A stretch of 64,000 bases of DNA from assembly GCA_025449735.1 (NCBI GenBank), contig JANWIV010000002.1, positions 1-64,000 of the forward strand, given 5' to 3'. The DNA is from Candidatus Microgenomates bacterium. Lineage in GTDB: Bacteria > Patescibacteriota > Microgenomatia > UBA1406 > HO2-37-13b. A program made the position numbers and the translations under genes. The first letter of the stretch is position 1. Each line of letters opens with the position of its first letter. The notes under the pieces were generated by a model. It ran no database searches. It was not told the origin of the DNA and was given only the letters and a program-made list of their open reading frames with translations. Below are positions 1 to 64,000 of the stretch, piece after piece.

Positions 1-119
1 ATGAAGCATGAAGCATGAAGCATGAAGCATGAAGCATGAAGCATGAAGCATGAAGCATGAAGCATGAAGCATGAAGCATGAAGCATGAAGCATGAAGCAT
101 GAAGCATGAAGCATGAAGG
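1..119. repeat. Heptanucleotide tandem array (ATGAAGC)n
   Basis: Sixteen exact copies of the 7-base unit ATGAAGC run from the first base of the window to 112, followed by one variant unit ATGAAGG. The array may continue upstream of the window. All frames soon reach a TGA stop, so it is not coding. It ends 15 bases before the start of the first gene. A related unit, ATGAAAC, occurs four times inside the gene at 4780-6681. Confidence 0.97.
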
Positions 120-122
120 ATA

Positions 123-134
123 TAGGATAAATCT
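123..134 (+). promoter_or_regulatory. Candidate leaderless -10 element
   Basis: TAGGAT (123-128) fits TANNNT and ends 6 bases before the ATG at 135, the spacing seen at many starts in this window. No clear -35 is present; the heptamer array lies just upstream. Confidence 0.45.
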
Positions 135-1580
135 ATGAAAAAAATAATTAAAAAACATTGGCTATTTACTATCTTTATCAGTGTTTTTTTTCTCGCACTG
201 GCATTTAAAATAACTACCAGTCCGACTCCTTTTTATGATTGGGATGAATCGCTTTATATCCAAACTGGGATGGAGATGTATTCTAATAATTACTTTTTGT
301 TTCCTGTCTGGCAGGGTGAGATTTGGATGGATAAGCCCCCACTGATTCCGCTTACCTACGCGACAGTGGCCAAACTTTTTTTCTTCATCTCTCCTGAGAT
401 ATCAACCCGACTTTTCACCCTTGCAATCTCAACAGTAGCTTTGACATTCTTGTATATGCTTTATCAGAAATTATTAAAAGACAACTTTCTTACAATTTTG
501 ACCCTTCTGATAACAGTAACGACGCCAATATTTTTACAACGGACTCAGGTGGTGAATTTGGATCTTTTCTTGCTTCTAGGTTGGCTTGGATATTTATTAT
601 TTTTCAAAAATAAATTCGCCAGTTTTTTCTTTCTTTTTATTGCGGTGATGAGCAAATCGTTAATTGGTTTTTATCCCGCATTTATGATGGCCGGATTTTA
701 CGTTTTTCAATTTATAAGACATAAGATAAAAAAAGAAGAATTAAAATCGGCATTAATTCAGATTGCAATACAAGTCTCAATTCTGTCTTTATGGTTTGTG
801 GCGATGTTTGCTCTTTATGGCAGTGAATTTTTTACGACTCATATTGTTGAGAGTCATTTGCGTCGTGTCACTTCATCTATTGAGTTTCATTTTGGAGAGA
901 GGCTTTATTACATTAACCTAGCTCGTGAGCAATTGGGAATATTTTTTTGGTTGAGCCTTGTCGGACTTGTTGCTGCAATACATAAATATTTCAATCGAGA
1001 AAAAGAGCTATTCAAAAGTTTTTATCTTTTGCCTTGGTTTTTGTTTCTTAATTTGACGAAAACGAAAATTTTCTGGTATTTTTTTGCCGCGGTGCCACAG
1101 TTTGGTTTTTTAGCTATACTGCCGTTAACATATTTAAAAAAGGGCAAGAAACTTTATCACCTAGCGCTGATTTTAATTACTACGATTTTAATTTATCAAT
1201 CTTTTATTAAGCAAAAAGTATTTGCCACAGTATATTCAAAACAAGAACCATATTTGGAATTATCTCTTTATGCAAAGGAACGCTGTCGCTCTCTATATGT
1301 CTTGCAAGATGCGCAAACCAGAAGCAGTTTTGCGGAACTTGAAGATTTGGGACTTTTGATTTCAACGACAAAATGGTGGGGTAGTCACCCATCGATGGTT
1401 TATTATTTTGGTCGCACAATATACTTTTTATATAGCGAAATAGAGCTTGAAAATGAGAATAAAAATATTGCGATTGGTGATTGTTTGGCAATCAATAATG
1501 AAGATAAAGCTCTTATCACTGATGACTCATTTACACCATTGAAAACTTTTGGGAGCGATATCCTATTTAGTAAGCAATAA
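135..1580 (+). CDS. GT39-like membrane glycosyltransferase
   Basis: Polytopic protein of 481 residues resembling the ArnT/PMT (GT39, GT-C fold) group, which transfers sugars from polyprenyl-phosphate donors at the outer face of the membrane. An N-terminal membrane segment (about 10-28) is followed by an acidic DWDE motif at 35-38, the usual place of the catalytic acidic residues in the first extracytoplasmic loop. A KPPL stretch (about 68-71) and many further hydrophobic segments follow. The acceptor cannot be told from sequence. It converges on the GT2 gene at 1586-2515, a likely supplier of a polyprenyl-phosphate sugar, and opens a long glycan region. Confidence 0.8.
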   Translation: MKKIIKKHWLFTIFISVFFLALAFKITTSPTPFYDWDESLYIQTGMEMYSNNYFLFPVWQGEIWMDKPPLIPLTYATVAKLFFFISPEISTRLFTLAISTVALTFLYMLYQKLLKDNFLTILTLLITVTTPIFLQRTQVVNLDLFLLLGWLGYLLFFKNKFASFFFLFIAVMSKSLIGFYPAFMMAGFYVFQFIRHKIKKEELKSALIQIAIQVSILSLWFVAMFALYGSEFFTTHIVESHLRRVTSSIEFHFGERLYYINLAREQLGIFFWLSLVGLVAAIHKYFNREKELFKSFYLLPWFLFLNLTKTKIFWYFFAAVPQFGFLAILPLTYLKKGKKLYHLALILITTILIYQSFIKQKVFATVYSKQEPYLELSLYAKERCRSLYVLQDAQTRSSFAELEDLGLLISTTKWWGSHPSMVYYFGRTIYFLYSEIELENENKNIAIGDCLAINNEDKALITDDSFTPLKTFGSDILFSKQ

Positions 1581-1585
1581 AATAA

Positions 1586-2515
1586 TTATTTAAAGCCGAT
1601 TTTAGACTCAATGATATATTGTGGTCGATGCTTTGACTCTTCATAGACTCGGCGCAAATATTCTCCTAAGATTCCAATTGAAAAAAGTTGCAAACCTCCG
1701 ACAAACATGACGAGTATTATGGTTGTGGCAAATCCAGGGACTCGGCTATAGGCGGTGGTAAAAAATTTTAGATAGACAGCACCAATAATTCCCAATAGAG
1801 AGATAAAAAGTGATAATAATCCTAAGTAAAACATCACCTGAAGTGGAGCAAATGAAAAAGAGAAAATGCCATCAAAAGCCAGTTTCATGAGGCGCGAGAA
1901 ATTATATTTGCTTACTCCGCCATGACGACTTTGTCTTTCATACTCAAGACCAATTTGCTTAAATCCAATCCAACTACGAAGCCCTCTTATAAAACGATTT
2001 CGCTCTGGCAAGCTATTTAGTGCGCTCACCGCGCGGGCACTAAGAACACAAAAGTCACCAGAATCTAGCGGAATATCGATGCTGGCGACTCGACGAAGAA
2101 GATGATAGAAAAAACTATAACAAGCTCTCAATAAAAAATTTTCTTTCCGAGATTTTCGAATCGCATAAACAACATCATAGCCTTCCTCAATTTTTTTAAA
2201 AAACCTCGGTAATATCTCAGGAGGATCTTGTAGATCAGCATCAAGGACGGCGACAATTTCGCTGCCAGCGTGTTCAAGGCCGGCAGTGACAGCTACTTGG
2301 TGACCGAAATTTCGTGACAAGTTTATTATTTTAACCCGGCAGTCTTTTTTACTGATGTTAAAAAGGAGTTGTGGAGTAGTATCAGTCGACCCATCATTAA
2401 TAAAGATAAGTTCGTATTCTTGCTTCAATTTGCTTAAAACCTGGCTACATCTTTTATAAAGAATGTCGATATTTTCTTCTTCATTGAAAACCGGTAAAAT
2501 AAGTGAATATTTCAT
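1586..2515 (-). CDS. GT2 polyprenyl-phosphate glycosyltransferase (DPM1/GtrB-like)
   Basis: 309 residues. The N-terminal GT-A domain starts with LILPVFNEEENI (5-16), has a DGSTD nucleotide-binding segment (41-45) and a DADLQD metal/donor motif (92-97). Two C-terminal membrane segments (about 225-250 and 262-285) are typical of the GtrB/ArnC/DPM1 group, which charges a polyprenyl phosphate with one sugar from a nucleotide sugar. The product would feed GT-C enzymes such as the neighbours at 135 and 2639. The sugar is unknown. ATG start at 2515; no Shine-Dalgarno is visible. Confidence 0.88.
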   Translation of the reverse strand: MKYSLILPVFNEEENIDILYKRCSQVLSKLKQEYELIFINDGSTDTTPQLLFNISKKDCRVKIINLSRNFGHQVAVTAGLEHAGSEIVAVLDADLQDPPEILPRFFKKIEEGYDVVYAIRKSRKENFLLRACYSFFYHLLRRVASIDIPLDSGDFCVLSARAVSALNSLPERNRFIRGLRSWIGFKQIGLEYERQSRHGGVSKYNFSRLMKLAFDGIFSFSFAPLQVMFYLGLLSLFISLLGIIGAVYLKFFTTAYSRVPGFATTIILVMFVGGLQLFSIGILGEYLRRVYEESKHRPQYIIESKIGFK

Positions 2516-2538
2516 CTGATATAATCAATTTATAGTTG

Positions 2539-2602
2539 GTCATCCCGGGCATGACCCGGGATCTAGAATTTTTGTATAGATCCCCGCGTGCGCGAGGATG
2601 AC
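2539..2602. repeat. Intergenic palindromic repeat element
   Basis: Begins GTCATCCCGGG and ends GAGGATGAC, so the outer GTCATCC-type ends are inverted. Inside is an arm pair CCCGGGcatgaCCCGGG. The same CATCC...GGATGAC style recurs at 38649-38845. It supplies a spurious upstream GTG start for the next gene. Confidence 0.85.
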
Positions 2603-2638
2603 AATGGAATCTATTATACCTTAACGATTTGTCAAATT

Positions 2639-4195
2639 ATGTTTGATATTGTTGCAATAATCTCATTTCTAAAGAAAAATATAAAAGGTAGAGATCTCCT
2701 TTTCATTTTCGGTTTAATTCTCCTCTATTTATTGAGTAGGCTTTACAATCTCGATCACTTTCCAATTTTTTCTGATGAAGGCATTTATATTAGGTGGGCA
2801 AAGGTCGCTTGGCAAGATGCCTCTTGGCGGTTCATCAGTCTTACCGATGGCAGGCAACCACTCCAAACTTGGGGGACAATTGCTTTTTTGAAATTATTTC
2901 CTGAGTCAGCGCTATATGCTGGCAGGATGTTTTCGGTCGCCACTGGTTTTGCGGCAATGTCTGGTATGTTTGCGCTACTTTGGTACTTATTCAATAAAAA
3001 AACCGCTTATATAGGCACATTGCTATATTTAGTTACGCCATCATTTTTGTTTTACGACAGGCTGGCCTTAGTTGATTCATCGGTGAATGCCGGAGTTATT
3101 TGGATAATTTTATTTTCGATTATTTTGGCTCGAACAATTCGACTGGACGTGGCGATTATGCTGGGAGGGATATTTGGTTTTTCACTTCTTTCGAAATCAT
3201 CAATGAAACTTTATCTCGGCCTTTCATATCTGTCAGTACTTTTTTTGGTTATCAAAGAAGATCATAAATTTGTCGATTGGTTCAGGTTGTCATTTATTCG
3301 TGATAAAAAGCTTCCTTTTATAAAGATAATGAATTTTAGTGTTTTGTTTGGTGTTGGCGCTTTTATTAGTTACTTAATCTATAATGTCCAACGCTTGTCA
3401 CCATTTTTCCATTATGTCGCCGAAAAAAACAAGACCTTTGTTTTAACTGGATCGGAACTTTTGAATGATCCATTTTCCCTTCTTATAGCCAATATTCCCA
3501 AGATACCCTATTATTTGTTTTCTGAAATGGGCTATGTTATTCCCATCCTTGGAGTGATAGGGCTGATATTGCTATATCGAAAAAACAAGCCTTTAAGTCT
3601 TTATTTAAGTTTATTTTTTATACTGGCATACTTACTAATTGGTAGTGTCGCCAAGGTGCTTTTCCCTCGATATCTATTGCCACTGGGCTCGGTTTTGTTT
3701 ATCCCGGCCGTCTACCTATTAACCTCTATCGAGCGCAAAAAACAGCTTTTGCTAACAATTCTAATTGTCATCTCAATTATTTATCTTGATTTTACAATTC
3801 TTTTCAATTACAAAAATATTCCGTTTCCGGCGGTTGACCGGGGTCAATATATTGAAGGGGTGACTGCCGTCTGGGGAGCTGACGAATTGGTTGAATTTGC
3901 GAGACAAAAATCAGTGGAAAAGCCAGTTATTTTGCTTGCTGAGGGCAACTTCGGTCTAATCGGCGATGTCTTGGAGACATTTAAGAAACCCGGAGACAAA
4001 ATCGAAGTTCGTGGATATTGGCCGCTAGAATTACCACAGCTTATGGAAAATAAGTCTGCACTCGATGACCACTTCGTTTATGCGGTTTTTTCTCATCGCA
4101 CTGAGTTTCCGACCGATTGGCCACTAAAATTAGTTAAGAAATATGAAAAACCAGTTGGTGAAAATGCGGTCTATCTCTTCGAATTGACAAGATAA
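2639..4195 (+). CDS. GT39-like membrane glycosyltransferase
   Basis: 518 residues from the ATG at 2639. An upstream in-frame GTG at 2588 is rejected because the extra residues are translated repeat element. Very hydrophobic, with a loop motif SDEG (about 45-48) after the first membrane segment, as in GT39/PMT-type enzymes that use lipid-linked sugars. Large soluble loops are few; the C-terminal 120 residues look extracytoplasmic. Sequence is clearly different from the gene at 135, so substrate or acceptor probably differs. It lies head to head with the GT2 gene at 1586-2515. Confidence 0.78.
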   Translation: MFDIVAIISFLKKNIKGRDLLFIFGLILLYLLSRLYNLDHFPIFSDEGIYIRWAKVAWQDASWRFISLTDGRQPLQTWGTIAFLKLFPESALYAGRMFSVATGFAAMSGMFALLWYLFNKKTAYIGTLLYLVTPSFLFYDRLALVDSSVNAGVIWIILFSIILARTIRLDVAIMLGGIFGFSLLSKSSMKLYLGLSYLSVLFLVIKEDHKFVDWFRLSFIRDKKLPFIKIMNFSVLFGVGAFISYLIYNVQRLSPFFHYVAEKNKTFVLTGSELLNDPFSLLIANIPKIPYYLFSEMGYVIPILGVIGLILLYRKNKPLSLYLSLFFILAYLLIGSVAKVLFPRYLLPLGSVLFIPAVYLLTSIERKKQLLLTILIVISIIYLDFTILFNYKNIPFPAVDRGQYIEGVTAVWGADELVEFARQKSVEKPVILLAEGNFGLIGDVLETFKKPGDKIEVRGYWPLELPQLMENKSALDDHFVYAVFSHRTEFPTDWPLKLVKKYEKPVGENAVYLFELTR

Positions 4196-4205
4196 ATTAA
4201 AGCGC

Positions 4206-4217
4206 TATAATGGCTTT
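4206..4217 (+). promoter_or_regulatory. Leaderless promoter
   Basis: TATAAT (4206-4211) followed by six bases and ATG. TTGACA about 16 bases upstream lies in the last codons of the preceding gene and could be the -35. Confidence 0.75.
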
Positions 4218-4754
4218 ATGGCAAATGAAGAGTTTAAGTCTTCTTGGCAATTACAGGAAATATCTAAATTATTTTATGAGCCCAATGCACTCTTCATAAT
4301 TGAAAAGGCGGAAACCTCGGGTAGATCTCTTAAGTATTTTGGATTTTATCGTCAAGGGTTTGGTGAGATTTCTGAAGCTGAAGTGATTATGCCCTTTGCA
4401 TTAACATTGAGTGACGAGGAAGTGGAACTACTGAATCGAGACCATATTTTGAAAGGTGTGGTGCATGAAACAACGCGCGATGCTCAAATTGAAGGAATAT
4501 TGACAGAAAATTCTATACAGTTTGAAAAAAATTACATACCAGAAACCAACATATTTGGAAGAACTAGAATCTACGTGCCGATTTTTTATTCAGGACAAAG
4601 TGCTGACGGTAAAGAATTTCAAGGAACTTGGTCTTTTGAACATTTAGATGGAGTCGAGATGAGTAGTGAAGGTGTTTTTTTTATGACACATGTGCAGGAT
4701 ATTGAAGCATTAAAACAAACTTTTCGGCAAGCGTTGAGTTCAGACGAGAATTAA
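4218..4754 (+). CDS. Hypothetical soluble protein
   Basis: 178 residues, no membrane segments, acidic overall. No family recognised. Mixed alpha/beta composition with aromatic residues spread through it; no cysteine or obvious catalytic motif. The start is fixed by its own leaderless promoter (TATAAT six bases before ATG), so it is transcribed separately from the upstream transferase. The gene ends 25 bases before the convergent gene at 4780-6681. Confidence 0.75.
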   Translation: MANEEFKSSWQLQEISKLFYEPNALFIIEKAETSGRSLKYFGFYRQGFGEISEAEVIMPFALTLSDEEVELLNRDHILKGVVHETTRDAQIEGILTENSIQFEKNYIPETNIFGRTRIYVPIFYSGQSADGKEFQGTWSFEHLDGVEMSSEGVFFMTHVQDIEALKQTFRQALSSDEN

Positions 4755-4779
4755 TCCTCATTGATTATAATCAATTCCA

Positions 4780-6681
4780 CTAGTTCTTATTTTTTGAACT
4801 CACTAGGTAAAACAGAGTTATTACCACTGTCAAAATAGATAAAACATTGGCGTATTTTCGGACTCGGGTATCTTCAAATCTAAATTCGAGCCTGTAAATC
4901 CCTTTTGGAATATTGACCGTGATTAATCTGTAGGGATTATTGTCAGAAATTATAATGTCATTGCGAGGTGTCGGCGACGTGGCAATCTTTGAGATTGTCT
5001 CAGAATCGTCCGCAACAATAGGACTAAGATAGGCATGCCAACCTGGGAAATTAAATGTATGCAATTGAAAAGTAATAGGTTCGATTGTTTTCACGTAAAA
5101 GATTTTATTGCTGTAATTAGCAAGCTCAATTTTGACATCGGCAGCGCCTGAAGCAACCTTAAAGAGATCTTTGGTTATTTCTTCCTGGTTTATATCGATT
5201 ATTGTCGTCCCAAGTTCGCTTTTTTTTGTAATCACGCCACTGGGGGCAAATTCAAAACTGCTTCGACTGATTCTCCAAGCGATTTCATCATAGGTGGTGC
5301 GTTCGGCGTCGGACGTTTGGATAAACCGCTGGGGTGCAAAATATTTTGATTGAATTGACAATATAAGCAATATTGTTAGTATAGGAATTAGCCACTTTGT
5401 CATTCCCGATTTAATCGGGAATCTATTTAATAAGGATAGATTTCGTATCGAGTACGGAATGACATCGGTTTGAAGTAACTTTGTACCTTGTTCTATGGCA
5501 AACCCTCCGATAAGGGCAACAAAAATTGCCGTAAATGATAAGAACCGCCAAGGAAATTGAAGATATTGCAATGGTTTGATATTATTCCAGATGAACTGAG
5601 AGTAAACAGTGGTCATGAAAAGGGAGAAGAGCATAAGAATGAAACATGAAACATGAAACATGAAACCGGGAGGAAACTTCCTTTTTCTTCTAAAGTAGTT
5701 CGTACAATTTATTAAAATTAGTAAAAATCCGACTGCAATTATTCCGATATAGATTTTGCCTAGTTGAAATGACATGCCATCAGCCCCTCCAGCAACTGAG
5801 CCCCCGAATCCCCATTGTGACCACCAGAATTGAAAAGGTAGTACATAGTGCAGTTTATATGAAGCCAGCTCAGTAAGCAATATGCTATCTGTCAAGGTAT
5901 ATTTTCGTTCAAGCATTGAAGGCAACCAATAGAAAGCAGAAAGCCCCAACGAGATAATGCTACCCAAGATTGAAAATACAGTAAATCTTACCCAGGATAT
6001 CGATGAGATTCTTACGTCGCTCTGCTCCTCAGAATGACAAAAAAGGTTAAAAAAAATAAAATAAATACTTAGAAATAATATTGCCGGCACCGCGATAAAT
6101 GGATGAGCTAAAATTAAAAGAGCAAACCAAAAAGCAAAAATGAAGCTTTGTCTCAATTCGGGTTTTTTATGCAAGTTATAAAAGGAGAGAAATACCATTG
6201 GAAGCAAACTCATGGCAAAAAATTCTGCAAAAGCACCTCGAACATAGATGGTGGCGGCTCGGTAGCCAAAATAGGTAAATAATGCTGTCGCAACAAATGA
6301 CGAGCCTTGAGTCATAAATTTGCTTGCCAGTTTGTACATCCCAATAGCACCGACAATAATGCCGACTATCACCATTAGCTTTATCGCGACGATATATGAG
6401 GCGCCAAGAATTACAAAAAAATCAGCAAGGTAATAAATCAACGGTGGATAGAAGTTAAACAGAGGATAGCCAAAGCCAAATCCAAGAGTGTCGACCCACC
6501 GTGGGTAAAGATTTCCTTGAGTAATTGCGCTGTGGAGCAAATGGAGTCGGGCGATATGTTGATCATCATGCATCGGAAAATAGCTATTATTAATCAAGTT
6601 TATAAAAGCAGGGATTGTTATAATGAACAAGAGCAGATAGAAAATTATTTTTTTTGAAGGTTTGATAAAAAAAGACCTCAT
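4780..6681 (-). CDS. PTPS-related-type polytopic membrane protein (glycosyltransferase-like)
   Basis: 633 residues from ATG 6681; a longer reading from 6753 adds a non-coding-looking tail. The N-terminal part (MHDDQHIARL, then YPRW and NFYPPLIYYLAD) resembles membrane proteins labelled 6-pyruvoyl-tetrahydropterin synthase-related, which are probably GT-C-like transferases acting on surface glycans. About 12 membrane segments and a C-terminal extracytoplasmic beta-rich domain ending in another membrane segment. Odd: it contains four repeat-derived stretches in frame (4957-5000, 5399-5464, 5639-5666, 6003-6039). A TATACA-like -10 lies about 9 bases upstream of 6681. Confidence 0.75.
   Translation of the reverse strand: MRSFFIKPSKKIIFYLLLFIITIPAFINLINNSYFPMHDDQHIARLHLLHSAITQGNLYPRWVDTLGFGFGYPLFNFYPPLIYYLADFFVILGASYIVAIKLMVIVGIIVGAIGMYKLASKFMTQGSSFVATALFTYFGYRAATIYVRGAFAEFFAMSLLPMVFLSFYNLHKKPELRQSFIFAFWFALLILAHPFIAVPAILFLSIYFIFFNLFCHSEEQSDVRISSISWVRFTVFSILGSIISLGLSAFYWLPSMLERKYTLTDSILLTELASYKLHYVLPFQFWWSQWGFGGSVAGGADGMSFQLGKIYIGIIAVGFLLILINCTNYFRRKRKFPPGFMFHVSCFILMLFSLFMTTVYSQFIWNNIKPLQYLQFPWRFLSFTAIFVALIGGFAIEQGTKLLQTDVIPYSIRNLSLLNRFPIKSGMTKWLIPILTILLILSIQSKYFAPQRFIQTSDAERTTYDEIAWRISRSSFEFAPSGVITKKSELGTTIIDINQEEITKDLFKVASGAADVKIELANYSNKIFYVKTIEPITFQLHTFNFPGWHAYLSPIVADDSETISKIATSPTPRNDIIISDNNPYRLITVNIPKGIYRLEFRFEDTRVRKYANVLSILTVVITLFYLVSSKNKN
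4957..5000. repeat. Palindromic repeat element inside a CDS
   Basis: GTCATTGCGAGG...GGCAATCTttGAGATTGtC. GTCATTGCGA and the GCAATCT/AGATTGC hairpin are the same parts seen at 10003-10074 and 20459-20487. It is read in frame in the minus-strand gene 4780-6681. Confidence 0.8.
5399..5464. repeat. Palindromic repeat element inside a CDS
   Basis: Starts GTCATTCCCG and ends CGGAATGAC. Contains perfect 10-base arms ATTCCCGATT / AATCGGGAAT (5402-5411, 5413-5422). 66 bases, a multiple of three, read in frame by the gene 4780-6681. Confidence 0.85.
5639..5666. repeat. Four copies of ATGAAAC inside a CDS
   Basis: Four tandem exact ATGAAAC heptamers, one base different from the unit of the array at 1-119. 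On the coding strand they encode a cysteine- and aromatic-containing stretch next to a membrane segment. Confidence 0.95.
6003..6039. repeat. Palindromic repeat element inside a CDS
   Basis: A shorter unit of the type GAGATTCTTACGTCGCTC...CCTCAGAATGAC, with outer arms that pair imperfectly. Translated in frame within a loop of the gene 4780-6681. Confidence 0.7.
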
Positions 6682-6739
6682 GTTTTTATTGTATAACAAG
6701 TAATCTATTTTTACAGTTTTTGAGATTTTATGAATTGGA

Positions 6740-6925
6740 TTAAAAATATACATTTATACTTTTACAATTTTTGGTGCCTGAGTAACGGGTCAAGAATCTG
6801 TAGATAATTTTTCTGCGAGGAACACCACGGCAACGGCCGTCTCCTGGCGAAAAATTCTCAACAGCTTCTAAGCTGCCTCCACAAGTCACAAAAATCGCAA
6901 AAGATAGAACAAGATAAATATTCAA
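6740..6925 (-). CDS. Possible small secreted protein (uncertain)
   Basis: 61 residues from a TTG start. The first about 20 residues could act as a signal peptide or membrane anchor; three cysteines and a basic C-terminal half follow. No family recognised. The only support is that the otherwise empty 275-base gap between two divergent genes is open in this frame; the start codon is weak and the -10 (TACTAT, three bases upstream) is poorly placed. May be non-coding. Confidence 0.3.
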   Translation of the reverse strand: MNIYLVLSFAIFVTCGGSLEAVENFSPGDGRCRGVPRRKIIYRFLTRYSGTKNCKSINVYF

Positions 6926-6956
6926 CTGATAGTATTTAATTAATTAGAAAATACAT

Positions 6957-8429
6957 ATGAATGAGGATATACAACAGGTAAAGAATCGTAGTTTTGCCAG
7001 TGTAGTGAGTCTGATTGGTCAAAGTTCTTATTCCGCTATCATTGGCTTTGCGGCATTTTTCATCCTTACCTTGAAATCAGGAGTCTATCTTTTGGGTGTA
7101 TATGGGACGGTTCTTGCGACCATGTCGGCATTTACTTATATCACTAACCTTGGTCTTGGGGCGGCGATAATGCAAAAAAAAGAAGTCAATCAAACGGATC
7201 TAAGCTCGGCTTTTTATCTGCAGTTTGTCTTGACAGTAATCGCGGTTATTCTCGGATTTATTTTGACGCCACAAGTGTTCCAGTTTTATCACGACCTGCC
7301 CGAGTCGGCAATTATGCTTTATTGGGCCCTGTTATTTTCTTTTTTCATTTTGTCGTTAAAGTCAATTCCGTCTGTACTATTGGAGCGAGAAATTCAAATT
7401 TATAAAGTGGTCTTTGTTCAAGCAGTAGAAAATACGGTATTTTATGGAGCAATAATTGTTCTTGTTTTCATGGGTTATGAACTGGGCAGTTTGATCTTTG
7501 CGGTGATTGCCAGATCTCTGGTGGGCTTAATTCTTATTTTCATATTGCGACCATGGCGGCCAAGGCTGCTTTTTTCACTCTCCGCATCCAAGAGTCTCCT
7601 TGCCTACGGCTTGCCTTTTCAGGGAAATTCATTTCTAGCTTTAATTAAAGATGATTTGTTGATTATTTATTTAGGCGGTGCAATTGGTCTGCAAAATTTA
7701 GGAATCGTTATGTTTGGTAAAAAATATGCGGAATTTTCAATTCGCATTATTATGGACAATCTAAATCGGGTGGCTTTTCCTTTATTTGCTCGTTTTCAGA
7801 ATGACAAAGAACTGCTTCAAAAATCGCTCGGTAAGGTTTTATTTTTCAATTCACTTTTAATATTCCCAGCAATTGTTGGCGGTATTTTTGTCTTTGACGC
7901 GGTTCTAAAAATCATGCCTGGGGGATATTATGAAAAATGGAATGGAGCACTTTTTTCATTCTATTTCTTTTCAATCTCTAGCCTGTTAATTTCACAGTCG
8001 ACGCCTTTCATCAATTTATTTAATGCGATTGGCAAGGTAATTCTCAGCCTTGGTTTTATGGTCTTGTGGACTACGCTTATTTGGCTTTTAGTACCATCAC
8101 TTATTGTTGTAATGGGCGCGAATGGTATATCAGTCGCCTTTATGCTTATGGCGACGTCGGTTATATTTGTTGTCATTCAGGCAAAAAAATATGTCGAATT
8201 CTCACTTTACGAGCACATTAGAATTAGTGTCGTTGCCAGCTTTTTGATGATTGCCATTCTTCTTCCAATGCGACTAATTTACACATACGTGTATCCAAAT
8301 TCTTATATTTTTATTTCAGTTTCTGTCCTGTCCGGCGCAGTAGTATATTGTCTCAGCGTCTATTTTCTTAAAGGGAGAGCATTTATCGATGAGTTGGTAT
8401 CTTTAATGAAGCCGCTTAAAATGAAATGA
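6957..8429 (+). CDS. Polysaccharide flippase (Wzx/RfbX-like, MOP superfamily)
   Basis: 490 residues with about 12-14 membrane segments and little soluble sequence. The N-terminus (RSFASVVSLIGQSSY followed by a first hydrophobic helix) and overall pattern match the oligosaccharide flippases that move lipid-linked repeat units across the membrane. Its last codons overlap the start of the next GT2 gene by four bases (ATGA), so the two are translationally coupled. It fits the surrounding glycan cluster. Confidence 0.88.
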   Translation: MNEDIQQVKNRSFASVVSLIGQSSYSAIIGFAAFFILTLKSGVYLLGVYGTVLATMSAFTYITNLGLGAAIMQKKEVNQTDLSSAFYLQFVLTVIAVILGFILTPQVFQFYHDLPESAIMLYWALLFSFFILSLKSIPSVLLEREIQIYKVVFVQAVENTVFYGAIIVLVFMGYELGSLIFAVIARSLVGLILIFILRPWRPRLLFSLSASKSLLAYGLPFQGNSFLALIKDDLLIIYLGGAIGLQNLGIVMFGKKYAEFSIRIIMDNLNRVAFPLFARFQNDKELLQKSLGKVLFFNSLLIFPAIVGGIFVFDAVLKIMPGGYYEKWNGALFSFYFFSISSLLISQSTPFINLFNAIGKVILSLGFMVLWTTLIWLLVPSLIVVMGANGISVAFMLMATSVIFVVIQAKKYVEFSLYEHIRISVVASFLMIAILLPMRLIYTYVYPNSYIFISVSVLSGAVVYCLSVYFLKGRAFIDELVSLMKPLKMK

Positions 8430-9241
8430 ATGACAAAAAGGTCGCCATAATTACTGTTAACTATAATAACGACTCTGTTACTGATGATTTCCTAATATCT
8501 CTAAAAGAATCTGTTAAGGATAGTTATCAAGTATTTATCGCTGATTTATCAGATCAAATTAAAGACAAAGTTTTGACTGATGAAAATGCAGTAATTATTA
8601 GAGGTGAAAATAAGGGTTATGCACATGGTATCAACCTAGGAATAAAACAAGCGATTGAGGCTGATTTTGATAAATTTATTGTCATTAATAATGATACTCT
8701 AGTCGGCTCTGGGTTTACCACTTTTTGTTTTGACTCGATACAAAAAAATTCTAAAACAATAATAGGCGGCAAGATTTTTTACGCGAAAGGATTTGAATAT
8801 CATAAAGATCGTTATCCCGAAAATGAGAGAGGTAAAGTCCTTTGGTATGCCGGTGGTAGGGTTGATTGGAAGAATGTCATTACTCATCATATTGGAGTTG
8901 ATGAGGTTGATCGTGGTCAGTATGACGCACCCGTTGAGACTGAATTTGTGACCGGGTGTTTGATGTGTTTTGATCGCCAAGTCTATGAAGCGGTCGGGCT
9001 TTGGGATGAAAGCTACTTTCTCTATTATGAGGATGCTGACTGGTGTGAACGAGCCAAAAGAAGCGGAGTCAAATTAGTTTATGATCCCTCAATTGTCATT
9101 TGGCATAAGAATGCCCAATCTACCGGTGGGCCGGGATCAAAGCTACATCAAAATTATCAAGAAAAAAATAGAATAAAATTTGGTCTAAAATATGCTCCGC
9201 TGAGAACGAAATTGCATCTACTTAAGAATATTATTCTGTAG
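8426..9241 (+). CDS. GT2 glycosyltransferase (rhamnosyltransferase-like)
   Basis: 271 residues, single GT-A domain. Begins with a beta strand and TVNYNN (about 10-15); NKGYAHGINLG and the VINNDT segment give the nucleotide-sugar and metal site; LYYEDADWCERA near 215 is the usual EDxxxxxR acceptor-side motif of WbbL-type enzymes. No membrane segments, so it acts at the inner face of the membrane on a lipid-linked acceptor that the overlapping upstream flippase would export. Confidence 0.88.
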   Translation: MNDKKVAIITVNYNNDSVTDDFLISLKESVKDSYQVFIADLSDQIKDKVLTDENAVIIRGENKGYAHGINLGIKQAIEADFDKFIVINNDTLVGSGFTTFCFDSIQKNSKTIIGGKIFYAKGFEYHKDRYPENERGKVLWYAGGRVDWKNVITHHIGVDEVDRGQYDAPVETEFVTGCLMCFDRQVYEAVGLWDESYFLYYEDADWCERAKRSGVKLVYDPSIVIWHKNAQSTGGPGSKLHQNYQEKNRIKFGLKYAPLRTKLHLLKNIIL

Positions 9242-9243
9242 AT

Positions 9244-9441
9244 TTACTTACCATCGGGGCCATAGTGATGATAGACGCCATGGCGATGGGCCCGGGCGAA
9301 TGCATCGGTGCCAACGGGTTCGTGTAGTTGGGAAGATCGATTCTGAAATGATTCTATTGGGGGGCGATTCGGTGTGAGATTGTTTTGAGCTTTATTAGGC
9401 GAGACTTCTGTTGAGGGTGTTGGTACATGGCGCTCACTCAT
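9244..9441 (-). CDS. Small hydrophilic protein, unknown
   Basis: 65 residues, rich in Pro, Asn, His and Ser, probably disordered; a His/Arg/Tyr-rich C-terminal segment (ARAHRHGVYHHYGPDGK) might bind metal or nucleic acid. No family recognised. It is supported as a real gene by a well-formed promoter: TTGACA (minus strand, 9472-9477), 17-base spacer, TAATCT (9449-9454), then seven bases and ATG. Confidence 0.6.
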   Translation of the reverse strand: MSERHVPTPSTEVSPNKAQNNLTPNRPPIESFQNRSSQLHEPVGTDAFARAHRHGVYHHYGPDGK

Positions 9442-9448
9442 AAAGCTT

Positions 9449-9477
9449 AGATTAAATAATATTTATCCTATTGTCAA
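9449..9477 (-). promoter_or_regulatory. Promoter of the 65-residue protein
   Basis: TTGACA, 17 bases, TAATCT, seven bases, ATG at 9441. The -35 lies inside the end of the upstream gene at 9474-9698. Confidence 0.75.
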
Positions 9478-9698
9478 GCCTTTTTTTCATGAGTCAATTT
9501 TTTTCTGTCTATAAAAATCAAATATATAAGGGGAAGCAACCCCAGAGAGTTGACAATAAATAGGGCAATAAACCAATATTTTCGGCTGCTTTGGCTGGCT
9601 TTCCAAAGTGAGTAGCCTCTTAGTATTGAGTCTCCAATAATTAGCGGCAGGAGCCAAGCAATATTTTGTTCGATGAAACTAAAATCACGAGTTGTCAT
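9474..9698 (-). CDS. DUF5652-like small membrane protein
   Basis: 74 residues with two membrane helices joined by a loop with LWKAS and KYWFIALFIVNSLGLLP, the pattern I associate with DUF5652, a short two-helix family common in CPR genomes. Function unknown. It follows the glycosyltransferase at 9703-10917 by four bases and is probably in the same transcript. Confidence 0.7.
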   Translation of the reverse strand: MTTRDFSFIEQNIAWLLPLIIGDSILRGYSLWKASQSSRKYWFIALFIVNSLGLLPLIYLIFIDRKKLTHEKKA

Positions 9699-9702
9699 TA
9701 AT

Positions 9703-10917
9703 TTATTTTACTGCTTTTTTATATTTTGCAACAATATAAATAAGGTTAGTAATCATGGCGACAATAATTATTTGGTGTTTGAGGAGAACCTTTTCCGGAC
9801 TATCCCAGCCACCCAAGAAAATGTAAGGATAATAAGATAGTAGCAGTCCGAAGAAGAGGAAACTCAAATTTTGGACAAAATTAAAATAATAAGGAATAAA
9901 GATTAGTAGATTTAAAAAATACCAAGGCTGGACTTCACCTTTGTAACTGACATAGATAATTGTCATAAATATTCCAATCAATGACAATGCTGGCCATATT
10001 TTGTCATTGCGAAAGACCTTAGGGAGCGCGGCAATCTTATGAGATTGCTTCGTCATATAATTCCTCGCAATGACAGACAGGGAAAGCAACATTGCTGGTA
10101 TTGTCATATATTTTATCCCAGCTGATAAAAAGAGCAGACTAGTGCTAAAAATCCAATTTATTCCTTTATTTTTTTTGAGAACTTTAAATATGCGGTGGGT
10201 TTCATTATTAGTAAACAAAATAAAGCAGACCCCAATGAGCCCCAGAGATAAAGCGATTAAATCGTTATGATTATTTACCAGTCCCTCAATAATAACTAAG
10301 GGGCTGGTAGCAAAAAAAAGTGCCCAAGTCCTATTAATTCTATTTAAGCAGTAGACCGTCGACAGGTAAAACAGGGAAAACATTAATTTGAAAAAAAGGA
10401 AGTTTAAGACAAATTTACCCAGTGCTAAAAAAGAGGGAATAAGACTTAATATGAGCCAAGAAGGTCCATATGGATAAGTGCGATGAGTCCAATGCATAAA
10501 TCGGATCCAAGGGTCGGCAGGGAAATCAAGGGCGGTTTTTAAATAAGGATTCTGGCTATAACTTGAGACAATTTTGGCATCAAAGAGATAATTAAAAAAA
10601 TCATGGGATAAAAGCGGATATGAGAAGAGCAATAATCCTGAGATTAAGACGGCTAGTTTAAATGGATTTACTCGTTTTGATTTAAAGGAAAAGTAGTAGT
10701 GGAAACTAGATAATAAAATAATAATCAGCAGGTACAGGCTAAAAGAAAGTGACCTTTGATAATAGCCAATAATTACCATAAAATTTCGAAATGATGTCCA
10801 AGCCCAAGAATTTATTAAGGTTAGATTAGGATCAACTAATACATATGAATAAAAGAGAAGAAAGATTATTAGAAATCCATAAATTGCTACGATTATTTTT
10901 TCATTTAATTTTTTCAT
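9703..10917 (-). CDS. Polytopic GT-C-like glycosyltransferase (mannosyltransferase-like)
   Basis: 404 or so residues from the ATG at 10917 (a TTG two codons earlier also opens the frame). About 11 membrane segments. The loop with SHDFFNYLFDAK and NPYLKTALDFP, then HRTYPYGPSW, resembles polyprenol-phosphate-mannose-dependent alpha-mannosyltransferases and GT87 enzymes. Odd: positions 10003-10074 are a repeat element with 10-base inverted ends translated in frame between two membrane segments. Confidence 0.75.
   Translation of the reverse strand: MKKLNEKIIVAIYGFLIIFLLFYSYVLVDPNLTLINSWAWTSFRNFMVIIGYYQRSLSFSLYLLIIILLSSFHYYFSFKSKRVNPFKLAVLISGLLLFSYPLLSHDFFNYLFDAKIVSSYSQNPYLKTALDFPADPWIRFMHWTHRTYPYGPSWLILSLIPSFLALGKFVLNFLFFKLMFSLFYLSTVYCLNRINRTWALFFATSPLVIIEGLVNNHNDLIALSLGLIGVCFILFTNNETHRIFKVLKKNKGINWIFSTSLLFLSAGIKYMTIPAMLLSLSVIARNYMTKQSHKIAALPKVFRNDKIWPALSLIGIFMTIIYVSYKGEVQPWYFLNLLIFIPYYFNFVQNLSFLFFGLLLSYYPYIFLGGWDSPEKVLLKHQIIIVAMITNLIYIVAKYKKAVK
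10003..10074. repeat. 72-base palindromic repeat element inside a CDS
   Basis: Terminal inverted repeats GTCATTGCGA (10003-10012) and TCGCAATGAC (10065-10074) match perfectly, with an inner GCAATCT / AGATTGC hairpin (10031-10048). Its length of 72 is exactly 24 codons, so it leaves the frame of the gene 9703-10917 unchanged. Confidence 0.9.
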
Positions 10918-10956
10918 AAGCAATAAACTTTAATTCTAAGTCAATGCAAATACGTT

Positions 10957-10968
10957 TACAATTGATGT
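10957..10968 (+). promoter_or_regulatory. Leaderless promoter
   Basis: TACAAT (10957-10962), six bases, ATG at 10969. No clear -35. Confidence 0.6.
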
Positions 10969-11748
10969 ATGATTATTGATATGAGGACGCCTTCAATCAC
11001 AGTTATTATAACTGCCTATAACGAGGAAAAAAACATAACCGATTGTATTACCTCAGCTCGCTTATTAACTGACGATATAATTGTCATCGATACTGAAAGT
11101 ACCGACAAGACAAATTCTCTTGCGAAGAATACTGGTGTAAAAGTTATATCCATGCCTTATTCTCGTATTGTAGAGCCAGCTCGTCAGTCAAGCATCGGCC
11201 GTGCTAAGGGTGACTGGATACTGATCCTTGATGCCGATGAAAGAATTAATGAAGAATTAGCGAGCGAGGTTAAAAAGGTAATCTTGCAAGATAAATATAC
11301 CCACTACAAAATTAATCGAAAGAATTTTTTTGGGAAAGTTTGGCTTAAATTTGGCGGCTGGTGGCCAGATTCTATATCAGGAAGACTATTTTTGCGTCGT
11401 AGTTTTATTTCTTGGGACAGTGCGATTCATTCAAAGCCGGTGATTAAAGGTGAAGAAGGTCATTTGAATAGCTTAATTCTTCATTATTCGCAGGGAAATC
11501 TTGAAAAGATGGTTGAAAAAACCGCTATTTTTGAAGATATTGAATCAGATTTACTTTTACCTCAGACGAGCTTAGTAAATACCAGTACTTTCTTTAGGAA
11601 ATTTTTTGGCGAGTTTTATCGACGAATGATAAAACATACCGCTTTCCTTGATAGTAGGCTTGGAATTATTGCCGCGCTTTATCAATGTTATTCAAAGACG
11701 GTTACTTATCTTTATCTATATGAAAAACAAAACAATCGCCGTATTTAA
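10969..11748 (+). CDS. GT2 glycosyltransferase (WaaE/KdtX-like)
   Basis: 259 residues. VIITAYNEEKNI (about 10-21), IDTESTDKT and ILDADER (about 85-91) define a GT2 GT-A domain of the type that adds glucose or heptose-like sugars to core glycans; KINRKNFFGKVWLKFGGW is also typical of this group. Start chosen from the leaderless promoter. The 3' end overlaps the next gene by 29 bases, implying a tight glycan operon through 15329. Confidence 0.87.
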   Translation: MIIDMRTPSITVIITAYNEEKNITDCITSARLLTDDIIVIDTESTDKTNSLAKNTGVKVISMPYSRIVEPARQSSIGRAKGDWILILDADERINEELASEVKKVILQDKYTHYKINRKNFFGKVWLKFGGWWPDSISGRLFLRRSFISWDSAIHSKPVIKGEEGHLNSLILHYSQGNLEKMVEKTAIFEDIESDLLLPQTSLVNTSTFFRKFFGEFYRRMIKHTAFLDSRLGIIAALYQCYSKTVTYLYLYEKQNNRRI

Positions 11749-12805
11749 CCCCTATTTAGATGTGTTGGGTGGAGGAGAACGTCATATATTATCTATTTTG
11801 CAGGTTTTTGAGGAGTCTGGATATCAAATTGATTTGCTTTGGGATGACAAATCGATAAAGGAAAAACTTTCAAACATGTTGAATATTTCCTTTTCTAATT
11901 TGAAAATAAGGAAAAACTTTTTACACTCAAAAAATTTGCTATCAAAACAATTTAAACTTTCAAAATACGATCGTCTATTTTATGTCACCGATGGGAGTTA
12001 TTTTTTTTCCAACGCGAGAAGAAATTATGTTTTTTGCATGTATCCCAAGCTTGAACTATTTAATATGACGCCTATCACCAAACTCAAATTGAACAACTGG
12101 TCTTTTATTGCTAACTCACATTTCACCGCTGAATTTATCAAGCATTGGACGGGGAGGAAGGTGTCGGTAGTTTACCCATATATAGACAAAAAGTTTTTTA
12201 TAAAAGAAAAAAAAGCCAAGCATTCGATTCTTATGGTCGGCCGTTTTTTTGATCATCTTCATTCTAAGCGACATGATATTGTCATAAATGCTTTTATTGA
12301 GCTTAAGAAAAATCATGTCGATATGGAAGATTTCAAACTTATCATTGCTGGAGGGCTGAAAGAAGGAGAAGATGAAAGTTATTTTAAAAAATTGAAAAAA
12401 TTAGCCGAAGATCGACATGATATTAATTTTGTCATTAATCCGGATTTTGAAAGCTTAGTCAAACTTTATCATGAAGCGATGTTTTACTGGCATGCTACTG
12501 GATTTGGAATTGATCAGGGAAAATTTCCAGAACGCACCGAGCATTTGGGACTAACTCCTCTTGAGGCAATGGCGAGTCAGTGTGTCGTTTTTGCTCATAA
12601 TTCTGGAGGACCAGCCGAGACGATTGAAGATGAAGATACCGGTTTTTTATATAGCTCGATTCAAAAGCTTGAAGAAAAAACTCATGAACTATTTATTGAT
12701 AAAGACGCTCGGCTAAAAATTGCCCAAGCAGGCGCCGACTATGTTGATGAGACATTTTCATATGCCACTTTTAAAGATAATATAAAAAAAGTTTTTAGAA
12801 TTTAA
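11720..12805 (+). CDS. GT4 glycosyltransferase
   Basis: 361 residues from ATG 11720, which lies inside the preceding gene; a further upstream start at 11648 is rejected because its first 24 residues are out-of-frame reading of that gene. N-terminal Rossmann half with NPYLDVLGGGERH (acceptor side), C-terminal half with VGRFFD and the donor-binding segment ending ERTEHLGLTPLEAMASQC, where the EHLGLTPLEAMA stretch corresponds to the EX7E region of GT4 retaining enzymes. Cytoplasmic, uses a nucleotide sugar. Confidence 0.9.
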   Translation: MKNKTIAVFNPYLDVLGGGERHILSILQVFEESGYQIDLLWDDKSIKEKLSNMLNISFSNLKIRKNFLHSKNLLSKQFKLSKYDRLFYVTDGSYFFSNARRNYVFCMYPKLELFNMTPITKLKLNNWSFIANSHFTAEFIKHWTGRKVSVVYPYIDKKFFIKEKKAKHSILMVGRFFDHLHSKRHDIVINAFIELKKNHVDMEDFKLIIAGGLKEGEDESYFKKLKKLAEDRHDINFVINPDFESLVKLYHEAMFYWHATGFGIDQGKFPERTEHLGLTPLEAMASQCVVFAHNSGGPAETIEDEDTGFLYSSIQKLEEKTHELFIDKDARLKIAQAGADYVDETFSYATFKDNIKKVFRI

Positions 12806-12817
12806 TTTTACCTATTT

Positions 12818-13720
12818 ATGAATCTCTCAGTTGTCATCCCAGTCTACAAGCAGAAGGAAATGTTTCTTGATAATCTGCAAAATAATATCGCCTTTTTATC
12901 CGGATGTGAAATAATCATAGTCGATGATGCCTCAGGGGAGGGGATTGATAAAGAATTGAAAAAGTTTAAGCAAGTGAAATATTTAAAAAATCTCAAAAAT
13001 CAGGGTTTTGGGCAATCAGTAAATAAGGGTGTGATGGCGGCAAGGCATGAGTATGTCATGCTACTCAATTCTGATGTTAGACTTAAAAATGATTCTTATA
13101 AAAAAGCCCATAAACTCTTAAATCAAGATAACGCTCTTTTTGCAGTTTCTTTTGCCCAACGTCAACCAGATGACAGTATTGTTGGGAAAAATACCATTTT
13201 TTTTAAAAGTGGACTGATTCAACATCGAGCCGCTTATGACAAGGCTTTTTCTCCCAATGCCTGGGCTGAAGGAGGAGCATCTATGTTGAAGAAATCTTAC
13301 TTTAAAAAACTGGGAGGATTTGAAAATCTTTACAGCCCTTTTTACTGGGAAGATATTGATCTTTCATATCAAGCGTACAAAAATGGCTGGCAAATTATTT
13401 TTGATCCAGAAATTGAAGTTGATCATAAACATGAATCAACAATTGGTGCTTATTTTGATAAAAAAGCGGTGATGGTCGTGTCTTATCGAAATCAATTCAC
13501 TTTCATGTGGCTAAATATTACCGATAGACTGCTTTTATTGCTTCATATGCTTTCAATTCCTTATCTATTGCTTTATCATTTGTCAAAAGGAGATAGAGCA
13601 TTTTTTATTGGTTTTTATCAGGCTTTATCTCGGAAGTCGGAAGTAAAAAGAGTTAGAAAAATAAGAGCGCAAGGATCAATCGTTCCCGATAGAAAAATTT
13701 TAAATAAATTTCATGAATAA
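12818..13720 (+). CDS. GT2 glycosyltransferase
   Basis: 300 residues. SVVIPVYKQKEMF (4-16), VDDASGEG, NSD (about 88-90, metal-binding triad in place of DxD) and FYWEDIDLSYQAYKNGW (EDxDLxxR-like) mark a GT2 rhamnosyl/galactosyl-type transferase. One hydrophobic stretch near 235-255 may associate with the membrane. Twelve bases downstream of the GT4 gene and overlapping the next gene by eight bases, so part of one operon. Confidence 0.88.
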   Translation: MNLSVVIPVYKQKEMFLDNLQNNIAFLSGCEIIIVDDASGEGIDKELKKFKQVKYLKNLKNQGFGQSVNKGVMAARHEYVMLLNSDVRLKNDSYKKAHKLLNQDNALFAVSFAQRQPDDSIVGKNTIFFKSGLIQHRAAYDKAFSPNAWAEGGASMLKKSYFKKLGGFENLYSPFYWEDIDLSYQAYKNGWQIIFDPEIEVDHKHESTIGAYFDKKAVMVVSYRNQFTFMWLNITDRLLLLLHMLSIPYLLLYHLSKGDRAFFIGFYQALSRKSEVKRVRKIRAQGSIVPDRKILNKFHE

Positions 13721-15329
13721 AATCGCAAAAGCCATTGTCTTAGTCAGCATTTTGATTGCAGTATTTTTACAGCTTTATAATAGAAATTCTGTCCCCATTT
13801 GCTTAAACGGTGATGAGGTTGCTTTTGCCTATAACAGCATTTCGTTGTCGAGCACGCTTCGTGATGAGCATGGACATTTATTACCATTACGCTTACAATC
13901 GTTTGATGATTTTAAATTACCGCTCTACTCTTATTTATCAATTCCGTTACTTAAGCTTTTTAGTCCTGACTTGTTTTCAATAAGAATACTAAATATCCTA
14001 CTCGGAATTGCTTTTGTACCGCTGATTTATCTTCTCGCTAAGGAGTTTTTTGAAAAAGAGAAGGTGTCGCTTGCAAGCGCAATTCTTACTAGTTCCACTT
14101 TGTGGATATATATTCTTTCTCGCCACGCTCACGAAGCAGTACTCTCGGCTTTTTTTGTCTTGCTGGCTTGTTATTTCTTTTTGCAATATCAAAAAAAGTC
14201 ACATCTTGTTTTTTTGCTAGTAACAAATTTATCATTATTACTTTCAACGTTTTCTTATCATACCGGAAGAATATTTTTTGTTTTTTTTGCTGCCTATCAA
14301 CTATATTTTATTTTGAGAAATCTAAATAAAACCGAACTTCAAAAGAAAATACTACAAGGATTAATTATTGTTTCAATACTGGCAGTTCCTTTCGTTGTTG
14401 ATTATTCATATGGTGCTAGTCGGGTGCAAAATCTACTTTTTTTTAATAGAGCCGGTTTTCAGATGAGACTTGATGAATATTTAGGAGAGCATCCAGTGCG
14501 GGTAATCCATAATAAAGGGACAGAAGCAGTGCGCGAGCTAACTTCAAGATATTTTTCCCAACTATCAACTGATTTTTTAATTAGAGATGGAGACAAAAAT
14601 CCCCGTTTTGGATTTGAGGCGATGGCGCCGATCTCGCCGGCATTATATTTATTGACCTTAATCGGTCTTTATTTCCTCTATGCCGATCGCCAAAAAGCAC
14701 GTCATCAGTTGTTATTGTTGCTGCTGATCAGTCCGCTTGGTAATGCCCTCACATTTCAAGAAGCGTCAATAACTCGGGTCTACTTTATGATATTTCCAAT
14801 AATTCTTATTTCGGCATATGGGCTGGTCAGGTTTCTTGAATCAATTTCAAATTTTAGAGTTCGTTATGTGGTTTTTGTTTCCATTCTAATGATTCACGGC
14901 TTTTTCTTATTTTTTGCCTGGGATGTTTATCTCAATCATTATTATAATCGTGCCTATGTGACAAGAAGCTGGCAGTGTGGTTATCATGAACTCTTTGAGG
15001 ATATCAAATCAGATTTAGACAAATTTGATCATGTATATATTACGGAAAGATATGGCCAACCCTATATTTTTGCCCTTTATTATCTAGGAATAAATCCAGC
15101 GGACTATCAGCAAAAAGCGATTATTAGTCCCCCTGACGAGTACGGATTTTCTCAGGTGAAATCATATGATAAATTTATTTTTGATTTCATGCCGGAAAAA
15201 CTAAGTGAGAAGAAAAGTCTTTTCATTGGCTTTCCTGACGAATTTAATGGCACCGGGATTAGTGAGGTTGACGTGCGCAAAATAAAATTCGGTAGAGAAG
15301 AAATTTTTTGGGTCTATGAAAATAAATAA
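13713..15329 (+). CDS. GT39-like membrane glycosyltransferase
   Basis: 538 residues with about 10-12 membrane segments. The loop after the first segment has NGDEVAFAYN (about 31-40), giving the Asp-Glu pair expected of ArnT/PMT-type enzymes. A C-terminal extracytoplasmic domain of about 130 residues follows the last hydrophobic block. It is the last gene of the 10969-15329 operon. The operon therefore holds three cytoplasmic transferases plus one enzyme that would act after export. Confidence 0.77.
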   Translation: MNKIAKAIVLVSILIAVFLQLYNRNSVPICLNGDEVAFAYNSISLSSTLRDEHGHLLPLRLQSFDDFKLPLYSYLSIPLLKLFSPDLFSIRILNILLGIAFVPLIYLLAKEFFEKEKVSLASAILTSSTLWIYILSRHAHEAVLSAFFVLLACYFFLQYQKKSHLVFLLVTNLSLLLSTFSYHTGRIFFVFFAAYQLYFILRNLNKTELQKKILQGLIIVSILAVPFVVDYSYGASRVQNLLFFNRAGFQMRLDEYLGEHPVRVIHNKGTEAVRELTSRYFSQLSTDFLIRDGDKNPRFGFEAMAPISPALYLLTLIGLYFLYADRQKARHQLLLLLLISPLGNALTFQEASITRVYFMIFPIILISAYGLVRFLESISNFRVRYVVFVSILMIHGFFLFFAWDVYLNHYYNRAYVTRSWQCGYHELFEDIKSDLDKFDHVYITERYGQPYIFALYYLGINPADYQQKAIISPPDEYGFSQVKSYDKFIFDFMPEKLSEKKSLFIGFPDEFNGTGISEVDVRKIKFGREEIFWVYENK

Positions 15330-15350
15330 TATATTTACTCCTGGTCAATT

Positions 15351-16004
15351 CTAGATATAAAGCAGTATCGCCAGGTTATAGAAGGCGTGGATTAGAATCG
15401 GTGGAATCAGACTACGCCTGTCAAGGAAAATAAAGGAATTAATAAGCCCAAGAAAAATATCCATGGCAATGACAATGAGCAAGGTACTACCGGAAAGGCT
15501 AGCATTGGTCATTATGCTTGGGATATGAAGCACTAAGAAAATACCGGCGCCTCCAAAAGTGGAGGTATAGATATTTTTAGAATCTTCATATAAGCGCTTG
15601 ACAACAAAACCCCTTGAAATAATTTCTTCAGAAAAAGCGGTAGTGAGAGTGAGAATTGAGAGGAAGATAATTCCAGTAGCGCTCATAACACTAAGTCCAG
15701 ATATAGATCCTGTTTTTAGATATTTAGCGGTAACTATTGTCGCTATAAGTAATAACCCTATTCCAACACTGATCAATAAGTCAATTCTGAGATTTTTACT
15801 CTTAAACCAAATTCCTTTTAAAAAATTGGTCTTTTCTTGAGAAGTGATATACCAAAAAATGGGCCCTATAAATATCATTGGTTTGGCAATAAATTCATCA
15901 AACCAGACTGGAAGATGAAGTTCTTTTCTATAGAAACTCCAGATGATTAAAATGACGCCAAATAGAGTGAGTGATTTCTGTAGCGGTGAGGCATCTTGTT
16001 TCAT
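15351..16004 (-). CDS. CPBP-family intramembrane protease
   Basis: 217 residues, about six membrane segments. SEEIISRG (EExxxR motif, about 124-131), a His in the following helix (FLVLHI) and HAFYN near the C-terminus supply the Glu/His residues that bind zinc in CAAX-prenyl-protease-2/Abi proteins. Substrate unknown; relatives include Rce1 proteases and bacteriocin self-immunity proteins. ATG start supported by TATTAT eight bases upstream (minus strand, 16013-16018). Transcribed toward the end of the preceding operon. Confidence 0.85.
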   Translation of the reverse strand: MKQDASPLQKSLTLFGVILIIWSFYRKELHLPVWFDEFIAKPMIFIGPIFWYITSQEKTNFLKGIWFKSKNLRIDLLISVGIGLLLIATIVTAKYLKTGSISGLSVMSATGIIFLSILTLTTAFSEEIISRGFVVKRLYEDSKNIYTSTFGGAGIFLVLHIPSIMTNASLSGSTLLIVIAMDIFLGLINSFIFLDRRSLIPPILIHAFYNLAILLYI

Positions 16005-16052
16005 AAAACTTAATAATAGGCGTAACTTAAATAAAAATCAACACAGAGGTGA

Positions 16053-17165
16053 TTATTTCTTGGTTTTCCAGATAAACAGATTGTAGACGGTGTATGAATA
16101 AGGAATGATTACAAATCCCAAAATTAGTGCCTTGTATAAGAACCAAAAACGAACTCCGAAATGATCAGTGAGAAATCCGAGCATTATAATTTGCAGACTG
16201 ACTGAGCCAATCGATGCTAATACAAATTTGGAGAAAGCTTTAATAAATGAACTAGCAGTGTTTTCTACTTTTTTGAATGAGAAGCTCCAGAAATTATTTA
16301 GTAAGAAATTAGTTATTACCGCTAATGTGGCGCTGAGTAATGTTGAAACTCTCACTGAGAAAAAGAGTTGTTCGATAAATATATAGGAGACACCAAAATC
16401 AATTCCGGCAGTTAAAAAGCCAACGATGACATAGCGGACGAAAGGCGAATTCATCAAAATATACATGAGATTTCTGAAGATGAAGTCAAGAGTGTCAATT
16501 TTAGAACTGCCAGCGACACGATTGCGAAAAACTAGTGGCACCTCGACAATATTTAGCCCATCTTTAATGGCGCGATCAAGAGTGGCGATTTGGAAGGTAT
16601 AGCCATCATAGGATTTATAAGAGGCCAAAGTCTGTTTAATAAAGTTAGCGCTAATCGCTTTATAACCGGTGGTCCAGTCATGAATCTTAAATTTCATAAA
16701 ACCGAGTCTGAGCACTAAGCTATTACCTACATAGGATAAAAATTTGCGCTCGATTGACCAGTTTTTGGGAATCGATCCTCCCTTGATATAGCGACTGCCG
16801 ATTACATAATCGGCACCTTGATCGATTGCAGTAAGAAAGGTTGGAATAAGAGTTGGATCATGTTGCATATCCGAATCCATTTCAATAAAAGTGTCGGGAC
16901 TTAATTTTTCCAGTCCATAGGCAAAACCGCGACGATAGGCATTGCCTAAGCCTTTTTTATCCCCCGATATTAAATGAAGTTGGGGATATATTTTTTGTAG
17001 GCTAGCAACTACTTCGTCAGTTTTATCAGGAGAAGAATCATCAACGACCAGAATTGAGACCTTCCAACCTTCGATAGCCTCAGTAATATTAAAGATTTCC
17101 GGGATGAGTTTGGTAATATTTTCCCGCTCATTATATGTTGGTAAAACTACTAGCGCAGTTTTCAT
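16053..17165 (-). CDS. GT2 (DPM1-like) fused to GtrA membrane domain
   Basis: 370 residues. Residues 1-235: GT2 domain with VVLPTYNERENI (6-17), VVDDSSPDKT, and EMDSDMQHDP as the DxD region, the dolichol-phosphate mannose synthase type. Residues about 240-370: four-helix GtrA-like domain (RYVIVGFLTAGIDFG...), which in other bacteria helps move the lipid-linked sugar across the membrane. One polypeptide would both make and flip a polyprenyl-phosphate sugar. Overlaps the next upstream gene by four bases. Confidence 0.93.
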   Translation of the reverse strand: MKTALVVLPTYNERENITKLIPEIFNITEAIEGWKVSILVVDDSSPDKTDEVVASLQKIYPQLHLISGDKKGLGNAYRRGFAYGLEKLSPDTFIEMDSDMQHDPTLIPTFLTAIDQGADYVIGSRYIKGGSIPKNWSIERKFLSYVGNSLVLRLGFMKFKIHDWTTGYKAISANFIKQTLASYKSYDGYTFQIATLDRAIKDGLNIVEVPLVFRNRVAGSSKIDTLDFIFRNLMYILMNSPFVRYVIVGFLTAGIDFGVSYIFIEQLFFSVRVSTLLSATLAVITNFLLNNFWSFSFKKVENTASSFIKAFSKFVLASIGSVSLQIIMLGFLTDHFGVRFWFLYKALILGFVIIPYSYTVYNLFIWKTKK

Positions 17166-18118
17166 AGTGATTTAAAATATTCTACTGTTTTTTGAAGTCC
17201 TTGAGTGAGAGGAGTATTTGGGCTCCAATCAATTAGATTTTTGGCACGAGAAATATCTGGTTTGCGCCTGACCGGATCATCTTTTGGCAACTCCTCTGAA
17301 AATTCAATATTGCTATTGGAATTCGTTAGTTTAATAATAATTTCGGCGTATTCTTTGACTGAATGTTCCTCGATTGCGCCAAGGTTGACAATGCTCCCTT
17401 TTAGCTCTTCGTTTAAGCCAAGAGAAATCAACCCCGCTACTAAATCGTCAACATAACACAAACTCCTAGTCTGGTTACCATCGCCATAGACAGTAATTGG
17501 CTCACCGGCTAGGGCCTGAAGAATAAAGTTTATTATCATTCGTTTGTCATCCGACCTCATATTTGGGCCATAGGTGTTGAAAATTCGCACAATTCTTGCG
17601 TCTACTTCTTGATCTCGGCCAAAATAAGCTGTCAAGGTCTCACCAAAGCGTTTGGCTTCATCATAGACAGAACGAGGACCGGTAGAGCTGACATTGCCCT
17701 GATAGTCTTCTTGTTGTGGGTGGACCAACGGGTCACCATAAATTTCGCTGGTTGAAGCAAAGAGGAATTTAGCAGCAAATTTTTTGGCGAGGCGCAACAT
17801 TTGTAGAGTTCCTACGGTATTGACCATCATCGTCTCCATGGCCAGAGCGTGATAGCTAATTTTGCTATGATGATTGGGCGAGGCCGGAGAGGCGAGGTGA
17901 AAAATAGCATCAATTTTGTCTACCGAAAGGTCAAAAGGTTTGGTCACATCCGCTTCAATAAAAGTAAATTGTTGATTCTTTTTTAACGCTGCGATATTTT
18001 GGTTTTGTCCGGTTAACAAATTATCAACACAGATGATGTGATCGCCTTTTTCAAGTAATTTGGCGCATAAATGCGATCCGATGAAACCAGCGCCTCCCGT
18101 GACAATTATTGTTCTCAT
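17162..18118 (-). CDS. UDP-glucuronate decarboxylase-like SDR (UXS type)
   Basis: 318 residues, extended short-chain dehydrogenase. GGAGFIGSH (NAD-binding) at 7-15, HLASPASP, STSEIYGD, then YDEAKR as the YxxxK catalytic pair (about 152-156). The ASPASP, YGDPLVHPQ and GPRSVYDEAKR segments are those of UXS enzymes, which turn UDP-glucuronate into UDP-xylose; related epimerases are the alternative. It overlaps by four bases both the UDP-glucose dehydrogenase gene upstream, which makes its substrate, and the GT2-GtrA gene downstream. Confidence 0.87.
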   Translation of the reverse strand: MRTIIVTGGAGFIGSHLCAKLLEKGDHIICVDNLLTGQNQNIAALKKNQQFTFIEADVTKPFDLSVDKIDAIFHLASPASPNHHSKISYHALAMETMMVNTVGTLQMLRLAKKFAAKFLFASTSEIYGDPLVHPQQEDYQGNVSSTGPRSVYDEAKRFGETLTAYFGRDQEVDARIVRIFNTYGPNMRSDDKRMIINFILQALAGEPITVYGDGNQTRSLCYVDDLVAGLISLGLNEELKGSIVNLGAIEEHSVKEYAEIIIKLTNSNSNIEFSEELPKDDPVRRKPDISRAKNLIDWSPNTPLTQGLQKTVEYFKSL

Positions 18119-19404
18119 GTCGTTTTTCTACCGACCGAAGCATAAGTGAAGCCCATATCTTTCATTTTCTTCGGTTCGTAGATATTCCTTCCATCAATGA
18201 TAACAGGCTTTTTAAGTAGTTTTTTAAGTTCATTCAAATCAAATTGTTTAAATTCATTCCATTCGGTGAAAATGATCAAAGCATCTTTGTCTTTTGCGGC
18301 GTCGGCGGCTGAGTCGGAATAGCTAATTTTATCTCTCAGTAGGCGTTTCACATTTTCTGTCGCTTCGGGGTCATAAGCGGTAATTTGGTAGTCATCCTCA
18401 AGGAGCTTTCCAATGACATAAAAAGCGGGCGCTTCACGGATATCATCAGTATCTGGTTTGAAGGACAGTCCCCAGACACCGATGTTTTTGTCAGGAGCGG
18501 TCGCTTTTATTTTTTCATAAAAAAGGTCTTTGATAGCCAAATTTATATCAGTGACACCATGAAGCAAGCCCATATCAACTCCCAAGGTCGTCCCGATATG
18601 GGTTAAAGCCATGACATCTTTGGGAAAGCAGCTGCCTCCATATCCGACTCCAGGTGACAAGAAAATGTTGCCAATTCGCCTGTCGAGTCCGATCCCTGTA
18701 AGCACCTCTTCGACGTTAGCACCGACTTTCTCACTGAGTAGTGCGATTAGATTGGCGAAGGAGATCTTTGTGGCAAGTATGCTATTGGCGGCATATTTAA
18801 TCAGCTCTGCCGATTCCAGTGTGCCGGTGACTCGTTCTCCGGTCAAGCCTTCGTGTAGTTTGAGGAGCAAATTAGTCGCTTTTTCATTGTTAGCGCCAAT
18901 GACAATGCGATCTGGCTCAAATGTATCTTTAAGTGCGGAGCCTTCGCGCAAGAATTCTGGGACTGAGGCAACATCAAAATCAGCCGTCTTAACTACTTCT
19001 TTAATAATTGCCTCAATTTTTCGGTTTGTTCCGACTGGCACGGTGCTTTTGCAGGAGACGACGGTATAATGATTGCCAAGGTTTTTGCCGATTTGCTGCG
19101 CTACTTCGAGCACCGTTGAAAGATCTGCTTCACCACTAGGTTTAGGTGGGGTACCGACGGCAATAAAAACCACCTCACTTTTATTCACCGCCTCATAACT
19201 ATTTGTAAAGTGCAGTCTTTTGCTATCAAGATTGCGTTTGAGGACTTCTTGAAGACCGGGCTCGTAGATTATCGGGTCACCGTTTTTAAGTTTATTAAGT
19301 TTTTCTGTCGTATGACCGATGACATAAACTTCATTTCCTAGATCGGCAAAGACGCAAGCGGTCACCAGGCCCACATAACCGTGACCAACAAATGTGATTG
19401 TCAT
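18115..19404 (-). CDS. ugd: UDP-glucose 6-dehydrogenase
   Basis: 429 residues, the usual length. N-terminal NAD domain begins GHGYVGLVTACVFADLG; central helix; then YGGSCFPKDV with the catalytic Cys near 258; C-terminal UDP-binding domain. Oxidises UDP-glucose to UDP-glucuronate in two NAD-dependent steps. Directly coupled (four-base overlap) to the UXS-like gene, so the pathway UDP-glucose to UDP-glucuronate to UDP-xylose is the natural reading. Start ATG at 19404. Confidence 0.95.
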   Translation of the reverse strand: MTITFVGHGYVGLVTACVFADLGNEVYVIGHTTEKLNKLKNGDPIIYEPGLQEVLKRNLDSKRLHFTNSYEAVNKSEVVFIAVGTPPKPSGEADLSTVLEVAQQIGKNLGNHYTVVSCKSTVPVGTNRKIEAIIKEVVKTADFDVASVPEFLREGSALKDTFEPDRIVIGANNEKATNLLLKLHEGLTGERVTGTLESAELIKYAANSILATKISFANLIALLSEKVGANVEEVLTGIGLDRRIGNIFLSPGVGYGGSCFPKDVMALTHIGTTLGVDMGLLHGVTDINLAIKDLFYEKIKATAPDKNIGVWGLSFKPDTDDIREAPAFYVIGKLLEDDYQITAYDPEATENVKRLLRDKISYSDSAADAAKDKDALIIFTEWNEFKQFDLNELKKLLKKPVIIDGRNIYEPKKMKDMGFTYASVGRKTT

Positions 19405-19447
19405 AAGTGTAAATGATATCGCATGTGGCCAAAAAACTCAAATGAGT

Positions 19448-20284
19448 TTATCTTCCCAACTGCAGTTTTATTTCTTCCAGCGCCTCGCGGACGGTTTTCA
19501 TTTTATAGAAGTTATTTTTTGTAGACTTCATCACTGATTTTTGTGGGCGACGAGCCCGATCCTTATAAAATTCTGCAAAAGTGGTTTTGCCAACTAAGTT
19601 TTTATCTAGACCAAAACTATCAGCAATGGTTATTGCAAGATCATAGCCGCTTAGGCTTTCGCCACCATTCAAATGATAGATTTCAGGAGCAAAATTATTC
19701 ATCAAATACTTAAGTCCTGCGGCAATATCATCAATAAAAGTAGGCGTAAAAAGATTGTCAGTGACGCCAGTTATAGATTTGCCGTTTTTAAAGAGTTCCA
19801 AAATATTGCGGACTATGTCTGACTTGTTTTGGAATTGGGCGCGATAAGGATAGCTAATGCGCACAATCATCGCATTGCCATGGACAATAGCCTCGCCTTG
19901 ATATTTGGTCTCGCCATAATAAGAAAGCGGATTAGGGGTGGACTCTTCAGTATAAAAATCTTGCCTGCCATCAAAAACAAAGTCAGTAGAGATATAAATC
20001 ATTTTTTTGCCCATATTTTGAACGGCGGCAAAAATATTTTGGGTGCCCTCGACATTAATTTTATGAACCGTTTCTTTTTCTGTCTCAGCCCTGTCGACAT
20101 CAGTATATCCGGCGAGATGAAGCAGAATGTCAAAATTGGTTTTATGAAGCATGGTCTCAACGGCACCGGCCGAAGTGATATCCATATCTTGTTGGGCCAA
20201 GCTGACAAAGTCAAAATCCCCGCTTAATAATTCTTTGATTCTTGATCCAATCAGTCCAGTCATTCCAGTCCCAGCAATTATCAT
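19448..20284 (-). CDS. RmlD-like dTDP-4-dehydrorhamnose reductase
   Basis: 278 residues, reductase-type SDR. GTGMTGLIGSR at the N-terminus is the nucleotide-binding loop; STDFVFDG and YGETKYQGE (YxxxK) are the RmlD signature. It would reduce a nucleotide-linked 4-keto sugar. No rmlA, rmlB or rmlC genes are in the window, so the exact sugar is uncertain. The start is supported by a leaderless promoter (TATAAT six bases upstream). Probably heads the minus-strand transcript that continues into ugd, 43 bases downstream. Confidence 0.83.
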   Translation of the reverse strand: MIIAGTGMTGLIGSRIKELLSGDFDFVSLAQQDMDITSAGAVETMLHKTNFDILLHLAGYTDVDRAETEKETVHKINVEGTQNIFAAVQNMGKKMIYISTDFVFDGRQDFYTEESTPNPLSYYGETKYQGEAIVHGNAMIVRISYPYRAQFQNKSDIVRNILELFKNGKSITGVTDNLFTPTFIDDIAAGLKYLMNNFAPEIYHLNGGESLSGYDLAITIADSFGLDKNLVGKTTFAEFYKDRARRPQKSVMKSTKNNFYKMKTVREALEEIKLQLGR

Positions 20285-20296
20285 AATTCAATTATA
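20285..20296 (-). promoter_or_regulatory. Leaderless promoter of the sugar-nucleotide genes
   Basis: Minus strand TATAAT (20291-20296), six bases, ATG at 20284. Confidence 0.75.
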
Positions 20297-20385
20297 AAGT
20301 GATTCGCTCATCAAAAATAGGCAATTTATCCCCCATACTTTTATCTTATCTATGGAGTCGAGTTACGGGATACAATTTCCCCCTT

Positions 20386-20529
20386 TGTCATTCTGAATTT
20401 ATTTCAGAATCTAAATAAATTGCTTAGATGCTGAAACTAGTTCAGCATGACAAAACATGAGATTGCCGCGCTTTGCTCGCAATGACATTAGTCACCCGCC
20501 TGCCAAAGCCTTGTACGACGGGCAGGTGA
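20386..20529. repeat. Cluster of three palindromic repeat elements
   Basis: 20386-20452 runs from TGTCATTCTGAA to TTCAGCATGACA; 20459-20487 is a GATTGCCGCG...CGCAATGAC unit; 20491-20529 has CGCCTGCC...GGGCAGG arms. Together they fill most of the 394-base gap between the RmlD-like gene and the gene at 20679; I see no gene there. Confidence 0.85.
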
Positions 20530-20678
20530 AAAAGTCAAAAGTATGCAAAAAAGCCTAATGTTTATGATTTTTAAATTAATTATTCCTTAATACTTTATAT
20601 CCTAATGACCAATTACTCAATTACTTATCGCGCATCTCTTGACTTTTATTAAATATTGTATAACAATGAAGGTCACTT

Positions 20679-20951
20679 ATGATAGATCCAGGACAAGTAT
20701 TAATTATATCCGCAATTACCGTCATGACGGTACTTTTGACTATTATTGGTGTACAGCTGATTTTTGTGCTTCGTGATCTGCATGGAATCTTGAAAACGGT
20801 GAATAGGATAGTTTTCGAGTTTGAGAAGATTGGTATGTCGGTGACCCATGGTTATTCAGAAATCACCGGTTTTGTCACTGGAGTCAAAAAAATGTTTGAT
20901 GTGGTTGATTTTGTTGCTAAAAACAAAAAAAGCAATGCAAAACACAAATAA
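20679..20951 (+). CDS. Small single-pass membrane protein
   Basis: 90 residues: an N-terminal membrane helix (about 7-30) and a cytoplasmic amphipathic tail ending in Lys-rich sequence. No named family; the shape recalls DUF948-type envelope proteins found next to YtxH-like partners. One of the few genes here with a plausible Shine-Dalgarno (GAAGGT about 6-9 bases upstream) and a TATAAC -10 at 20659. Overlaps the next gene by 17 bases. Confidence 0.75.
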   Translation: MIDPGQVLIISAITVMTVLLTIIGVQLIFVLRDLHGILKTVNRIVFEFEKIGMSVTHGYSEITGFVTGVKKMFDVVDFVAKNKKSNAKHK

Positions 20952-21249
20952 ATCCCCTGAAAAAAGTCATTTTATGTCCGGATTTACACTCGGCACCCTA
21001 GCTGGGGGCACGATGCTATATTTATTTGGGACAAAAAAGGGGCGAGCGGTTCTGTCAAACCTAATGGATATTGCTGAGCAATTTGAAGAAGGCAACCTCG
21101 ATTTCCAAGGCTTGCTAACTCAAGATGAGGTGAAGAATAAAGGCGTCACCAAGATATCAAGCGGCGGTATACAGGACGTACTGGAAAAAATTCAAGAAGT
21201 CATACCAGGGGAAACCATCAAGAAATATTTTGTGAAGGATGAGAGTTAG
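20935..21249 (+). CDS. YtxH-like small envelope protein
   Basis: 104 residues from ATG 20935; an upstream start at 20848 is rejected because it is a shadow of the preceding gene. A glycine-rich membrane helix (FTLGTLAGGTMLYLFGT, about 17-33) is followed at once by KKGR, the signature layout of YtxH-like proteins, then a charged cytoplasmic tail. Function unknown (general-stress-associated in Bacillus). Coupled to the upstream gene by a 17-base overlap. Confidence 0.75.
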   Translation: MQNTNKSPEKSHFMSGFTLGTLAGGTMLYLFGTKKGRAVLSNLMDIAEQFEEGNLDFQGLLTQDEVKNKGVTKISSGGIQDVLEKIQEVIPGETIKKYFVKDES

Positions 21250-21304
21250 AGAAAGGGCTATTTTTAAGTGAAAATAAGGAATTTTATAGGACTTTAAAAA
21301 ACCC

Positions 21305-21333
21305 TTGACAGAAGTGGTGTTTTTTTGTATACT
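21305..21333 (+). promoter_or_regulatory. Strong promoter upstream of rpoB
   Basis: Consensus TTGACA (21305-21310), 17-base spacer, TATACT (21328-21333). It predicts a leader of about 90 bases before the rpoB ATG at 21432, unlike the leaderless promoters elsewhere. Confidence 0.88.
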
Positions 21334-21372
21334 TCGCTCAACCCGTGGGGAAACTAGCTTAGAGTCTGCCCC

Positions 21373-21409
21373 AAAATAACTGATAGGTCGATTTCGGCCT
21401 GTCTATTTT
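21373..21409 (+). promoter_or_regulatory. Hairpin in the rpoB leader
   Basis: A 9-pair stem (21382-21390 with 21395-21403, loop ATTT, one or two GU pairs) continues, after a three-base bulge, into AAAATA/TATTTT (21373-21378, 21404-21409). It ends 22 bases before the rpoB ATG. Could be an attenuator or an autoregulatory site. Confidence 0.6.
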
Positions 21410-21431
21410 GTATTTAAAAATCTTTGCCCAA

Positions 21432-24400
21432 ATGAGTTCACCATCCAACAAAAGTAATCACAAAGAGAGAAATTTTATCGGCTCTAAGGATAATTTTGAA
21501 GCAACAAACCTCATTGGCATCCAGCTGGCGTCATGGAAAAAATTTCTTGATGTTGACCTCAAAAATATCCTCGAAGAGTTTTTTCCGATTGAAGACTACA
21601 CTAAGAAAAATTTTCTTCTCGAACTTTTGGAAGTCTCCTATGGTGAACCTAGATATGACCTCGCCCAATGCACTCTTAAAAAACTCACCTATCAATTTCC
21701 CGTCTACATCAAGGTAAAGTTGACCAATAAAAAAACTGGAAAAAGCAAGGTGCAAAATGTCTATTTCTTAAATCTTCCCAAAATGACCGAACATGGTACC
21801 TTTTTCATTAATGGAATTGAGCGAGCGGTAATAAGCCAAATCGTCCGTGCTCCTGGTGCTTATTTCACGGCTGAGGTGGACAAAACCACTGGTGCTACCG
21901 TTTATAATGCTGAAGTCCGACCTTATATCGGTGCTTGGCTTGACTTCACTATTTCCAAAAACAATTTAATTGAAGCCAAAATAAATAAAAGAAGAAAGTT
22001 TTTGGCTACCTCGCTAATTCGAAGCTTCAAAGATATGTCTGATAATGAACTCATCAAATTATTTGACGGTCTAGACAGAAAATTGATTGAAAAATATATC
22101 CTGCCTACCATTGAAAAAGATGGCAACAAGACTCGAGATGAGTCAGTCATCGAAATCTATAAAAAACTCAGGCCCGGCGAGCCATTGGTCCAGTCAACTG
22201 CCTACGAAACGCTTAAAAACCTTTTCTTCAATGTCAGACGATATACCCTGCTTGCCGTTGGCCGCTACAAAATAAACCGAAAATTAGGACTTAATATCCC
22301 AATTGAACCTGATAATTTCATCCTTACACTTGATGATGTCGTCTCAATTATTAAATATCTAGTTGGACTAACTGCTGGAACGGGAAGTTTTGATGATATT
22401 GATCACTTGGCCAATCGAAGGATTCGTACAGTCGGTGAGCTTGTTGCTATGTATGGAATCAGAGTTGGTATGGTCCGAGCCGAGCGTGACATCAAATCAA
22501 GAATGAGTATGACGATGGCTGAGGGAGAAGTTACCCCAGCTCAAGTAGTCAACAGCAAATCATTAATCGCCGCAGTCAACTCCTTTTTTAGAACTAGCCA
22601 ACTTTCTACAATTATTGATCAAACCAACCCACTTTCTGAAATTGATAATTTGCGTCGGTTGACAGTCGGTGGTCCAGGCGGAATCCAAAAAGAACGCGCT
22701 TCATTCTCAATTCGAGACATTTCTGCTTCTCAATATGGGAGAATTTGTCCGATTAGATCTCCTGAAGGACCAAACATTGGAGTCGTTACCTATATGGCGA
22801 GTTTCGCCAGGGTCAATGAATATGGATTTTTAGAAACTCCTTATCTCAAGGTAGAACATGAAAAAAATGGCAACAAAACTAAATCAAAAGTCACTAGCAC
22901 CACCCACTACCTTCAAGCCGACGATGAAGAGAGTTTTCATATTACTCATAATGATGTAAAAATAAGTGAGCAAGGAGTGATAGAAGATGAGAGAGTGACC
23001 GCCAGATACAAGGGGGACATTGTTGAGATTGATGCTAGTAAAATCGACTATATTGATGTTTCGCCAAGACAAGTCATTGGACTGGCCGCGGCATTGATTC
23101 CATTTTTGCAGCATGATGATGCTAGTCGAGCCTTGATGGGAAGTCATATGATTTGTCAGGCAGTACCACTGCTTTATCCTAGTGCGCCAATAATTGGCAC
23201 TGGTGGAGAAGAAGTTGTTGCTCAAGCGTTGACTCGAACGATAAAAGCCGAAGAACCAGGAACCGTCGATTATGCTGATGGAGAGCGTGTTATTGTTAAA
23301 GGAAATTCGGGGAAAAAGTATGAATATGAGCTCGATCGTTTCATCAAGACAAATAAAGATGTCGTTTTTGATCAGAAACCACTGGTCTCACCTGGAGACA
23401 AAGTTAAAAAAGGGCAAATATTGGTCGACGGCCCAGCAACTGACAATGGTGAGCTAGCCGTCGGACAAAATGTCGTTGTTGCTTATGCTTCTCTAGATGG
23501 TTTGGGATATGAAGACGGTTTTGTAATTTCTGATCGGTTAGTCAAAGATGATATCTTGACGAGTCTAGTGATGGAAGAATTTATCGCCGATGTCATTGAT
23601 ACCAAATTAGGCCCCGAAGAGTTGACACGGGACATTCCTAATGTCAGAGAAGAGATTTTGGCCAATCTTGATGAAAAGGGACTGGTGACTATTGGAGCTG
23701 AAGTCCAACCAGGCGATGTTTTGGTTGGAAAAGTAGCTCCTAAAGGTGAAAAAGAATTGTCAGCTGAAGAGCGACTATTGCGCGCCATATTTGGTGAAAA
23801 GGCCAAAGATGTCAAAGACACCTCGCTTAGAATGCCATATGGTAAAAAAGGGACAATTGTCGGCATTAACATAATTGATGGCAAAGCGGAGCCAAATGAG
23901 CTTGATCCAGGAATTCTACAGAGAATTATTGTCACTGTCGCTGAGATCAGAAAAATAACAGTTGGAGATAAATTAGCGGGTCGACACGGAAACAAAGGAG
24001 TCATCACCAAAATTATGCCAGCGGCCGACATGCCTTATCTTGAAGATGGCACCCCGGTTGATGCGGTTTTGTCGCCACTCGCGGTTCTTAACCGAATAAA
24101 CCTTGGCCAACTCTACGAGACAATGCTTGGTGGTGCTGCCGCTAAACTCGGCAAAAACTTTGCTTTCCCAGTATTTGATAAGACCAGTGAAGAGTTTATA
24201 AAAGCAACTCTTGAAAGCGCTGGTCTTCCATTTGATGGCAAAGTGACATTAATTGATGGTAGAACTGGTATACCATACGAGAAAAAGGTATTGGTCGGTG
24301 TCAAATATATGATGAAGTTGATTCACATGGTTGAGGATAAATTCCATGCTCGTTCCACCGGTCCATACTCTTTGGTGACGCAACAGCCTTTGGGAGGCAA

Positions 24401-24641
24401 ATCACAAATGGGAGGTCAACGATTTGGAGAAATGGAAGTATGGGCCCTTGAGGCTCACCAGGTGCCATATGCGTTGCAAGAAATGTTGACGATTAAAAGT
24501 GACGATGTCCAAGGTCGAAGGAAAGCCTTTGAGTCAATTATTAAGGGTGTCGATATTCCACAATCAACAGTTCCAGAATCATTTAATGTGCTGGTCAAAG
24601 AACTAAATGCCTTGGCGTTAGACGTTGAGCCGGTCGTATAA
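21432..24641 (+). CDS. rpoB: RNA polymerase beta subunit
   Basis: 1069 residues from ATG 21432; a TTG in frame at 21408 falls inside the leader hairpin and is rejected. Short for the family, lacking the large lineage insertions of proteobacterial RpoB. Conserved landmarks include the fork/rifampicin region (residues near RRLTVGGPGGIQKERASFSIRD), ICPIRSPEGPNIG, the GDKLAGRHGNKGV active-site segment and the C-terminal QPLGGKSQMGGQRFGEMEVWAL. Forms the catalytic core with RpoC, encoded five bases downstream. Confidence 0.98.
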   Translation: MSSPSNKSNHKERNFIGSKDNFEATNLIGIQLASWKKFLDVDLKNILEEFFPIEDYTKKNFLLELLEVSYGEPRYDLAQCTLKKLTYQFPVYIKVKLTNKKTGKSKVQNVYFLNLPKMTEHGTFFINGIERAVISQIVRAPGAYFTAEVDKTTGATVYNAEVRPYIGAWLDFTISKNNLIEAKINKRRKFLATSLIRSFKDMSDNELIKLFDGLDRKLIEKYILPTIEKDGNKTRDESVIEIYKKLRPGEPLVQSTAYETLKNLFFNVRRYTLLAVGRYKINRKLGLNIPIEPDNFILTLDDVVSIIKYLVGLTAGTGSFDDIDHLANRRIRTVGELVAMYGIRVGMVRAERDIKSRMSMTMAEGEVTPAQVVNSKSLIAAVNSFFRTSQLSTIIDQTNPLSEIDNLRRLTVGGPGGIQKERASFSIRDISASQYGRICPIRSPEGPNIGVVTYMASFARVNEYGFLETPYLKVEHEKNGNKTKSKVTSTTHYLQADDEESFHITHNDVKISEQGVIEDERVTARYKGDIVEIDASKIDYIDVSPRQVIGLAAALIPFLQHDDASRALMGSHMICQAVPLLYPSAPIIGTGGEEVVAQALTRTIKAEEPGTVDYADGERVIVKGNSGKKYEYELDRFIKTNKDVVFDQKPLVSPGDKVKKGQILVDGPATDNGELAVGQNVVVAYASLDGLGYEDGFVISDRLVKDDILTSLVMEEFIADVIDTKLGPEELTRDIPNVREEILANLDEKGLVTIGAEVQPGDVLVGKVAPKGEKELSAEERLLRAIFGEKAKDVKDTSLRMPYGKKGTIVGINIIDGKAEPNELDPGILQRIIVTVAEIRKITVGDKLAGRHGNKGVITKIMPAADMPYLEDGTPVDAVLSPLAVLNRINLGQLYETMLGGAAAKLGKNFAFPVFDKTSEEFIKATLESAGLPFDGKVTLIDGRTGIPYEKKVLVGVKYMMKLIHMVEDKFHARSTGPYSLVTQQPLGGKSQMGGQRFGEMEVWALEAHQVPYALQEMLTIKSDDVQGRRKAFESIIKGVDIPQSTVPESFNVLVKELNALALDVEPVV

Positions 24642-24646
24642 CTAAA

Positions 24647-27600
24647 ATGGACAACAAAACATCATATTCATTCAACAATGCCGATTTTTCGGGTTTGAAA
24701 ATAATGCTGGCGAGCCCGGATGTCATGACCTCTTGGTCTGAGGGCGAGGTTTTGAAGCCAGAGACAATCAACTATCGTACTTTTAAACCAGAGAAAGATG
24801 GACTTTTTGATGAGCGAATTTTTGGTCCCACCAAAGATTATGAATGTTATTGTGGAAAATACAAAAGAATCAGATATAAAGGAATCGTTTGTGATCGTTG
24901 TGGAGTGGAGATTACCACAAGCGCCGTTCGTCGCGAGCGCATGGGCCATATCAAGCTAGCGAGCCCAGTAGCGCATATCTGGTATTTCAAGGGAGTATCT
25001 TCACCTCTTTCGGTACTGATGAGCATCTCTTCAAACAATCTAGAGCGAATTATTTACTATGCTCTGTATATCGTCAAATCAGTTGATGTTGAAAAACGAG
25101 ATGCTGCTGAGGTAATTGTGAAGTTGGAACGCAAGAAGGAAATCGATATTATCCAGGTTCAAAAAGATGAAGAGCAGAAAAAAATTGAGGAAGAAGAAGC
25201 TAAAGCCAGACTTGATGTTGAGAAAAAGATGAAGAATAAAGAACAGCAAGAGTTGACGATAAGAGAAATCGAATTTAGATTTAGAGAGCGCTACACTAGT
25301 CTAGCACAGAAATATAGTGAGCGAATTGCAGAACAAGAGCAGTTTTTTGATCGGATGGAAAAATTGGTTCGCACTGTCGAGCCAATGATGACGGTTGAGG
25401 AAGAAGATTATTTATATCTAATGGAGAAGCAGGCGAATGAATTTTTGTCAGTGGGAATGGGTTCAGAGGTATTGCTTGAAATTTTGTCGACACTGGATCT
25501 TAAAAAAATGTATGCCGATTTGCGAAAAAATCTCGGCAAACTCAAAGGCGACAAGCGACTAAAAACTCTCAAGAAAGTTCGCTTGGTTGAAGCTTTCTTA
25601 AAAGCGAAAATTTCACCTAATTGGATGGTTTTGGTGGTTTTGCCAGTCATCCCTCCAGATCTTCGCCCAGTAGTGCAGCTTTCTGGTGGTAAATTTGCTA
25701 CTTCTGATTTAAATGATTTTTACCGTCGCGTAATCAATCGAAATAACCGATTGAAGCATTTAATCGAGCTTGGAGCACCAGAGATTATCTTGAGAAATGA
25801 AAAAAGAATGCTTCAAGAGGCAGTTGACTCTTTAATTGATCTGTCAAAATCACGTGGCGCTGCTCGTCGCAATGTCCGAACCAAGGCGCTTAAATCATTG
25901 TCAGAGGTGCTAAAAGGTAAACAAGGAAGATTTAGACAAAACTTGCTTGGTAAGCGAGTGGATTATTCTGGTCGATCAGTCATTATTGGCGGCCCGGACT
26001 TGAAGCTTAATCAATGTGGATTGCCCAAAGAAATGGCACTAGAGCTTTTTAAACCGTTCTTGCTCAGAGAAGTAATTATTCGCGGATATGCTCAGAATAT
26101 CAAAAGCGCTAAGAACTTCCTTGATACCAAAGATCCAGTAATTTATGACATCTTAGAAGAAATTACCAAAGATCATCCAGTAATGCTTAATCGTGCGCCA
26201 ACTTTGCACAAACTTTCTATTCTTGCTTTCTATCCAGTGCTAACTGACGATCATGCCATCAAGCTTCATCCGACAGTGTGTGCTGGTTTTAACGCTGACT
26301 TCGATGGTGACCAAATGGGAGTCTATGTACCATTGTCAGCCGCTTCCATTGAAGAGGTTAAGACTCGAATGTTGCCAGAAAAAAATCTACTGAAACCTTC
26401 TGATGGTAGTCCAATTGTGGTGCCTAATAAAGATATGGCCTTGGGAACCTATTATCTGACGACGCTAGACAAGAATTTTGAAGGCCGAAAAGAAGAAGAT
26501 ATGCGCGCCTTCAGCTCTCCTAATGAAGCATTGGCTGCCTATGATCAGGAACTGGTGGCGACACGAGAGCCAATTAAGGTCAAAATGGATGATGATCTAA
26601 TTATCACCTCAGTTGGCAGGATTCTTTTCAACCAGCAGTTGCCAAAAGAAATGCAATATATCAATGATGGTGTCAAAGCCTCAGGCCTCAAGAGATTGGT
26701 TACTGATGCGATCAAGATCTCTGATGGGGACACATCAAAATTGGCGGAGCTAATTGATAATCTTAAAGAATTTGGATTCAAAGGTGCCACAATCTCTGGA
26801 GGACTATCTTGGTCAGTAATGGATTGTTTTATTATTGATGACAAAGCCAGGCTTATTGCTGAGGCAGAGAAAAAAGTGACTCAAATAGTCGAAAACTATA
26901 ATAAAGGACTGATTACTGATGATGAGAGGCGTCGTATGGTCACCAACATTTGGATTGATATTACCGAGGACATGGCGACAAAAACCTGGGATCTCTTAGC
27001 AGATGAAAACCCAGTTAAATTGGCGATCATGTCAGAAGGACCTCGTGCTTCAAGAGAGCAGTTGAAGCAACTATCTTCGATGAAAGGTCTAGTTATTGAC
27101 CCACTGGGTAAAATTATTGAAGTACCAACTAAATCTAACTATCGCGAAGGACTAAATATTTTTGAATATGTAATTTCAGCTCGTGGTGCGCGAAAAGGGC
27201 TTATTGACTCTGCTTTGAAAACGGCAGATGCTGGATATCTGACTCGTCGATTGGTCGATGTCACCCATGACATGATTGTTCGTGAAGAGGATTGTGGTCT
27301 TACGACCGGTGTTGTCATTAGTAATACCGGGGAGCGAGGCGACAAGTTCTTGAGTCGACTAGCAGGTCGAGTCTTAGCACAGAGCATAAAAGAAGGCAAC
27401 AAGATAATTATTGAAGCCGGCACGTTGATAGGAGAAGCGGAAATTAATTTGCTTTCAAAGAAGATTCCAGATTCAGCAGTCGTTAGGTCCCCGCTATATT
27501 GCAAGACCGAACATGGTTGTTGCCAATTGTGTTATGGACTGGAGATGTCCTCTGGAAAAATGGTGACCGTCGGTACGCCAATTGGAGTCGTTGCGGCGCA

Positions 27601-28585
27601 GTCAATTGGGGAGCCAGGAACACAGCTGACAATGCGAGTGCGTCACTTCGGAGGTATTGTCATTGCTGACGTGACTCAAGGTTTGCCTCGAGTTGAAGAG
27701 CTATTCGAAGTTCGAACTCCTAAGGTTTTGTCGCCAATTTCAGATATTTCGGGTAAAGTCAGCATCATTGAAGACACTCAAAAAGATATTTACATGATTA
27801 AAATCGTCTCAGTAGACAAAGATGGCTCAGAGCGTGAATATCAAATCTCTACGGGTCGAAGACTAAAAGTCGAAGATGGCGAGCTTATTGCCGCGGGTCA
27901 GGAGCTTTGTGAAGGATACCTTGATGTCAAAGAAATCCTATCAATCAAGGGCTTGTCTGAAGCACAAATTTATTTGCTTTCAGAAATTCAGAAAGTTTAT
28001 GAATCACAAGGAATTGCGATTCATGACAAGCACTTTGAGACCATCATTAGAAAAATGAGTGACAAGGTCATTGTTGATGTTGAAGGTGACACTAAGTTTA
28101 TCATGGGCGAGGTGATTTCTAAATATAAATTTGAAACGGAGAATAAAAAAGTTGTCGCTCAAGGTGGCACGCCAGCGGTTGGTAGAATTTCAATTCTTGG
28201 CATTACTCGAGCGGCGATGTATTCGGATTCATGGCTTTCAGCGGCTTCTTTCCAAGGGACAACTAATGTGTTGACTCAAGCCTCAATCCATGGCCAAGTC
28301 GATCATTTACTCGGACTCAAAGAAAATGTTATAATTGGTCGCCTCATTCCGGTGACGGCAGCACTGCTAAATAAATATTATGGTGAAGAGGAAGCAACAC
28401 CTGTTGAGCCGGCAGAAAGCCAAACTGCTGACGAACCAGTTGTTGAAGAAACAGCTACTGAAGAAACTGCTGTTGAAGAAACAGCCGTTGAAGAAGCTCA
28501 AGCACCAGAGGCTGAAGTGACAGAAGTTCAAGAACCAGTTGAAGCAGTAGCTGAGGAGCCAGTTGAGGAGCCTGTAGTTAACTAA
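24647..28585 (+). CDS. rpoC: RNA polymerase beta' subunit
   Basis: 1312 residues. N-terminal zinc-binding CxC...CxxC (CYCGKY, VCDRCG, about 67-88), the NADFDGDQM motif with the three catalytic Mg-binding Asp residues, the bridge-helix/trigger-loop region, and a second Cys cluster CKTEHGCCQLC. Odd: after the conserved C-terminus (LLNKYYGEEE) there is an acidic, Lys/Arg-free tail of about 65 residues made of imperfect EETAVEE/EPVEE repeats. Co-transcribed with rpoB. Confidence 0.98.
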   Translation: MDNKTSYSFNNADFSGLKIMLASPDVMTSWSEGEVLKPETINYRTFKPEKDGLFDERIFGPTKDYECYCGKYKRIRYKGIVCDRCGVEITTSAVRRERMGHIKLASPVAHIWYFKGVSSPLSVLMSISSNNLERIIYYALYIVKSVDVEKRDAAEVIVKLERKKEIDIIQVQKDEEQKKIEEEEAKARLDVEKKMKNKEQQELTIREIEFRFRERYTSLAQKYSERIAEQEQFFDRMEKLVRTVEPMMTVEEEDYLYLMEKQANEFLSVGMGSEVLLEILSTLDLKKMYADLRKNLGKLKGDKRLKTLKKVRLVEAFLKAKISPNWMVLVVLPVIPPDLRPVVQLSGGKFATSDLNDFYRRVINRNNRLKHLIELGAPEIILRNEKRMLQEAVDSLIDLSKSRGAARRNVRTKALKSLSEVLKGKQGRFRQNLLGKRVDYSGRSVIIGGPDLKLNQCGLPKEMALELFKPFLLREVIIRGYAQNIKSAKNFLDTKDPVIYDILEEITKDHPVMLNRAPTLHKLSILAFYPVLTDDHAIKLHPTVCAGFNADFDGDQMGVYVPLSAASIEEVKTRMLPEKNLLKPSDGSPIVVPNKDMALGTYYLTTLDKNFEGRKEEDMRAFSSPNEALAAYDQELVATREPIKVKMDDDLIITSVGRILFNQQLPKEMQYINDGVKASGLKRLVTDAIKISDGDTSKLAELIDNLKEFGFKGATISGGLSWSVMDCFIIDDKARLIAEAEKKVTQIVENYNKGLITDDERRRMVTNIWIDITEDMATKTWDLLADENPVKLAIMSEGPRASREQLKQLSSMKGLVIDPLGKIIEVPTKSNYREGLNIFEYVISARGARKGLIDSALKTADAGYLTRRLVDVTHDMIVREEDCGLTTGVVISNTGERGDKFLSRLAGRVLAQSIKEGNKIIIEAGTLIGEAEINLLSKKIPDSAVVRSPLYCKTEHGCCQLCYGLEMSSGKMVTVGTPIGVVAAQSIGEPGTQLTMRVRHFGGIVIADVTQGLPRVEELFEVRTPKVLSPISDISGKVSIIEDTQKDIYMIKIVSVDKDGSEREYQISTGRRLKVEDGELIAAGQELCEGYLDVKEILSIKGLSEAQIYLLSEIQKVYESQGIAIHDKHFETIIRKMSDKVIVDVEGDTKFIMGEVISKYKFETENKKVVAQGGTPAVGRISILGITRAAMYSDSWLSAASFQGTTNVLTQASIHGQVDHLLGLKENVIIGRLIPVTAALLNKYYGEEEATPVEPAESQTADEPVVEETATEETAVEETAVEEAQAPEAEVTEVQEPVEAVAEEPVEEPVVN

Positions 28586-28627
28586 TATTAATTTTAAATT
28601 TTTATTTTTAAATTTTAAATTGCAACC

Positions 28628-29062
28628 ATGTCAACAGTACAACAATTAATCAGAAAAGGACGCAAAGTAAAAAAGGTCAAACAAAAAGCCGTCGCTTTAA
28701 AGACCGTTTACAATGCCTTAAAAAGAAAAAGAGTCCTAAGCAATAGCCCGTTTAAACGAGGTGTTTGTACTGTGGTGCGAACTGTTACCCCGAAAAAACC
28801 AAACTCAGCGCTGCGAAAAGTCGCCAGAGTCAAGCTTTCTAATGGGATGGAAGTCACCGCCTATATTCCGGGAATTGGTCACCAACTAGCGGAACACTCA
28901 GTAGTTTTGGTTCGTGGTGGTAGAGTCAAAGACTTGCCGGGAGTGAAATATCACATTGTCCGTGGCGTCTATGATACCACCGGAGTTGAGGGAAGAAAAA
29001 CCGCTAGATCAAAATATGGTGCCAGAAAAGTTAGCGCCCAAAAAGGAATTGCCGCCTCATAA
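28628..29062 (+). CDS. rpsL: Ribosomal protein S12
   Basis: 144 residues. The decoding-centre loop [15 protein letters not shown] and the [17 protein letters not shown] segment are intact. Between the N-terminal QLIRKGRK and KRGVC lies an insertion of roughly 15 residues, similar in position to that of some other bacterial S12 proteins. The lysine and proline sites associated in other bacteria with streptomycin response are conserved. AT-rich sequence, no Shine-Dalgarno, precedes the ATG. Confidence 0.98.
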
Positions 29063-29098
29063 TTTGTAATTTGTCATTTGTAAATTTAAATTAATATC

Positions 29099-29572
29099 AT
29101 GCCAAGAAGAGGATATAAAAAAAGACCAGATTCAACCGATCCAGTCTATGACAGTATGGAAGTGGCCAAATTAATTGGTTATCTTATGGTTGATGGTAAA
29201 AAATCTGTCGCCGCCAGAATTGTCTATCGCGCTTTTGATTTGATCAAAGAAAAAAATTTGAGCCCAATTGATGTTTTGCACAAGGCCTTGCAAAATGTAG
29301 CGCCTACTCATGAGGTCAAACCGAAAAGAGTCGGGGGAGCTTCGTATTTGGTGCCGATGGAAACGAGGCCTGGGAGAAAGATTTTTTTGGCATTCAACTG
29401 GATTATTGATGCCGCACGTGGCCGAGCCAACAAAGAATATCATACTTTTGAGGAAAAGCTCGCCACTGAGCTAATGGATGCTTATCAACAGCAGGGCAGT
29501 GCGGTCAACAAGCGAGTTCAAATGGAGAAATTAGCAGATCAAAACAAAGCATTTGCTCATTTTAGATGGTAG
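29099..29572 (+). CDS. rpsG: Ribosomal protein S7
   Basis: 157 residues, standard length. Conserved features include the basic N-terminus MPRRGYKKRP, the helix YLMVDGKKSVAARIVYRAFD, the PRRVGGASYLVP-like stretch (here KPKRVGGASYLVPME) and the C-terminal KMADANKAFAHFRW-like end. S7 nucleates the 30S head. It follows rpsL as in the classical str operon, again without a Shine-Dalgarno. Confidence 0.98.
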   Translation: MPRRGYKKRPDSTDPVYDSMEVAKLIGYLMVDGKKSVAARIVYRAFDLIKEKNLSPIDVLHKALQNVAPTHEVKPKRVGGASYLVPMETRPGRKIFLAFNWIIDAARGRANKEYHTFEEKLATELMDAYQQQGSAVNKRVQMEKLADQNKAFAHFRW

Positions 29573-29587
29573 GCAATTAGTAGTTGG

Positions 29588-29602
29588 TATAATGTAGTAA
29601 GT
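29588..29602 (+). promoter_or_regulatory. Internal extended -10 promoter before fusA
   Basis: TTGGTATAAT (TATAAT at 29588-29593 with upstream TGG), then nine bases and ATG 29603. It would let fusA be transcribed separately from rpsG. Confidence 0.5.
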
Positions 29603-31777
29603 ATGATGGGTCAGCAAAAAAATTTTATTTCCCCCATAATACATTCTACTCAATACATACTTCATAAATCGAACGTGGCACAAAACATAACCGTTACAAA
29701 AGACCGATTGGTAAATTCAGATAAAGTCCGAAACATCGGCATTATTGCTCATATTGACGCTGGTAAAACCACGACTACTGAGCGAATCCTTTTTTATACT
29801 GGTCGAACTTATAAAATCGGTGATATTGATGATGGTACGACGCAAATGGATTGGATGGAGCAAGAAAGAGAACGAGGTATCACTATTGTGAGCGCCGCGA
29901 CGACCACATTCTGGCGCGACATGAGAATCAACATTATCGATACCCCCGGACACGTCGATTTTACGGCCGAGGTGGAGCGATCACTTCGAGTGCTTGATGG
30001 CGCTGTCATGGTATTTGATGCCGAAGAAGGAGTGCAAAGTCAATCAGAGACAGTCTGGCGCCAGGCTGACAAATATCATGTACCGAGAGTTTGTTTTATT
30101 AACAAAATGGACAAAACCGGGGCTGATTTTGAGGCCACCGTCAAGGATATTCGTGATCGCTTGGGAGCTAACCCAATACCAGTGGTCTATCCAATCGGCG
30201 CCGAATCTTCTTTTGTCGGTGTGGTTGATTTGTTGACAAGGAAAGCCTTGATCTGGGACAAAGATGATGCTGGAACTCAATATACCGAAACTGACAACAT
30301 CCCGAGCGAAGTGGTGGATAAAGTCGAGGAATATCGCGCACAACTCGTGGAAACAATCTGTGAAAGTGATGATAAGTTACTGGAGAAATTTTTGAGCGGT
30401 GAAGAGATTCCAGTTGACGAGCTTAAGGCGGCCTTAAGAAAATTAACTATTGCTTACAAAGTGGTACCAATTTATGCCGGGACTTCGCTTCGTAACAAAG
30501 GCGTGCAGCCAGTGCTTGATGCCATTGTTGATTATTTGCCATCTCCAGTAGATCTGCAGGTGATCAAAGGGGTCCATCCCGATACCAATGAAGAAATTGA
30601 GCGAAAACTTTCTGATGATGAGATTTTGACTGGCCTTGCTTTCAAAATACAACTTGACCCTCATGTGGGAAAGTTGACCTATGTGAGGCTTTATTCAGGG
30701 ACAATGAAGGCTGGGAGTTATGTCTATAATGCCACCAAAAGATCGCGCGAGAGAGTGGGGCGAATCCTTATTATGCATGCCAACAGTCGAGAAGAAATCG
30801 ATGTCGCTCATGCTGGTGAGATTGTCGGCGTCATTGGTCCAAAAGATACCGGTACCGGGGATAGCTTGACTGAAGAAGGCCACCCTATCATTCTTGAGCA
30901 AATTACCTTTCCTGATCCAGTAATATCTCTTGCTATTGAGCCAAAGACAAAGTCAGATCAAGAAAAACTATCATATACTTTGCAACGCTTGTCTGAAGAA
31001 GATCCCACTTTCCGGGTTAAAGTTGATCATGAGACCGGACAAACAATTATCTCCGGAATGGGCGAACTCCATCTTGAGATTTTGGTTGATCGAATGAGGC
31101 GAGAAATGGGCATGGATGCTAGCGTCGGTCGACCGCAAGTCGCCTACAAAGAAACTATCTCTAAAAACGCGGAAGCGGAAGGAAAATACATTCGTCAATC
31201 TGGAGGTAGAGGACAATATGGCCATTGTATGCTTAAGGTCGAGCCACTCGGTCGTGGCGAAGGCTACAAATTTGTCAACGCGATTAAAGGTGCCTCAATC
31301 CCTAATGAATTTATTCCATCAGTCCAAAAAGGAGTGATCGAGGCGATTGAAAAAGGTGTCCTATTGGGCTATCCATTGACTGATATCCAAGTGACTCTTT
31401 ATGACGGTTCTTTTCATGAAGTTGACTCCTCAGATATTGCATTTAAAATTGCCGGCTCAATCGCGCTGCAGGAAGCGACTAAAAAAGCCGACCTGGCCTT
31501 ACTTGAGCCAATTATGAAATGTGAGGTTGTTGTTGGCGACGAATTCATGGGCACGGTCATTGGAGACCTATCAGCTAGGCGTGGTCGAGTCTTAGGACAA
31601 AAGAAACGGGGGAATGTGACTGTCGTTGATGCTGAAGTGCCGCTCGCCGAGATGAGTGGCTATGCGACGACAATTCGTAGCCTCACCCAAGGCAGAGGAT
31701 TCTTCTATATGGAGCCAAGTCATTATGATCCAGTGCCGAGGAATTTGATAGAAAAGATGAAGAGTGAGAAAGTATAA
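29603..31777 (+). CDS. fusA: Elongation factor G
   Basis: 724 residues from ATG 29603. GTPase motifs: [12 protein letters not shown] (G1, about 49-60), DTPGH (G3) and NKMD (G4); domains II-V follow, including the [14 protein letters not shown] and GGRGQYGH stretches. Catalyses translocation and, with RRF, ribosome recycling. Start is ambiguous: EF-G normally has only about 10 residues before RNIGI, so GTG 29675 (700 residues) is an alternative, while the promoter spacing favours 29603. Converges on the gene at 31783 with only five bases between. Confidence 0.97.
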
Positions 31778-31782
31778 AATTA

Positions 31783-32436
31783 CTAAGTTAGACCCGATAT
31801 AAATTCAAAGTTAAAATCGTCAATTGCACGCCGACGCCCTTCGATAAGAAAACTGGCTAAATCAGCGATAAAGCCATTTACAGAACTTAAAAAATCCACT
31901 TCTGCTTTTTCTTTGCCGTCAAAAAGTTCACGATTTAAGAGCGCTCCTTTTTTTGTCCATTCATATATACCATAGCCAACTTTTTTTGAATCATCAATTA
32001 GTATGGCATGTTTGCTATGAAGATCGGCAATCGCTAATCTTAAATAAGTATCTGGATTCAAAAATTTCAAATGATGTTGAGCATGGCTCTTTTGGTAACT
32101 TAATCTAAATAAGGTATTATGATGAGTAAGTACATTAAATCGGGCTAAGGTATCGGTAAAGATAGGCTCAGTATGTTGATAAACAAAACCATTAAGCGGT
32201 ATGCTAATATGCGATCTGTATAGTCGCGGTGTTTCCTCTGCTCCGGAAATGACAATATCAGGACTCGTTGAGATTATTGGATCGAGGTTGAAGTCGGCAT
32301 TCATTGGTTGGAGCGGTCTGGTGCCGGCAAGTCGCCTGGGGGCATGATTGAGGAATTTCAAAGCGACTTCATTAAAGCGGCTGACGGCAGTATCTAAATT
32401 GTTTTCTAAAACTATAGATTGTTCTACCAGTGTCAT
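31783..32436 (-). CDS. Hypothetical soluble protein
   Basis: 217 residues from ATG 32436; an earlier in-frame ATG at 32478 would start inside the terminator hairpin and upstream of the -10, so it is rejected. No membrane segment or recognised family. The middle is rich in His and Tyr (NVLTHHNTLFRLSYQKSHAQHH); the C-terminal half is helical with SFLIEGRRRAID. Own promoter: TATAAT (minus, 32447-32452) ten bases before the ATG. Confidence 0.7.
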   Translation of the reverse strand: MTLVEQSIVLENNLDTAVSRFNEVALKFLNHAPRRLAGTRPLQPMNADFNLDPIISTSPDIVISGAEETPRLYRSHISIPLNGFVYQHTEPIFTDTLARFNVLTHHNTLFRLSYQKSHAQHHLKFLNPDTYLRLAIADLHSKHAILIDDSKKVGYGIYEWTKKGALLNRELFDGKEKAEVDFLSSVNGFIADLASFLIEGRRRAIDDFNFEFISGLT

Positions 32437-32457
32437 AGATTTGCCTATTATACTAAA

Positions 32458-32503
32458 ACAACCCCCATTCTGGCTCACATTGTGAACCAGGTCCGGGGGC
32501 TGT
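32458..32503. terminator. Strong hairpin terminator, likely bidirectional
   Basis: ACAACCCCC (32458 on) pairs with GGGGGcTGT (ending 32503); inside, CTGGcTCAC pairs with GTGAaCCAG. On the minus strand it follows the RRM gene and runs into TTGTTTTAG; on the plus strand eight Ts follow four bases later. It separates the RRM gene from the gene at 31783-32436. Confidence 0.85.
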
Positions 32504-32524
32504 CTAGTTTTTTTTCAAAAAAGA

Positions 32525-32809
32525 TTAGTAACCACCTCGATTATCTCGTCTAGGACGATCTTCACGGGGTTTGGCGATGTTGACGACGATTGTGCGTCCT
32601 TCGACTTCTCTTCCATCCATTTCTAGTGCTTTTTGTGCACTATCTTCAGTTGTAAAAGTAACGAATCCAAATCCTTTTGAACGGCCACTATCACGGTCAG
32701 TGATAACGATTGCTTCAGTGATCTCACCATAAGCGGCGAAAAGTTCGCGAAGTGAATCATTGTTGATTGACCATGGCAGGCTGCCTACGAAAAGTTTTGT
32801 TTTATCCAT
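32525..32809 (-). CDS. RRM-type RNA-binding protein
   Basis: 94 residues, one RNA recognition motif with RNP2 LFVGSL (6-11) and RNP1 KGFGFVTF (45-52), then a short Arg/Gly-rich tail ending RRDNRGGY. Same layout as the cyanobacterial Rbp and other bacterial glycine-rich RRM proteins, linked to RNA binding and often cold response. Unusually for this window it has a good Shine-Dalgarno (AAAGGGGGTG, about 9-17 bases upstream) and a long leader, pointing to post-transcriptional control. Confidence 0.95.
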   Translation of the reverse strand: MDKTKLFVGSLPWSINNDSLRELFAAYGEITEAIVITDRDSGRSKGFGFVTFTTEDSAQKALEMDGREVEGRTIVVNIAKPREDRPRRDNRGGY

Positions 32810-32937
32810 TTAAATAACACCCCCTTTCAGTTTTTGATTTATATTGAACATGTATCTTGAAGTCACACCACAAACTGAGTCTTCTATGAGTCGCAGTTTA
32901 AGAAGTTCCTTCTCTTAAAATATATAACTATATTATA
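32810..32937 (-). promoter_or_regulatory. Promoter and structured leader of the RRM gene
   Basis: Minus-strand TATAAT at 32932-32937 predicts a leader of about 115 bases. It contains an AGAAG-GAA-CTTCT hairpin and an AAACTG...CAGTTT stem before the Shine-Dalgarno. Layout resembles cold-shock or autoregulated RRM leaders. Confidence 0.6.
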
Positions 32938-33022
32938 CACCTAGCAAGTGCAAATTACTAGTACTAACTCATGAGCCTACTAGAAGCTCATTTTTGAGGG
33001 TGCAATTGGGCATATATTTTGA

Positions 33023-33061
33023 TATACTATATGGTTCTTTGAACTATTTAAATAAATAATC
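33023..33061 (+). promoter_or_regulatory. typA promoter and short leader
   Basis: Extended -10 TGATATACT (TATACT at 33023-33028), then a leader of about 27 bases, AT-rich and without Shine-Dalgarno, to ATG 33062. Confidence 0.6.
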
Positions 33062-34903
33062 ATGACAATCAAAAATATCGCTATTATTGCTCACGTCGAC
33101 CATGGTAAAACCACGTTGGTTGACGCCATGCTTAAACAAACCCATACCTTTAGAGATAATCAAAAAGAGATGTCTCAGACGTTGCTTATGGACTCAAATG
33201 AGCTGGAGCGAGAAAAAGGCATCACCATTCTTTCAAAAAATACCGCCGTCTACTACAAAGAGAATAAAATCAACATCATTGATACTCCAGGACACGCTGA
33301 TTTTGGAAGTGAAGTGGAGCGAGTGCTTAATATGGCTTCAGGCGCGCTTCTTTTGGTTGATGCCGTCGAAGGACCATTACCACAGACTAGGTTCGTACTG
33401 CAAAAAGCGCTTCTTGCCGGTTTAAAAATAATTCTGTTTATCAATAAAATTGATAAAAAAGACGCTCGGGCGATCGAGGTAAGACGCGAGGTAGAAAATT
33501 TATTTCTTGATGTGGTCCATGATGAGTCTTCACTTAATTTCACCACGCTTTATGGAGTCGGTCGCGATGGTAAGGCTTTTTATGAATTACCAGAAAATTA
33601 TACAACCGACTTTCCTGGAGACCTGTCGCCTCTTTTTGAAACTTTAACCCAAGAAATTGAAAATAGCCATATTAATGAGGACAAACCTTTTCAAATGTTG
33701 ATCTCCACCCTTGACTATGATCCTTATGTCGGTCGGCTCGCTATTGGCAAGGTCAATCGAGGCATCTTGAAAAAAGGTGAGAAGATAAGTTTGATCAGTG
33801 AAGAAAAAAACATCGGTACTTATGTCGCCACCAAGCTATATACCAGCGCCGGTTTAAATCGACTCGAAGTCGATGAGGTGGTATCAGGAGACATTGTCGC
33901 TTTGTCTGGAATTTCTGAACTTCTAATCGGCTCCACTGTGACGAGTCCGGAGTCTCCTGAAGCATTGCCGACGATCAAAGTAGCTGCCCCAACAATCAAA
34001 ATCACCATGGGGCCAAACACGAGCCCATTTGTGGGTCGTGAGGGCGAGTTTGTCACCTCAAGGCAAATTGGTAGTCGCTTGCAAAAAGAACTGATGACTA
34101 ATATCGGTCTTAAAGTCGAAGAGGCCGAGGGGGCCAAATATATAATTAGCGGTCGAGGAGAGCTTCATTTGGCAATTTTGGTCGAGACAATGCGAAGAGA
34201 AGGCTTTGAGATGGAAGTTTCCAAACCTCAAGTGATCTATAAAAAAGTCGAAGGTCAGCTTCAAGAGCCATTTGAAGAGTTGACTATCGATGTCGATGAG
34301 CAATATATTGGTGCGGTGTCTGAGGAGATCGGTAAGCGAAAAGGGACTTTGATTAATATGCATAATATTTCTCCAGGTCGAACCAGAATCATATATAAGA
34401 TATCGAGTCGAAATTTAATTGGTTTGCGAAGTATTTTGCTTACCGCCACTCGCGGTACCGCTTTATTTAGTAGCTTCATGCTGGGATATGAAGCGTTAGG
34501 CTCGCATATGGACAAATTGAGAAATGGTGCGCTTATCGCCAGCCAAGCCGGTTCCACCTTAGCTGAGGGCTTAGGTCAAGCCCAGGCGCGTGGTAGTCTG
34601 CTTTTTGGGCCGAGCGTCGCTGTCTATGAAGGTATGGTCGTCGGTATTAGCTCAACTGATAAGGATTTGGAAATCAATGTTTGCCGAGGAAAAAAAATGT
34701 CGAATAATCGGTCATCTGGTGAGGGTGTCAAGCTCGTGCTTGATCCACCGCTTGAGTTAAGTCTGGAGCAATATCTGGATATTATTGCTGATGACGAGTT
34801 TCTTGAGGTGACGCCAAAAAGCTTGAGATTGCGCAAAAAATATTTGTCACTCAGTCAGAGGCGCGTCGAAGGGAGAAAGTCAGCCAGTGCAGTTAATGCT
34901 TAA
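33062..34903 (+). CDS. typA: Ribosome-associated GTPase TypA/BipA
   Basis: 613 residues, standard length. G1 AHVDHGKTT (10-18), DTPGHADFG (G3), NKIDKKDAR (G4), then EF-G-like domains II, III and V and the TypA-specific C-terminal domain (ending near GRKSASAVNA). Assists 50S assembly and stress or cold adaptation in known bacteria. Its stop overlaps the convergent split-barrel gene by four bases. Confidence 0.97.
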   Translation: MTIKNIAIIAHVDHGKTTLVDAMLKQTHTFRDNQKEMSQTLLMDSNELEREKGITILSKNTAVYYKENKINIIDTPGHADFGSEVERVLNMASGALLLVDAVEGPLPQTRFVLQKALLAGLKIILFINKIDKKDARAIEVRREVENLFLDVVHDESSLNFTTLYGVGRDGKAFYELPENYTTDFPGDLSPLFETLTQEIENSHINEDKPFQMLISTLDYDPYVGRLAIGKVNRGILKKGEKISLISEEKNIGTYVATKLYTSAGLNRLEVDEVVSGDIVALSGISELLIGSTVTSPESPEALPTIKVAAPTIKITMGPNTSPFVGREGEFVTSRQIGSRLQKELMTNIGLKVEEAEGAKYIISGRGELHLAILVETMRREGFEMEVSKPQVIYKKVEGQLQEPFEELTIDVDEQYIGAVSEEIGKRKGTLINMHNISPGRTRIIYKISSRNLIGLRSILLTATRGTALFSSFMLGYEALGSHMDKLRNGALIASQAGSTLAEGLGQAQARGSLLFGPSVAVYEGMVVGISSTDKDLEINVCRGKKMSNNRSSGEGVKLVLDPPLELSLEQYLDIIADDEFLEVTPKSLRLRKKYLSLSQRRVEGRKSASAVNA

Positions 34904-35370
34904 ATTATTTTCTCAAAAAAGTCTCCATCAACTCCAGTTTGTGAAGCGGAAAAATCTCCAAAATATAATTCTTGAGGATGAAGGTGGATGGCGACAATTT
35001 CTCCCTTTTGGAATTTGTCAATTGGTGGTGGCCATTGAAATTTGAGCATTTGAAAATCTATTTTTGGCAGAAGTCGAAGGATGGTTTTGAATTTTTCCGC
35101 ATCATTAACTGTAATGGTGATACCACGGGCCTCAACTAGTTTAAACATTTTTTCATCGTATACAAGAACGGTGGCCGATTCATTACGATCAACGTTGATA
35201 ATTTTTTTAGTTTGAGAGTGAGTGACAAAATAAAAATTAAAGTCCGAATCAACGGCAAAATACATCGGTGTTAAATGGGAATTACCTTTTTCATCAGTTG
35301 TGCCTAGTATTGCCACTCGACGCTCTTTCAAGAAATCTAAGACTTCATTTCTATTTGTTTCTTCTGTCAT
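34900..35370 (-). CDS. Pyridoxamine 5'-phosphate oxidase-like split-barrel flavoprotein
   Basis: 156 residues. LKERRVAILGTTDEKGNSHLTPMYFAVD at the N-terminus is the FMN-binding split-barrel entry; NVDRNESATVLVYDE continues the barrel. Family members bind FMN, F420 or haem; the substrate is not evident. Start fixed by a leaderless promoter (TATAAT six bases upstream). Head to head with the gene at 35433, with an 11-base inverted repeat between. Confidence 0.85.
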   Translation of the reverse strand: MTEETNRNEVLDFLKERRVAILGTTDEKGNSHLTPMYFAVDSDFNFYFVTHSQTKKIINVDRNESATVLVYDEKMFKLVEARGITITVNDAEKFKTILRLLPKIDFQMLKFQWPPPIDKFQKGEIVAIHLHPQELYFGDFSASQTGVDGDFFEKII

Positions 35371-35382
35371 AAAAAAATTATA
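35371..35382 (-). promoter_or_regulatory. Leaderless promoter
   Basis: Minus strand TATAAT (35377-35382), six T residues, ATG 35370. Confidence 0.8.
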
Positions 35383-35389
35383 CTCTAGA

Positions 35390-35418
35390 TAAGAAATAAT
35401 CGAAAGTATTATTTCTTA
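35390..35418. repeat. Inverted repeat between divergent genes
   Basis: Perfect 11-base arms TAAGAAATAAT (35390-35400) and ATTATTTCTTA (35408-35418) with a 7-base centre, placed symmetrically between two divergent starts. Candidate operator. Confidence 0.8.
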
Positions 35419-35432
35419 ATCACCATTTATAT

Positions 35433-35795
35433 ATGAGTAGGAAAAATAAACGTCAATTTTCAATCACCAAGCTTCATGTTGCTTTTATAGTGAGCGTTAT
35501 TTTGACTTTGTTACTTTTTTATTTTGTCGCGCCAACGACAATTGCGATAATATTTTTGGGAGTGCTAATGCTCTCAACCAGTGCCGCTATATTGACATCA
35601 ATTCGATTCAAGGACATAAGTCATTCTCTCATTGTTGGACTATCATTTTTTTTCTTGCTCGCTCTTGCCGCCGTTGATCAGCTTGATCTGGTGACGTTAT
35701 CAATATTGATTGCTTTTGTCATAATTCTTGCCATTTTTCTATTTAAAAAAGAACCAACCTCTGAGGTGTCTAAAGAGGAGAAAATTGACAAGTAG
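35433..35795 (+). CDS. Small polytopic membrane protein
   Basis: 120 residues: short basic N-terminus, then four hydrophobic helices in two hairpins, and a charged C-terminal tail (KKEPTSEVSKEEKIDK). No family recognised. Divergent from the split-barrel flavoprotein and 67 bases before the membrane glycosyltransferase at 35863, which has its own promoter. Confidence 0.7.
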   Translation: MSRKNKRQFSITKLHVAFIVSVILTLLLFYFVAPTTIAIIFLGVLMLSTSAAILTSIRFKDISHSLIVGLSFFFLLALAAVDQLDLVTLSILIAFVIILAIFLFKKEPTSEVSKEEKIDK

Positions 35796-35816
35796 CATTT
35801 TTAGCGCTTGTATTGA

Positions 35817-35822
35817 TATAAT
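35817..35822 (+). promoter_or_regulatory. Extended -10 promoter
   Basis: TGATATAAT, with TATAAT at 35817-35822; predicts a leader of about 34 bases before ATG 35863. Confidence 0.5.
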
Positions 35823-35862
35823 TTACTGAACTTATTGTTTAGATTGATTTAACGATATTTAA

Positions 35863-37344
35863 ATGCATATACCACAACTAGCAAGTTCCCCTAGATTTTA
35901 TCGCATTGCCGAATCCATCGTGCCAATATTGACCTATTTGATAATTACTTTTCCTTTGTGGCTGTCACCATTTCACCCGGCGGTGGCATCTTATTTGATT
36001 CTCGCCTATTTTATCTATTTTCTTTACAAAGCTTTCAAGACAATCTATTTTGCCGGTATTTCCTATACCTTGATTGAAAAAGCCGCCAAAATTGATTGGT
36101 TTGCTGAGCTAAAGGCGAAGCTGGACTACAATAAAATCCATCATTACATCATCATTACCAACTACAAGGAATCAGTGGAAAAAGTGCGTATGACTTTGCA
36201 ACGGATTGCTGATCAAAGCCTGCCTGGCAATCAAACCACGGTCGTCTTGGCAATGGAAGAGCGGGAGCGCGAAGCAGCTTCGGAGCGATCGCGAATTTTG
36301 ACTGAAGAATTTAAAAACAGTTTTAAAATAATGACAGTTTTTCACACCTTGGTCGCTGGAGAGGTAGTGGGTAAATCTTCAAATGAAGCTTATGCGGCGC
36401 GCATGGTGACTGAGCGAATTGACAAAGAGGGACTTGACCCAAAATCAATAATCGTCACTGTCGCCGATGCTGATAGCCTCTTGCCCAAGCATTATTTGGC
36501 TTATGTGACAAGAAAATATTTAGAAGACGCGGAAGGCGAATATCGTTTTTATTGGGCACCAGTACTTTTGTATAACAATTTTTGGAAGCTATCATTACCG
36601 ATTCGAGTGCAATCGATTTTGTCTTCGGTGATTAGATTGTCTTTCCTTTCTTGGGGAGAAGACTTGATTCAAATTTCTACTTATTCGACTAACCTATGGC
36701 TACTCCAAAAAATCGGTTATTGGGATCCAGATGTCATTCCTGAAGATTGGCATGTTTTTTTCCAGGCTTTCTTTACATTAGGGGAGCGGGTGAAGACCAT
36801 TCCTGTCTATTTGCCAATCACGCGAGATGGGGTGTTGGCTGAGGGACTTTTAAAAACTTTCAAGACGCGATATGAACAAGAGCGACGTTGGGCTTGGGGG
36901 GCGAGCGATATTCCCTATACCATTGTCCGTTTTTTTGATACCCCACATATAAGGCCAATTGCCAAGTTGCGCAAAATTCTTTTTGTCGCCGAGACCCATA
37001 TGCTTTGGCCCACTTCATTTTTCATCCTCACTGTGAGTGCTAGTATTCCGCCGCTCGTCAATCCGGCATTTCAACGGACGGTGCTTGGGTTTATTTTGCC
37101 GAAATTGTCTTCTTTTATTCTTACCTCAACCTCAGTTTTGCTTTTGGTAATTTTGTATTTCGATCACAAAACTAGAGCTACCGTGCAGGTAAAAACAAGA
37201 TTGAGAAGCATCCCTCTACTTTTTGTCCAGTGGTATTTATTGCCGATTATTTCATTTGCTTTTTCCTCACTCCCGGCGCTCGAAGCCCATACAAGGATGC
37301 TCTTGGGTAAAAAACTCGAATACAAAGTGACTGAAAAAATTTAA
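35863..37344 (+). CDS. Membrane GT2-like glycosyltransferase
   Basis: 493 residues. Two N-terminal membrane helices (about 18-60), a cytoplasmic GT-A domain in which VADADS (about 202-207) supplies the DxD-type metal site, PEDWHVFFQ the catalytic ED region, and QERRWAWG (about 344-351) the Q/RxxRW product-binding motif of processive synthases, then three C-terminal membrane helices. The layout is that of cellulose/hyaluronan-synthase-like enzymes. The polymer is unknown. Eighteen bases before the next gene. Confidence 0.85.
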   Translation: MHIPQLASSPRFYRIAESIVPILTYLIITFPLWLSPFHPAVASYLILAYFIYFLYKAFKTIYFAGISYTLIEKAAKIDWFAELKAKLDYNKIHHYIIITNYKESVEKVRMTLQRIADQSLPGNQTTVVLAMEEREREAASERSRILTEEFKNSFKIMTVFHTLVAGEVVGKSSNEAYAARMVTERIDKEGLDPKSIIVTVADADSLLPKHYLAYVTRKYLEDAEGEYRFYWAPVLLYNNFWKLSLPIRVQSILSSVIRLSFLSWGEDLIQISTYSTNLWLLQKIGYWDPDVIPEDWHVFFQAFFTLGERVKTIPVYLPITRDGVLAEGLLKTFKTRYEQERRWAWGASDIPYTIVRFFDTPHIRPIAKLRKILFVAETHMLWPTSFFILTVSASIPPLVNPAFQRTVLGFILPKLSSFILTSTSVLLLVILYFDHKTRATVQVKTRLRSIPLLFVQWYLLPIISFAFSSLPALEAHTRMLLGKKLEYKVTEKI

Positions 37345-37362
37345 GTAATAGATAATTTAGCT

Positions 37363-37893
37363 ATGAATAAGCAGGAAATAATACATCAATACATTGTTGA
37401 TAAGTGTCGACTACAAGACAAATTGTATACGTTAGCAAGCGGAATAGAGGTAGCTGACTATTTTGATTTGAAAAATTTATTATTAAATGGAGAGACCAGT
37501 TTTTTAGCTGGAGAGCTGTTACAGGAATTGCTTGAGCGAGAATTTAATGAGTCTATTTTCTATGGTGGCGTTGGTTTGGGGTCTCGATTGATAACAGCAT
37601 CAATCATGGGGCCTGATTATATAAAGGACAATAATACTAAGCGAGTCCCATTTGACATTTCTGAAAATAGGGCTGGAATAATGGAGATTACGAATCAACC
37701 ACCGCCAGGGAGTGAAATAGTGATTGTCGACGATGTCACCTCTACTGGTGGGAGTTTTCTTGAAACAATGTCTTACCTACCCGATTGTGTTGCCGTCGGT
37801 GGGCTAGTGGTTTTAGATAGATCAAGAGGCCGGGCTGCAGAAGTGCTCGGCGCGCCAGTGAAATCAATTTTTACAATTGATGATTTTAATTGA
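37363..37893 (+). CDS. Orotate phosphoribosyltransferase-like protein
   Basis: 176 residues. The PRPP-binding motif VIVDDVTSTGGSF (about 121-133) is perfect for the type I PRTase fold; residues 55-75 (FYGGVGLGSRLITAS) give the preceding substrate loop. Length and N-terminal hood fit PyrE, but no other pyrimidine gene is nearby, so another PRTase role is possible. Probably in one transcript with 35863-37344. Confidence 0.78.
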   Translation: MNKQEIIHQYIVDKCRLQDKLYTLASGIEVADYFDLKNLLLNGETSFLAGELLQELLEREFNESIFYGGVGLGSRLITASIMGPDYIKDNNTKRVPFDISENRAGIMEITNQPPPGSEIVIVDDVTSTGGSFLETMSYLPDCVAVGGLVVLDRSRGRAAEVLGAPVKSIFTIDDFN

Positions 37894-37919
37894 TTAAGGA
37901 ATAAATAGCTAAAGCGGGA

Positions 37920-38627
37920 TTAGATTTGGCCTTCGGCGAAGATTAGATTTGCTGAAGAGTTTGTCACCCCAATACCCACATGGGTCCAACCCCGATCAAT
38001 TTGATTGGCGTTGTGACCCGGACTTTTGGCAAAAACCCATTCAATCAAGTGCACTCCATAGAGCGGCCCGCCATAATAGCTATTTTCACCTAAGCGGGCA
38101 AAATGAAGCTCTTCAAACCCATTATGATTCTCCAGATAATCATTGAAGCCAGCATGAGCGTCGGTTGACTTGATGCTGGCAAAAGTATCGGCTCGGCCTT
38201 GAGCATAGTTATTCAATCGGTCATCAAAAGCAAGCGCGCCAGCGCCATTGACCTCTCGATAATTATTTAAGGCTGACAAAATTTCTTCTCTAGTTCCCAT
38301 TCGGTCATCACTACCGACACGAATGGTATAGGTATGCTCACCGATTTGCTTGGCCACTCCCCATTCATCGTCTGTACGATTTTGTTTCGGCACGATCGTG
38401 ATGACAATTTCTTGAGGTGGGAGGGAAGGTCTGATAGTCTGAGACCGCTGCATCATGGTTGGAGTTGGCGAGATCAAGAAACCTTTGATCTCATGAGTAT
38501 AGAGCTTCAAGTCACTTTGCAATTGTGACAAAGCATTGATGTTGGTTGAGAATTGATAAAACAAATAAGCAAGGCCGATGAAAATAATGACACTGGCGAT
38601 TTTGAGAAAGCGAAATTGATCTGACAT
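37920..38627 (-). CDS. CAP/SCP-domain extracellular protein
   Basis: 235 residues. Residues 1-30 hold a membrane helix that anchors the protein; a Pro/Ser/Thr-rich spacer follows; the CAP domain occupies about 110-235 with NNYREVNGAGAL, HAGFNDYL, GENSYYGG and SPGHNANQ, the usual CAP boxes 1-4 (the His pair and Glu that line the cleft are present). Bacterial members are secreted and of unclear activity. Leaderless promoter six bases upstream. Confidence 0.9.
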   Translation of the reverse strand: MSDQFRFLKIASVIIFIGLAYLFYQFSTNINALSQLQSDLKLYTHEIKGFLISPTPTMMQRSQTIRPSLPPQEIVITIVPKQNRTDDEWGVAKQIGEHTYTIRVGSDDRMGTREEILSALNNYREVNGAGALAFDDRLNNYAQGRADTFASIKSTDAHAGFNDYLENHNGFEELHFARLGENSYYGGPLYGVHLIEWVFAKSPGHNANQIDRGWTHVGIGVTNSSANLIFAEGQI

Positions 38628-38639
38628 TAATATATTATA
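38628..38639 (-). promoter_or_regulatory. Leaderless promoter
   Basis: Minus strand TATAAT (38634-38639), six bases, ATG 38627. Confidence 0.8.
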
Positions 38640-38648
38640 TCCGATCGC

Positions 38649-38845
38649 GTCATTCTGGCAACGTCCAGAATCTATATTGTCATCCCTGAATTAGTTTGTC
38701 ATCCCGGACTTGCCTGCCCGCCAGAGTTTTAACGACGGCGGGATCCGGGATCCACGGGGTAGACTCCATTTGAAATCATATAGCATGACTGGATCCCCGC
38801 GTACGCGAGGATGACATAAGATCCTGAAATAAATTCAGGATGACA
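38649..38845. repeat. Dense cluster of palindromic repeat elements
   Basis: About 200 bases made of successive units with GTCAT starts and ATGAC ends: GTCATTCTGGcaacgTCCAGAAT, GTCATCCCTGAATT, GTCATCCCGG with CGGGATCCGGGATCC, GGATCCCCGCG...GAGGATGAC and a TCCTGAAAtaaaTTCAGGA hairpin. No gene in the gap 38628-38864. Confidence 0.85.
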
Positions 38846-38864
38846 AATGAGAGGTTTAATGAAA

Positions 38865-39074
38865 TTATTCAGTAGGGAGGTCTTTTGGGATTCGATCAAG
38901 CACTTCATCGAGTTCTTGGTTTAACTCTTCGTGAGTTAGAATTCTCATTGCATATTTATCGGTACGTTTTTGTGGAGTTCTCAACCCATGAGTTGTCTCT
39001 ATTTGATTAGCGCCGTCAATAAACCGATTGTAGACATGTTCGACAAATCCTCTTAGTCCTTCAGCGCTACTCAT
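38865..39074 (-). CDS. Small protein coupled to superoxide dismutase
   Basis: 69 residues, charged, no cysteine, no membrane segment; C-terminal half is a likely amphipathic helix (HEELNQELDEVLDRIPK). No family recognised. The start ATG (39074) comes one base after the stop of the superoxide dismutase gene (TAATATG), which implies translational coupling and makes it real despite its size. Confidence 0.65.
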   Translation of the reverse strand: MSSAEGLRGFVEHVYNRFIDGANQIETTHGLRTPQKRTDKYAMRILTHEELNQELDEVLDRIPKDLPTE

Positions 39075-39075
39075 A

Positions 39076-39699
39076 TTATGAGGTTGCTTTATTTAGCAAT
39101 TTATTAACTTCTTCCCAATTAACTAGGTTCCACCAAGCAGCGATATAATCAGGGCGTTTATTTTGATAGTGGAGATAATAAGCATGCTCCCAGACATCAA
39201 GACCAAGGATTGGGGTCCCGCTCATGCCAGAGTCAACCTCGCCCATCAAGGGATTGTCTTGATTGGCAGTGGAGCCGATTTCAAGTTTATCACCTTTGGC
39301 GACAAGCCAAACCCAGCCACTGCCAAAACGGCTGGTGCCGGCGGTAGTAAAAAGCTCTTTAAATTTGTCAAAGGAGGTAAAGTTAGTGTCTATAGCGGTT
39401 TTTATCTCACCCGCAAGCTCCTTGCCACCAGGCGCCATTAACGTCCAAAACATGCTATGGTTCAGGTGACCGCCAGCATTGTTTCGTACTGCAGCGCGAA
39501 TTTCCTCAGGGACTTGATCGACTTTTTCTACAATTTCTTCAATTGGTTTTTCCAGCCAATCTGTTTGACCTTCAAGCGCGGCGTTTAGATTATTGACATA
39601 AGTAGCATGATGACGATCATGATGGATCTTCATGGTCTGCTTATCAATATGGGGTTCAAGAGCATCAAATGAATATGGCAAGTCGGGCAAAGTAAACAT
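39076..39699 (-). CDS. Fe/Mn superoxide dismutase
   Basis: 207 residues. Metal ligands: His in KIHHDRHH (about 26-27), His in [10 protein letters not shown] (about 80-84), Asp and His in DVWEHAYY (about 166-170). The GGHxNHxxFW segment is the form usual in Mn or cambialistic enzymes, rather than the Gln-containing Fe form; metal choice cannot be settled here. Cytoplasmic, no signal peptide. -10 candidate TATCAT seven bases upstream. Confidence 0.97.
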
Positions 39700-39761
39700 A
39701 TGTATTATGATATGAAATTGCCAATCTCAAGTCAAGCAGAGTTTGTCATTCAATCATTTGA

Positions 39762-39773
39762 TAAAATAACGAT
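39762..39773 (+). promoter_or_regulatory. Leaderless promoter
   Basis: TAAAAT (39762-39767), six bases, ATG 39774. Confidence 0.6.
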
Positions 39774-40418
39774 ATGAAAAAAAACAAACCGGTTGTCTAT
39801 GCTTTTATTGATGCCGCAAATTTATTTTATGGAGGTGAAAGTAGCTTAGGATGGAGCATTGATTATAAAAAACTTCGTGAGTATTTAAAAACAAAATTTG
39901 CGGTTCGTAAAGCATATTATTATGCTGGTGTTGAGATTAATGATTTTCCATATGATCCGCTTTCAGCAAAACCAATCGATTTGAGAAAACTATTAGCTTT
40001 TCATAGGAATAAACTAAAAGATCGAGAATTGAGCTTGAAAAAGCAGACAGAAATTAATAAATATATGCAGAGGATTAAATTTTATCGAAATCTTGAAAAT
40101 TTCGGTTTTATTCTTAAACTGAAACCAACAAAGATCTATCATGATGGAGATCGAACAATCAAGAAAGCGAATTGCGATGTTGATTTGACCTTTGATTTGA
40201 TGAAGTTTTTCGACAATTATGATGGGGTCGTTATCCTTTCTGGCGATGGTGATTTTGCTCCGGTTCTTAAATATTTAAAAAATAAAAAGAAGACTCTTCA
40301 TATTCTCTCCAGAGGTGAAAGAACCGCAAAGGAGTTAAAAAGGTTAGTAGGTAGCGACTTTATGGACTTTCATTATTTAAGAGAGAAGCTTAAATATACA
40401 AAAAAGGCACCCATATAG
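39774..40418 (+). CDS. NYN-domain protein (LabA/DUF88-like)
   Basis: 214 residues. FIDAANLFY (about 12-20), the central CDVDLTFDLM and SGDGDFAPVLKYL supply the four Asp residues of the PIN-like NYN nuclease fold; SRGERTAKELKRL follows as in LabA proteins. A role in RNA cleavage is inferred from the fold only. The stop codon lies inside the loop of its terminator. Confidence 0.87.
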   Translation: MKKNKPVVYAFIDAANLFYGGESSLGWSIDYKKLREYLKTKFAVRKAYYYAGVEINDFPYDPLSAKPIDLRKLLAFHRNKLKDRELSLKKQTEINKYMQRIKFYRNLENFGFILKLKPTKIYHDGDRTIKKANCDVDLTFDLMKFFDNYDGVVILSGDGDFAPVLKYLKNKKKTLHILSRGERTAKELKRLVGSDFMDFHYLREKLKYTKKAPI

Positions 40419-40427
40419 GATGCCTTT
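40403..40427 (+). terminator. Hairpin overlapping the NYN gene stop
   Basis: AAAGGCA (40403-40409) pairs with TGCCTTT (40421-40427), with CC/GG inside the stem; the TAG stop lies in the loop. T-tract is weak. Confidence 0.6.
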
Positions 40428-40552
40428 CACGTTTAGTACTAATATTCTACGATACGACTTTTTATTTGTCAAATCATAATTATACTGTTACAAGAGCACA
40501 ATCCGCATATTAGATACAAAATAACTCGAGCGGGTTGATGGATGATTGCGCA

Positions 40553-40602
40553 GAGAAAAAAAAGAGGGAGTAACCTTCGGACGAACCTTAGGCGTGCCCT
40601 CT
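40553..40602 (-). terminator. Intrinsic terminator of the 40659-41597 gene
   Basis: On the minus strand AGAGGG (40597-40602) pairs with CCCTCT (40563-40568), followed by a run of Ts (40554-40563). An inner CCTaaGG/CCgaaGG pairing is possible. Lies about 55 bases past the stop. Confidence 0.8.
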
Positions 40603-40658
40603 CATGATAATTACCATAATTATAACAAATTTCACAATCAGCGCAAAATCTAACTAAA

Positions 40659-41597
40659 TCACCTTTGATTTTCGGCTTCTAATGAAAGGGCAAATTCCTG
40701 TTTTGATTTAAAAAGATCAACCAGATCATCATTCGGCCCGCCTCCCATCCAGCCTTCATAATAGCCGCCGTAATGGCGACGGAGCGCCTCATATGGGAAA
40801 AAGGGGGCGGAATAAATAGCGCGGACAGCCGGTCGGTCATACCCATCATAAAAAAGCGATTCGAATGTATTCACAACCCTTGAGGCTCGCTTGGCGAGGG
40901 CGATTTCATCTGGGGTAAAAATTTTCCGCCACTTTTTTTGGGGAAGAAAGCCTTGATCATTAGCCGAATCGTAATATTTTTGGTTAAATTCATTTAAGCG
41001 CTCAATGGCATTTTCAGGGACGTCAGGATATTTAAAATTTATAATTGGGACGATTAGGGCCGGCGGGCTTTCTTCACTTGCTGGCACTGGGTTTCCAAGC
41101 GCTGTTAAAACTTTTCGAAAACCGGACAAATCCGTACCCTCTGGAATTTTGGGGACGAGAAAGCTCGGGTCGGCACTACGAGTATAAAAATAGGACACGG
41201 GGACTGCTTCGACGCGCCTTTGGTCATCATAAATCCAGTTACCGGCTTTCCATTTATTCAAAACAAGGTCGCGAATATATTCATTCAAAACCGGGTCCTC
41301 TTGCAAAAAATTAATAAAACCGTCACGGGGAGAACTTAAATCATCAATAGACACAGAATGAACAAAGAATTTAAGCGGACGGTCTTTTAACGAATACTGG
41401 CCTTCGGCGCTATTTCGACTTATGATGTCAAGTGCCCTTTGAAAATTTTCTTCAGAAAAGCCAGGTTCTTTGTCGAGGGGAAGCCTGAGCATATTGAAGG
41501 CGGATTGAGTCTTGTAGCGATCTACCAGCTCATCAGCGGCTTGAGCGACAAGTTCATCAGTGATAGTGTCAACTCCCTTAAGAGTTTCGAGCGTCAT
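40659..41597 (-). CDS. Hypothetical soluble protein
   Basis: 312 residues from ATG 41597. No membrane segment, no cysteine-rich site, no family recognised. Notable are an aromatic, Gly-rich C-terminal region (EALRRHYGGYYEGWMGGGPNDD) and a Pro-rich middle. The start is decided by the promoter: TATAAT (minus, 41605-41610) lies seven bases upstream of 41597 and overlaps the alternative ATG at 41606. Divergent from the gene at 41678. Confidence 0.7.
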   Translation of the reverse strand: MTLETLKGVDTITDELVAQAADELVDRYKTQSAFNMLRLPLDKEPGFSEENFQRALDIISRNSAEGQYSLKDRPLKFFVHSVSIDDLSSPRDGFINFLQEDPVLNEYIRDLVLNKWKAGNWIYDDQRRVEAVPVSYFYTRSADPSFLVPKIPEGTDLSGFRKVLTALGNPVPASEESPPALIVPIINFKYPDVPENAIERLNEFNQKYYDSANDQGFLPQKKWRKIFTPDEIALAKRASRVVNTFESLFYDGYDRPAVRAIYSAPFFPYEALRRHYGGYYEGWMGGGPNDDLVDLFKSKQEFALSLEAENQR

Positions 41598-41610
41598 GAT
41601 AGGCATTATA
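41598..41610 (-). promoter_or_regulatory. Leaderless promoter that decides the start
   Basis: Minus strand TATAAT (41605-41610), seven bases, ATG 41597. The ATG at 41606 overlaps the -10 and cannot be used on this transcript. Confidence 0.75.
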
Positions 41611-41642
41611 TCACATGATTAATTTTCCTTTCTTAAAAAAAT

Positions 41643-41677
41643 TTGACAACTTATTGGTCCCGACCTATACTGGGCAT
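41643..41677 (+). promoter_or_regulatory. Consensus leaderless promoter
   Basis: TTGACA (41643-41648), 17 bases, TATACT (41666-41671), six bases, ATG 41678. Confidence 0.88.
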
Positions 41678-41932
41678 ATGCCTGAAAGAAAACCTTATCA
41701 ACCACCAAAACTCCAACAGGATCCAGTGGGAACTGGAATGACAACAGCGGAGTTTTTACGCAGTCACTTCACCGATGAAGAAAGATTGAGAATGGCCTAC
41801 AAAGATACCGAAAATGTAAAGAGCAATCTAAGGCAGGTTTTTCGCGATCCTGAAAAACCAGCTAAGGAGATATCAGATGAAGATCTTCTCATAATCTCAT
41901 ATCGAGATTGGGATAAAGATGATTATCGATGA
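41678..41932 (+). CDS. Small charged protein with SYRDWDxDDYR tail
   Basis: 84 residues from ATG 41678; the longer frame from 41615 starts upstream of the promoter and is rejected. Hydrophilic, helical centre (FTDEERLRMAYKDTENVKSN), acidic C-terminus SDEDLLIISYRDWDKDDYR. No family recognised. The last about 28 residues recur nearly intact at 42692-42778, so the tail is a duplicated module. Confidence 0.7.
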   Translation: MPERKPYQPPKLQQDPVGTGMTTAEFLRSHFTDEERLRMAYKDTENVKSNLRQVFRDPEKPAKEISDEDLLIISYRDWDKDDYR

Positions 41933-41957
41933 GTTCCCCTCAACCCCCGGGATTTGG

Positions 41958-41969
41958 TATAATAAGGCC
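41958..41969 (+). promoter_or_regulatory. Extended -10 leaderless promoter
   Basis: TTTGGTATAAT (TATAAT 41958-41963) then six bases to TTG 41970. The block 41952-41984 is related to 44743-44776. Confidence 0.6.
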
Positions 41970-42023
41970 TTGAAAAGCTCTAATGATGGAAAACTCGACT
42001 TTTTAAAAACTACACATGTCTGA
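41970..42023 (+). CDS. Possible leaderless 17-residue upstream ORF
   Basis: TTG start six bases after TATAAT, reading M-K-S-S-N-D and ending with TGA five bases before the ATG of the gene at 42029. The first three codons (start, AAA, AGC) and the preceding promoter match the tiny ORF at 44762. Possibly a leader peptide that couples translation to the downstream gene. Confidence 0.35.
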   Translation: MKSSNDGKLDFLKTTHV

Positions 42024-42028
42024 TACAT

Positions 42029-42676
42029 ATGTCAAAAGCTGAAGCCGAACCAATGGTTATGAGGGCATCAAAATTGCCAAGCGAAGATTGGATTGCAGTT
42101 CCCGAAACATTACCTCCCGATGTGCATCCAATTGATCAACCGCCCTACACTTGGGCGCGAGAAGATTTTGAGCATAAATACCCCGATTTTTTCTTAAAAG
42201 CGAATGGATGGTATCCGTTTGCAGGGAGGACTTTGGCAAACCCGAGCCCTTTATCTATATATAGCTATGATGTGGCTCGTTTTAGAAAAGCTCTAAGAAT
42301 ACATCAATACATTGATCTGAGTTTATATGATTATGATGAGATTTTTTCATTGGGCAATCAACTGAGAGATGAATTGAAAAATACCTACCCTTATTCTCTT
42401 GATTACCTTATCAAATATGGCGCCGATTTTACCTGGACATTAGAGCCGAAAAGCATACATAAGATGCAATTATCAATACCAACCTATTCCGCATTTGCAT
42501 ATGAGTGGTATCGCAAAACGACCACCGGAATCCATTCAGAAATCTGGGGTATCGAAGAAATTCTTTTAGATGAGTTGTCATTATCTGATGCAGATAAAGT
42601 CGCACAGGCAATACCACCGGTAAGAGCGATCAACAGAGCCTTCAGGTTTCGAAAAGCAATATTAAAAGATCAATAA
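42029..42676 (+). CDS. Hypothetical soluble protein
   Basis: 215 residues, rich in Tyr and Pro, no membrane segment, no recognised family. No Shine-Dalgarno; it lies five bases after the small upstream ORF. Odd: past its TAA stop the same frame stays open for 33 codons and encodes a copy of the SYRDWDxDDYR tail of the gene at 41678, so the stop may be a mutation, or the tail is debris from a lost neighbour. Confidence 0.65.
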   Translation: MSKAEAEPMVMRASKLPSEDWIAVPETLPPDVHPIDQPPYTWAREDFEHKYPDFFLKANGWYPFAGRTLANPSPLSIYSYDVARFRKALRIHQYIDLSLYDYDEIFSLGNQLRDELKNTYPYSLDYLIKYGADFTWTLEPKSIHKMQLSIPTYSAFAYEWYRKTTTGIHSEIWGIEEILLDELSLSDADKVAQAIPPVRAINRAFRFRKAILKDQ

Positions 42677-42778
42677 GATTTACGATTTTGCCCACCCGAA
42701 AGACCGCCTGAGGGAATGTCAGATGAAGAGCTTCTCAAAATCTCCTATCGAGATTGGGATGAAGATGACTATAGATAA
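42677..42778 (+). pseudogene. Duplicated C-terminal fragment of the 41678 gene
   Basis: Reads PERPPEGMSDEELLKISYRDWDEDDYR then stop, against PEKPAKEISDEDLLIISYRDWDKDDYR at the end of the gene at 41678. It is in frame with the preceding gene across one TAA and lacks its own promoter. Confidence 0.7.
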
Positions 42779-42890
42779 CTTCACGCAAGACCCTCCCAAC
42801 CATTGCTGATAAGTTGATGAGTAAATAAACAAAATGCCCTAACTCACCTTTTCCGTCGCTTGACTTGGTAGGTAAAAAAATTAGCTAAAA

Positions 42891-42966
42891 ACCGTGAATT
42901 AAGGCCTCAAATGGAGCAAATTCACGGTTTATTGACAAAATAACGTGAATTTGCTATAATTCACTC
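42891..42966 (+). promoter_or_regulatory. Fic gene promoter with inverted-repeat operators
   Basis: TTGACA (42932-42937), 17 bases, TATAAT (42955-42960), six bases, ATG. GCAAATTCACG (42916-42926) and CGTGAATTTGC (42944-42954) are perfect 11-base inverted arms around the -35, the second filling most of the spacer. A further ACCGTGAATT (42891-42900) and partial AATTCAC (42958-42964) add half-sites. Confidence 0.9.
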
Positions 42967-43851
42967 ATGTCAACCACAAATCTTGTAAAAACAAAAATTA
43001 ACGAACTAAAGGATCAATATGATCATTTAAAGAATGAAAAAGAGTCGCTTTTACGACTTATAGATGAGGCAGAAATTGCTGAAAGTGTCTATAATTCAAA
43101 CGCGATTGAAAACTCGACTTTGACCCTCCGTGAAACTGAAAAAATACTTCTCGAAATGAAAGTGTCAAGAGAGGTGAATCTTCGAGAGATATTCGAAGCA
43201 AAAAATTTAGCCAGAGTAACAGAGTATATTCGACTTAAATCAAGTCAAGAAGAATTGTCAAAAGCGATGATACTAAGACTTCATCAAATGTTAATCGGCA
43301 ATATTGAAGATCCTATTGCCGGGCGTTTTAGACAAAAGAACGAATTTGTTCGAGTCGGCATTCATATCGCACCGGCTCCAGAACATGTTGAGGCGATGAT
43401 TGAATCAATACTTTTGACTTATGTGACCGATCATGACGCATATTTTATCGATAAAGTATCACGATTTCATCTTGATTTTGAGACAATTCACCCTTTCAAT
43501 GATGGTAATGGTCGGATCGGGCGCGTCATCATGAACTATCATTTGCAACGATTGGGATTTCCTGGAATAATCATCCGCAATAAGGAAAAAGACGATTACT
43601 ACAAATCTTTTGTGGACTACCGGACAAAAAAAATTGAAAGTAGCATGGAGCGGATAATTAGTTTGGCTCTCATGGAGTCGCTTCATAAGAGAATCGCATA
43701 TCTCAAAGGATTGAAAATCATTACTCTAACAGACTACGCTAAAAAAATTGGTAAAACTTCGCCAGCTATTCTAAATGCAGCAAACCGCCAGACAATTCCT
43801 GCATTTAGAGAAAGAGGGGTTTGGAAAATTGCGGAGGAATTTCAGTATTGA
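42967..43851 (+). CDS. Fic/DOC-family protein with C-terminal HTH
   Basis: 294 residues. Canonical Fic motif HPFNDGNGRIGR at 175-186, so likely an active AMP transferase (catalytic His 175). SNAIEN at 44-49 matches the inhibitory (S/T)xxxE(G/N) helix placed before the Fic core, class II self-inhibition. Residues about 240-294 (TLTDYAKKIGKTSPAILNAANRQ) look like a helix-turn-helix. Together with the inverted repeats in its promoter this suggests autoregulation. No separate antitoxin gene adjoins, as expected for class II. Confidence 0.95.
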   Translation: MSTTNLVKTKINELKDQYDHLKNEKESLLRLIDEAEIAESVYNSNAIENSTLTLRETEKILLEMKVSREVNLREIFEAKNLARVTEYIRLKSSQEELSKAMILRLHQMLIGNIEDPIAGRFRQKNEFVRVGIHIAPAPEHVEAMIESILLTYVTDHDAYFIDKVSRFHLDFETIHPFNDGNGRIGRVIMNYHLQRLGFPGIIIRNKEKDDYYKSFVDYRTKKIESSMERIISLALMESLHKRIAYLKGLKIITLTDYAKKIGKTSPAILNAANRQTIPAFRERGVWKIAEEFQY

Positions 43852-43928
43852 AACTAATTCCAACCAATCCGCCGGCTGGCGGAGGGTGTGAGAATCTCAA
43901 TTTCTCTTTCTCAAAATGCGAATGTTGT

Positions 43929-43940
43929 TAAAATAAAGAA
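43929..43940 (+). promoter_or_regulatory. Leaderless promoter of the toxin gene
   Basis: TAAAAT (43929-43934), six bases, ATG 43941. Upstream, CCGCC-ggct-GGCGG (43871-43884) forms a small hairpin after the Fic gene. Confidence 0.55.
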
Positions 43941-44289
43941 ATGGGTGTAATCGTTGAGTATTATTTAGATTCTCGAAGTCAAAATCCTGTAAAAAAATTT
44001 ATCAATTCTCTTCCTGTCAAAACGCGAGTCAAAATTCGACGAATTTTCCTTTTGCTTGAAGAATACGGACTAATTAGTGTTATTCCTCACGTTAAAAAAA
44101 GTTATAGGAACTCAGTTTTGGGAAATTAGACTTCTTGGTAAGGATAGTATTAGAATTCTATACGTTATACCCATTAAAGATAAGTTCTTGGTCCTTCATG
44201 GTTTTAAAAAGAAAACGCAAAAAACTCCAGCTAAGGAACTAAATATTGCACTTATACGATATAAAGATTGGATGTCAAAAAACCATTGA
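43941..44289 (+). pseudogene. HigB/RelE-like toxin, frameshifted
   Basis: Two overlapping frames together make one RelE-superfamily protein of about 115 residues: VEYYLDSRSQNPVKKFINSL and RRIFLLLEEYGL in the first, then GTQFWEIRLLGKDSIRILYV and LVLHGFKKKTQKTPAKE in the second, with the basic catalytic-side residues present. They join at a run of seven A (44094-44100); removing one A restores the frame. As read, translation stops at 44129 with 62 residues and no active site. Assembly or sequencing error, decay, or slippage are all possible. The antitoxin downstream is intact. Confidence 0.85.
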
Positions 44290-44321
44290 CAAACTGATAT
44301 CATATATGATATCATGAAGCT
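44286..44321 (+). promoter_or_regulatory. Antitoxin promoter with 20-base palindromic operator
   Basis: TTGACA (44286-44291), TATCAT (44310-44315), six bases, ATG 44322. TGATATCATATATGATATCA (44295-44314) is a perfect 20-base palindrome that fills the spacer and overlaps the -10, as expected for repression by the HTH antitoxin. Confidence 0.85.
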
Positions 44322-44609
44322 ATGAAAAACAAACAAACCTATACATTTAAAGAGGACTTAGCAGTAAGTCTCAAAAATCCTCAATTCAAAAAAGCTTGGG
44401 AGGAGTCAGAAGCTGAATATCTATTGGCAAAAAAAATGATTGAGATGAGAATGCGTAAAAAGTTATCACAGCGAGATCTTGCATTGAAGGTAAAAACGTC
44501 CCAAGCACAAATCGCTCGCATTGAATCAATGAATGGAAATCCTTCACTCAATACGTTGAATCGAATTGCGAAAGCGCTAGATACCAAACTGACTCTTCAT
44601 TTTAAATAA
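44322..44609 (+). CDS. HigA-like XRE-family antitoxin
   Basis: 95 residues. The helix-turn-helix lies at about 44-95: KKLSQRDLALKVKTSQAQIARIESMNGNPSLNTLNRIAKAL, standard XRE/HigA. The N-terminal helix (KEDLAVSLKNPQFKKAWEESEAEYLL) is the usual toxin-binding arm. It follows the toxin (toxin-first order typical of HigBA) but also has its own promoter and palindromic operator, so the antitoxin can be made alone. Confidence 0.92.
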   Translation: MKNKQTYTFKEDLAVSLKNPQFKKAWEESEAEYLLAKKMIEMRMRKKLSQRDLALKVKTSQAQIARIESMNGNPSLNTLNRIAKALDTKLTLHFK

Positions 44610-44719
44610 CCCGATTCAACCAATTCCAACTAATTCAACCAACTCCATTTGAGCCAACTATTGATCTGAAGACCAATTATAACCAATTCAACCAATTCAA
44701 CTAACTTTGACTCTTCATT
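44590..44719. repeat. AACCAATTC-type repeats between direct copies of TGACTCTTCATT
   Basis: TGACTCTTCATT occurs at 44590-44601 (end of the antitoxin gene) and at 44708-44719. Between them are degenerate repeats of ATTCAACCA / AATTCAACC. A single similar stretch is at 43856-43872. Confidence 0.8.
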
Positions 44720-44749
44720 ATATCCTCCCCTCCCCACCTCGAAATTTGG

Positions 44750-44761
44750 TAGAATAGGGTG
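44750..44761 (+). promoter_or_regulatory. Leaderless promoter of the MazG-RadC operon
   Basis: TTTGGTAGAAT (-10 TAGAAT 44750-44755), six bases, ATG 44762 of a tiny ORF; about 63 bases before the MazG-like start. Confidence 0.55.
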
Positions 44762-44809
44762 ATGAAAAGCTATTATCGCATAATGCTCGGTCAATTTATA
44801 CCGTTGTAA
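44762..44809 (+). CDS. Possible leaderless 15-residue upstream ORF
   Basis: ATG six bases after the -10; reads M-K-S-Y-Y-R and ends in TAA 15 bases before the MazG-like ATG. Shares promoter and first codons with the ORF at 41970. Candidate leader peptide. Confidence 0.35.
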   Translation: MKSYYRIMLGQFIPL

Positions 44810-44824
44810 TTAGGAAACCAAACT

Positions 44825-45178
44825 ATGCCTAAATCAGAGCTACAAGAACTTACTGCAGAAATTATAAAGTTTAGAGATGCTCGAAGGTGGAAACAATTCC
44901 ATAATCCTAAAGACTGCGCCCTTTCATTGGTACTTGAAGCGACAGAAGTAATGGAGCACTTTCAGTGGAAGAATTCTAAAGAAATGGCAAAGCACTCTAG
45001 AGAGAATAAGGATGAAATTGCTGACGAACTCGCGGATGTTTTGTACTGGGTACTTCTAATCAGTCATGACTTGGGTATAGATATTTACGATGCAGCAAAA
45101 GCGAAGAATAAAAAGAACAACATGAAATATCCGGTGAAAAAAGCATTAGGCAAGCACACGAAATATGCAAAATTATGA
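44825..45178 (+). CDS. MazG-like nucleotide pyrophosphohydrolase
   Basis: 117 residues, single-domain all-alpha NTP pyrophosphatase of the RS21-C6/dCTPase type. EATEVMEHFQW (about 40-50) and DEIADELADVLYW (about 65-77) give the ExxE...ExxD metal site; AKAKNKKNNMKYPVKKALGKHTKY is the usual C-terminal signature. Would hydrolyse (deoxy)nucleoside triphosphates to monophosphate and pyrophosphate. AGGA about 12 bases upstream. Stop overlaps the radC start by four bases: first gene of a 4-5 gene operon. Confidence 0.9.
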   Translation: MPKSELQELTAEIIKFRDARRWKQFHNPKDCALSLVLEATEVMEHFQWKNSKEMAKHSRENKDEIADELADVLYWVLLISHDLGIDIYDAAKAKNKKNNMKYPVKKALGKHTKYAKL

Positions 45179-45873
45179 AGTCAACGAGTAAAACAACAAC
45201 TAAACACAAAGGGACTGGGCATAGAAAGAGATTGCGGGAGCGTTTTTTGCAGGCAGGTTTGGTTGGGTTCCACGATTATGAAATTATTGAGTTGCTTTTA
45301 ACACTCGGCACACCACAGAGAGATTGTAAACGAGTAGCGAAAGATGCTATTGTTGAATTCCATGGTTTGCGCGGAGTTCTAGAAGCTACGATTGAGGAAT
45401 TACAAAGAATAAAAGGGATTGGTCCTTCTAATGCTTTTGGTGTAAAACTTTTTCAGGCAATATCAGAACGTATTGCTAAGGAGCAGCTTCCTGATAAGTT
45501 AGACCTCAGATCGTCAAAAACGGTTGTAGATTATTTACAAAAGTGGATTGGCCTGGAGAGGAAAGAGCACTTTGTAGCACTATATCTTGATTCACAGAAT
45601 CACTTGATTGCAAATAAAGTTATTTCTATTGGAATACTAAATGCTGCCCTTGTGCATCCCCGCGAAGTCTTTGAGCCCGCTGTTTCATTGCATTCCTCAA
45701 GTATTATAGTTGCTCATAATCATCCTTCAGGAAGTGTTGAACCTTCAAACGAGGACCGCGAGATAACAAAAAAGTTAGTAGAGACTGGGAGAATTATGGA
45801 AATCATGATCAAGGATCATATAATTGTGTCAAGTTCCTCACAATTCAGTTTTCATCAACAGTTATTGATTTAG
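45175..45873 (+). CDS. radC: RadC-family JAB-domain protein
   Basis: 232 residues. Residues about 10-105: helical domain with helix-hairpin-helix (RIKGIGPSNAFGVKL). Residues about 115-232: JAMM/JAB domain with HNHPSGSVEPSNED (about 180-193), the HxH...D zinc site intact. RadC relatives are common in mobile and defence regions; a direct role in DNA repair is doubtful. Coupled upstream to MazG (ATGA overlap) and seven bases before the nuclease-helicase gene. Confidence 0.93.
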   Translation: MKSTSKTTTKHKGTGHRKRLRERFLQAGLVGFHDYEIIELLLTLGTPQRDCKRVAKDAIVEFHGLRGVLEATIEELQRIKGIGPSNAFGVKLFQAISERIAKEQLPDKLDLRSSKTVVDYLQKWIGLERKEHFVALYLDSQNHLIANKVISIGILNAALVHPREVFEPAVSLHSSSIIVAHNHPSGSVEPSNEDREITKKLVETGRIMEIMIKDHIIVSSSSQFSFHQQLLI

Positions 45874-45880
45874 AGATAAT

Positions 45881-47740
45881 ATGATTGTTTATTCAGCGAC
45901 AAAATCAGCTTTCCAAAACGATATTATGACCAACAATATTGGTCAGATTATACTTAACAAATACCACGATACGACAGGTAAGAATACAGGAGTTTACGAG
46001 GTAAATTCTTGGTCAAATTCACTTCAGTTTATGGACAGAGTTTTAAATGATGATGTTATTCCAGCAGATGCAGGAATTTCTATTGAATACCACATTCCGC
46101 GATCGTCAAAGAGAATTGATTTTATTATTACAGGCCTGAATCACGACAACAAAGAATCTGTAGTAATCATTGAGCTTAAACAGTGGATGAAAGCACAACT
46201 AACAGAGAAAGATGCAGTAGTAATCACACGCTTTAAACATGGTGAAAAGGAGACTCCCCACCCTTCATATCAAGCGTGGTCATACAAGAGACTATTGGAA
46301 GATTATAACCAAACTGTCGAAGAAGAACAAATAAAGCTTTTACCTTGTGCATATCTTCATAATTACGAGATGGACAATGTCATTGCGAATGAATTTTATA
46401 AGGAATACATTGATCAAGCACCTCTATTTCTAAGAGACGATGCTCTGAAATTGCGGGAGTTTATCAAGACTCATATTAGGTATGGAGATAAGAGCAAAAT
46501 ATTATATAGAATAGACCACGGGAAAATTCGACCCTCAAAGAATTTGGCTGACCAGCTGAGCTCTATGCTTGCAGGGAATGACGAGTTTGTAATGATAGAC
46601 GATCAAAAAATAGTTTTTGAGACTGCTCTAAAATTGGCAAGTGAGTCATCCGAAACAAATAAAAACGTTCTTATCGTTCAAGGGGGCCCAGGAACTGGCA
46701 AAACCGTCGTTGCAATTAACTTACTAGTAGAACTTACAAATATGCAACTTGTTGCACAGTATGTCACTCGCAATTCTGCACCAAGGGAAGTGTATGAAGT
46801 AAAGCTTACTGAATCATTCAAAAAATCACATATCTCAAATATGTTCAGCGGGTCAGGCGCATTTCATAAATTGGATTCAAACATTTACGATGCATTGATT
46901 GTAGACGAGGCACATCGCCTGAATGCAAAATCGGGAATATTTTCACACTTAGGTGAGAATCAAATAAAGGAAATAATCAATTCATCAAAATTTAGCATCT
47001 TTTTTATAGATGAAGATCAAAAAGTGACTTTGAAGGATATAGGGGATAAGGAAGAGATAAGAAAATATGCAAAAAAATTAGGCGCGACGGTTTTCGAATT
47101 GGAATTAGAATCTCAGTTTAGGTGTAATGGTTCGGACGGATATCTTGCCTGGCTTGATAACACCCTACAGATTCACGAAACAGCGAACACTTTTTTTGAA
47201 GATAACGATTATGACTTCAAAATTTTCGATGACCCTAAAAAACTTCACGATGTGATTATAGGGAAGAATACAGTTAAAAACAAAGCACGAATGGTAGCGG
47301 GTTACTGCTGGAAATGGGTAAGTAAAAAAAATCCAAATTTGAAGGATATACAAATTGGAAACTATAAAGCGACATGGAACCTTGATAAAGATGGACAAGC
47401 ATGGATTATACAGCCAAATTCTGTTACAGAAGTCGGATGTATTCATACGTCTCAGGGTCTAGAGGTTGATTATATCGGCGTTATTGTCGGATCTGATCTT
47501 TTAGTCAGAGATGGCAAGGTATTTACTGTCCCGGAAGAGAGGGCAAGCACTGACAAGTCAATTCATGGTTGGAAAAAAATGGCGGAAGTAGATCCAGAGG
47601 GAACCAAGAAAAGATTAGATGCGATAATTAAGAACACGTACAGAGCTCTTATGACTCGAGGCACAAAAGGCTGTTACGTCTATTTTATCGACAAAGAAAT
47701 AGAGAAATACTTTAGAAGTCAATTAGCTAAATCGACCTAA
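45881..47740 (+). CDS. PD-(D/E)XK-like nuclease domain fused to DUF2075 helicase
   Basis: 619 residues. Residues about 60-130 look like a PD-(D/E)XK fold: KRIDFII (Asp near 78) then VVIIELKQW (ExK near 97-99). Residues about 260-619 form an SF1-like DUF2075 P-loop ATPase with GGPGTGKT (about 268-275), LIVDEAHR (about 339-346), a FRCNGSDGYLAWLD segment and HTSQGLEVDYIGV. Predicted DNA or RNA translocase with nuclease activity; similar pairings occur in defence proteins. Neighbours on both sides are closely spaced. Confidence 0.85.
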   Translation: MIVYSATKSAFQNDIMTNNIGQIILNKYHDTTGKNTGVYEVNSWSNSLQFMDRVLNDDVIPADAGISIEYHIPRSSKRIDFIITGLNHDNKESVVIIELKQWMKAQLTEKDAVVITRFKHGEKETPHPSYQAWSYKRLLEDYNQTVEEEQIKLLPCAYLHNYEMDNVIANEFYKEYIDQAPLFLRDDALKLREFIKTHIRYGDKSKILYRIDHGKIRPSKNLADQLSSMLAGNDEFVMIDDQKIVFETALKLASESSETNKNVLIVQGGPGTGKTVVAINLLVELTNMQLVAQYVTRNSAPREVYEVKLTESFKKSHISNMFSGSGAFHKLDSNIYDALIVDEAHRLNAKSGIFSHLGENQIKEIINSSKFSIFFIDEDQKVTLKDIGDKEEIRKYAKKLGATVFELELESQFRCNGSDGYLAWLDNTLQIHETANTFFEDNDYDFKIFDDPKKLHDVIIGKNTVKNKARMVAGYCWKWVSKKNPNLKDIQIGNYKATWNLDKDGQAWIIQPNSVTEVGCIHTSQGLEVDYIGVIVGSDLLVRDGKVFTVPEERASTDKSIHGWKKMAEVDPEGTKKRLDAIIKNTYRALMTRGTKGCYVYFIDKEIEKYFRSQLAKST

Positions 47741-47749
47741 AATCAACCT

Positions 47750-48403
47750 ATGAAATTAGATTATTCCATAGCAGAATTTTTCTTCATTATTATACCTGGT
47801 TTGTGGTTCATACTACTTTTGGAATATTTGTTTAACGTATCTGATTTGCTTCAAATTAAACTTCCAAAAAATGACATTTTACTCATGTTAATTTTATTAA
47901 CGCTTAGTATGATTATCGGATTCCTACTTCATGCTGTAACGAAAATAGTTAAGAGTAGGTTTATAGAGGATAAAGTCTTTGCAGAATTAAAAGAAAAAGA
48001 TTCAAAAAACGTTGAAATTGCGAAGGAAATATTTGAGGAAGCTAAAATTTTTAATAAAGGGGTCCAACTTGATGTCAATGAGTTGAAGAGATTTTTTTTC
48101 CTACTAAACAACTATGTTTGGGCTAAAGATCTTCAATTTCCCTCTTTCGTATTTGCCCAGCGGTTAGTTTTTTGGGGAAATATTTTTGTTGCAACTTTTG
48201 TAGCTTCCTTTATGATAATTTTTTCCTATCTTTGTGAATTATGTCGAAACAAAGCCTCGATTCATGGTGATAATTTTTTTGCTTCATTTTTTTTATTAGC
48301 GATCGCAAGCTTATCTTTTGTCATGTTTAGAAAACATGTTTATAGTTTGTACTCAACAATACTTTCTACCTTTGTAGCAATTAGAAAATTAGATAAGAAT
48401 TAG
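47750..48403 (+). CDS. Membrane protein with central helical domain
   Basis: 217 residues. Two membrane helices at the N-terminus (about 8-28, 42-65), a charged soluble segment of about 75 residues (KDSKNVEIAKEIFEEAKIF...), then two more helices (about 145-170, 180-195). No family recognised. Nine bases after the helicase gene, so almost certainly co-expressed; a membrane effector is a possible role, by analogy only. Confidence 0.75.
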   Translation: MKLDYSIAEFFFIIIPGLWFILLLEYLFNVSDLLQIKLPKNDILLMLILLTLSMIIGFLLHAVTKIVKSRFIEDKVFAELKEKDSKNVEIAKEIFEEAKIFNKGVQLDVNELKRFFFLLNNYVWAKDLQFPSFVFAQRLVFWGNIFVATFVASFMIIFSYLCELCRNKASIHGDNFFASFFLLAIASLSFVMFRKHVYSLYSTILSTFVAIRKLDKN

Positions 48404-48463
48404 TAGAGAACTCTCGTTTTTTTAAGTAAAGAGGTTAAGTAAATATTCTTATAAAGAGTAATT

Positions 48464-49249
48464 ATGGAAAGCAATGTGGCATTGATTACACGAATTAAGG
48501 CAAATGACAATAAAGAAATTTATCGATTTAAAGAATGGTTAAATGTTTTTATACGAAACAACACTATCAAAGAAATTTATATCCTGTGCGATGAGGTTGA
48601 AAAATATAAGTCAATTTTAAACAACAAAAAAGTGGCATATTTACTTTCTGATAGTCCAACTTCACCGACTGCTGCAAATCAAGCCATTGATGAAATATCA
48701 AAGTCAATCGACTTTTTTATTATTGCTTCTAAAGAAATTTATATAGAAAATCAGAGTATTAATGATTTAATTTCAGAATTAGAAAAAAACAGCAACTTAC
48801 TAGTCGCTGGATATAAATTCAAGCTAGATGATTTCGAACTAAATAATGAACTTGAGAATTATTATAGTGATGAAAAATCAATTGCCTATAAAGTTCCATG
48901 GAATACCTTTGCGATTTGGAATAGGAATTTGTTTAATCGATTTGTAAAAGAATTTGATAGGATTACCGATAATATGGAAAATAATAAACTAATAGTTTGG
49001 ATTGATAGCGAAGCCCAAAAAGTAGATCGAAGAGGAATGGAAGATGGTTTGGCGATTGCCAAATCAGTATCAAAAAATATCAAAGTAAAATATAGATTGA
49101 TGAGAAAAACGCTTAACTGGAACATTAGCAAAAAACATGACAAAGTAAAACAGCATAGGGAAAAACTTGCAAGAAAAGACAAAGTACTTAGGTATTTTAT
49201 GAAAAAGAAGGGTTATGATGTAGAAGCGCTTAGGAAATCGTCAATGTAA
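48464..49249 (+). CDS. Hypothetical protein, possibly a divergent GT-A glycosyltransferase
   Basis: 261 residues, soluble. The order of features recalls GT2-like folds: a nucleotide-binding-like strand, SPTSPTAANQAIDEI, KVPWNTFAIWNRNLFNRFVKEFD and GMEDGLAIAKSV, in the places of acceptor and ED motifs; but no clear DxD is seen, so the call is weak. A Lys/Arg-rich C-terminus follows. Sixty bases after the membrane protein; may be the last gene of the operon or an independent gene. Confidence 0.6.
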   Translation: MESNVALITRIKANDNKEIYRFKEWLNVFIRNNTIKEIYILCDEVEKYKSILNNKKVAYLLSDSPTSPTAANQAIDEISKSIDFFIIASKEIYIENQSINDLISELEKNSNLLVAGYKFKLDDFELNNELENYYSDEKSIAYKVPWNTFAIWNRNLFNRFVKEFDRITDNMENNKLIVWIDSEAQKVDRRGMEDGLAIAKSVSKNIKVKYRLMRKTLNWNISKKHDKVKQHREKLARKDKVLRYFMKKKGYDVEALRKSSM

Positions 49250-49287
49250 TGTGTCTAGTCTTCTTTTTTATGAGACGTTGGGGTTTA

Positions 49288-49304
49288 TTGGTAAAATTTA
49301 CCAA
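49288..49304. repeat. 17-base palindrome upstream of a membrane-protein gene
   Basis: TTGGTAAAATTTACCAA has perfect 8-base arms around one A. About 27 bases downstream lies TGCTATACT (extended -10, 49329-49337). Candidate operator. Confidence 0.6.
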
Positions 49305-49424
49305 CAGCAAAATTCGGTGAGTCGCACCTATGCTATACTATGATTGATAAATATTGTTGAATAGTTAAACCATTTCAGTTTTTAGGACTTTTTTATCCTA
49401 AATTGGCAAAATATATATAATAAA

Positions 49425-49826
49425 ATGGATGCATTCTGTGCATGTTTATCTGACTCAACGTGTTTTAATAATTATGCTGTAGGAATAGGAGCATTGTTAG
49501 CAGGAGGCGCAGGACTCAGAATTTTGCTGGATTGGTCATCTAATAAAATAGAGATTAATAGACGAAATAAATTAAGAGAGGAACTAAGAGTAAGATATCC
49601 AGTGAGTAAACACGGACAAACATTTCAATTAATTGAAACTGATTTTCCTCTCGGTTGGGTTTACTTACACGATAAAAAATTAAATAAGAAACACCACGTT
49701 GCTTCGATGTTGACATTAATAAAACTTGGTTATAATAGAAACCAGGTAAAAAAACTATCTCAAAAAGATTTTGACTTGATTGATGAAAGAGAAGAATTTT
49801 TAACAGACGGTGAAAGGTACAGCTAA
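49425..49826 (+). CDS. Small membrane-anchored protein
   Basis: 133 residues. A Cys-containing N-terminus (CACLSDSTC), one membrane helix (about 18-36), then a basic soluble domain (RRNKLREELRVRYP...) with a helix-rich C-terminus. No family recognised. TATAAT lies three bases before the ATG (49416-49421), close for a leaderless start; an upstream promoter at 49332 would give a leader containing a TTTAGGA/TCCTAAA hairpin (49381-49402). Confidence 0.65.
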   Translation: MDAFCACLSDSTCFNNYAVGIGALLAGGAGLRILLDWSSNKIEINRRNKLREELRVRYPVSKHGQTFQLIETDFPLGWVYLHDKKLNKKHHVASMLTLIKLGYNRNQVKKLSQKDFDLIDEREEFLTDGERYS

Positions 49827-49858
49827 TAATTATAACTTGTTTATCATCAACCTTTTAT

Positions 49859-50008
49859 TTATGGACAAATACCTACGCAAACACCTGTAAATTTAATTAA
49901 CAAACCTATTACTAAAATTAGTATAAGTATACGAATAAAGGCTTTATTACTCATTTTTTCTAACATTTTGACAAACTTACCCAAAAGGGTTATGCTTTTG
50001 TTATTCAT
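49859..50008 (-). CDS. Possible 49-residue membrane protein
   Basis: Basic N-terminus, one membrane helix (FIRILILILVIGLLIKF), Cys-Val-Gly-Ile-Cys near the end. ATG at 50008, stop at 49859. Reads like a real small membrane protein, but no convincing promoter or Shine-Dalgarno is seen. Confidence 0.35.
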   Translation of the reverse strand: MNNKSITLLGKFVKMLEKMSNKAFIRILILILVIGLLIKFTGVCVGICP

Positions 50009-50024
50009 AATCTAATCTGAAATT

Positions 50025-50050
50025 AAGTCGTCCAGTCAAGCGACTTTTTT
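50025..50050 (+). terminator. Intrinsic terminator
   Basis: AAGTCG (50025-50030), 10-base loop, CGACTT (50041-50046), then Ts to 50050. Lies about 200 bases after the plus-strand gene 49425-49826. Confidence 0.6.
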
Positions 50051-50118
50051 ATTGGTTAACACATCTAGATTGTTCTATATAAAATTACTTATAGGCAACT
50101 CTTTTTTTTTATACAAAA

Positions 50119-50174
50119 AAAACCCCTCAAGACTGTGGACTATAAACGTCCTCATTCTCTTGGGGTCGGTTTTT
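50119..50174. ncRNA. Structured element: terminator or small RNA
   Basis: CCCCTCAAGA (50123-50132) pairs with TCTTGGGGtcGG (50158-50169) and a nested GGAC/GTCC hairpin (50137-50151) sits in the loop; A-tract before and T-tract after extend the stem. Works as a terminator on either strand or as the end of a small RNA. The 49827-50535 interval has no intact gene apart from the tentative 49859-50008 ORF. Confidence 0.5.
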
Positions 50175-50255
50175 CCGTTTCCCTAAGTGACTAAGTAAAT
50201 GATATATGATTTGAGAGTGTTTTACAAGCTCTTACTTGTCGTCAAGATGCATAAG

Positions 50256-50317
50256 GTGCAACCCGGAATTGATTCTTACCTGAATAGTAGGAGATTGATT
50301 TGATTTACAACTCCAGT
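50256..50317. repeat. Dispersed AACCCGGAATTGATT element, copy 1
   Basis: AACCCGGAATTGATT (50260-50274) followed by CTTACCTGAATAGTAGGAG and TTGATTTGATTTACAAC. Closest to the copy at 53841-53899. Confidence 0.75.
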
Positions 50318-50319
50318 CC

Positions 50320-50470
50320 TACCCAATCTCAAACACCTTCTTTTTCTCCTTATGTCCTGAGAGCAGGGTAATATTGCTTTTTTTGACTTGGAAATATTTG
50401 GCTAATGCTTCTATCACCGCATAATTTGCCCTGCCTTCTAGGGGCGGTTCGCTCACATAGATATTTACAA
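50320..50470 (-). pseudogene. DUF167 gene fragment
   Basis: Minus-strand reading NIYVSEPPLEGRANYAV...ALAKYFQV...SNITLLSGHKEKKKVFEI matches residues about 26-72 of the intact DUF167 gene at 50922-51140. The N-terminal 25 residues and start are missing. Product of a local duplication. Confidence 0.85.
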
Positions 50471-50521
50471 CCTCGGGGGAAGGGGTAATTTATAATTTAA
50501 AGTTCAAAATTGAGAATTTGG

Positions 50522-50535
50522 TATAATAGGTTGAT
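50522..50535 (+). promoter_or_regulatory. Extended -10 promoter
   Basis: TTTGGTATAAT (TATAAT 50522-50527), eight bases, ATG 50536. The preceding block 50466-50517 is duplicated at 50826-50885. Confidence 0.6.
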
Positions 50536-50823
50536 ATGACAGAGCAAGAGGGAGGTTATGATGCTGTCGACGAAATGTATCGTTTGACGCCAGTTCAATG
50601 GGCTCAAGAAACAAGAGATTGGGGAGAATTTATGAAAGCTCTTGTTATAATGGCTCGAGAAAAAAAATTTGAAGATAGAGAAGTTCAAGCAGAAAACCTA
50701 TTTGAAGCCTCTGGTGATAGCGATAATCTAAAATTCGCCGCTGGTATTTGGGGTTTACCTGACGATGTATTAGATAATGTGATTGCGTCTTTTGATATTC
50801 TCACTTCAGATACTGTTGAATAA
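50536..50823 (+). CDS. Hypothetical acidic protein
   Basis: 95 residues, acidic, no membrane segment. Probably helical; contains WAQETRDWGEFMKALVIMAREKKFED and a C-terminal GLPDDVLDNVIASFD. No family recognised. Starts eight bases after an extended -10 promoter. It sits between two copies of a duplicated segment that carries DUF167 sequence. Confidence 0.6.
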   Translation: MTEQEGGYDAVDEMYRLTPVQWAQETRDWGEFMKALVIMAREKKFEDREVQAENLFEASGDSDNLKFAAGIWGLPDDVLDNVIASFDILTSDTVE

Positions 50824-50887
50824 CTAATGTTTATAACCTCAGGGGAATTGGAAATTTATAATGTAAAGTTCAAAATTGAGAATATCA

Positions 50888-50920
50888 GTCAAAACCTGGA
50901 ATTATTTACAACCCCGGTGG
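50888..50920. repeat. Dispersed AAAACCTGGAATT element, copy 2
   Basis: GTCAAAACCTGGAATTATTTACAACCCCGG next to the 3' end of the intact DUF167 gene. Confidence 0.65.
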
Positions 50921-50921
50921 A

Positions 50922-51140
50922 TTATTCGATTTCGAACACTTTCTTTTTGGCTTTGTGTCCTGAGAGCAGGGCAATATTGCTTTTATTGACTTGGAAATAT
51001 TTGGCTAGTGCTTTGATTACCGCCTCATTCGCTTTGCCTTCTAGGGGCGGTTCGCTCACATAGACATGAAGATCATCAAGCAAATCTTTTTCAATTCTGG
51101 GCTGCCTTGAATTAGGATGAGCAATGACAGTAATTCTCAC
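50922..51140 (-). CDS. DUF167 (YggU-like) family protein
   Basis: 72 residues, small alpha/beta domain. VIAHPNSRQP at the N-terminus and VYVSEPPLEGKANEAVIKALAKYFQV...NIALLSGHKAKKKVFEI are the family signature. Function unknown in all bacteria. GTG start (51140), with TATAAT about nine bases upstream. A truncated second copy is at 50320-50470. Confidence 0.92.
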   Translation of the reverse strand: MRITVIAHPNSRQPRIEKDLLDDLHVYVSEPPLEGKANEAVIKALAKYFQVNKSNIALLSGHKAKKKVFEIE

Positions 51141-51159
51141 AATGGATTAATTATAGCTT

Positions 51160-51630
51160 TTAATTCAACATCACAATCGCTCCGTTGAGGAGCGTGGCGA
51201 AGGTCACCCAGAGAAGATAGGGGATGAGAAAATAAAAAGCTGGTTTTGAGAGTGGATGCATTTTTTTCATGGTAGCAATTATCAAAAGCCACATGGCGAT
51301 GATGATAATGAGCCCAAGCAGGGGGGAGCGCAGGCCAAAGAAAATGGGCGACCAGATAAAATTTAGTGCCAACTGAATCAAAAAAAGGTTTCGGGCAAAT
51401 CTCAATTCTTTCTTCTTCCACCCCCGTCTCCAGATAAGGAAGAATGCAACTCCCATGAGAAAATAGAGTAGGGTCCACGCTGGGCCAAAAATCCAGTTTG
51501 GCGGTGCAAACGTAGGCTTGTTAAGCGTGGCGTACCACGTAGGAATTGCGTTGAGGGTAAACGGGGTTCCTAAAATCCCAACCAGTTCACAACCAACCAC
51601 AGAAATGATTAGTTTATATCTATCTCTCAT
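51160..51630 (-). CDS. TspO/MBR-family membrane protein
   Basis: 156 residues, five membrane helices. IPTWYATLNKPTFAPPNWIFGPAWTLLYFLMG is the first-loop/TM2 signature, and ALNFIWSPIFFG and LLWVTFATLLN complete it. Family members bind porphyrins and other hydrophobic ligands. Ends about 20 bases upstream of the DUF167 start and is transcribed in the same direction, so they may share a transcript. Confidence 0.95.
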   Translation of the reverse strand: MRDRYKLIISVVGCELVGILGTPFTLNAIPTWYATLNKPTFAPPNWIFGPAWTLLYFLMGVAFFLIWRRGWKKKELRFARNLFLIQLALNFIWSPIFFGLRSPLLGLIIIIAMWLLIIATMKKMHPLSKPAFYFLIPYLLWVTFATLLNGAIVMLN

Positions 51631-51703
51631 TTGGAATGAGTATGATCTATTTGAGTAGAAATTTCAAATCAAAAAACCGAATTTAACAACCCCTGGGAAT
51701 AAC

Positions 51704-51755
51704 AAAACCTGGAATTGATTCTGATCCAGTTTCTACCATTTGTCTAGACAAATGG
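51704..51755. repeat. Dispersed element with a 20-base perfect palindrome, copy 3
   Basis: AAAACCTGGAATTGATT (51704-51720), CTGATCCAGTTT, then CCATTTGTCTAGACAAATGG (51736-51755), which is its own reverse complement. Confidence 0.8.
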
Positions 51756-51784
51756 ACAATATGATATCAAAGTATATCGTCGTA

Positions 51785-52144
51785 CTACTTTACTTTAGTC
51801 GCTTTGCCCCAAAATTCATCAGGATTTTTTCCGGAGATAAAGTTAGTAACTTTACTATCGATCTTCTCATTGCTCAACTGTGACTCAATGCCAAAAATTC
51901 CTGTTCTATTTTTCTTAATTAGTTTCTTAAAGTCTTTGAAATTAATTGTTAGCACTAGTCGATTTTCTTCTGTGGCCTTTTGATAGATCTCTTCATCTTC
52001 TGCCTGAGTTGACAAATTTAAGTCATACACAGCATGTGCTAAATTGGCTTTCTTTCTAAGCTTCGGAAATGCGGGAGGTTGGGCAAAAGCAGAATCAAGT
52101 AAGAAGCGAAATTTTTTCTTTGCGTGGGGTTTATTTTTGATCAA
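51785..52144 (-). CDS. DUF5615-like PIN-fold toxin
   Basis: 119 residues if the TTG at 52144 is used; ATG 52198 would overlap the upstream gene by 68 bases. FRFLLDSAF (first Asp), AHAVYDLNLSTQAEDEEIYQKATEENRLVLTINFKDFKKL follow the DUF5615/Mut7-C-like PIN pattern. Odd: the usual TxDxDF is TINFKDF here, so one acidic residue has become Asn. Paired with the DUF433 gene, a known toxin-antitoxin arrangement (VapC45-like). Activity uncertain. Confidence 0.75.
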   Translation of the reverse strand: MIKNKPHAKKKFRFLLDSAFAQPPAFPKLRKKANLAHAVYDLNLSTQAEDEEIYQKATEENRLVLTINFKDFKKLIKKNRTGIFGIESQLSNEKIDSKVTNFISGKNPDEFWGKATKVK

Positions 52145-52340
52145 TCTGATTCTTGTAATATGTAAATATATTAGCAAGATCTTTTTTAGAAATATCAAAA
52201 TCCGGATAATCTCTTTTAAAATCCTTTATCTTATATCCATGGACTACCAAAGCAACGACACGCGCCACGGGAATCCGAGTCCCTCTAAGTACTGGTTCAC
52301 CTCCTAACACTTTTGGATTTTTTTCAATGATTTTTGGCAT
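52131..52340 (-). CDS. DUF433 antitoxin
   Basis: 69 residues. NPKVLGGEPVLRGTRIPVARVVALV is the family signature, followed by a short winged-helix-like tail (YPDFDISKKDLANIFTYYK). DUF433 proteins pair with DUF5615 PIN-like toxins, and here the toxin follows immediately with overlapping frames. -10 candidate TACAAT nine bases before the ATG. Confidence 0.92.
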   Translation of the reverse strand: MPKIIEKNPKVLGGEPVLRGTRIPVARVVALVVHGYKIKDFKRDYPDFDISKKDLANIFTYYKNQIDQK

Positions 52341-52481
52341 TTCGTTAAAATTGTACCATATGAAATTATTGTCAAGTGGAATAAATAATTATGGATGAAT
52401 CTGTAAGACCTGGCCTAGCTTGTGCTAAGCTCGAAGTTAATAATCTATCTAGGCTTTATTTTTTTCATGAGCGAATAAATT

Positions 52482-52510
52482 TTGAATTTTTAGTCTATCG
52501 TCATTATAAT
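52482..52510 (+). promoter_or_regulatory. Promoter of the 52534 gene
   Basis: TTGAAT, 17 bases, TATAAT (about 52505-52510), then a short leader with GAAAGG about seven bases before ATG 52534. Confidence 0.65.
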
Positions 52511-52533
52511 GATCATCAACTGAAAGGTTTATT

Positions 52534-53097
52534 ATGAAGAAACAGAAATTTTCGATAAATAAATTCCTTAGGTCAATAGCGCTTGCTAAATTAAAAATTG
52601 AGTCTGAATTAAAAACTCTCGACCGAGAACCAATTCATCTATTGGAAAAAAGACTAATTGCGGCGAAAAAATATTATCCTGAGATGAAAGAATATTTGCA
52701 ATATATATTTTTGGAAGTAATGAAGGCTTCAAATGAGTGTGATTTTATAATTTTTCACCCAGATAAAAAGGAGATACCTTTTTTACAGTTTTGGGTTGGC
52801 AATAAAAAGCTTCAAATGGATTTTCCTATCGTCGACGAAAACAATCATTTGAAATATATGAAGAAGGTGAGGAATATGTTGGAAGGGTTCAACTTCACTT
52901 TCAAAGAAGTCAAAATTAATAATATGCAATACGGTTATAACAAATATGGGTATGAGCATCCGGATTCAGGCAACGGGTTAAATGCAGACTTTGGTGAGGA
53001 TGCAAAATTAACTACCGAATTTGTCTACAGAGTATTTGCACAAATTTTCAAAGAAGATTTTACTAAAATAAAATTCATTATAAATACCCAAAAATAA
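52534..53097 (+). CDS. Hypothetical soluble protein
   Basis: 187 residues, basic N-terminal helical half (LAKLKIESELKTLDREPIHLLEKRLIAAKKYYPEM split over two helices) and an alpha/beta C-terminal half with IIFHPDKKEIPFLQFWVG and MQYGYNKYGYEHPDSGNG. No membrane segment and no family recognised. Has its own promoter with TTGAAT/TATAAT boxes and a GAAAGG Shine-Dalgarno, unlike most genes here. Confidence 0.7.
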   Translation: MKKQKFSINKFLRSIALAKLKIESELKTLDREPIHLLEKRLIAAKKYYPEMKEYLQYIFLEVMKASNECDFIIFHPDKKEIPFLQFWVGNKKLQMDFPIVDENNHLKYMKKVRNMLEGFNFTFKEVKINNMQYGYNKYGYEHPDSGNGLNADFGEDAKLTTEFVYRVFAQIFKEDFTKIKFIINTQK

Positions 53098-53133
53098 CTA
53101 TAGCTCAAGCGTTAGTTTAATCTCTTGCTCTGC

Positions 53134-53145
53134 TATAATCTATAA
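53134..53145 (+). promoter_or_regulatory. Extended -10 leaderless promoter
   Basis: TGCTATAAT (TATAAT 53134-53139), six bases, ATG 53146. Confidence 0.8.
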
Positions 53146-53814
53146 ATGGTAGCCAATAATCTTTATAAACTTAGCCCTTCGGATTTTAAGTATCTATGGG
53201 AAGATTGCAAGCACTGCTATTATCAAAAGATAAAATTAGGCATTCTTCCCCCATATGGCGCTTTTCCGGCTATTTTTGGTCGGATGAACACCTTGCTGCA
53301 AAATTCAGTCATGGGATTGAATTTGCAGGACATTCATGCCGATCTTCCCTCAGGCATCGTTAGTGTGCAGGAGGGATTTTTGAGATCCGCTCCGGTACCG
53401 GGAGCCGAGGATTGTTATATCAGTGGTCGTTTTGATATTTTATCACAACTTGATGATGGTACCTATTCGGTCATCGACTTTAAGATCACTAGTCCAAATG
53501 AAGATCAGATCAAAAAATTTGCCACTCAGCTTCATGCCTATAAGTTCGCGCTCGAAAACCCAGCTGATGGCAAAGCGGCGCTAAAGATCTCAAAAATGGG
53601 TTTGATAAGCGTGACCCCAGACAATATCGAGCACACCAATGGCAATTTAGTTTTTACCGCTAGTCCGATCTGGCATCCGATTGAAGATGATATGAATAGT
53701 TTCTATTCCCTTATAGGCGAAATTTCTGCGTTATTGAATGGCGATATTCCTGAGTCCGATTCTAATTGCACCTATTGCAATTATCTTCATAATGTAACGA
53801 AGAATAATAAATAA
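53146..53814 (+). CDS. Cas4/RecB-like PD-(D/E)XK nuclease with cysteine pairs
   Basis: 222 residues. RFDIL (Asp near 103) and YSVIDFKIT (DxK near 113-115) form the PD-(D/E)XK site; QLHAYKFAL supplies the motif-IV Gln/Tyr helix. CKHC near the N-terminus (about 23-26) and CTYC near the C-terminus (about 206-209) could hold a 4Fe-4S cluster as in Cas4, AddB and similar exonucleases, though these usually have one plus three cysteines. No CRISPR or recB context is present. Confidence 0.85.
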   Translation: MVANNLYKLSPSDFKYLWEDCKHCYYQKIKLGILPPYGAFPAIFGRMNTLLQNSVMGLNLQDIHADLPSGIVSVQEGFLRSAPVPGAEDCYISGRFDILSQLDDGTYSVIDFKITSPNEDQIKKFATQLHAYKFALENPADGKAALKISKMGLISVTPDNIEHTNGNLVFTASPIWHPIEDDMNSFYSLIGEISALLNGDIPESDSNCTYCNYLHNVTKNNK

Positions 53815-53899
53815 TCAAAACCCCGGTTTTACAAGGCTAGTCAAAACCCGGAATTGATTTGTGCTTGAATAGTGGGTGTTTGATTCGATTTGCAACCGC
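53815..53899. repeat. Dispersed AACCCGGAATTGATT element, copy 4
   Basis: AATCAAAACCCCGGTTTTAC (53815 region) then TCAAAACCCGGAATTGATT (53841-53859), GTGCTTGAATAGTGGGTG and TTGATTCGATTTGCAAC. Confidence 0.75.
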
Positions 53900-53918
53900 G
53901 TCAATTATTTAAAGCGTA

Positions 53919-54872
53919 TCACTTTCGTTTTTTGGATTGGCGTCTCTTAGTTGAACCGGTTTTTTTCTTTCCCTTTAGTATTATCAAAGAAAATATCGCT
54001 AGGGCAATCGCTCCTAGGGTAAAGGTTTTTTTGTTCACATTCTTTTTCCCACTATCAGCATCAAGATAATCGGGGACATTGTCTTTGTCGGAATCGGTGA
54101 AAATTATCTCGCCCTCGACCACTTTCTCGACTTCATCTTTGGTCAAAATCCCGTCGCCATCATCATCAGTATCAAGATAGTCGATTATGCCGTCGCTGTC
54201 GGCGTCAGCGGTATTTGATTCGAGATAATCCGGCACTGAGTCAGAATCTGCATCACTTGTCAACTCATCTTTTGTCTCGATGCTATCACCATCATCATTG
54301 CTGTCAAGAAAATTAGGAGTGCCGTCGCCATCAGTGTCGGTCAATATCGCTTCATCGTCTGGGTTTTCAGTCGCGGCTGATGTTTCTTCCTGCGCCGTCT
54401 CAATTCCATCGCCATCATCATCCGAGTCGACGCTATTGACGAGACCGTCCGAATCAGTATCAACAGTGTCTGGCTCAAGATAATCTGGCACTGAGTCCTC
54501 GTCGGAATCTGGTGACATCCCGATAGATACTGAGCTATCGGTTTTATTTTCTTCAATTGTAGTTGTGCCATCGCCATCATCATCAGCATCGACTTTGTTT
54601 TTTAAGCCATCCGCATCAGTATCGGTGGTATTGGGCTCAAGATAGTCAGGGACCGAGTCGGCATCAGTGTCAGTTGAGCTTGTTTGATCAGTCGGACTTT
54701 CTCCTTCTGAGGAATTGGAAATACCATCGGCGTCAGAATCAGCCTCGATTGAATCGGAGTCAAACTTGGTTTGTGTGGTTCCAGCCGAAGTGTCGGTTTC
54801 AACCGTCAATGCATTGACGGGCGAGAATTGTACTAATAAAAAGACAACAAAATATATCAAAATATGTCTCAT
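53919..54872 (-). CDS. Thrombospondin type-3 repeat, membrane-anchored surface protein
   Basis: 317 residues. Signal peptide (1-21, ending VNA), then about 220 residues of DxDxDGxxDxxE/D calcium-binding repeats (DTDSDGLVNSVDSDDDGDG and similar), then a membrane helix near 285-300 and a Lys/Arg-rich tail that would stay in the cytoplasm. No LPxTG motif, so anchoring is by the helix. Likely a stiff, calcium-loaded stalk at the cell surface. Divergent from the gene at 54920; -10 candidate TAGACT six bases upstream. Confidence 0.9.
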   Translation of the reverse strand: MRHILIYFVVFLLVQFSPVNALTVETDTSAGTTQTKFDSDSIEADSDADGISNSSEGESPTDQTSSTDTDADSVPDYLEPNTTDTDADGLKNKVDADDDGDGTTTIEENKTDSSVSIGMSPDSDEDSVPDYLEPDTVDTDSDGLVNSVDSDDDGDGIETAQEETSAATENPDDEAILTDTDGDGTPNFLDSNDDGDSIETKDELTSDADSDSVPDYLESNTADADSDGIIDYLDTDDDGDGILTKDEVEKVVEGEIIFTDSDKDNVPDYLDADSGKKNVNKKTFTLGAIALAIFSLIILKGKKKTGSTKRRQSKKRK

Positions 54873-54905
54873 TGCTTTAGTCTATACAATTTTTACAGAC
54901 AATAC

Positions 54906-54919
54906 TATACTTAATATTG
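54906..54919 (+). promoter_or_regulatory. Promoter with near-leaderless spacing
   Basis: TATACT (54906-54911), eight bases, ATG 54920. A TTG one codon earlier is in frame but less likely. Confidence 0.65.
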
Positions 54920-55384
54920 ATGTTAGAGAATTTTAGAAAGGACTGGAATAATTATATTGCCGTTCTGACGGCAATATTGGCGGTTTTGGCGGCGATTACT
55001 TCGCTTCAAACCAGTGCCACCGCCAGCTCAATTCTTCTTGAAAAGAATAATTCGAATTACTTCCAGAGTAAGGCGAATAAGGTCTGGAATAGTTATCTGG
55101 CGACAGATATCACCGATCGGGTGCTCGGCCTCCCTTCTGATGAAGCGACACAGCAGAGTCTTAAGGGTGAGGCAGAAAATTTGGAGGCTGAAGCCGAAGT
55201 CGCTTCTCTCAAGGCGAATCGTTTTTTTAAGAGAAATAATGATTTGACAACCGCCGGGACTTTTTTTGAAATTGCGATTGCGCTTCTTGCGATGGCAACA
55301 TTAATCAAGAAAAGAATCATCTGGACGGCATCAATTATTGTGGCTACTATTGGGATTTATTTCTTATTCTTGAGCATGCTTTAG
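54920..55384 (+). CDS. DUF4337-like membrane protein
   Basis: 154 residues from ATG 54920. One membrane helix at about 10-30, a periplasmic or cytoplasmic helical segment rich in Ala/Glu (LKGEAENLEAEAEVASLKANRFF) and two C-terminal helices (about 108-150). The QTSATASSILLEKNNSNYFQSKANK stretch resembles DUF4337 proteins. Function unknown. Followed by a strong terminator. Confidence 0.7.
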   Translation: MLENFRKDWNNYIAVLTAILAVLAAITSLQTSATASSILLEKNNSNYFQSKANKVWNSYLATDITDRVLGLPSDEATQQSLKGEAENLEAEAEVASLKANRFFKRNNDLTTAGTFFEIAIALLAMATLIKKRIIWTASIIVATIGIYFLFLSML

Positions 55385-55390
55385 ACCATA

Positions 55391-55425
55391 AATCTGAATA
55401 TAAATATTCAGATTCGTTTTATTTT
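55391..55425 (+). terminator. Intrinsic terminator
   Basis: AATCTGAATAT (55391-55401) and ATATTCAGATT (55404-55414), perfect 11-base arms with a two-base centre, then GTTTTATTTT. Confidence 0.85.
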
Positions 55426-55435
55426 CCACTCACTT

Positions 55436-56266
55436 TTACTCTTCATCCCAATGCGATCGGAGATTGCCATGAAGTTTTTTGTAATTCGTATAAGCGGTAT
55501 GTAGCTCCAGGTAACGAGGATCTGAGGCATGAGAATTTAAAAATTTACCAATTCTCGGAGCGCGAAATATTTTCGGTCGACCACTGCCATGCTCTACAAT
55601 CCACATGGTCCTAAAAATTAGGTTTGATTCAAGGGCCAGCTCAAATGGTTCTGGGCGAGTTAGCCTGAGTTCTTTATGACCGTCATACCAGCTGACTTCT
55701 CTAGGTTGCGATTGATAAGGAGTTACCTCCTCAAACGGGGACTGAGCATAAAGCAAATAATCGATATGACCACACTTTAGAAGTATGGGATCATTATCGG
55801 TAGCATCCTCCCATCGAACTCGTACATCACCCTGATATTGATCGGTAGACCTATAGCTATCTTGATAAACAAATGAAATAACATTTTGGGGCGCGACGGG
55901 TCGGGTTTGGTACTCGACCTTACCATATTGGGGGAAAATTCCCACAGCCAAGTACTGAGTACCACGAAGATGAGGGACATAATTAGTCATAAACGCGCCC
56001 AAAATCGCCCCATTACCGTCACCGGTTTCAACGGCAATCAGTCGACTCGCAAGCGGCGCAATAAAATCAAAATCTTCACTCATTACCATTTGAAAGTGAT
56101 CAAATCGATAATTTTTAGGAGCCGGTTTATTGATCGCCAAAAGCAGGTGCTGATCAAGTTGGGGCATACGAATAATTCGCTCGACATTATGAAGGCTTCT
56201 TTCATCTTCAAGGGCATCAGCCATATTTCGAAGAAATTCAGGACCATAAGTACTTATATTTTCCAT
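55436..56266 (-). CDS. Hypothetical soluble protein
   Basis: 276 residues, no membrane segment, alpha/beta with many Pro, Arg and Tyr. Contains ISFVYQDSYRSTDQYQGDVRVRWED and an aromatic C-terminus. No family recognised. TATAAT (minus, 56277-56282, with extended TGC) lies ten bases before the ATG. Confidence 0.65.
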   Translation of the reverse strand: MENISTYGPEFLRNMADALEDERSLHNVERIIRMPQLDQHLLLAINKPAPKNYRFDHFQMVMSEDFDFIAPLASRLIAVETGDGNGAILGAFMTNYVPHLRGTQYLAVGIFPQYGKVEYQTRPVAPQNVISFVYQDSYRSTDQYQGDVRVRWEDATDNDPILLKCGHIDYLLYAQSPFEEVTPYQSQPREVSWYDGHKELRLTRPEPFELALESNLIFRTMWIVEHGSGRPKIFRAPRIGKFLNSHASDPRYLELHTAYTNYKKLHGNLRSHWDEE

Positions 56267-56373
56267 GCAGAAGACGATTATAGCATATTAAGCTGAATTA
56301 CTTACTTTTTGTTCACTTACACATTACACACCCCAGGGGTGTGTTTGCAAGAGTTTGAGTTCTTGCTCACTTA

Positions 56374-56407
56374 TTGACTTTTAATTTTGCATTTATATAC
56401 TTATAGC
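56374..56407 (+). promoter_or_regulatory. Leaderless promoter
   Basis: TTGACT (56374-56379), 16 bases, TATACT (56396-56401), six bases, ATG 56408. Confidence 0.8.
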
Positions 56408-57004
56408 ATGGACCATATAAATGAAACTCGTGATTCAGCCGAGCTTCTAGAAGCCAAACCTGATAAAAAAACCAAGCCTCCGTTGACACCTCGAAAGGTT
56501 GTCTTGTCGGTTGTCCAGGCAATCGGACTGACCGGTGGGATCGCTCTTGGAATTAGTCGAGAAGCTAGAACCGCTGTCATCGACAAAGTGCTTGTCACCC
56601 AATCATTATCAGCCGGCCAGGTTGAGGAAATCGCTCGATTTTGTCATGATTCAACTCCAGGAGCGGCACAATATCAAGCTCCGTTGGGTGATTATTTTCA
56701 AAATTTAGATTCTTCCTGTCGCGAATATCAAGAAGCGTTAAAAACAAACAATATTCCGATGGGTGATATCGCATCAAGAAAAGTTTTTAGTAACGTCGGC
56801 GATATTGTCTGTGCGGTTGGTGCGGATCCCGAAAATGGGATCAAAGACCCGACAGTAAAAGCAAAGCTAATTGGAGCCTGCACCTTGATGCGCGAATCGG
56901 CTGATGAAAATGCAGTATATGATACTTTAAAATTGGGGGATGTATATGATATTGGACTTACAAACTTATCTGGCGAAATAGACCCAGCGCCTGATACAGG
57001 TTAA
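56408..57004 (+). CDS. Small membrane-anchored hypothetical protein
   Basis: 198 residues from ATG 56408; the frame from 56387 begins upstream of the -10 and is rejected. Charged N-terminus, one weak hydrophobic helix (about 36-50, KVVLSVVQAIGLTGGIALGIS), then a soluble helical domain with three cysteines (FCHDS, SSCRE, VCAVG, GACTL). No family recognised. Confidence 0.6.
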   Translation: MDHINETRDSAELLEAKPDKKTKPPLTPRKVVLSVVQAIGLTGGIALGISREARTAVIDKVLVTQSLSAGQVEEIARFCHDSTPGAAQYQAPLGDYFQNLDSSCREYQEALKTNNIPMGDIASRKVFSNVGDIVCAVGADPENGIKDPTVKAKLIGACTLMRESADENAVYDTLKLGDVYDIGLTNLSGEIDPAPDTG

Positions 57005-57077
57005 AATTTTTCATTAAAAGAGTTAATTAACTATATGAGATAAACAGAGTTAATATGACGACGTAACCTGGTCGAGG

Positions 57078-57788
57078 TTACTTAAGGGGTTGTGTTTCAG
57101 GGAATTGTTGAGCTTCTTTGTAAACCAGCCACATTTCGTCTTCTGTTAGACTATCGGGGTTATTTGGCATACTGGTGGCGGTAATTAGCGTTTTGAGGTC
57201 TCGTAGTTTTTCTTCATTATGCGAATGGTAAGCCCTTGATAAAAAAGCTTGATCACCAAAATTATCATAGTCTATATATACAAAGTCATGAACTTTTCCA
57301 CTGTTTGGCTCTCTTCTTATAATGATACTTAAGCCGGGGTGAAAATCGACTAATCCGGCATTATGCATATGAGCGAGTGAAACGAGCAGCCTTCTTTGGA
57401 TGTCTCTATCTAAAAATAAACCAGTTTGACTTGATACATCAGAAATCTCAATAACTTGGTATTTATCGTTTTCGGTGAGATCGCTCATCGCGATATAATA
57501 TTCATCTTTGCCATCTTCTTTCCTTTTTATAATTTTTGTTACCGGAGCAACCGGAATACCGGCTTCTTTTAGTTGTTTATAATTTTGAATCGCTCGCTTT
57601 GCGGCCTGAAGTCCGTGGACCTCTTTATAGACGATACTGCCTACTGTTGAGCTTTCTTGATTGCTTCTCCGTTGGACTCCCAAACCTTTGCCAACGTGAC
57701 TTGAGACAAATCCTTTTTTAGATATGACTTCATCTTTGCCCAATGGGCCTTTCATCATCGGGCTGATTATGACTGGTTCATCATCCAT
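57078..57788 (-). CDS. Divergent protein-kinase-like fold protein
   Basis: 236 residues. VYKEVHGLQAAKRAIQNYKQL has the Lys and helix of a kinase N-lobe; HMHNAGLVDFHPGL resembles the catalytic HxDxHPxN loop and FVYIDYDNFGDQ the metal-binding D(F/Y)-type loop of aminoglycoside/Kdo/RIO-like kinases. The Asn expected after HPG is not at its place (LS instead), so it may be inactive or use a shifted residue. Start ATG 57788 with TAAAAT seven bases upstream. Confidence 0.7.
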   Translation of the reverse strand: MDDEPVIISPMMKGPLGKDEVISKKGFVSSHVGKGLGVQRRSNQESSTVGSIVYKEVHGLQAAKRAIQNYKQLKEAGIPVAPVTKIIKRKEDGKDEYYIAMSDLTENDKYQVIEISDVSSQTGLFLDRDIQRRLLVSLAHMHNAGLVDFHPGLSIIIRREPNSGKVHDFVYIDYDNFGDQAFLSRAYHSHNEEKLRDLKTLITATSMPNNPDSLTEDEMWLVYKEAQQFPETQPLK

Positions 57789-57842
57789 GTCTTAAATTTT
57801 AACAAATTGACTAGATCGTTTCCAATCGTGCGTGCGGTAGGT

Positions 57843-57934
57843 AATCAAAACCTGGTTTTAACTTCAAGTTAATCTGACCTAGTTATGATCGAATGTTTAA
57901 ACATTCGATCATAAAAGTATCAAACTAGATCAGA
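57843..57934. repeat. Dispersed element with a 32-base perfect palindrome, copy 5
   Basis: AATCAAAACCTGGTTTT (57843-57859), then TCTGACCTAGTT (57873-57884) and AACTAGATCAGA (57923-57934) as outer arms (one mismatch), enclosing a perfect palindrome with half TTATGATCGAATGTTT (57883-57898) and its reverse complement (57899-57914). Confidence 0.9.
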
Positions 57935-57959
57935 GATGAGTTGTTAAATGTCTTTATGA

Positions 57960-57971
57960 TATAATATTATT
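57960..57971 (+). promoter_or_regulatory. Extended -10 leaderless promoter
   Basis: TGATATAAT (TATAAT 57960-57965), six bases, ATG 57972. Confidence 0.8.
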
Positions 57972-58493
57972 ATGATACCTGAAGGTTTAAGCCCGTCACA
58001 GGAGTCTGTCGAGGTGCCATATCGTAACTTGGCTGGTTATCGTGATTTATTGACAAAAGTCTTTAGACTCGACGAAGATATTGAACAAAGATGGTTGGAG
58101 TTTAATAAAATCGCACAAAAAGCAGGATGGAGAACATTATCAGAAGAAGAAATTGAGGGGAAATTAGACTATGCGAATACCTTAGCCGAACGATTGCAGA
58201 ATGAGGAGGAACTCGAAAAAATCGCCAGTTATGTTGACCATTTGTTGGAATCAAATCATCTTACAAGGAGCGAAGCTCTAGCAACAGTTTTAAGATTCGG
58301 TTTAAGAAGTCCGGAAAACAAAAGGCTTCTGTATGATGAAATCGCTCTACAGTTGCCTAGACGCAAAGATGGCAATGTAGTACAGAGTAAAACTGCCCGA
58401 CACAATGTTTGGTCTACAACAGTCTTCCTTCAAGTTTTTCTTGACAGAAGGCATCATGTCAGAATGACCCATTTATTTATTGAGAGAAAATAG
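57972..58493 (+). CDS. Hypothetical helical protein
   Basis: 173 residues, charged and mostly helical, no membrane segment. EEEIEGKLDYANTLAERLQNEEELEKI could form a coiled coil; C-terminal part is basic (RRKDGNVVQSKTARHN). No family recognised. Start set by the leaderless promoter. Confidence 0.65.
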   Translation: MIPEGLSPSQESVEVPYRNLAGYRDLLTKVFRLDEDIEQRWLEFNKIAQKAGWRTLSEEEIEGKLDYANTLAERLQNEEELEKIASYVDHLLESNHLTRSEALATVLRFGLRSPENKRLLYDEIALQLPRRKDGNVVQSKTARHNVWSTTVFLQVFLDRRHHVRMTHLFIERK

Positions 58494-58502
58494 TGCGAAT
58501 GT

Positions 58503-58545
58503 AATCAAAACCCGGAGTTGGTGTTTGGTCATTGTGTTGATTTCT
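58503..58545. repeat. Dispersed AATCAAAACCCGGAGTTG element, copy 6
   Basis: AATCAAAACCCGGAGTTG then GTGTTTGGTCATTGTGTTGATTT, resembling the copy at 53841 without the AATAGTGGG portion. Confidence 0.6.
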
Positions 58546-58564
58546 AATTAATATTCTCCTTTGC

Positions 58565-58570
58565 TATACT
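58565..58570 (+). promoter_or_regulatory. Extended -10 promoter
   Basis: TGCTATACT with TATACT at 58565-58570; ten bases to ATG 58581. Confidence 0.7.
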
Positions 58571-58580
58571 TAATTAATAT

Positions 58581-59621
58581 ATGGACTTCTTGAATGTATT
58601 CATTGCCGAAAAACCAATGACTTCTGCTATTCTTATTATTGTCTGCGTATTTTTGGCCATCTGGTTTGTTGATGTCTTTTTTGAATTTCTTCTTGAGAAA
58701 ATATTTAGCAAGACCAAGGGCCGATTTGATGATCGCGCCATTCGAATCTTAAAAAGAGGCTTCATTGGATACCTTTTCTTGGGTTCCTTATATATGCTTC
58801 TGCCCACCTTGCAGCTGAAAAGCTCTATTTATGAAAATGCCCATAAGGTCTTGGTGATGCTATTCATATTTTTCTCTTCATTTATTGCCATTCAACTGAT
58901 TTCTGCCTTTTTTAGGGAACTGGAGAAGACGACCAAGGCCAAGGATAATAGTACCTTTTATAGTGCCGAGCCATTTCTCAACAGTATGAGCAAGCTTTTG
59001 GCTTTGGTTATCGGCGCCTTTGTCATGCTTGCCTATTTAGGCATTGACTTGACGCCGCTTATTGCTTCGGCTGGAGTGGCGGGAGCGGTCCTCGCCTTTG
59101 CGGCGCGAGATTTTGTGGCGAACCTTTTTGGCGGTGTATCAGTCTTTTTTGATAAACCTTATCGAGTCGGGGATTTTGTCATTGTCAATAATGATCATCG
59201 AGGTGAGGTGATAGAAATTGGCGCCCGCAGCACCAAGATAAAAACTCGTGACAATGTCTTGATCACCATCCCCAATGCCGTCATGGTCACTAATGCGGTG
59301 ATTAATGAAACTGGTTTTGATCCTAGCCTTCGCATTCATTTGCCGATATTGGTCGCTTACGGGGTGGATCTTGATGATATTGAGGAGAAGTTGATAAAAG
59401 CGACGATGGCGATCAAAGAAGTCGAATTCGAGAGGGAGCCTTTGGTCCGCTATCGCAGTTTTGCCGATTCGGGAGTGGAGCTTGAGCTTTTGGTGACAAT
59501 TAAAGAGCCCAAACAAAAAGGCAAAACTACTCACATTTTGATCAAAAATATTAATAAAATGCTGATCAAAGAAAAGATCAGGATTCCTTATACCAGTCGG
59601 GACGTCCATATGCATAAATAA
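58581..59621 (+). CDS. mscS: MscS-type mechanosensitive channel
   Basis: 346 residues. Four N-terminal helices (about 15-35, 62-80, 90-110, 128-150), then the pore helix with Gly/Ala packing (LIASAGVAGAVLAFAARDFVANLFGGVSVFFDKPYRVGDFV split by the TM3 kink), the beta domain with GARSTKIKTRDNVLITIPNA, and the C-terminal alpha/beta domain. Protects cells against osmotic downshock. Its stop overlaps the next start (TAATG), linking it to 59621-61050. Confidence 0.95.
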   Translation: MDFLNVFIAEKPMTSAILIIVCVFLAIWFVDVFFEFLLEKIFSKTKGRFDDRAIRILKRGFIGYLFLGSLYMLLPTLQLKSSIYENAHKVLVMLFIFFSSFIAIQLISAFFRELEKTTKAKDNSTFYSAEPFLNSMSKLLALVIGAFVMLAYLGIDLTPLIASAGVAGAVLAFAARDFVANLFGGVSVFFDKPYRVGDFVIVNNDHRGEVIEIGARSTKIKTRDNVLITIPNAVMVTNAVINETGFDPSLRIHLPILVAYGVDLDDIEEKLIKATMAIKEVEFEREPLVRYRSFADSGVELELLVTIKEPKQKGKTTHILIKNINKMLIKEKIRIPYTSRDVHMHK

Positions 59622-59968
59622 TGAAAAGATTAATAGAGGCAATAGTAAACGGGTTAAAATCAGAATTTCTCCTCTGGGCAGTGTCTTTGTTTATTTTTAT
59701 CTCTTTTTTTATAGTGCTTTTCAATCGCTTGCCGCCACAAATCCCGCTTTTTTACTCTCGACCCGATTCACAGCGACAGGTAACTGATTTATTTGTCGTC
59801 GTACTCATCCCAATAATCACCTTCCTTATTATTGTGATTAATAAACTAATTGTCAGGCGCTTTTTTGAGACTGAGCCAATTGCAGCCAAATTTATCTATA
59901 TTTTCAATTTGCTCTCAATCATTGTGTCGATATATATTTTTGTTAAGATTATGCTTCTTGTCTCATGA
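59621..59968 (+). CDS. Small membrane protein
   Basis: 115 residues, three membrane helices (about 17-37, 55-73, 88-112). LPPQIPLFYSRPD in the first loop recalls DUF1648-type proteins, but the match is loose. Overlaps both neighbours by one and four bases, so it is translated as part of the MscS-WecA operon. Confidence 0.75.
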   Translation: MKRLIEAIVNGLKSEFLLWAVSLFIFISFFIVLFNRLPPQIPLFYSRPDSQRQVTDLFVVVLIPIITFLIIVINKLIVRRFFETEPIAAKFIYIFNLLSIIVSIYIFVKIMLLVS

Positions 59969-61050
59969 TAATCAATCTTTTGCTGGCCACTGGTTTAGCT
60001 TTTTTTCTGGTTTTTGGTCTGACGCCAATGGTGATTGTCGCCGCTAAGCGGTTCAAGCTAGTTGACGATCCCAAAAGAAGATCTCACCCCGCCAATACCC
60101 ATAAATCGGTGATTCCACGCGCTGGGGGCGTGCCAATTTTCTTAGGAATTTTAATTGCGATATTATGCTTTATGACTTTGGGAAAAATTATTGTCGGCAT
60201 TATTATTGGCGCCTTTTTGATTGTGGTAGTGGGCCTCTTGGATGATTATTTTGATTTGTCGCCTTATTTGCGTTTTGTCACCAACATCTTGATTGTGGTC
60301 GTCACCATAATGTTTGGTCTCGGCACCCCTTATATCACAAGCCCCATCGGCGGCGTAATTAGGCTTGACACTATCGCCGTCAACTATAATTTATTTGGTA
60401 GCCATCAATTTTTGGTTTTGGCTAACCTCTTTTCAATTATTTGGATTGTCGCTTTGATGAACTTTGTCAATTGGAGCAAAGGGGTTGATGGCCAGCTGCC
60501 CGGGTTTGTCGCTATCTCCGCCTTTGTCATCGGTACGATTGGTTTGCGGTTTTCGGCTCATCATATCGGTAGCGCTGAGGTAGCATTACTAGCATATATT
60601 GTCGGCGGGGCTTTTTTGGGATTTTTAATTTGGAATTTTTATCCCCAGCGGATTTTGCCCGGATATAGTGGGGGAGCATTAGGAGGGTATTTCTTAGGAG
60701 TATTATCAATTCTTTCTTTTGCCAAAATTGGCACCTTGGTCTTGGTTTTGTCAATCCCGATTATTGATGCAATATACACCATTATTCGTCGCATCCGCGC
60801 TGGCAATTCACCTTTTCATGGTGATGCGCTTCATTTTCACCATCGGCTATTAACGATTGGATGGGGGCGGCGTCGAATCGCAGTATTCTATTGGTTGGTG
60901 TCACTATTATTTGGCGTCAGCGCGCTTTTTTTTGAAGGGATGCAGAAACTCTTGGCGATGCTAATTGTGGGGGCGCTTCTGGCAGTTTTTATTATTGTCT
61001 CGCAGCGGCTTACGTCGACTCATCCGCTGTCTGAGGAACCGGCGTCGTAG
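59965..61050 (+). CDS. WecA/TagO-type polyprenyl-phosphate sugar-1-phosphate transferase
   Basis: 361 residues, about 10-11 membrane helices. DDPKRRSHPANTHKSVIPRAGGVPIFLG, GLLDDYFDLSP (DDxxD-type Mg site), NFVNWSKGVDGQLPG and HFHHRLL are the MraY/WecA superfamily motifs. It loads a HexNAc-1-phosphate onto undecaprenyl phosphate, starting surface-glycan synthesis; the lack of the MraY-specific features and of mur genes nearby favours the WecA branch. Its last 41 bases overlap the convergent PEGA gene. Confidence 0.9.
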   Translation: MIINLLLATGLAFFLVFGLTPMVIVAAKRFKLVDDPKRRSHPANTHKSVIPRAGGVPIFLGILIAILCFMTLGKIIVGIIIGAFLIVVVGLLDDYFDLSPYLRFVTNILIVVVTIMFGLGTPYITSPIGGVIRLDTIAVNYNLFGSHQFLVLANLFSIIWIVALMNFVNWSKGVDGQLPGFVAISAFVIGTIGLRFSAHHIGSAEVALLAYIVGGAFLGFLIWNFYPQRILPGYSGGALGGYFLGVLSILSFAKIGTLVLVLSIPIIDAIYTIIRRIRAGNSPFHGDALHFHHRLLTIGWGRRRIAVFYWLVSLLFGVSALFFEGMQKLLAMLIVGALLAVFIIVSQRLTSTHPLSEEPAS

Positions 61051-61912
61051 TTGAAGCACTTTCGGTTTTGGTCACATATTCACCGCTAACCCAGCCTTTC
61101 TTGCCCTTTTCATATTCTATTTGATACCAACCATTCTCTTCAGTCAAAATTTTGTAAGTGCTGCCCGGATCAACTTTGGCTACCTCGAGGCCGCCAGTGC
61201 TGGGCTTATCCCTCACTCGGAGCCAGCCGGTCTGGGTTTCATTTATTTTGATGTAGTTTTTTTCAATTGTGGCGCTTTCTGTCGCTGGCGATTCTTCGTC
61301 TGGGGTAATGTCTACTTTGCGATAAGTTGGGTCCATGGCTAGTTTGAATTCGGCATTGACGCGATAACTGTGCTCAACCTGAATTTTTTGGGTGCGTCTG
61401 AAAAAACCCGGATTAAAAACTGACAATTCATGGTCGCCGGCGCTAACATCCGATAAAATTAAAGGTGCAATGCCATGCTCTTCATTATCAAGATAGACAA
61501 TTGAGCCGGAAGGATCGGTATCCACTTTTATCTCACCAGTGTCGCCCGTGGCTTTGGTTTTCATTTTTGATACAGAGAGTGAGACGCCAGAGGTGGAGAG
61601 ATCATCAGCCCCTAGCTGCCAATCAACTACAGACAAGGTGTTATGGTTAATTAAGACTTTGCCACTCCACTGTGCTGAGCTTGAGGCCGTGGTTTCGCTT
61701 ACCAATTTCAATAAATATTCGCCTTCGCGAAGGCCTCTTTCAAAAGGAGTGCGTCCTTTTTGTTTCTCATCAAGGAACACAGTGGCGGTTGGCGAGGAGA
61801 TAATTTTTAGCCGGCCTTCTTTGATTTGGGTTTTGAGATATAGATAACGACCGCAAACTGCCAGCACAAAAAGACCAAAAAGGACTAGTAAAAAAAGCAA
61901 TTTTCTTTTCAT
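61010..61912 (-). CDS. PEGA and SH3b domain envelope protein
   Basis: 300 residues from ATG 61912 (an upstream frame from 61960 crosses the promoter). Signal anchor (4-25), a PEGA-like domain (about 35-75, SPTATVFLDEKQKGRTPFE), a second PEGA domain (about 118-190, DTDPSGSIVYLDNEEHG), then a bacterial SH3 domain (about 218-285, WLRVRDKPSTGG...GWVSGEYV). Likely binds cell-wall or surface glycan outside the membrane. TATAAT (minus, 61928-61933) 15 bases upstream. Confidence 0.9.
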   Translation of the reverse strand: MKRKLLFLLVLFGLFVLAVCGRYLYLKTQIKEGRLKIISSPTATVFLDEKQKGRTPFERGLREGEYLLKLVSETTASSSAQWSGKVLINHNTLSVVDWQLGADDLSTSGVSLSVSKMKTKATGDTGEIKVDTDPSGSIVYLDNEEHGIAPLILSDVSAGDHELSVFNPGFFRRTQKIQVEHSYRVNAEFKLAMDPTYRKVDITPDEESPATESATIEKNYIKINETQTGWLRVRDKPSTGGLEVAKVDPGSTYKILTEENGWYQIEYEKGKKGWVSGEYVTKTESASTTTPVPQTADEST

Positions 61913-61989
61913 AGAATAAGTGACAACATTATACGCAACCAGTGCAGTCATGTGCAACATGCCGTTGACAATTAGCAGAAAATCTGTTA

Positions 61990-62060
61990 ATCTGCTAGCA
62001 GATTCAGCAGTTGAGGGGACGCCTTAAAAAAGCGGCCCCCAGCATCTGGGTATGCAAAAT
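61990..62060. repeat. Hairpin-rich gap between divergent genes
   Basis: AATCTGCTAGCAGATT (61990-62005) is a perfect palindrome; GGGGaCGC...GCGgCCCC (about 62016-62040) and CCCAGcatCTGGG follow. No gene lies in 61913-62105. Confidence 0.7.
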
Positions 62061-62090
62061 CATGAGCTCCCTCTCTTTTTCTTTTTTTGA

Positions 62091-62105
62091 TAAAATGCAT
62101 TTCAC
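62091..62105 (+). promoter_or_regulatory. radA promoter
   Basis: TAAAAT (62091-62096), nine bases, ATG 62106. Confidence 0.55.
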
Positions 62106-63389
62106 ATGACAAACTACATTTGTTCTTCCTGTGGCGAACCATCATCAAGCTGGTATGGGAAATGCCCGGCATGTGGGCAGTGGAATACCTTGGGAAAAGC
62201 AGAGGTAGACTCAACTAGCGCAAAAAAGAAAGGTAAAGCAACACCGGCGAAACTGGCTACTTTTAAAAATGTCGCCAGCATAAAGAGTAGCAAGCTTGAA
62301 ACAGGAATTTATGAAATTGATCGGGTGTTGGCCGGCGGTTTTAGCCCGGGGCAGGTGGCCTTACTTGCAGGCGAGCCTGGAGTAGGGAAATCGACATTGC
62401 TACTCAAGGGCTTGAGCAAATTGAAAGTGCTTTATGCTTCAGGCGAGGAATCAACCGACCAAGTGGCGGACCGGGCAAGACGAGTCGGGATCAATCTAGA
62501 CAATTTTTTGTTTACCGACGAGAGTCAGGTGGAATCAATAATTGAGGCGGCAAAAGACAACATAAAGAAATTTCAAATAATTGTCATTGATTCCGTCCAG
62601 ACGATTCATTCTGGTGATGTTTTAAGCGCGGCTGGCAGTGTGTCGCAAATTAGGTCTTGCGTCGATCTATTATCTGACTTTGTCAAAGAATATCAAAAGA
62701 CTCTGGTCATCGTCGGCCATGTCAACAAAGCAGGAGATATTGCTGGTCCCAAGACGCTTGAGCACTTAGTCGATAGTGTATTTTATCTAGAAGGGGATAA
62801 AAACTCTTCCTATCGGGTGCTTCGCGCTCGCAAAAATCGATTTGGGACGACCGACGAAGTGGGACTTTTTGAGATGCATGAGTCTGGGTTGCAACCGGTA
62901 AAAAATCCCACCGCTTTTATTGACTATGACAGAAGCCCTCAACCCGGTCGCGCCATAACCGCCACAATCGAAGGTAGCCGGGCGCTATTTTTTGAGATTC
63001 AATGCTTGGTGTCGCCGACCAATTTTGCGCTGCCTCGGCGAGTCGTCAGCGGCATTGATTTCAATCGTTTGCAGCTCATCCTGGCGGCTCTTAAAAAACA
63101 TCTCTATCTCTCCCTTGACAATAGCGACGTTTTTGTCAGTGTTGTTGGTGGACTGAGTATCAAGTCGCCGGCCGCAGACCTTGGCATTGCGATGTCGATC
63201 ATTTCCAGTGCCAAAAATAAAGCCGTGCCGACGTCAACTTTATTTTTTGGTGAAATTGGCCTTTTGGGTGAAATACGCCACATCTATAAAGAAGAGCAAA
63301 TCGAGAAAGAAGCGAAGCGATTTGGCTTCAGTAAAATATATTCTGCCTCAAAAACAGCGACACTGAGAGATATCGGTCGACTATTTTAG
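62106..63389 (+). CDS. radA: DNA repair protein RadA
   Basis: 427 residues. N-terminal C4 zinc finger (CSSCG...CPACG, 6-23), RecA-like ATPase with GEPGVGKST (89-97) and IIVIDSVQT, the RadA-specific KNRFG motif, and a C-terminal Lon-protease-like domain without the need for catalysis. Promotes branch migration during recombination. Full length, ends soon after the Lon-like domain. Confidence 0.97.
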   Translation: MTNYICSSCGEPSSSWYGKCPACGQWNTLGKAEVDSTSAKKKGKATPAKLATFKNVASIKSSKLETGIYEIDRVLAGGFSPGQVALLAGEPGVGKSTLLLKGLSKLKVLYASGEESTDQVADRARRVGINLDNFLFTDESQVESIIEAAKDNIKKFQIIVIDSVQTIHSGDVLSAAGSVSQIRSCVDLLSDFVKEYQKTLVIVGHVNKAGDIAGPKTLEHLVDSVFYLEGDKNSSYRVLRARKNRFGTTDEVGLFEMHESGLQPVKNPTAFIDYDRSPQPGRAITATIEGSRALFFEIQCLVSPTNFALPRRVVSGIDFNRLQLILAALKKHLYLSLDNSDVFVSVVGGLSIKSPAADLGIAMSIISSAKNKAVPTSTLFFGEIGLLGEIRHIYKEEQIEKEAKRFGFSKIYSASKTATLRDIGRLF

Positions 63390-63390
63390 T

Positions 63391-63411
63391 TATACTTAAT
63401 AAGCGAGTAAT
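63391..63411 (+). promoter_or_regulatory. Promoter of the 58-residue protein
   Basis: TATACT (63391-63396), 15 bases, ATG 63412. Confidence 0.5.
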
Positions 63412-63588
63412 ATGAAAAAAAATCTTAACCTTATATTATTGCTGCTTTTCACTTTGACTGTTGCTTTTATCGCTCAATTTGTCTGGAATGGAAATTTTGA
63501 TTTCCGCTCAAGAGCCAGTCAAAACTCCTCATCTGCTTATGAATTTATTAATACCAAAGTCAGTAGCGAGGCGAATGCTGCAAAATAG
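63412..63588 (+). CDS. Short exported or membrane-anchored protein
   Basis: 58 residues. Basic start MKKNLN, a hydrophobic helix (about 7-23, LILLLLFTLTVAFIAQF) and a polar tail (NGNFDFRSRASQNSSSAYEF...). No family recognised; looks like a signal-anchored small envelope protein. Follows radA by 22 bases with its own TATACT. Confidence 0.55.
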   Translation: MKKNLNLILLLLFTLTVAFIAQFVWNGNFDFRSRASQNSSSAYEFINTKVSSEANAAK

Positions 63589-63602
63589 ACTTCATTAACT
63601 GC

Positions 63603-64000
63603 TTACCGCTTCGGCCCAGCATAGTAGACTTCATAAAGGGCGGCGCCTAAGAACAAAACATAGATGAAGGGGATCATCAAAGGACTCGGTGGGGTCAGTC
63701 GAGTTAGGCTGGTTACGGTCCCTAAAATAATGGGCAGAGTAGCGCTATGAAGAGATATTTGCCAGGTTTTGCTAAAGGTCAGCGTCGGCACCATTCGGCG
63801 AACAATCAAAAAATAAACTATTGATAATAAAGCCAAAATCAGCATTGCCATAATTGTCATGAAGACAAAATAGATAGTAATAAAAAAGAGTAATAATGAC
63901 AGCAGGATGGCGGGGAATATAATCGAGACAATTTTTAACCTGTTTTTGACTAAATCAATATTGCTTTTGGTGACTTTGACATCAAGCCCTGGCTCATAGC
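63603..64000 (-). CDS. Polytopic membrane protein, partial (start beyond the window)
   Basis: The minus-strand frame is open from the stop at 63603 to the window edge, so the ATG at 63860 is not needed as a start and the true N-terminus lies outside. At least 131 residues are visible: a soluble piece (YEPGLDVKVTKSNIDLVKN), then four hydrophobic helices and a short tail ending YYAGPKR. No family assigned. Confidence 0.75.
   Translation of the reverse strand, partial: YEPGLDVKVTKSNIDLVKNRLKIVSIIFPAILLSLLLFFITIYFVFMTIMAMLILALLSIVYFLIVRRMVPTLTFSKTWQISLHSATLPIILGTVTSLTRLTPPSPLMIPFIYVLFLGAALYEVYYAGPKR

Follow-up and report, generated by a model that had tools for sequence, protein, structure and literature searches.

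Palindromic repeats lying in frame within genes are familiar chiefly from Rickettsia, in which their role is unclear: they may shape proteins or be junk that is tolerated. Elements of this kind are described here in a 64-kb stretch of DNA (the window) and in the genome to which it belongs. In both systems palindromic repeats are found in frame in unrelated genes, with a predicted peptide added to each product, and the permissive places at which the Rickettsia elements are inserted are also those to which alignments and AF2 models point here. The phyla differ, the likeness being drawn from published descriptions and not from sequence. Unlike the Rickettsia elements, those studied here encode no conserved peptide (they are read in several frames and in either orientation), and they are shorter than RPE-1.

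Di Nocera et al. (2013; PMC3733652) defined REPs carrying a CGTC or TGTC tag, present in five phyla and also within genes, and classed R. conorii RPE-4 and RPE-6 among the CGTC REPs. Their 3-nt unpaired tail is mostly CCA, as a common consensus rather than an exclusive criterion (PMC3733652). The first-pass annotation had compared our elements with those of Rickettsia, an analogy that is apt in kind since both are in-frame insertions; the published features that match are those of the CGTC/TGTC superfamily, RPE-4 and RPE-6 included. Common to this superfamily and to our elements are the TGTC/CGTC tag at one palindrome end, the predominance of head-to-head dimers, a mostly intergenic location with a minority in genes, and the lack of a detected dedicated transposase, judged here from the Y1 loci of 20 relatives. 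Stems of 8-9 bp opening with AT and loops of 3-5 nt occur in our short class, the published loops having 4-5 nt, although our search patterns themselves partly imposed the AT stem ends, whereas the long class (E1 and E3, below) differs. The tail is CCA there and mostly CT plus one base here (CTA, CTC or CTT in the source genome, CCA being found in relative G017), and the five listed phyla exclude Patescibacteria, the host here. A 2024 review considers the same process conceivable in other prokaryotes (PMC10969869). Our literature search, of incomplete coverage, returned no paper on in-frame REP insertion in CPR bacteria; within that coverage, the phenomenon is known from Rickettsia, and what stands out is the CPR host lineage and the recurrent landing sites.

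The REPIN/RAYT systems (GTAG REPs, TnpA-REP) likewise comprise short REP dimers in many copies, and RAYT-size Y1 genes occur in the same genomes as our elements. There, however, the RAYT is flanked by the same REP, whereas the one Y1 transposase gene of the source genome is flanked by another palindrome (GGGTTC/AACCC). This gene was considered as the mobiliser and rejected on account of these flanks and of the Y1 loci of REP-rich relatives, where GTCAT-type REPs were adjacent in 0 of 20 cases, bar one distant tag match. REP copy number and Y1 gene count are weakly correlated (rho 0.30). At L001, a RAYT-size Y1 transposase gene (1285-1947, minus strand) has GGGTTC...AACCC inverted repeats on its flanks, a possible further REP family that has a transposase of its own.

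The source genome is that of an ultra-small uncultured bacterium which, to judge from the named relatives, is related to Candidatus Roizmanbacteria (CPR), within Microgenomates. Very probably, dispersed TGTC/CGTC-tagged REPs have inserted in functional genes of this bacterium, the in-frame survivors being translated as extra loops. The features of the window on which this reading is built are the following.

About 4780/4783-6753, minus strand: host gene of 657 codons (633 from the second ATG), from the ORF list
4956-~5012, plus strand: E1, found by consensus match, a REP TGTCATTGCGAG...GGCAATCT at 4956-4988 with a probably decayed head-to-head partner
5398-5464, unstranded: E2, head-to-head REP dimer encoding DVIPYSIRNLSLLNRFPIKSGMT, residues 430-452
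About 6003/6006-6039, minus strand: E3, single REP encoding CHSEEQSDVRI, residues 239-249
5639-5666, minus strand: four copies of the heptamer ATGAAAC (plus-strand spelling) in the host gene, from TRF
9703-10923, minus strand: second host gene, for a 406-aa membrane protein called "ArnT-like" as a label only, from the ORF list and orthologues
10002-10075, unstranded: fourth in-gene element, REP dimer encoding about VIARNYMTKQSHKIAALPKVFRND, from RNA folding and orthologues
2539-2602, unstranded: intergenic REP dimer
20386-20487, unstranded: intergenic REP dimer
About 38648-38845, unstranded: intergenic REP cluster of four half-elements

The family was searched for with the consensus GTCATYSN{8,30}SRATCT, the reversed pattern serving as control. 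The 822-kb source genome holds 59 matches versus 3 for the control, and the pattern TGTCATYSYGA gives 45 matches versus 1. Roughly 36-40 element sites, mostly intergenic, were counted from the stretches around consensus matches, a number that depends on the consensus used and is stated as a range because imperfect stems (that of E1 included) were missed and the greedy gene caller misassigned the valyl-tRNA synthetase (ValRS) gene. Only about 9-10 of these sites are genic, though 87% of the DNA around the matches is called coding (binomial probability about 6e-19 with about 10 genic sites), and the genic cases, having been detected through open frames, are biased toward in-frame ones. A segment in a metallo-beta-lactamase gene (C3:252648), which may be a chance match, was left uncounted, and elements at the extreme 5' ends of ORFs (C3:321413, C4:26291 and C2:139450) were classed as extragenic. 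Simple +- pairs make up about half of 36 sites, and most multi-element sites are likewise arranged; the family would consist of short palindromic repeats, mostly head-to-head dimers of about 60-110 bp. Short-class stems are exemplified by ATTCCCGC-GAAG-GCGGGAAT and by the left half of E2 (9 bp, 3-nt loop), while a second class, to which E1 and E3 belong, has long imperfect stems. CGTC-tag variants are present in the MiaA, ValRS and GT4 glycosyltransferase elements described below. Among 77 relatives, the number of copies per genome ranges from 0 to 150. No known RNA family was found in the 64-kb window. We discarded the notion of repeats pre-adapted to be coding: intergenic copies have 52 open frames of 156 versus 65 in shuffles and are thus not enriched in such frames.

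The product of the first host gene matches the Pfam family PF10131 (PTPS_related membrane protein, 2.4e-10). Its AF2 model has a mean pLDDT of 85.6, and Foldseek matched this model to OST, PglB, AftA and Pmt with E-values of 1e-6 to 1e-3, so that the predicted fold resembles those of GT-C glycosyltransferases (oligosaccharyltransferase subunits, PglB, AftA). The first-pass annotation had placed three palindromic elements in this gene; they are present at essentially the coordinates it gave (4957-5000, 5399-5464 and 6003-6039), their ends are those of the intergenic elements at 2539, 20386 and 38649, and none of the three interrupts the frame, whether this is counted as its 633 codons or as 657 from the first ATG. 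It had also ascribed a common hairpin to them. This holds for E2, whose RNA folds significantly (z -3.0), and not for E1 (z -1.1) and E3 (z -0.3), which fold weakly and without significance and were therefore recognised through the consensus and the insertion test, not through hairpin strength.

We aligned the host protein with its orthologues, the check that the first-pass annotation had proposed, and the segments are absent from them, their residues not being shared. Relative to the medians of 30 orthologues, the loop bearing E1 has 29 aa instead of 10 (an excess of 19), that of E2 60 instead of 45 (15) and that of E3 32 instead of 20 (12). Because the host loops exceed these medians, E1, E2 and E3 are regarded as insertions; an earlier alignment of 27 sequences agrees. 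E1 encodes about SETISKIATSPTPRND (residues ~585-600). Its right end at ~5012 is deduced from a 57-nt excess, and together with the sequence this excess suggests that E1 is probably a dimer with a decayed second half. As had been proposed, the three elements lie in loops, according to the structure prediction: E2 is placed between helices 401-428 and 449-468 (AF2 blocks 63 and 57) and E3 between helices 218-239 and 250-271 (block 53), the blocks at E1 having pLDDT values of 55 and 68. All three are thus modelled as low-confidence loops (pLDDT 53-68) that connect helices or belong to a beta domain, within an otherwise confident fold.

Other genes carry in-frame elements as well. A fourth one, overlooked in the first-pass annotation, lies at 10002-10075 in the neighbouring ORF 9703-10923 (minus strand). 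It has the strongest hairpin (z -4.6), and the corresponding segment is missing or far shorter in 8 orthologues; the 406-aa protein itself has no Pfam match. In LepA the element is located between the G domain and domain 2, residues 209-242 facing only 6 residues of PDB 2ywe. That of ValRS falls between the catalytic and anticodon domains; this enzyme keeps 81% of the conserved columns, versus a mean of 94% for the other rows, with intact HAGH and KMSKS motifs. MiaA also carries an in-frame element. In LepA, MiaA, ValRS and the 9703-10923 protein, the segments are insertions relative to orthologues or solved structures. A GT4 glycosyltransferase has an element between its two domains and a GT2 glycosyltransferase a single in-frame element, two cases identified solely by the element match and by where the Pfam domains lie. 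Where comparison is possible, the in-gene elements are at linkers or loops, and each host protein has probably gained a small additional loop from its element, translation being suggested by the preservation of the frame.

Of 144 relatives, 123 have an orthologue of the first host gene, the named relatives being mainly Candidatus Roizmanbacteria; the close relatives L057, L058, L059, L060, L065 and L114 share 63-70% protein identity. In L057, L060, L065 and L114, a single loop of the host protein bears four different REP dimers, in at least three frames; this loop is empty in L058, L059 and L069. REPs are present in L057 in the E2 loop as well, and in the E1 loop in the orientation opposite to that of the window. 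Similarly, REP dimers occupy the ValRS linker in the source genome, G002, G017 and G024 (in the last in a partly decayed state), the MiaA site in the source genome, G002 and G013, and the LepA linker in the source genome and G065. Since sequence, frame and orientation differ between relatives, these are probably independent insertions at permissive loops, and the whole points to repeated REP insertion filtered by selection. Nearly all these genomes are draft metagenome assemblies; the pattern recurs in many independent ones. In L089, the orthologue is broken into two frames near 3400 (a pseudogene or an assembly error), and a REP dimer lies at 3604-3678.

Could the segments be ancestral variable protein sequence whose likeness to REPs is due to chance or composition? 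Loop lengths do vary in this protein family, but 0.007 consensus matches would be expected in the host gene at the control rate versus the 3 seen, matching copies exist in intergenic DNA, and the absence of the segments from the 30 orthologues already refutes this explanation, which we hold to be extremely improbable. A decaying pseudogene tolerating junk would fit the crowding of three REPs and a heptamer array into one gene. Its 657 codons nevertheless contain 0 stops and 0 frameshifts, its product retains 116 of 122 columns conserved among orthologues, and the universal genes for LepA, MiaA and ValRS bear REPs too, which makes decay very unlikely.

It is also highly improbable that the message loses the elements or the ribosome bypasses them, giving a protein without them. 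E2 and the 10002-10075 element do fold significantly as RNA, but E1 and E3 fold weakly, and all counted in-gene cases are open in frame, which removal would render needless; this last argument is not absolute, ORF-based detection favouring in-frame cases. Co-option of the inserted peptides under selection, or targeting of insertion to these sites, would fit two observations: the same loops were struck independently in several genera, and three REPs in one gene have a chance probability of about 0.003 once the roughly 800 genes are corrected for. However, the inserted sequences, frames and orientations vary by species and most orthologues have none, so that no particular peptide is conserved, and permissive loops account for the recurrence; we consider this explanation unlikely. 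Selection after insertion is the simplest filter. In the preferred reading of REPs inserted in functional genes, insertion itself would be undirected to coding-compatible sites, selection would purge nearly all coding insertions save in-frame, stop-free ones in permissive surface loops, and the survivors would be transcribed and translated as extra loops of 11-36 residues while the host protein keeps working.

More tentatively, a few loops (the LepA, MiaA and ValRS linkers and the GT-C membrane protein) may be recurrent landing sites in Roizmanbacteria and related Microgenomates, where different palindromic repeats would insert, decay and get replaced, so that mobile repeats would keep supplying the whole CPR lineage with new protein loops. 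With a second genome-reduced lineage, where independent insertions share loops of proteins that are universal and of known structure, the Rickettsia question becomes testable by comparative genomics and loop swaps. As a warning, CPR protein annotations contain repeat-derived peptides.

Repeats of other types were also observed. The ATGAAAC array at 5639-5666 lies in the same loop where four relatives bear REP dimers; if the array gained or lost a single 7-nt unit, the glycosyltransferase-like gene would change frame, and the array could act as a phase-variation switch. A perfect array of 16.9 copies of the heptamer ATGAAGC occupies positions 1-118, just upstream of ORF 135-1580; it starts at the window edge and may continue beyond. 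The LepA of L032 (G000:C1) has a second insertion before the DTPGH motif, at residues 66-93, made of heptad repeats of the TCCGAAA type, and this loop is hypervariable across relatives and rich in similar repeats. Finally, repeats of a different kind (SPLRRNVGDPLLKGG / NPLSKRG type) have likewise been inserted in frame at the ValRS linker of L180 and at the LepA linker of L196.
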